Positions 1 through 14,406 of a DNA stretch of 14,406 nt are shown piece after piece. The stretch's first letter is position 1, and each line of letters begins with the position of its first letter. A program made the translations under genes and the position numbers. This stretch comes from Treponema sp. (GTDB taxonomy: Bacteria > Spirochaetota > Spirochaetia > Treponematales > Breznakiellaceae), in NCBI GenBank assembly GCA_031271075.1, contig JAISWN010000306.1, forward strand, positions 1 through 14,406, in the 5' to 3' direction. The notes under the pieces were generated by a model. That model saw only the letters and a program-made list of their open reading frames with translations. It made no database searches and was not told where the DNA came from.

Positions 1-428
1 AGCCCGGTACGGGGATCCATGATAAAGCCCAGGAGTATCCAGCCCTTGGGATCCAGTATCTCGTCGGCGGAAAGGTCCCCCGAGTCTACCTTGTCCACAT
101 ATTCGATCATCCGGGCAAAGCGGCCCAGCTTCGCGTCCCCGCCGTAGTAATCGTACACCACCCGGGCGCAGCTTGGGGCGGGACGGGAAACGCCCTCGAA
201 ATAGGTACGGGAACCCAGCCGTTCCGTCTCGCTTGAATGGTGATCAAACCAGAGTTTGCAACCCTTGATGTAGGGGATATTTGCCAAAATGTCGTTATCT
301 GTTACATCCACCAGCCCATCCTGGATATCTTTGGGATGCACAAATTTCCAGTCCTCGATAAGTCCCAGGTACATCAGCAAAGCCCCGCAGGCCAAGCCGT
401 CAAAATCGGATCTGGTCAACAATCTCAT
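1..428 (-). CDS. DHH-family phosphoesterase (exopolyphosphatase-like), N-terminal part
   Basis: An open frame on the minus strand starts at an ATG at 428-426 and stays open to the window edge, giving about 142 residues with the C-terminus missing. The start MRLLTRSDFDGLACGALL carries the metal-binding DFDG motif of DHH-superfamily phosphoesterases (residues 8-11). FDHHSSE further on is the DHH motif itself. Members hydrolyse phosphodiester or phosphoanhydride bonds (RecJ, NrnA, PPX-like and PDE types). The exact substrate cannot be told from this part, though the short N-terminus before DFDG resembles the stand-alone exopolyphosphatase-like group. A ribosome site GGAAGG lies at 441-436. The gene is divergent from the M16 protease, with only about 75 bp between the two starts. 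Family assignment is secure; the substrate is not. Confidence 0.85.
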   Translation of the reverse strand, partial: MRLLTRSDFDGLACGALLMYLGLIEDWKFVHPKDIQDGLVDVTDNDILANIPYIKGCKLWFDHHSSETERLGSRTYFEGVSRPAPSCARVVYDYYGGDAKLGRFARMIEYVDKVDSGDLSADEILDPKGWILLGFIMDPRTG

Positions 429-470
429 CTTTAAGCCTTCCTTCGCCCGGTGTTTAGTCTCTTTATCCTG

Positions 471-497
471 TTGCTTTTTTCTATAGGTTATTATAAT
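471..497 (+). promoter_or_regulatory. Shared -10 palindrome between divergent genes; candidate promoters both ways
   Basis: ATTATAAT at 490-497 is nearly self-complementary, so TATAAT can be read on both strands. On the plus strand TATAAT is at 492-497, with a poor TTGCTT at 471-476 (15-bp spacer). On the minus strand TATAAT is at 495-490, with TTGGAT at 518-513 (17-bp spacer), which would give the DHH gene a leader of about 55 nt. On the plus strand the expected start of transcription falls on the ATG of the protease at 504. Sequence match only. Confidence 0.4.
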
Positions 498-503
498 GAA
501 TGT

Positions 504-3419
504 ATGAAAAACATCCAATATCTTTTGCGAACTTTCAGGAACAAGCGGCACGTTGCCGCGCAATACGCGGCCCTGCTTGGGGCGTTTCTCTCCGTCTTAT
601 TCGTTTTTTCCTGCATGTCCCCGGGCAAAACGGCCCTGAAACCGGATATCGATGCCTATGGCGGCCTCGGCAGACCGGAAGATCCGGTTCCTTTTATGGA
701 AAAAGTCCGGACCGGCAAGCTGCCCGGCGGTCTTACCTACTTTCTCCTGGAGAATCCCAAGCCCGAAAACCGGGCCTACCTTACCCTGGTGGTGAACGCC
801 GGGTCGGTGCTTGAAAGAGACGATGAACGGGGGCTTGCCCATTTTGTGGAACACATGGCCTTTAACGGTACGGCCCGCTTCCCCGAATCGGAGTTGATCA
901 ACTACCTCCGCTCCCTGGGGATGCGTTTCGGGCCGGAGGTAAACGCTTATACATCCTACGATCAGACGGTTTACGGCATAGAGGTGCCCACCGAGGCCGC
1001 CGCCGGGGCTGGAAAGCGTGTGCCCGCCAAGGCGCTGGCGGTACTGGACGACTGGACCAGGGCCATCGTCTTTAATCCCAAAGACGTAGATGAAGAGCGG
1101 GCGGTTATCATGGAGGAGTACCGTTCCCGCCTGGGGGCCACGGAGCGGGTTGTGCGGAAAATGTTCTCCCTTATCTTCGCCGGTTCCCCCTACGCGGACC
1201 GTCTGCCTATCGGCCTTCCGGAGATCATCGAAAAGGCCCCGGCGGACCGTTTGGCGGCCTTTTACAAGCGCTGGTACCGGGCGGACAACATGGCCATCAT
1301 CATAGTGGGGGATTTTGACGCCCCCCTGCTGGAAGCGGAACTGGCCTCCCACTTCTCCGCCACAAGCCCGGCGGAACCTCTGGATCGTCCCCGCTACGAT
1401 CTTCCCCCGCCCAGGAAAAATTTCCTCCAAACATCCATCATAACCGACCCGGAACTTACCTATACCCGGATAGATCTGTACTACAAACGGAAGGCGGAGC
1501 CTCCGCGGGGGGATCTTGCCTTCTACCGGGAGGAACTCATTGATTACCTGACGGAACAGATGCTCGAATTCCGCTTCGGCGAGGCCGCGCTGAAGATCGA
1601 GACGCCCTATATAGGGGCGGGGGCCGGAAATATCCGTTACGGAGCTTCTTCCCGGTTCTTCGTTATGATGGCCCAGGCGAAAACCGGGACGGCGGAGGAA
1701 ACGCTTGCGGCCCTGCTTAGGGAAAAGGAATCCATGCTCCGTTACGGTTTTACCGCCGCGGAACTGGCAATCGCCAAAGGTTCCCTGGTATCCAGCCTGG
1801 AGCGCTTGGCATCCGAAAAAGACCGGCAGGAATCCTCCGGCTATGTGTACAGCCTGACGGATTATTTTCTTGTTGGAAAGACCCTGCCGGATGTTGAATG
1901 GGAACTGGAGGCGGTGGAGAAGCTCCTCCCCGGCATAGGGGTCAATGAAATCTCCGCCGCCCTAAAAGACTACTTTAGCACCGGGGATCTGCGGATCCTT
2001 ATAAGCGCCCCGGAATCGGAAACCAAGCTGCCCAGGGAAGCGCGGATTGCGGAACTCATCAGGGAAAGCGCCGCCCGGAAGATCGATCCTCCCCTGGAAA
2101 CCGTTCTGGAAAGCGAACTCCTCCTCCGGCAGCCTGAGGCGGGAGCGATTCGCGGCGAATCGGCAGACCAGGAGACCGGCGCCCTTATCTGGGAACTGGA
2201 AAACGGGGCGAAGCTGATCCTGAAAGAAACAAACAACCGGAACAATGAAATCATCCTTCATGCCATGGCCAGGGGAGGGACCATGAGCGCGTTGCCGGAG
2301 GATTACGTTTCCGCCCGCCTTGCCGCGGAAATGGCCGGGGTTTCGGGCCTGGGCCCCTATTCCCGGCCCGATCTGATAAAACGCCTGGCGGACAAGCAGG
2401 TTTCCCTGGGTTACTGGGTGAACGGGTTTACCCGGGGCTTCCAGGGTTCCGCCACCACAAAGGATCTAAAGAGCCTGTTTGAAATGCTTTACCTGAGCTT
2501 TACCGATCCCCGGCTGGACAGGGAGGCGGTAAACGCCATGCTGGACCAGTACCGTACCGACCTTGCCCACCGGAAGGAAAGCCCGGACACCTTGTTCTCC
2601 GACCAGATAAGCCGGGTTACCAGCGGGGGACACCCGTACTACAAGCCCCTGGAACCGGAAGATCTGCCCAAGGTGGACAGGGAAAAGGCCGGGGCTTTTA
2701 TAAAACGGGGGCTTAACCCCGGCGACTACACCTTTATCTTTACCGGGAACCTGGATATTGCGGCCATGCGCGGCCTGGCGGAAACCTACCTTGCATCGAT
2801 CCCCCCCTCGGCCTCCTGGAATACCTGGACGGATCCCCAAATCCAAAGGCCGGGAAAAACGGAAAGCCTTGTGCGGAAAGGCCGGGAAGAACAGAGCATG
2901 GTATTTATGGGCTGGTACGATCCCCTGCCCTTTACGGAGGAGGCCAGCGCCGCCGCCTCGGCATTGACCGAGTACCTGGATATCCGCATGACCGAGGATA
3001 TCCGGGAGGCTCTTGGCGGGGTTTATTCTATCTCCGCAGGGGTTTCCCTTTCCCCCACCCCCAAAGGGGAGCTTGCGATGAACGTGTATTTTTTCTGCGA
3101 TCCCAAGCGGGTGGAGGAACTGTCCGGCGCGGTAGAAGGGCTTCTCCGGCAGACCGCCGAAGGTTCCGTCAACCCCGATACCTTTGCCAAATCCATAGAG
3201 GCCCTGAAAAAGGAGTGGGAAGCCTCGGTACAGAACAACGGTTATATCGCCCAGAGCTACGTCAATTCCGCCGTGCTTTTGAATACCCCTCTTTCCCGGT
3301 TGAACAAGCGCCCAGGGCTTTACGAAAAGGTAAAACCGGAAGAAATTCAGGAGATCTGCCGGCGTTTGCTGCCCAAAGGGCCGGTTAAAGTTGTTTTGTT
3401 CCCTGAAAATTGGAAATAG
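504..3419 (+). CDS. M16-family zinc metalloprotease (PqqL/insulinase-like), predicted lipoprotein
   Basis: A 971-residue protein with the length of two-domain, four-lobed M16 peptidases. These open into a clam-shell chamber and degrade peptides. The inverted zinc motif HFVEH is at residues 113-117 (H113, E116, H117). The distal zinc ligand is probably E205 in ERAVIMEE. The gap between them is about ten residues longer than in pitrilysin or insulysin and contains an Ala-rich insert, as in PqqL-type enzymes. The second half (from about residue 560) is the non-catalytic partner half. The N-terminus has a basic segment, a hydrophobic stretch and FVFSC with Cys37, a plausible spirochaetal lipobox, so the enzyme probably sits in the periplasm anchored to a membrane. 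I chose ATG 504 because it gives a proper signal. An in-frame GTG at 450 adds a hydrophobic run and has no ribosome site. No Shine-Dalgarno precedes 504 either. Confidence 0.9.
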   Translation: MKNIQYLLRTFRNKRHVAAQYAALLGAFLSVLFVFSCMSPGKTALKPDIDAYGGLGRPEDPVPFMEKVRTGKLPGGLTYFLLENPKPENRAYLTLVVNAGSVLERDDERGLAHFVEHMAFNGTARFPESELINYLRSLGMRFGPEVNAYTSYDQTVYGIEVPTEAAAGAGKRVPAKALAVLDDWTRAIVFNPKDVDEERAVIMEEYRSRLGATERVVRKMFSLIFAGSPYADRLPIGLPEIIEKAPADRLAAFYKRWYRADNMAIIIVGDFDAPLLEAELASHFSATSPAEPLDRPRYDLPPPRKNFLQTSIITDPELTYTRIDLYYKRKAEPPRGDLAFYREELIDYLTEQMLEFRFGEAALKIETPYIGAGAGNIRYGASSRFFVMMAQAKTGTAEETLAALLREKESMLRYGFTAAELAIAKGSLVSSLERLASEKDRQESSGYVYSLTDYFLVGKTLPDVEWELEAVEKLLPGIGVNEISAALKDYFSTGDLRILISAPESETKLPREARIAELIRESAARKIDPPLETVLESELLLRQPEAGAIRGESADQETGALIWELENGAKLILKETNNRNNEIILHAMARGGTMSALPEDYVSARLAAEMAGVSGLGPYSRPDLIKRLADKQVSLGYWVNGFTRGFQGSATTKDLKSLFEMLYLSFTDPRLDREAVNAMLDQYRTDLAHRKESPDTLFSDQISRVTSGGHPYYKPLEPEDLPKVDREKAGAFIKRGLNPGDYTFIFTGNLDIAAMRGLAETYLASIPPSASWNTWTDPQIQRPGKTESLVRKGREEQSMVFMGWYDPLPFTEEASAAASALTEYLDIRMTEDIREALGGVYSISAGVSLSPTPKGELAMNVYFFCDPKRVEELSGAVEGLLRQTAEGSVNPDTFAKSIEALKKEWEASVQNNGYIAQSYVNSAVLLNTPLSRLNKRPGLYEKVKPEEIQEICRRLLPKGPVKVVLFPENWK

Positions 3420-3464
3420 GCCCCGTTTCAAGGCCCGGTTGTCCGGTTGTTTTGAAACAGGGGC
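3420..3464. terminator. Hairpin between convergent genes, possible bidirectional terminator
   Basis: Arms GCCCCGTTTCAA (3420-3431) and TTGAAACAGGGGC (3452-3464) pair over 12 bp with a single bulged A, starting one base after the stop of the M16 protease and 14 bases from the stop of the opposing permease. Neither side has a strong T run (only TTT at 3465-3467), so efficiency is uncertain. Confidence 0.55.
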
Positions 3465-3477
3465 TTTCCCAATCTTC

Positions 3478-4776
3478 CTATTTTTCCCCGCCAACCGTCC
3501 CGCGGCTTGCGGGGAAAAGCAGGTTGAGGATGATTCCCACCACCGTGGCCAGGGCCACCCCGGCAAGCTCGAACCGCAGGTTCCCGGTAATGGCGAAGGC
3601 CAGGCGGCCGCTGCCGATTCCGATTACAAAAATCACGGAAGAGATGGTCAGGTTCCGTTTGTCCTTGTAGTCCACCCCGCTTTCCACGATGGTCCGCAGC
3701 CCGCTTGAGGCGATGATCCCGAAAAGGAGCATGGAGATACCCCCCAGCACCGGGGTGGGAATGGTCTGTATCAAGGCCCCGAATTTACGGAAAAAGGAGA
3801 GGAGTACGGCGACAATCGCCGCGCCGCCGATAACCCACACCGAATACACCCGGGTAATGGCCATAACCCCGATATTCTCCCCGTAGGTGGTGTTCGGCGG
3901 CCCGCCCCAGAGGGCGGCCCAGGCGGTGGCAAGACCGTCCCCCGCCAGGGTACGGTGGAGCCCCGGGTTTTTGTAAAAATCCTGCCCCACCACCTTGCTC
4001 GTTACCAGGGTGTCCCCCAGATGCTCGCAGATGGTTGCCAGGGACACGATGATAAAGGTCAAAACCGCCACAAAGTTGAAAGACGGAGCCTGAAAACGGG
4101 GCAGCCCGAACCAGGGCGCGTCCCGAATCGCCTGAAAGTTGATGATATGGTAGGCGGGGAAGAAGATCCCCATGATCAGGGTGAAAAGGTAACCCGCCAC
4201 GAGGCCGATAAGGATGGGGATAACGCTGAAAAAGCCCCGGAGGAAGATGTTCGCCCCCACCGTTACCCCAAGGGTAACCGCCGCGATAGAGAGCAGTACC
4301 AGGCTGTATTCCCCGTCCGCGCCGCCCCCCACGTTCATGGCCATAGCCATGGCGGTAGGGGCCAGGTTAAGGCCGATGACCACGATAACCGAACCGATTA
4401 CCACCGGAGGCAGGGCCTTGTCCAGCCAGCCCGTGCCGGCGAACCGGATGATAAGCCCAACCACACAGTAAAAAAGCCCCGCCGCCACAGCGCCCCCCAT
4501 GGCGTAGGGCATGCCGTAAGCCGAGGAAATCCCGATGAGGGGAGGGATAAAGGCAAAGGAGGAACCCAGAAAAGCGGGTACCTTGGCTCCGGTAAGGAGA
4601 ATATAGATAAGGGTTCCCGTACCCGCGGTAAAGAGGGCCGTGGCCGGATCCAGGCCCGTCAGGATGGGAACCAGAATAGTCGCCCCAAACATGGCGAACA
4701 CATGCTGGATACTTAAAGGAATCCACTTTCCCACCGGCGGCCGCACCCTGGGCCCCCAACTTTGCGCTTGAGTCAT
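3478..4776 (-). CDS. uraA: Uracil/xanthine permease, NCS2 family (UraA-like)
   Basis: A 432-residue, very hydrophobic protein of the length expected for a nucleobase:cation symporter of the NCS2 family, which imports uracil or xanthine across the inner membrane with protons. Family signatures are clear. QHVFAMFGATILVPILTG at residues 24-41 is the UraA TM1 motif. CEHLGD contains E251, and NTTYGENIGV (295-304) contains E300; these correspond by motif to the two substrate-binding glutamates of E. coli UraA. The pattern fits 14 membrane segments in two inverted 7-segment halves. The ATG at 4776 is preceded by a strong AGGGAGG. The 134-bp leader region shows no riboswitch or attenuator that I can recognise. 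Uracil is likelier than xanthine on overall resemblance, but this is not proven. Confidence 0.88.
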   Translation of the reverse strand: MTQAQSWGPRVRPPVGKWIPLSIQHVFAMFGATILVPILTGLDPATALFTAGTGTLIYILLTGAKVPAFLGSSFAFIPPLIGISSAYGMPYAMGGAVAAGLFYCVVGLIIRFAGTGWLDKALPPVVIGSVIVVIGLNLAPTAMAMAMNVGGGADGEYSLVLLSIAAVTLGVTVGANIFLRGFFSVIPILIGLVAGYLFTLIMGIFFPAYHIINFQAIRDAPWFGLPRFQAPSFNFVAVLTFIIVSLATICEHLGDTLVTSKVVGQDFYKNPGLHRTLAGDGLATAWAALWGGPPNTTYGENIGVMAITRVYSVWVIGGAAIVAVLLSFFRKFGALIQTIPTPVLGGISMLLFGIIASSGLRTIVESGVDYKDKRNLTISSVIFVIGIGSGRLAFAITGNLRFELAGVALATVVGIILNLLFPASRGTVGGEK

Positions 4777-4910
4777 AAAAAACCTCCCTGTGGTATTTTA
4801 GCCAGTGTATACCATAGGGACGGTTCCGGGTAGACTCACAGGTAACGCTCAGGAATTCTCAGTTTCAACACTCGCAGCTTCAACAGCGGACAAAAAATTT
4901 GGCCCCTGAG

Positions 4911-5714
4911 TTATCTTATGGATTGCTGTATTATCCGCTCAGCGTTGCTGTGGAGGATAAGTTCCCGCTCGGTTTCCGAAAGATCCAGTTCGCGGAATTC
5001 TTCCAGGCAGCGGGCGGGGTTCCACATGGGGTAGTCGGATCCAAAGAGGAAGCGCTCCGCCCCGTAGGCGCGGATAAGTTCCCGCGCCCGCTGCTTGCCC
5101 AGAAAGGGAAGGGAACTTGAAATATCGAAATAGCAGGAACGGTGTTGAAAATATTCAAGGGCCAGATCGAAGACGGACCAGCCGCCGAAGTGGGCCGCCA
5201 CCGCAGTCAGTTTGGGGAAGGCGTCCAGGACTTTCGCGAGCCGCGAGGGATGGGAATAGCCGTACCGGTAATCCCCGGCGTGAAACACCACCGGAAACTT
5301 CCCCTCAAGAAGGGCATAGAGATCCATCATCTTCCCGTCGTCAATGTTGATCCGCTGCATGTCGTGGTGGAATTTTACCCCTTTCAGGCCCAGGCCGGAA
5401 AAGCGCCCGATCTCGGCCTCGGGGTTCTCAAGGCCCGGGTGAAGGGCGCCGAAGCCGATGAACTGGGGGTGTTCGGCGCATACCGAGGCGATATAGTTAT
5501 TGATGCTCGCCACCTGGCCCGGCGCGGCGGCGGCGGAAAAAACCACAAAGCGGTCTATTCCGCCCCCCCCATCCTTTTCCTTTCCGGCGCTTTCAAGCAG
5601 GCCCCTTACCGTGCCCTCCCCCTGCATGGGGAGGGTGTAAAAAGCGCCGATGTTTTCCACCGCCTTGGCGGCTATCCTGTCGGGGTAGATATGGGTGTGA
5701 AAATCAATAACCAT
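4911..5714 (-). CDS. Amidohydrolase-family (PF04909-type) metal-dependent hydrolase
   Basis: A 267-residue TIM-barrel hydrolase. It starts MVIDFHTHIYP, with the HxH metal pair at H6 and H8. The other expected metal and catalytic positions are present in order: K114 in GVKFHHD, H145 in VFHAGD, H175 in AHFGGW and D227 in FGSDYPMW. This set is typical of amidohydrolase_2 enzymes, which include decarboxylases (ACMSD-like) and hydrolases of lactones or amides. The substrate cannot be assigned. The gene lies 134 bp upstream of uraA on the same strand, so a nucleobase-related role is possible but weakly supported. No Shine-Dalgarno is visible before ATG 5714. A TATAAT sits six bases upstream, suggesting a leaderless message. 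Confidence 0.85.
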   Translation of the reverse strand: MVIDFHTHIYPDRIAAKAVENIGAFYTLPMQGEGTVRGLLESAGKEKDGGGGIDRFVVFSAAAAPGQVASINNYIASVCAEHPQFIGFGALHPGLENPEAEIGRFSGLGLKGVKFHHDMQRINIDDGKMMDLYALLEGKFPVVFHAGDYRYGYSHPSRLAKVLDAFPKLTAVAAHFGGWSVFDLALEYFQHRSCYFDISSSLPFLGKQRARELIRAYGAERFLFGSDYPMWNPARCLEEFRELDLSETERELILHSNAERIIQQSIR

Positions 5715-5722
5715 AGGGGCAT

Positions 5723-5752
5723 TATAACGGAGGAGGGCTTGGTTTGTCTTGA
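5723..5752 (-). promoter_or_regulatory. Candidate promoter giving a leaderless amidohydrolase mRNA
   Basis: On the minus strand a perfect TATAAT lies six bases before the ATG at 5714, with an AAGACA (four of six matches to TTGACA) 18 bp further upstream. Transcription would then start at or within a base or two of the start codon, in line with the lack of a ribosome-binding site. Confidence 0.45.
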
Positions 5753-5767
5753 GCTTTTATTCGTGCC

Positions 5768-5820
5768 GAGGGGGTTTAATACCCCGCCCTTCAGGGCGGT
5801 TAAAGAGGTATTAAACCTCC
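5768..5820. repeat. Nested palindrome 1 (REP-like), core CCGCCC-TTCA-GGGCGG
   Basis: Outer arms GGTTTAATACC (5773-5783) and GGTATTAAACC (5807-5817) are perfect 11-bp complements, extendable with flanking GAGG/CCTCC. They enclose an inner hairpin CCGCCC TTCA GGGCGG (5784-5799). Structured elements of this kind resemble REP sequences and the ends of IS200/IS605-type elements. No transposase is nearby. Confidence 0.65.
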
Positions 5821-5840
5821 GAGTGCAACCACATCGGGAG

Positions 5841-5875
5841 AACAACATACCTCGCCCTTCAGGGCGAGGTTGTTG
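5841..5875. repeat. Nested palindrome 2, core CCTCGCCC-TTCA-GGGCGAGG
   Basis: A perfect 8-bp stem CCTCGCCC/GGGCGAGG (5850-5857, 5862-5869) has the same TTCA loop and CGCCC/GGGCG core as the palindrome 50 bp upstream. It is extended by AACAAC (5841-5846) pairing with GTTGTT (5869-5874) around a short bulge. The pair looks like two copies of one repeat family. Confidence 0.6.
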
Positions 5876-5880
5876 ATTCT

Positions 5881-6026
5881 GTTCACCGGTGTACGGCCAA
5901 AGGCGTAGCAATGCGGCACTCTAAATTTTCTGAGGGCAGTGTAATGATTCTGCACAGGAGGCAAGGATTATATGAATAAAGTACAAGCCGGATATTCATA
6001 TATAGTATTTTGTTCGCATATATACT
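5881..6026. other. AT-rich non-coding junction before the cassette array
   Basis: No convincing gene is visible on either strand here. Composition shifts from the GC-rich flank to AT-rich DNA. There is no integrase gene and no clear attC-type palindrome leading into the core site at 6027. The stretch could hold an attI-like site or a degraded attC. Confidence 0.5.
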
Positions 6027-6033
6027 GTTAGGC
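6027..6033 (+). other. Recombination core site GTTAGGC at the left end of the cassette array
   Basis: GTTAGGC fits the integron GTTRRRY consensus, and the cassette boundary would fall after its G. It is followed by a 17-bp leader (6036-6052) identical to the one after the second core site. Unlike the internal sites, it has no matching inverted R'' arm upstream, so it may be an attI relative or a broken attC. Confidence 0.5.
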
Positions 6034-6076
6034 GCAATGGGGGCTAAAATTTTTTGCAAAATACTGTGAAAAACAG

Positions 6077-6105
6077 TTGACATAATAATTTTATGTGTAT
6101 ATAAT
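6077..6105 (+). promoter_or_regulatory. Consensus sigma-70 promoter of cassette 1
   Basis: TTGACA at 6077-6082 and TATAAT at 6100-6105 are separated by exactly 17 bp, a full consensus match. It lies 44 bp after the recombination core site, so it belongs to the cassette and travels with it. Confidence 0.85.
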
Positions 6106-6121
6106 CGTGTTGGAGGTGATA

Positions 6122-6586
6122 ATGAAACGACTAATATTTTTTATAATTGGTTTTTTTTGCAGTACAGTGGTTTTCGCTCAAAACGGGGCATTTGATTTGT
6201 TAAACAAACAACATGAAGCTCATAGTACCGTATATAAAATGCAAGACTTTACTGGAAGCACATTGGGTGCAACTTTATTAAAAGCTGGTTATACAGAAGA
6301 TGGTACAGGTGGTTGGGAACATGAATTGCAGCAAAATCGCAGATTAGTAGTTCAATGTAGAATTATTAATGGCAATATTCAAACCACTATTTTACTTACG
6401 CCAGCCAATGCAAGTGAACAACAAGAATTATTCAATGGTATTGTTGATGAATTTATACAAGTTTTGGGAAGAAGGCCGGTATCATCAACTGCCGGACTGG
6501 CTCGTGAGTGGAAAGGAACACCCTATGGTGATATTAGGGTTATGATATTTGCTCGTTATGTTACATTTAGTATGACTGATATTTGA
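6122..6586 (+). CDS. Secreted protein of unknown function, cassette 1
   Basis: A 154-residue protein that I do not recognise. MKRLIFFIIGFFCSTVVFA is a textbook Sec signal with a likely signal peptidase I cut after Ala19 (VFA|Q), so the mature protein of about 135 residues is periplasmic or secreted. It contains no second hydrophobic segment. The body has a mixed alpha/beta look, with a conserved-looking GYTEDGTGGWEHELQQNRRLVV stretch split by polar residues, and no catalytic motif I can name. The start at 6122 follows a strong GGAGGTGA (6112-6119). An in-frame GTG at 6095 lies inside the promoter and is discarded. Base composition is AT-rich, unlike the chromosomal flanks, as expected of a cassette gene. 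Confidence 0.85.
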   Translation: MKRLIFFIIGFFCSTVVFAQNGAFDLLNKQHEAHSTVYKMQDFTGSTLGATLLKAGYTEDGTGGWEHELQQNRRLVVQCRIINGNIQTTILLTPANASEQQELFNGIVDEFIQVLGRRPVSSTAGLAREWKGTPYGDIRVMIFARYVTFSMTDI

Positions 6587-6599
6587 TAAAAGAATATTA

Positions 6600-6734
6600 A
6601 TGTTAGTTATACTTGGAATCGTTCTATTGGGTTTTTGTTGTTTTGGCTATAAATTCATAGGCAGACTTTTTCTGGTAATCTTATTGGGCATTACCATATC
6701 GATTATATTTACTATAGCAATAGGAATTATGTGA
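6600..6734 (+). CDS. Small two-segment membrane peptide (44 aa), cassette 1
   Basis: ATG 6600 opens a 44-codon frame ending at TGA 6732-6734, 13 bp after the secreted-protein gene and 15 bp before the attC-like site. The peptide begins MLVILGIVLLGFCCFGYKF and continues IGRLFLVILLGITISIIFTI. This makes two hydrophobic stretches joined by a short basic turn (YKFIGR), a likely membrane hairpin. The ribosome site is weak (AAAAGAA). It fills the otherwise empty gap between gene and attC, which supports it as the second gene of a two-gene cassette. The function is unknown. It could act with its secreted neighbour. Confidence 0.55.
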   Translation: MLVILGIVLLGFCCFGYKFIGRLFLVILLGITISIIFTIAIGIM

Positions 6735-6749
6735 TGCAGGAAAAACGGC

Positions 6750-6925
6750 GCATAACAGGACGCTATATGCTTCGCTGCCTACGGCGGCTCGGGCTACGAA
6801 AAACCGCAGTCGGGCTAACGCCCTTTGTGCGGTTTTTCTCCGCCACATTTTTACGGCTGCTGGAATTGCTACGCAATTCCTTTATCGCAGCCGTAAAAAC
6901 GTCATATAGCGCCGGAACGTTATGC
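6750..6925 (+). repeat. attC-like site 1 (end of cassette 1), three-armed palindrome
   Basis: R'' GCATAAC (6750-6756) pairs perfectly with core GTTATGC (6919-6925). Inside, CGCTATATG pairs with CATATAGCG, with unequal spacers (AGGA against CCGGAAC) as in the asymmetric attC stem. The interior holds two strong hairpins. GAAAAACCGCA/TGCGGTTTTTC (6798-6808, 6828-6838) encloses GGGC-TAAC-GCCC. TTTTTACGGCTGC/GCAGCCGTAAAAA (6848-6860, 6887-6899) encloses GGAATTGC-TAC-GCAATTCC. At 176 bp the site is at the long end for attC. Confidence 0.72.
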
Positions 6926-6966
6926 GAAATGGGGGCTAAAATTTGTTGAAAATATTAAAAAAGATG

Positions 6967-6995
6967 TTGACAATATAAAATTTATGGACTATAAT
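6967..6995 (+). promoter_or_regulatory. Consensus sigma-70 promoter of cassette 2
   Basis: TTGACA at 6967-6972 and TATAAT at 6990-6995, 17-bp spacer, another full consensus match, 41 bp after the core site GTTATGC. It follows the 17-bp leader AATGGGGGCTAAAATTT (6928-6944) that cassette 1 also has. Confidence 0.85.
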
Positions 6996-7024
6996 AAATT
7001 ATGGAATATTTTAAGGAGAAACAA

Positions 7025-7496
7025 ATGGTAAAAAAACAATTCTTTTTAGGGACACTGGCAATGGTGTTGGCATTGTCTTTCGGGGTGGTTCTGGTGGGTT
7101 GCACAACCTTGAACAGAATTAAACCTATATCTTGGCATGAGCCTGTTCCGGAAGATCAGCAATGTGTTTTATACTATTACAGCCAGTGGGGTTTCTTGGA
7201 TATAGAGTCTATTGACCAGATAAAGAAATACGTGCCGGCCAACTCCGTATACCCTAAAGCCTATACTTCCGGCGGGCAACCATTCCATTATATATGAGGC
7301 AGGAATAGGGGGAGGCACAAATACCTCATATTATAGAGGTTCTTTTACCTATACCTTTGAAGCGGGACAAACCTATTCACTTGTATACGATAAGGCCGGG
7401 TTTCTTTTTTTCATAAAAGGAGTGAAAGAAAAAACAACTGATTATATCGATCCAAAGGAATCGATCATTTTTTTCCCCTTTATTGAAATTAGGTAA
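7025..7496 (+). pseudogene. Lipoprotein of unknown function with a frameshift, cassette 2
   Basis: Translation from ATG 7025 (AAGGAG at 7013-7018) gives MVKKQFFLGTLAMVLALSF and a lipobox LVGC with Cys26, so this is a predicted lipoprotein. The first frame ends after 90 residues at TGA 7295-7297. Directly across that stop the +1 frame (from about 7281 to TAA 7494-7496) continues with a well-formed sequence, YEAGIGGGTNTSYYRGSF and then TYTFEAGQTYSLVYDKAG. The joined product would be about 156 residues, and the simplest reading is a one-base insertion near 7275-7295. There is no homopolymer or known slippery codon there, so programmed frameshifting is unlikely. A sequencing error or true decay are the alternatives. 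The domain is not recognised. A short 90-residue lipoprotein could still be made. Confidence 0.7.
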
Positions 7497-7517
7497 CGCA
7501 AAAGGCACCTGAAACAA

Positions 7518-7557
7518 GCGGGGCTATGCCCAAGTGTAACACCCCGCAATTTTTTTG
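7518..7557 (+). terminator. Rho-independent terminator after cassette 2 gene
   Basis: GCGGGG (7518-7523) pairs with CCCCGC (7542-7547), followed by AAT and a run of seven or more T residues (7550-7556), 21 bp after the stop of the frameshifted lipoprotein gene. It would insulate the following cassette. Confidence 0.7.
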
Positions 7558-7687
7558 TAAAAAGCATTAATCATACGCAGTCTCCATCATTCGTGGCGGT
7601 GTGATAGCTTGCAAAAAAAGGCAAAAGGATTTGAAATTAGTCTATTAAAATAGTGGTTATTGCGCCGTTTGAAGACTTTTCCGACAG
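7558..7687. other. Non-coding tail of cassette 2
   Basis: AT-rich DNA between the terminator and the attC-like site. I see no gene, RNA structure or repeat that I can support here, only a few A-runs and a TGCGCCG (7661-7667) that could be an alternative outer arm of the attC. Confidence 0.35.
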
Positions 7688-7903
7688 TCTCAACAGGTCT
7701 GTTAGCGCTTTTTTGTCCTGTCGGACAAACTGGGCCAGTAGGCGGCTCGGCCTCCACAACGGCTAGGTCATTCCGCTACACGCAGACCTTCGGTCTGAAC
7801 ATTCCCACGCCGTTGCTCCGGCACAGTTTGTCGGCCCTGGTCTTTGCTACGCAAAGCCCTTATTCGGGCCGCCAAACCGTCGCAAACAGCCAGAACGTTA
7901 GGC
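7688..7903 (+). repeat. attC-like site 2 (end of cassette 2)
   Basis: The site ends in core GTTAGGC (7897-7903) and starts at a degenerate R'' TCTCAAC (7688-7694). The inner arm CTGTTAGCG (7699-7707) pairs with CGCAAACAG (7881-7889) at eight of nine positions. Interior arms include GACAAACTG/CAGTTTGTC (7724-7732, 7824-7832), CAGACC-TTC-GGTCTG (7783-7797) and CTTTGC-TAC-GCAAAG (7842-7856). The first 61 bp from AACAGG match the last site (8701-8761) at 57 positions. Length is 216 bp, unusually long. Confidence 0.65.
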
Positions 7904-7935
7904 GCCATTTTTTTGAAATTTATTGCAAAAAATGA

Positions 7936-7964
7936 TTGACAAAAAAAGAAAATTTTGATATTAT
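7936..7964 (+). promoter_or_regulatory. Sigma-70 promoter of cassette 3
   Basis: TTGACA at 7936-7941 and TATTAT at 7959-7964 with a 17-bp spacer, 32 bp after the core site. This is the third cassette in a row with a perfect -35 and the same spacing. Confidence 0.8.
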
Positions 7965-8002
7965 AGGTTTATAACTAACTTTTGAGATAGGAGTGTACAA
8001 AA

Positions 8003-8680
8003 ATGAAAAAGATAGCCTTATTATATTTATCTGTTTTTTGTTTTTTTTCTTGGTTTTTGATGGGGTGCAGTTCAACACCAAAAATTCTAATTTCAACATT
8101 AGACGAAATTAGACAAAGACGCGATCCGTCAAAAAATCTTATTGTGGTTTTCAAAGAAATTCCAGGCCTTGTTCGTATAGCAACAAACGAAAACATCATA
8201 TTCGAGTTGGACGAAAGTGAGGATAGTGTAGCGATTATTAATAGTTTATATGAGAATGAACTTATTAGTAGCGATCCTAAAAGAAGGGCGAGAGGTTTAA
8301 GTTTAAGAAATGCTGCATTAAGCGCTACTTATTCACGCATGTTATCTTATCTATATTATTCATCCTCTGTTCTTCTTGGGGCGTTATATACGGATACTTA
8401 TAGTGACATAGCTGCGTTTAATTTAACTTCCAGTGACCAAATGCGTATCTTTGTTGATGGTACTACCGACAACGGAAACATTAGAAATTATAGATGGAAA
8501 GTTCTAACAATAGATATTAAGCCAGATATAAACGAACAATTTTATGTTATTGAGGATAAAGGGACCTACATGGTGCGTGAAATAACTGATGTCTCTGAAC
8601 TAACCAGTCTTTTTTTGGAAAAGAGGTGGTATCCACAATCGGCTCCAGATACCCAAAAGGGTTTTATTGTATTTGAGTAA
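8003..8680 (+). CDS. Lipoprotein of unknown function, cassette 3
   Basis: A 225-residue predicted lipoprotein. MKKIALLYLSVFCFFSWFLMGC has a lipobox LMGC with Cys22, followed by SSTPK. The ATG at 8003 has AGGAG at 7989-7993. The mature part starts with an Arg/Lys-rich stretch (DEIRQRRDPSKN), then a LIVVFKEIPGLVRIA strand-like segment, a central helical region around LSATYSRMLSYLYYSS with a moderately hydrophobic run, and a C-terminal part rich in beta-type sequence ending near KGFIVFE. I recognise no domain or catalytic motif. AT-rich base use matches the other cassette genes and not the chromosome. It is complete and apparently intact, so it is probably expressed from its own promoter and anchored in a membrane. 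Confidence 0.87.
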   Translation: MKKIALLYLSVFCFFSWFLMGCSSTPKILISTLDEIRQRRDPSKNLIVVFKEIPGLVRIATNENIIFELDESEDSVAIINSLYENELISSDPKRRARGLSLRNAALSATYSRMLSYLYYSSSVLLGALYTDTYSDIAAFNLTSSDQMRIFVDGTTDNGNIRNYRWKVLTIDIKPDINEQFYVIEDKGTYMVREITDVSELTSLFLEKRWYPQSAPDTQKGFIVFE

Positions 8681-8696
8681 GATACAAAAAAACGGC

Positions 8697-8780
8697 ACAT
8701 AACAGGACTGTTTACGCTTTTTTGTCCTGCCGGACAAACTGGGCCAGTAGGCGGCTCGGCCTACGGCCGGAACGATAGGC
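8697..8780 (+). repeat. Decayed attC-like site 3 (end of cassette 3)
   Basis: Starts ACATAAC-AGGACTGTTTACG like the left arms of the other sites and matches site 2 over 61 bp with four differences. It then jumps to CTACGGCCGGAAC and a core reading GATAGGC. The right inner arm (expected near CGTAAACAG) is missing and the invariant GTT has become GAT, so I infer an internally deleted, probably inactive site. Confidence 0.6.
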
Positions 8781-8782
8781 GA

Positions 8783-8896
8783 GAGCTTATATGCGTGGCG
8801 GGGAAACTGGTCAGGCATGCGGGGCAGTTGGTTCTGAAGGTGTACGAGGGAGACCCGATAGCGGCTGTATTTCTGCTCTTAGTCAGCTATTTCAAG
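8783..8896 (+). pseudogene. Possible C-terminal fragment of a DDE transposase
   Basis: A plus-strand frame without a proper start reads ELICVAGKLVRHAGQLVLKVYE. This looks like the C-terminal beta-strand pair (AGKLVRHAGQLVLK) of some IS4/IS1380-type transposases. It runs until the IS1-like remnant begins on the other strand. The resemblance is by eye only and the assignment is weak. Confidence 0.25.
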
Positions 8897-9300
8897 CGAC
8901 CTCGTGTCGCACCCCTTCTATCCCTACCGTGTGCTCCTTCCCTACTTCATGGCAACGATTTCCCCGCTTTCCCGGTGATATGCGTATATAAGCCACACTT
9001 TGTTCTTCTTTTTCCCTACATACCTCCACAATTCGTCTATTTCAAGGCAGTCATAATAGGTTTGTTTCGGCCGTATCTGATATTTGCCTGATTTGAGGAT
9101 TTTTAAGACTTTGGTGATGCTGATTTGCAGCACGGCGCTGATGTCCCGGATGCCGATTCCCCGAACCAGCATGATTTTGACCATCCCAACGATCCAGGAA
9201 AGGCATCCGCGATAGGTCATTTCATGCTCACTGATGAACTGGTGTCCGCATTGGGTACAGCGGTAATTGCGGACTTAATGTCCGATGTTTGCCGTTGTAT
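8892..9300 (-). pseudogene. IS1-family transposase remnant with internal deletion and stop
   Basis: On the minus strand, YRCTQCGHQFISEHEMTYRG resembles the end of the InsA-type zinc-ribbon. It continues through GIGIRDISAVLQISITKVLK (helix-turn-helix) to CLEIDELWRYVGKKKNKVWL (first Asp of the DDE domain) and IYAYHRESGEIVA. There the frame meets a stop. A second frame then gives EVGKEHTVGIEG, which in intact IS1 transposases lies roughly 50 residues later, so about 150 bp of the catalytic core have been lost. A TAA at 9277-9275 also interrupts the frame just before the zinc-ribbon half. Further downstream the sequence is unrelated. This is clearly a dead element. IS1 terminal repeats are not evident. 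Confidence 0.75.
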
Positions 9301-9310
9301 TTTTTTCCGT

Positions 9311-9431
9311 CTGTCTCAGGCTTCCAGGGCGGGGTAAAACCCTGACGGCGCCATCCGTGGCGCCTTTTCCTCCCTTTAGTCGGCGGGTTTTACCCTTCGA
9401 GTCCTGCCTCCCTTGCGTCCGGCAGGACTCG
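9311..9431. repeat. 121-bp direct repeat, copy 1 (carries a tRNA-Arg 3' end copy)
   Basis: Near-identical to 9451-9571 (period 140 bp, about four differences). Each copy contains GGGTAAAACCC and its inverted partner GGGTTTTACCC (9332-9342, 9385-9395). Between them is a hairpin GGCGCC-ATCCGT-GGCGCC followed by TTTT (9347-9368). The last 18 bp (9414-9431) reproduce the 3' end of the tRNA-Arg gene. Confidence 0.85.
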
Positions 9432-9450
9432 CCTTCCAGCCTTCGCCATC

Positions 9451-9571
9451 CTGTCTCAGGCTTCCAGGCCGGGGTAAAACCCTGACGGCGCCATCCGTGG
9501 CGCCTTTTCCTCCCTCTGGTCGGCGGGTTTTACCCTTCGAGTCCTGCCTCCCTTGCGTCCGGCAGGACTCG
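9451..9571. repeat. 121-bp direct repeat, copy 2 (overlaps the real tRNA-Arg 3' end)
   Basis: Second copy of the 9311-9431 unit. Its right end, 9554-9571, is the genuine 3' acceptor and T-arm part of tRNA-Arg. The hairpin with TTTT is at 9487-9508. Read leftward from the tRNA, the hairpin may also serve as its transcription terminator. Confidence 0.85.
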
Positions 9572-9627
9572 AACCTGCTACCTACGGATTCGAAGTCCGT
9601 TACTCTATCCAGGTGAGCTACGAACGC
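9554..9627 (-). tRNA. tRNA-Arg (anticodon TCG)
   Basis: A 74-nt cloverleaf on the minus strand. Acceptor GCGTTCG pairs with CGGACGC (one G-T), discriminator A, D-loop with GGA, anticodon arm ACGGA-CTTCGAA-TCCGT giving anticodon TCG (reads CGA), T-arm GCAGG-TTCGAGT-CCTGC. CCA is not encoded. Its 3' end faces the accessory island. Confidence 0.92.
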
Positions 9628-9733
9628 AAACAAAACATCCTGTTTGCTCATTCCAGGCCGGGGTTTACCCTTGAAGCCTTCCGGCTTCCGCGGGCCGCGA
9701 AAACCCTTCGAACCCGCATTTTCCCCTTCTAAA
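9628..9733. other. Spacer between the two tRNA genes
   Basis: GC-rich non-coding DNA. It includes TTCCAGGCCGGGG (9651-9663), the same 13 bp found near the start of the second 121-bp repeat (the first has one difference), so a third partial copy of that unit may be present. CGCGGGCCGCG (9689-9699) can form a small hairpin. Confidence 0.4.
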
Positions 9734-9787
9734 AAAACGGGTGGATGACCGGGTTCGCCATATAAAACGGGTGGATGACCGGGTTCG
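9734..9787. repeat. 24-bp direct repeat of the tRNA-His 3' end
   Basis: AAAACGGGTGGATGACCGGG plus TTCG occurs at 9734-9757 and again, inside the tRNA-His gene and its flank, at 9764-9787 (offset 30 bp). Six bases, CCATAT, separate the copies. Confidence 0.85.
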
Positions 9788-9842
9788 AACCGGCGACGGC
9801 CAGATCCACAATCTGGAACTCTACCACTGAGCTACATCCACC
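9770..9842 (-). tRNA. tRNA-His (anticodon GTG)
   Basis: A 73-nt cloverleaf on the minus strand. Acceptor GTGGATG/CATCCAC has the extra 5' G (G-1) opposite C73 that identifies histidine tRNAs. The anticodon loop ATTGTGGAT gives GTG, and the T-arm is GCCGG-TTCGAAC-CCGGT. CCA is not encoded. It lies upstream of tRNA-Arg on the same strand and is probably co-transcribed with it. Confidence 0.93.
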
Positions 9843-9863
9843 AAGGCCTAAAAGGTAAAGATT

Positions 9864-9893
9864 ACTATGTCCTAAATTCCGGTTTTATGTCAA
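9864..9893 (-). promoter_or_regulatory. Promoter of the tRNA-His/tRNA-Arg unit
   Basis: On the minus strand TTGACA (9893-9888) and CATAGT (9869-9864) are 18 bp apart. Transcription would start about 15 nt before tRNA-His. The -35 is a full consensus match. Confidence 0.6.
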
Positions 9894-9934
9894 CGGCATC
9901 ACGCAGCCTTTTCATCTGGTTTATCCTTTCCGCT

Positions 9935-9960
9935 TAAGGCTTTTTTTCCCGTGCCGATAA
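9935..9960 (+). promoter_or_regulatory. Sigma-28 (FliA)-type promoter of the flgN-flgK-flgL-fliW-csrA operon
   Basis: GCCGATAA at 9953-9960 is an exact match to the flagellar sigma-28 -10 element. TAAGGCTT at 9935-9942, ten bases upstream, matches TAAAGTTT at six of eight positions. The expected transcript start is near 9967, just before the flgN ribosome site. This agrees with late (class 3) expression of hook-junction and filament-control genes. Confidence 0.75.
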
Positions 9961-9980
9961 AGGAAATGAGGTGTGCCGGT

Positions 9981-10487
9981 ATGGAAAGAGTGACGGAATC
10001 CGGGTTTTTTGGGCGGCTTTCTTCGGTTTTGCGGCGGGAGACTGAGCTTTTAACGGAGATCGGTTCCCTGCAAAAACAGGTTTGGGAGACGGTTCTTAAC
10101 CGGGTCTGGGAGAATTTTGAGGGGTTGATGGCGAGCTTGAATGTCCTGGGGGCCGAATTCCAGGTTCTGGAGCGGGAGCGGGTGGGGCTTATGGCGGAAT
10201 TTGCGGGAGACGGGGTTCGGGAAGGCGAAAGCTTCTACCGCCTGGCTTCCCGTCTTCCCGGCCCGGAGGGGAAGGAACTTGCCGGGCTGTACCGGAACCT
10301 GAAGAGTGAAACCTTGCGGGTACGGATATCAAACGACAGTCTCCTCGGCTACCTTGGAGAGGCCAGGGCCACGGTAAACGGGTTCCTGGAGGCCGCCTTC
10401 CCCGACCGGAAGGGCAGGGTCTATTCCCGGCAGGGGGCGCTGATCCCCGCCGATATGCGGAGCATGGTGCTGAACCAGAGTTTTTAA
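9981..10487 (+). CDS. flgN: FlgN-like flagellar export chaperone
   Basis: A 168-residue, almost wholly helical protein directly upstream of flgK. This is the usual place of FlgN, which binds FlgK and FlgL in the cytoplasm and delivers them to the flagellar export gate. Sequence identity in this family is low, so the call rests on size, predicted long amphipathic helices (for example residues 10-60, RRETELLTEIGSLQKQVWET) and position. I start at ATG 9981, seven bases after GAGGTG. An in-frame GTG at 9951 overlaps the -10 of the sigma-28 promoter and cannot be the start if that promoter is used. The gap to flgK is 56 bp and holds a hairpin. Confidence 0.72.
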   Translation: MERVTESGFFGRLSSVLRRETELLTEIGSLQKQVWETVLNRVWENFEGLMASLNVLGAEFQVLERERVGLMAEFAGDGVREGESFYRLASRLPGPEGKELAGLYRNLKSETLRVRISNDSLLGYLGEARATVNGFLEAAFPDRKGRVYSRQGALIPADMRSMVLNQSF

Positions 10488-10533
10488 ATCAGAATTTTTA
10501 AAACAGTATCCCGCCGCGGTGGGTTATTCTGAT
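10488..10533 (+). promoter_or_regulatory. Hairpin in the flgK leader abutting its ribosome site
   Basis: ATCAGAAT (10488-10495) and ATTCTGAT (10526-10533) are perfect 8-bp complements enclosing CCCGCC-GC-GGTGGG (10510-10523). The right arm ends exactly where the flgK Shine-Dalgarno GGAG (10534-10537) begins. It could limit flgK translation or stabilise the 3' side of a processed message. There is no T run, so it is not a standard terminator. Confidence 0.5.
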
Positions 10534-10543
10534 GGAGTGAAAT

Positions 10544-12439
10544 ATGACATCCACCTTTATGGGTATCGAAATCGGGAAACGGGGGGTTCAGTCCCACCAG
10601 CAGGCCCTGAACGTCACGGGTCATAACCTGACCAACGCTTCTACCGAGGGTTACTCACGGCAGCGGATAGAGATGGCCGCCTTCGAGCCCATCTACCTGC
10701 CGGGGCTCAACCGGGAGGAAACTCCCGGCCAGATAGGTCAGGGGATGGTGGTGGAACGGATAGAGCGGCTCCGGGATCAGCTCCTGGACAAGCAGATCGT
10801 GGCCCAGGCCTCCGCAGAGGGTTACTGGCAGTCCAGGGATTCCTACATCCGCAAGATGGATCAGATCTACCTGGAACCGGGGGATAATTCAATCCGTGGT
10901 AAGATGGACGCCTTCTGGGACGCCTGGCAGGAACTGGCTGCCTTTCCTGCGGATACCGCCCCCCGGACCGCGGTACTGGAGCGCGGAAAAACCCTGATAG
11001 ACGGTATCCATAACCGCTACAACTCCCTCAAGGCTTTGCAGACCATGACGGACGAGGATATCCAGATCAAAGTGGCCGAAGTTAACGGGCTTTCCCGGCA
11101 GATCGCCGCCCTGAACAACGATATCCAGAAGATCAAGGCCATGGGGGACAATCCCAACGACCTGCTGGATCGGCGGGATCTCCTGGTGGATAAGCTCTCG
11201 TCTATTATTGACGTTACGGTGGATCAGCGGGACCCTGACGAATTCATGGTCCATACCGCCGGGCTGATACTGGTGCAGGGGAAGATAGGCCGCCAGTTCG
11301 GTCTGGAAAAAAACATGGACACCGAAGGCTACTCCCGGATCGTCTGGGAGGAAACCGGGCACAACATGCAGTTCCGCGGCGGGAGTCTTGCCGCCCTGGT
11401 GGAACTGCGGGATGTAACGATTGAGGATGAGATTCAGACCCTGGACAATATGACCATGAATTTTGTGGATCTGGTGAACGAGGTTCACCGGGCCGGTTAC
11501 GGTATCAACGGCGCCACGGGGAACAATTTTTTTACCGAATACCCCTTTGTGACCAACGTGAACGGAAACTACGACCGGGATGGGGACGGGGTTTACGATT
11601 CCAGCTATATCTACCGGATAAACGGAACCAATGTTCTGGAGAGCCAGGCCCAGGTGGGGCTTGAGGGGCAGATTACCCTTTCAGGTTCCGGGGGGGAAAA
11701 CGCGCGGATCCCCTACTATCCCACCGATACGGTGGCCGACATTGTCAGCCGGATCAACAACTCAGGTGCGGAAGTGGTGGCCCGGCTTAACCGGGACGGT
11801 TTCCTCTCCCTCAAGGCAACTACCGCCTCCATGGTAGAGGGTCTGGAAATTCAGAACCCCGACTTCGTGATCCGCCATATTGAAGATTCAGGTTACTTCC
11901 TCACCGGCTACGCAGGGCTCCTTGAAGCCTCCGGGCCCGAGGGAGCCTACGACTGGGCCGCCGCCGATGAAGCAGCGGTACTGCGGGGCGGGGCGGAGGA
12001 TTACGCCCTGGCGCCCATCGCCCATCCTTCGGGGTGGATCGAGGTGAACCGTAGCCTGCTCAAAGATACTATGTCGGTGGCATCGGGCTTTGGGGAAAAC
12101 GGCAGGGCCGCAAATCCGGGGAACGGGGACGCTGCGGCGGCCATAGCGGCTATCCGTAACACCTCGGTTATGGTGGGGCAGTTGGGAACCTTCGACGATT
12201 ACTTCGCCGACGCCGCGGGACGCATCGGTCTTCTGGGAGAACAGAGCGGGCGGGCCCTGGAGACCGAAAACCTCATCATGAAGAACCTTCACGATCTCAG
12301 ACAGTCGGTCTCGGGGGTTAACATCGACGAGGAACTTTCCAACATGATCAAGTACCAGCACGGTTACGCCGCCGCCGCAAGATTTATCACCACCGTAAAC
12401 TCCCTGCTGGACACACTTATTAACAGAATGGGTGTCTAA
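10544..12439 (+). CDS. flgK: Flagellar hook-associated protein 1 (hook-filament junction)
   Basis: A 631-residue protein that forms the first ring of subunits between hook and filament. The N-terminus has the rod/hook-family signature GHNLTNASTEGYSRQ (residues 26-40). The C-terminal 40 residues, GVNIDEELSNMIKYQHGYAA followed by an ARFITTVNSLLDTLI run, match the FlgK D0 helix. Both termini make the coiled-coil D0 domain needed for export and assembly; the middle is the variable surface domain. Its length exceeds E. coli FlgK (about 550) owing to this central region, which is rich in Asp, Gly and Asn. Start ATG 10544 follows GGAG at 10534. The next gene, flgL, starts 40 bp after the stop. Confidence 0.95.
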   Translation: MTSTFMGIEIGKRGVQSHQQALNVTGHNLTNASTEGYSRQRIEMAAFEPIYLPGLNREETPGQIGQGMVVERIERLRDQLLDKQIVAQASAEGYWQSRDSYIRKMDQIYLEPGDNSIRGKMDAFWDAWQELAAFPADTAPRTAVLERGKTLIDGIHNRYNSLKALQTMTDEDIQIKVAEVNGLSRQIAALNNDIQKIKAMGDNPNDLLDRRDLLVDKLSSIIDVTVDQRDPDEFMVHTAGLILVQGKIGRQFGLEKNMDTEGYSRIVWEETGHNMQFRGGSLAALVELRDVTIEDEIQTLDNMTMNFVDLVNEVHRAGYGINGATGNNFFTEYPFVTNVNGNYDRDGDGVYDSSYIYRINGTNVLESQAQVGLEGQITLSGSGGENARIPYYPTDTVADIVSRINNSGAEVVARLNRDGFLSLKATTASMVEGLEIQNPDFVIRHIEDSGYFLTGYAGLLEASGPEGAYDWAAADEAAVLRGGAEDYALAPIAHPSGWIEVNRSLLKDTMSVASGFGENGRAANPGNGDAAAAIAAIRNTSVMVGQLGTFDDYFADAAGRIGLLGEQSGRALETENLIMKNLHDLRQSVSGVNIDEELSNMIKYQHGYAAAARFITTVNSLLDTLINRMGV

Positions 12440-12458
12440 CAAAAGCACGCGAATTGAG

Positions 12459-12479
12459 TAAGGAGATGGAGGAGGAAAC
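12459..12479 (+). promoter_or_regulatory. GGA-rich flgL ribosome-binding region, candidate CsrA target
   Basis: The 20 bases before ATG 12480 contain four GGA triplets (AAGGAG, ATGGAG, GAGGA, GGAAAC). GGA is the core of CsrA-binding sites, and the region doubles as the Shine-Dalgarno. csrA lies in the same operon. No strong stem-loop presents the triplets, so regulation is only suggested. Confidence 0.35.
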
Positions 12480-13739
12480 ATGAGACGGGTTTCTACGGAT
12501 ATGCCGAATAACGACATGCAGTACTACCTGCGGCGGCAGGAAGAGGGGCTTAGCAATATTCAGGCGAAGATCGCCAGCCAGTCAAAGATCCGGGAGCTGC
12601 GGGACGATCCCATCGCCGCGAGTCACGCGGTGCGCTACCAATCCTACCTGGCCCGGCTTGAACGGTTTGAGAAAAACACCCTCTACGCCAAGGATCACTA
12701 CAACGTTACTTACACGTACCTCAACGAGGCTAACGATGTGTTGCAGCGGATAAGGGATCTTTCGGTTCAGGGGGCCCACGGGATCTATACCCCCGGTGAT
12801 ATGAAGCTTATGGCTATGGAGGTGAACGAGCTTATCAAGGAACTGGTGGCGGTTTCCAATTCCACCGGACCTGACGGCAAACAGGTATTTGCCGGGGACA
12901 AGGCCTTTACCGAGCCTTTCCGGATTGTGGAGGGAGCCGTGCCCGGCGGCGGGGAAAGCATGGTAGCCCGGGTGGAATACCGGGGCGCCGGGGCTTCCCG
13001 CAGAACGGAGATTACCGACGGGGCCTATTCGGAACTGGATATTGGCGGCGGGGAGGCGTTCTGGGCGGAGAAGATGCAGATCTTCTCCGGTGTGGACGCC
13101 ACGGATTACCGGGTAACCCGGGACGGAGCCTTTTTTATCGACGGGGTAGAGATACCGGTAAGCTCAGGCGACACGGTCCAGGCTATTGTGGCCAAAATCA
13201 ACAACTCCCCCGCGCCGGTCAAGGCCTACGTGGATCCTTCGTCCCGGGGTCTTGCCCTGGAGGGGACAAACGCCCATCTTATCCGTGTGGAAGACCGCGT
13301 AGAGGATGGGGAGAGCTCCCTAGTTATGCGGAATCTGGGGATTATCCGGGGCAACATGGAGAACAACGCCCCCAACTGGAGCAATTCCGCCCGGGTGGCC
13401 GGGGGTTCGGTCTTTGATATGGCCATACGCCTCCGGGACGCCCTGTACCGGGGGGATCAGGATTTTACGGGCAGCCAGGGCATAGGGGGAATAGATCTGG
13501 CCCTGGGGAACATCCAGGCCCGGATCGCCGAGATAGGCAGCCGGGAGGAACGGGTCGAAACCACCTGGCGGCGGCTTAACCAGGAGATTCCCGCCGTAAC
13601 TGCCGAACTGGGGCGGGAGGCGGGCCTGAATTTCGTGGATGCCGCCACGGAACTGGGGATGATGGACTTTGCCCACCGCGCTGCCCTCCAGGTTACGGCG
13701 AAGATCGTCCCGCCGACCCTGTTGGATTTTTTACGTTAA
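12480..13739 (+). CDS. flgL: Flagellar hook-associated protein 3 (hook-filament junction)
   Basis: A 419-residue FlgL/HAP3, the second junction protein to which flagellin is attached. The flagellin-like N-terminus MRRVSTDMPNNDMQYYLRRQ and the helix with LRDDPIAASHAVRYQS (around residues 40-55) are the conserved D0/D1 part (DDP motif). The C-terminus, FVDAATELGMMDFAHRAALQ followed by VTAKIVPPTLLDFLR, matches the FlgL/flagellin C-terminal helix. The middle, about 150-320, is a beta-rich variable domain that is longer than in enterics. The start has an unusually strong GGAGGAGG stretch. fliW follows after 12 bp, so co-translation is likely. Confidence 0.94.
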   Translation: MRRVSTDMPNNDMQYYLRRQEEGLSNIQAKIASQSKIRELRDDPIAASHAVRYQSYLARLERFEKNTLYAKDHYNVTYTYLNEANDVLQRIRDLSVQGAHGIYTPGDMKLMAMEVNELIKELVAVSNSTGPDGKQVFAGDKAFTEPFRIVEGAVPGGGESMVARVEYRGAGASRRTEITDGAYSELDIGGGEAFWAEKMQIFSGVDATDYRVTRDGAFFIDGVEIPVSSGDTVQAIVAKINNSPAPVKAYVDPSSRGLALEGTNAHLIRVEDRVEDGESSLVMRNLGIIRGNMENNAPNWSNSARVAGGSVFDMAIRLRDALYRGDQDFTGSQGIGGIDLALGNIQARIAEIGSREERVETTWRRLNQEIPAVTAELGREAGLNFVDAATELGMMDFAHRAALQVTAKIVPPTLLDFLR

Positions 13740-13751
13740 GAGGAGTGGAAT

Positions 13752-14204
13752 GTGAAGGTAGCTACCAAGGCGTACGGGCTTGTTGATGTGGATGAGCGGC
13801 AAAGGATCAGCTTTTCCCAGGGGCTGTTCGGTTTTGAATCCTGCCGGGATTACGTGCTGCTGGACGCGGAAAAGGAACCTTTTTACTGGCTCCAGTCGCT
13901 GGATTCGGCAGAGACGGCCTTTATCCTGATAAACCCCTTCCTGTTCCGCCCGGATTACGAGGTTAATATCAGTAACGAGGAACTTTCGGACATCGGCATA
14001 AAGGGGCCGGAAGAGGCACTGATCTTTGCCATCGTAACCATCCCTGCCGACGGGAGCCCTATGACGGCGAATTTGCAGGGGCCGGTGGTGATAAACCGGG
14101 ACACCCGCGCCGCCAGGCAGGTGATACTGGCGGATTCCCGCTGGAAGACCAGGCACGACATCCTGGCGGAAATATCCGCCGCCAAGACGAGGCAGCCATG
14201 CTGA
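13752..14204 (+). CDS. fliW: Flagellar assembly factor FliW (CsrA antagonist)
   Basis: A 150-residue FliW. The signature [11 protein letters not shown] (about residues 19-29) and the following [20 protein letters not shown] are typical. FliW binds either flagellin or CsrA in the cytoplasm. When flagellin is exported, FliW is freed, sequesters CsrA and lifts repression of flagellin translation. The start is a GTG at 13752, with AGGAG (13741-13745) six bases upstream. No in-frame ATG is near. The last codons overlap the csrA start by seven bases, so the two are probably translationally coupled and made in a fixed ratio, as their antagonism would need. Confidence 0.95.
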
Positions 14205-14406
14205 TACTATCCAGAAAGGTCAACGAAAAGATAATGATCGGGGAGGATATCTCCGTATCAATAATAGAAGTGCGGGGGGATCAGGTGCGCCTGGGGGTAG
14301 ACGCCCCGAAAACAGTAAAGGTGTTCAGGCAGGAAGTGTTTGACGCCATCCGGGAGGAAAACCGCGCCGCCGCCGAATCCAGCCCCGTGTTTCCGGAACT
14401 GAACCT
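14198..14406 (+). CDS. csrA: Carbon storage regulator CsrA (3' end outside the window)
   Basis: Starts [20 protein letters not shown] and continues [20 protein letters not shown], the highly conserved CsrA/RsmA core, including the beta-1 LILSRK and the RLG segment that contacts RNA. CsrA is a dimer that binds GGA-containing hairpins near ribosome sites and blocks translation, in this context chiefly of flagellin. About 69 codons are in the window and the frame is still open with a polar, Glu/Pro-rich tail, so the whole protein is somewhat longer than the 61 residues of E. coli CsrA. ATG 14198 overlaps the end of fliW, with GAGG at 14189-14192. Confidence 0.95.

Follow-up and report, generated by a model that had tools for sequence, protein, structure and literature searches.

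Chromosomal integrons have been described in oral and intestinal members of Treponema. In T. denticola and T. succinifaciens, for example, the integrase is IntI, each attC has R and L boxes, and the cassettes lie in one orientation; the same study reports no integrons from the termite-gut treponemes it covered (PMC3607928). The I2 domain has been described as unique to IntI and its deletion as abolishing the function of IntI1, and the question of which came first, I2 or attC, has been called a "chicken-egg paradox" (PMC7790495, PMC4792948). The L'' arm of attC carries extrahelical bases, among which a G is classically conserved on the strand that folds (PMC2727003). Clusters of attC without a neighbouring integron integrase are known as CALIN, following the definition used by IntegronFinder (PMC9024848).

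The window discussed here is the whole stretch of 14,406 nucleotides that was analysed, a contig of a Treponema genome assembly (2.53 Mb, 394 contigs, 62.9% complete). It probably holds decaying integron-type cassettes, far from an integrase, whose mover was the tyrosine recombinase without I2 found elsewhere in this spirochaete family.

The cassette array of the window

A preliminary description had proposed an array of three units of 877-978 bp separated by four core variants. All four cores were found: GTTAGGC (6027-6033), GTTATGC (6919-6925), GTTAGGC (7897-7903) and GATAGGC (8774-8780). The core starts, read from the sequence as 6027, 6919, 7897 and 8774, are spaced 892, 978 and 877 bp apart and bound three AT-rich cassettes that run from core to core on the plus strand (cassette 1, 6027..6918; cassette 2, 6919..7896; cassette 3, 7897..8773). 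GTTATGC, a frequent core, departs from GTTRRRY at one position. The AT-rich region between GC-rich flanks was likewise recovered, with 31-48% G+C per 200 bases across the array (6001-8800); in the flanks (5001-6000 and 8801-9800), eight of ten 200-base segments have 54-64% G+C and two have 45-46%. The left boundary (6008..6033, no strand assigned) shows by eye a resemblance to an inverted attC 5' arm before the first core. At the right boundary (8774..8795, no strand assigned), the sequence reads G, then ATAGGC. Secondary insertion sites of cassettes follow the rule G^WT, and this boundary would fit such a site. Near the flanking amidohydrolase, flgN, flgK or flgL was found in 0 of 27 spirochaete loci, many of them short (the synteny set comprised 38 loci, from which 11 non-spirochaete ones were left out), and this comparison yielded no empty site.

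The promoter claimed for each unit was borne out by sigma-70-like hexamers on the plus strand, scored as -35 and -10 letters matched out of 12 and with a 17-bp spacing read by hand. TTGACA and TATAAT match at 12/12 in cassette 1 (6077..6105) and cassette 2 (6967..6995), and TTGACA with TATTAT at 11/12 in cassette 3 (7936..7964). An exported-protein gene per unit was also expected, and such a gene is open in cassettes 1 and 3 but frame-broken in cassette 2. Cassette 1 (gene at 6122..6586, +) encodes a protein of 154 aa, exported-looking by eye, which has five homologues, none with a named function, and no Pfam match. A small hydrophobic frame of 44 aa was read downstream (6600..6734, +), and its Pfam search also matched nothing. 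In cassette 2, the 5' part of a lipoprotein-like frame (7025..7297, +) is broken before 7297, with the apparent remainder in another frame to about 7495. The gene of cassette 3 (8003..8680, +) encodes a protein of 225 aa, lipoprotein-like by eye, with five matches of which one is itself; no Pfam family matched, and no relatives turned up among genome contigs.

The palindromes with inverted partners had been taken for attC architecture, and at 6750-6925 a full attC is present. This intact site, attC 1 (6750..6925, +), combines R'' GCATAAC, L'' CGCTATATG, L' CATATAGCG and R' GTTATGC, so that both box pairs are foldable beside a GTTRRRY-like core; its terminal structure is branched, and the spacer CCGGAAC lies between L' and R'. 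The other two sites are damaged. attC 2 (7688-7903) is broken by a miniature element (MITE) to which the original R'' was lost, and the remainder (7692..7903, +) consists of AACAGG, L'' CTGTTAGCG, L' CGCAAACAG and R' GTTAGGC. attC 3 is truncated (8697..8780, +), with R'' ACATAAC, L'' and R' GATAGGC and no L' partner. The common plan of the three units stands in layout and spacing but extends to an intact attC in only one of them. Folding as single-strand DNA against 200 dinucleotide shuffles per site gave z-scores of -8.87, -4.44 and -2.71 for attC 1, 2 and 3, respectively, and 0/200 shuffles equalled any site. A strict home-made attC scan over 17 contigs of the genome returned five rows at four places, compared with one or two rows per shuffle; two of the four places look like chance, and the scan was therefore kept out of the counts.

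The segment at 7650-7691 was considered as part of attC 2 and rejected. It is the right half of the MITE (7650..7691, +), situated within the R'' box; the left half is gone together with the original R''. The element is about 118 bp long and palindromic, with ends GAGGCTGTC...GACAGTCTC; the window's genome contains 18 matches to it, which differ in length. AAC flanks most copies on both sides, and TAAC precedes 9 of 11 left ends. It is short, has terminal inverted repeats and a target duplication, occurs in several copies, and targets the R'' box of attC. No transposase or autonomous partner was recognised beside the MITE ends in the frame lists of four loci. To the left of the array and outside the cassettes lies a dispersed repeat (5755..5879, no strand assigned), which recurs on many contigs of the genome and once between two MITE halves.

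No intI had been noted within reach, and none exceeded the TIGR02249 cut-off of 265 bits in the 14.4-kb contig or in the 62.9%-complete assembly, where the best score was 74.1 bits. A complete integron of the IntI type, with an intI carrying I2 and scoring over that cut-off, was thus not found in the window's genome. Four IntI-like matches were rejected as integrases and are XerC- or XerD-like by their neighbours, since the frame lists show hslVU next to XerC and ftsZ next to a XerD-like gene. A CALIN is defined by at least two attC without a neighbouring integron integrase, and here three sites, one intact and two damaged, accompany gene-bearing cassettes. The earlier CALIN reading was upheld in this form: the two positions where a missing attC would have counted against it (6750-6925 and 7688-7903) hold an intact site and a MITE-broken one. 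The locus is a decaying CALIN, a small, partly decayed integron-type cassette array.

Recombinases and attC sites in related spirochaetes

Four loci with a distinct tyrosine recombinase were found in relatives; two abut an array, one lies at a contig edge and one has no attC. In genus g4 (L280, 91% complete), the recombinase (5126-3972, -) is followed by a first core at 3776 and by attC sites at 2472-2299, ~1630-1457, 968-793 and 272-97, in a single orientation with different genes between them. In the window's own genus (L277), the recombinase (2775-1273, -) is followed by a core at 1133, a gene and an attC at 263-96. The arrays share the orientation of the recombinase and begin at a core 140 bp (L277) and 196 bp (L280) behind it; two cases are too few to define an attI motif. 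At the third locus (L279), the contig ends within the recombinase, on the side where an array is expected; at the fourth (L278), no attC was found in 11.4 kb.

These recombinases score 186-211 bits on the IntI model TIGR02249, below its cut-off, and three members score 211.3, 220.3 and 210.3 bits on the XerA model NF040815 (curated cut-off 220 bits). Only 17 residues separate two matched stretches that are 60 residues apart in IntI4 (2A3V). Two flanking motifs could both be located in 92 of 120 listed homologues; they stand 23 residues apart in 89 of these 92, compared with 54 residues in 5/5 IntI. By these spacings, the recombinase at the array heads lacks the I2 domain. In a narrowly sampled tree of 32 rows, it falls into a separate group (support 95/94) outside the Xer and IntI rows. 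The structures of XerA and IntI4 rank closely, and the fold is therefore undecisive between them. Two features set the recombinase apart from XerA and NF040815: it carries an additional domain of some 100 residues at its N-terminus, and it heads cassette arrays. By eye only, its N-terminal domain is like those of two IntI; hmmsearch gave no support.

The remaining 148 of the 152 scanned stretches did not contain the recombinase, and 60 further stretches yielded no recombinase-array pair. One stretch (L401) contains a 29% match that was taken for a Xer. The recombinase was likewise not found in the window's genome, at 62.9% completeness, or in three of six genus mates (G103, G104 and G106). Viral contigs yielded 11 recombinase-like loci (25-36% identity) and three attC-arm loci, with both together in none. 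The viral arm locus L350 looks like chance.

The attC sites have a median length of 176.5 nt (range 99-242; 44 sites). This list was made with a pairing threshold and was for that reason excluded from the covariation test, which used 46 arm pairs picked without a pairing criterion. In the L box, the fraction of paired cells was 0.816, compared with 0.754 (sd 0.012) for re-dealt 3' arms, a value reached in 0/1000 trials. The R box showed no pairing excess (260/1000 reach), as expected if R' derives from the next cassette, a result that lends no support either. At the L'' position, one bulged base is predicted, which on the top strand is A in 23, T in 15, G in 4 and C in 2 of the 44 sites.

If cassettes are circles that open at G^TT, R'' should match the start core of its own cassette. 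In 27 cassettes, a set that includes a few probably false start cores, 215/270 letters matched, compared with 193.4 expected (sd 5.2; 0/5000 reach), and a perfect 10/10 match was seen to the start core in 9/27 and to the end core in 0/27. A stricter, overlapping set gave 194/240 letters against an expected 178.3 (sd 5.0; 15/5000 reach). Where start and end core differ in that set, the perfect match is to the start core in 7/23 and to the end core in 0/23; the single 10/10 match to an end core involves one identical to the start core. The end core was the better fit in 7/27 and 7/24 cassettes, respectively, and 29/56 and 23/47 intervals had been dropped for lying at a contig end or not having exactly one R'' candidate. 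This test, which stands in for a comparison with empty sites, places the cassette ends of relatives at G^TT. In the window, R'' scores 8 to the start core and 5 to the end core in cassette 3, and 4 to each in cassette 2, where R'' was lost; a hand reading gives 8 to each in cassette 1. The window's own cassettes are weak, ambiguous examples of the rule.

How the cassettes may have moved

Under the reading judged probable above, each cassette (core, leader, promoter, gene and attC) would once have been a closed circle, opened and joined at the core G^TT with one attC strand folded as a hairpin. We infer that the recombinase without I2, which heads arrays in relatives, would act on these attC sites and move the cassettes instead of IntI, and that cassettes disperse via secondary sites. 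Some would land at scattered G^WT sites, the window being such a landing or a remnant. The three cassettes would have been inserted, or left behind, at a chromosomal site away from any integrase and have decayed since, the R''-targeting MITE later breaking attC 2.

An ordinary CALIN is an unlikely alternative. In that case a classical IntI, now lost or unassembled, would have produced the cassettes, and the recombinase beside the arrays of relatives would be an uninvolved Xer-like neighbour. Retention of attC after intI loss has been described for T. phagedenis (PMC3607928), the family's genomes are mostly incomplete, and IntI over the TIGR02249 cut-off does exist in 5/195 of them (G010, G011, G013, G014 and G139). 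However, the attC 3' arm (at most two mismatches) occurs in 133/195 family genomes and 44/56 genera (reversed control, 10 matches over 195). Among the 42 genomes with a completeness of 90% or more and a contamination of 5% or less, 28 are carriers of the arm, as are 0/5 of the IntI carriers, and the order of recombinase then array is repeated in two genera. No window-type attC was found near the five IntI genes, even by a stricter scan. Another palindrome lies near relatives' IntI (L097, 1031-1147). In the window's genus, the arm (at most three mismatches) occurs in 7/7 genomes, with 35 matches compared with 3 in the reversed control.

It is highly unlikely that the cassettes depend for their movement on the host's XerC/XerD or on some other unlinked recombinase, with the platform recombinase as a passenger. 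The window's genome does have XerC- and XerD-like genes, and Xer-using mobile elements are known (PMC4792948), but the orientation and spacing of the arrays behind a recombinase that groups apart from Xer and IntI, albeit in a narrowly sampled tree, argue against this. Barely credible is the notion that the long palindromes are not recombination sites but copies of a dispersed repeat or transposable element, with the genes between them incidental. The sites do lie scattered over many contigs, and one finds among them a MITE that has terminal inverted repeats. Against it stand the conservation of the core and arms, the covariation in the L box, the different genes between sites of single orientation (L280), the match of R'' to the cassette's own start core, and promoter-like pairs (at least 9/12) at 62/152 cassette starts, where 20 shuffles gave 11.6 on average and never more than 16.

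Comparison with known integrons

For the family as a whole, which is largely termite-gut, the balance tips slightly towards integrons that run on a recombinase without I2 and on attC sites that lack the conserved G as their extrahelical base. Either I2 had not yet arisen, or it was lost secondarily, or cassette recombination through a folded strand arose independently. A cassette array in this family may have a partner other than IntI. If arrays headed by such a recombinase are real, the order of I2 and attC would become testable in the laboratory, and surveys keyed to IntI would miss integrons, because the arm is found in 133 and IntI in 5 of 195 genomes with no overlap.

The MITE can be compared with IS1111-attC elements and group IIC-attC introns, which are mobile elements that target attC. 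It shares their aim at attC and differs as a palindromic, AAC-flanked element of about 118 bp in the R'' box. An attC-seeking MITE is one route by which cassette arrays decay.

As in CALIN as defined for IntegronFinder (PMC9024848), attC sites are clustered here and an integron integrase is absent nearby; a second type of recombinase, below the TIGR02249 cut-off, may be their partner. The arrays resemble the oral and intestinal Treponema integrons, as these are described in PMC3607928, in that the recombinase gene points to the array, R and L boxes are present in attC, and the cassettes are co-oriented. They differ in that the Treponema integrons use IntI, whereas the recombinase here lacks I2, the attC sites are long, and a promoter-like pair stands at many cassette starts.

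A decaying array of three cassettes

The window is one complete contig from an assembly that spans 2.53 Mb in 394 contigs, with an estimated completeness of 62.9%. Four cores, at positions 6027, 6919, 7897 and 8774, bound three units with core-to-core spacings of 892, 978 and 877 bp. Within these AT-rich units, G+C ranges from 31 to 48% over 200-base segments; outside them, it is 54-64% in eight of the ten segments examined and 45-46% in the other two. Promoter-like -35/-10 pairs at the starts of cassettes 1, 2 and 3 score 12/12, 12/12 and 11/12. At the end of cassette 1, site 1 (6750-6925) is a complete attC site in which R'' of the 5' arm matches R' of the 3' arm and the L box is perfect over 9 bp. 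The predicted folding energy of the bottom strand is -56.8 kcal/mol, whereas shuffled sequences reach -29.9 (sd 3.0), which gives z -8.87; the predicted fold leaves a single base bulged next to the L box. The repeated cassette units proposed in a preliminary description were thus correctly recognized. Its view of the palindromes as attC sites holds fully for site 1 and in part for the others: site 2 (fold z -4.44) has lost its original R'' and site 3 (z -2.71) is without the L' arm. The array is therefore decaying.

The same description placed an exported-protein gene in each unit, which fits cassettes 1 and 3. Cassette 1 encodes an exported-looking protein of 154 aa and cassette 3 a lipoprotein-like protein of 225 aa, both without a Pfam family, and the gene of cassette 2 changes frame before 7297. 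Protein searches returned five proteins for each of cassettes 1 and 3, the latter list including the query itself. In locus L085, the first frame of a cassette starting at core 104 resembles a Phd/YefM antitoxin, below the Pfam cut-off (26.4 vs 29.8 bits). To the right of the window array lies a 92-aa frame (8942-9220), probably a fragment, whose residues 58-90 align with the beginning of the IS1 transposase family. A 121-nt direct repeat follows at 9311-9571, in two copies 98% identical, the second extending into a tRNA gene.

Arm pairing and the origin of R''

Covariation was assessed in 46 distinct arm pairs, for which motif matches and not pairing served as the selection rule. Of the L-box cells, 0.816 were paired vs 0.754 (sd 0.012) after re-dealing whole 3' arms; none of 1000 deals reached 0.816. 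The R box showed no excess over re-dealt arms (260 of 1000 deals reached the observed value). In integron recombination, R' past its G is part of the next cassette, and R'' is expected to match the start core of its own cassette. A lack of R-box excess is expected on this scheme.

The start-core match was scored in intervals with a single R'' candidate (27 of 56 usable, a few start cores probably being false). R'' matched its own start core in 215 of 270 letters and its own end core in 188; re-dealt start cores gave 193.4 (sd 5.2), and none of 5000 deals reached 215. The start core fitted better in 15 intervals and the end core in 7, with 5 ties. Nine of the 27 R'' boxes matched their start core perfectly (10/10), and none matched its end core so well. 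A stricter set overlapping the first (24 of 47 intervals usable) gave 194 of 240 letters for the start core and 179 for the end core, with re-dealt start cores at 178.3 (sd 5.0; 15 of 5000 reached the observed value). Here the start core fitted better in 13 intervals, the end core in 7, and 4 were tied; where the two cores differ, 10/10 matches to the start numbered 7 of 23 and to the end 0 of 23.

In locus L280, R'' of cassettes 2, 3 and 4 matches its own start core at 10/10. By our reading the same is true of the first cassettes of L280 and L277, two arrays headed by a tyrosine recombinase without the I2 domain; in L280, the start core of the first cassette sits at the recombinase. In the window, R'' of cassette 3 scores 8 to the start and 5 to the end, that of cassette 1 is tied by our reading (8 vs 8), and that of cassette 2 is lost. 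Promoter-like pairs of at least 9/12 were found at 62 of 152 cassette starts vs a shuffle mean of 11.6 and maximum of 16 (20 rounds).

Spread of the sites and their palindromic insertions

Site DNA from the window matches many contigs of its own genome, frequently close to contig ends. The 19-nt 3' arm has 35 matches at up to 3 mismatches in the seven genus genomes, at least two per genome, vs 3 for the reversed pattern. At up to 2 mismatches, it is present in 133 of 195 Breznakiellaceae genomes and 44 of 56 genera, including 28 of 42 genomes with at least 90% completeness and at most 5% contamination. The largest count is 43 (G023), and the reversed arm gave 10 matches over all 195 genomes, as we counted them. 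In G021, 20 listed of 22 arm places sit on 19 contigs, and the cassettes are therefore scattered in that genome. A second attC subfamily (5' spacer e.g. ATA, 3' spacer e.g. TTCAC) was seen in L283, L284 and L294, all from G005, which also carries the first. The first type also occurs on a viral-collection contig (L349, 387-557), near frames that by eye resemble phage tail genes.

A palindromic MITE, roughly 118 bp long and covering query positions 63-180, has the ends GAGGCTGTC...GACAGTCTC and is inserted in R'' boxes, flanked on both sides by AAC (L089, L083, L086 and others). In the genome of the window, TAAC precedes 9 of 11 left ends (counted from contexts), the exceptions being on C85 and, after CAAC, on C106; AACAGG directly follows 10 of 12 right ends and AACAGA the other two. 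TAAC also precedes all three left ends in G106, and G101 and G102 contain both kinds of end, some with a different interior. No transposase was recognized adjoining four MITE ends. The window retains only a right half, at 7650-7691. A dispersed repeat at 5755-5879 recurs on many contigs of the genome, and on C37 lies between the two MITE halves.

A candidate recombinase and known systems

A TIGR02249 search at E <=1e-40 recovered classical integron integrases (IntI) above the model's cut-off in five of the 195 family genomes, all five outside the genus of the window. The 3' arm is absent from all five at up to 2 mismatches. With one complete and two damaged attC sites, and no IntI in the 14.4-kb contig or its 62.9%-complete assembly, the earlier proposal of an integrase-free array (CALIN) is supported. 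The window is a decaying CALIN and a member of a widespread cassette family. A profile of five IntI, run against the seven genus genomes (E <=1e-8), returned Xer-like genes and three better-scoring recombinases (G101, G102, G105). The best-supported reading, which we consider moderately likely, is that an I2-less recombinase drives these cassettes.

Four genus genomes (MAG: Treponema sp.) are presumably of termite-gut origin. One recombinase homologue comes from Hollandina sp. SP2, of a genus placed in Breznakiellaceae. Hollandina is treated as a termite-gut spirochaete in PMC13067680, and a passage search of that paper found no mention of integrons or attC. Searches of one open-access library yielded no treponeme, termite, I2-less or MITE-targeted attC system of this kind. 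Two papers regard I2 as a domain that only integron integrases have and that they require for their function (PMC4792948, PMC7790495). According to PMC3607928, several Treponema carry integrons, with none in the termite-gut species studied, and T. phagedenis possesses attC sites without intI.
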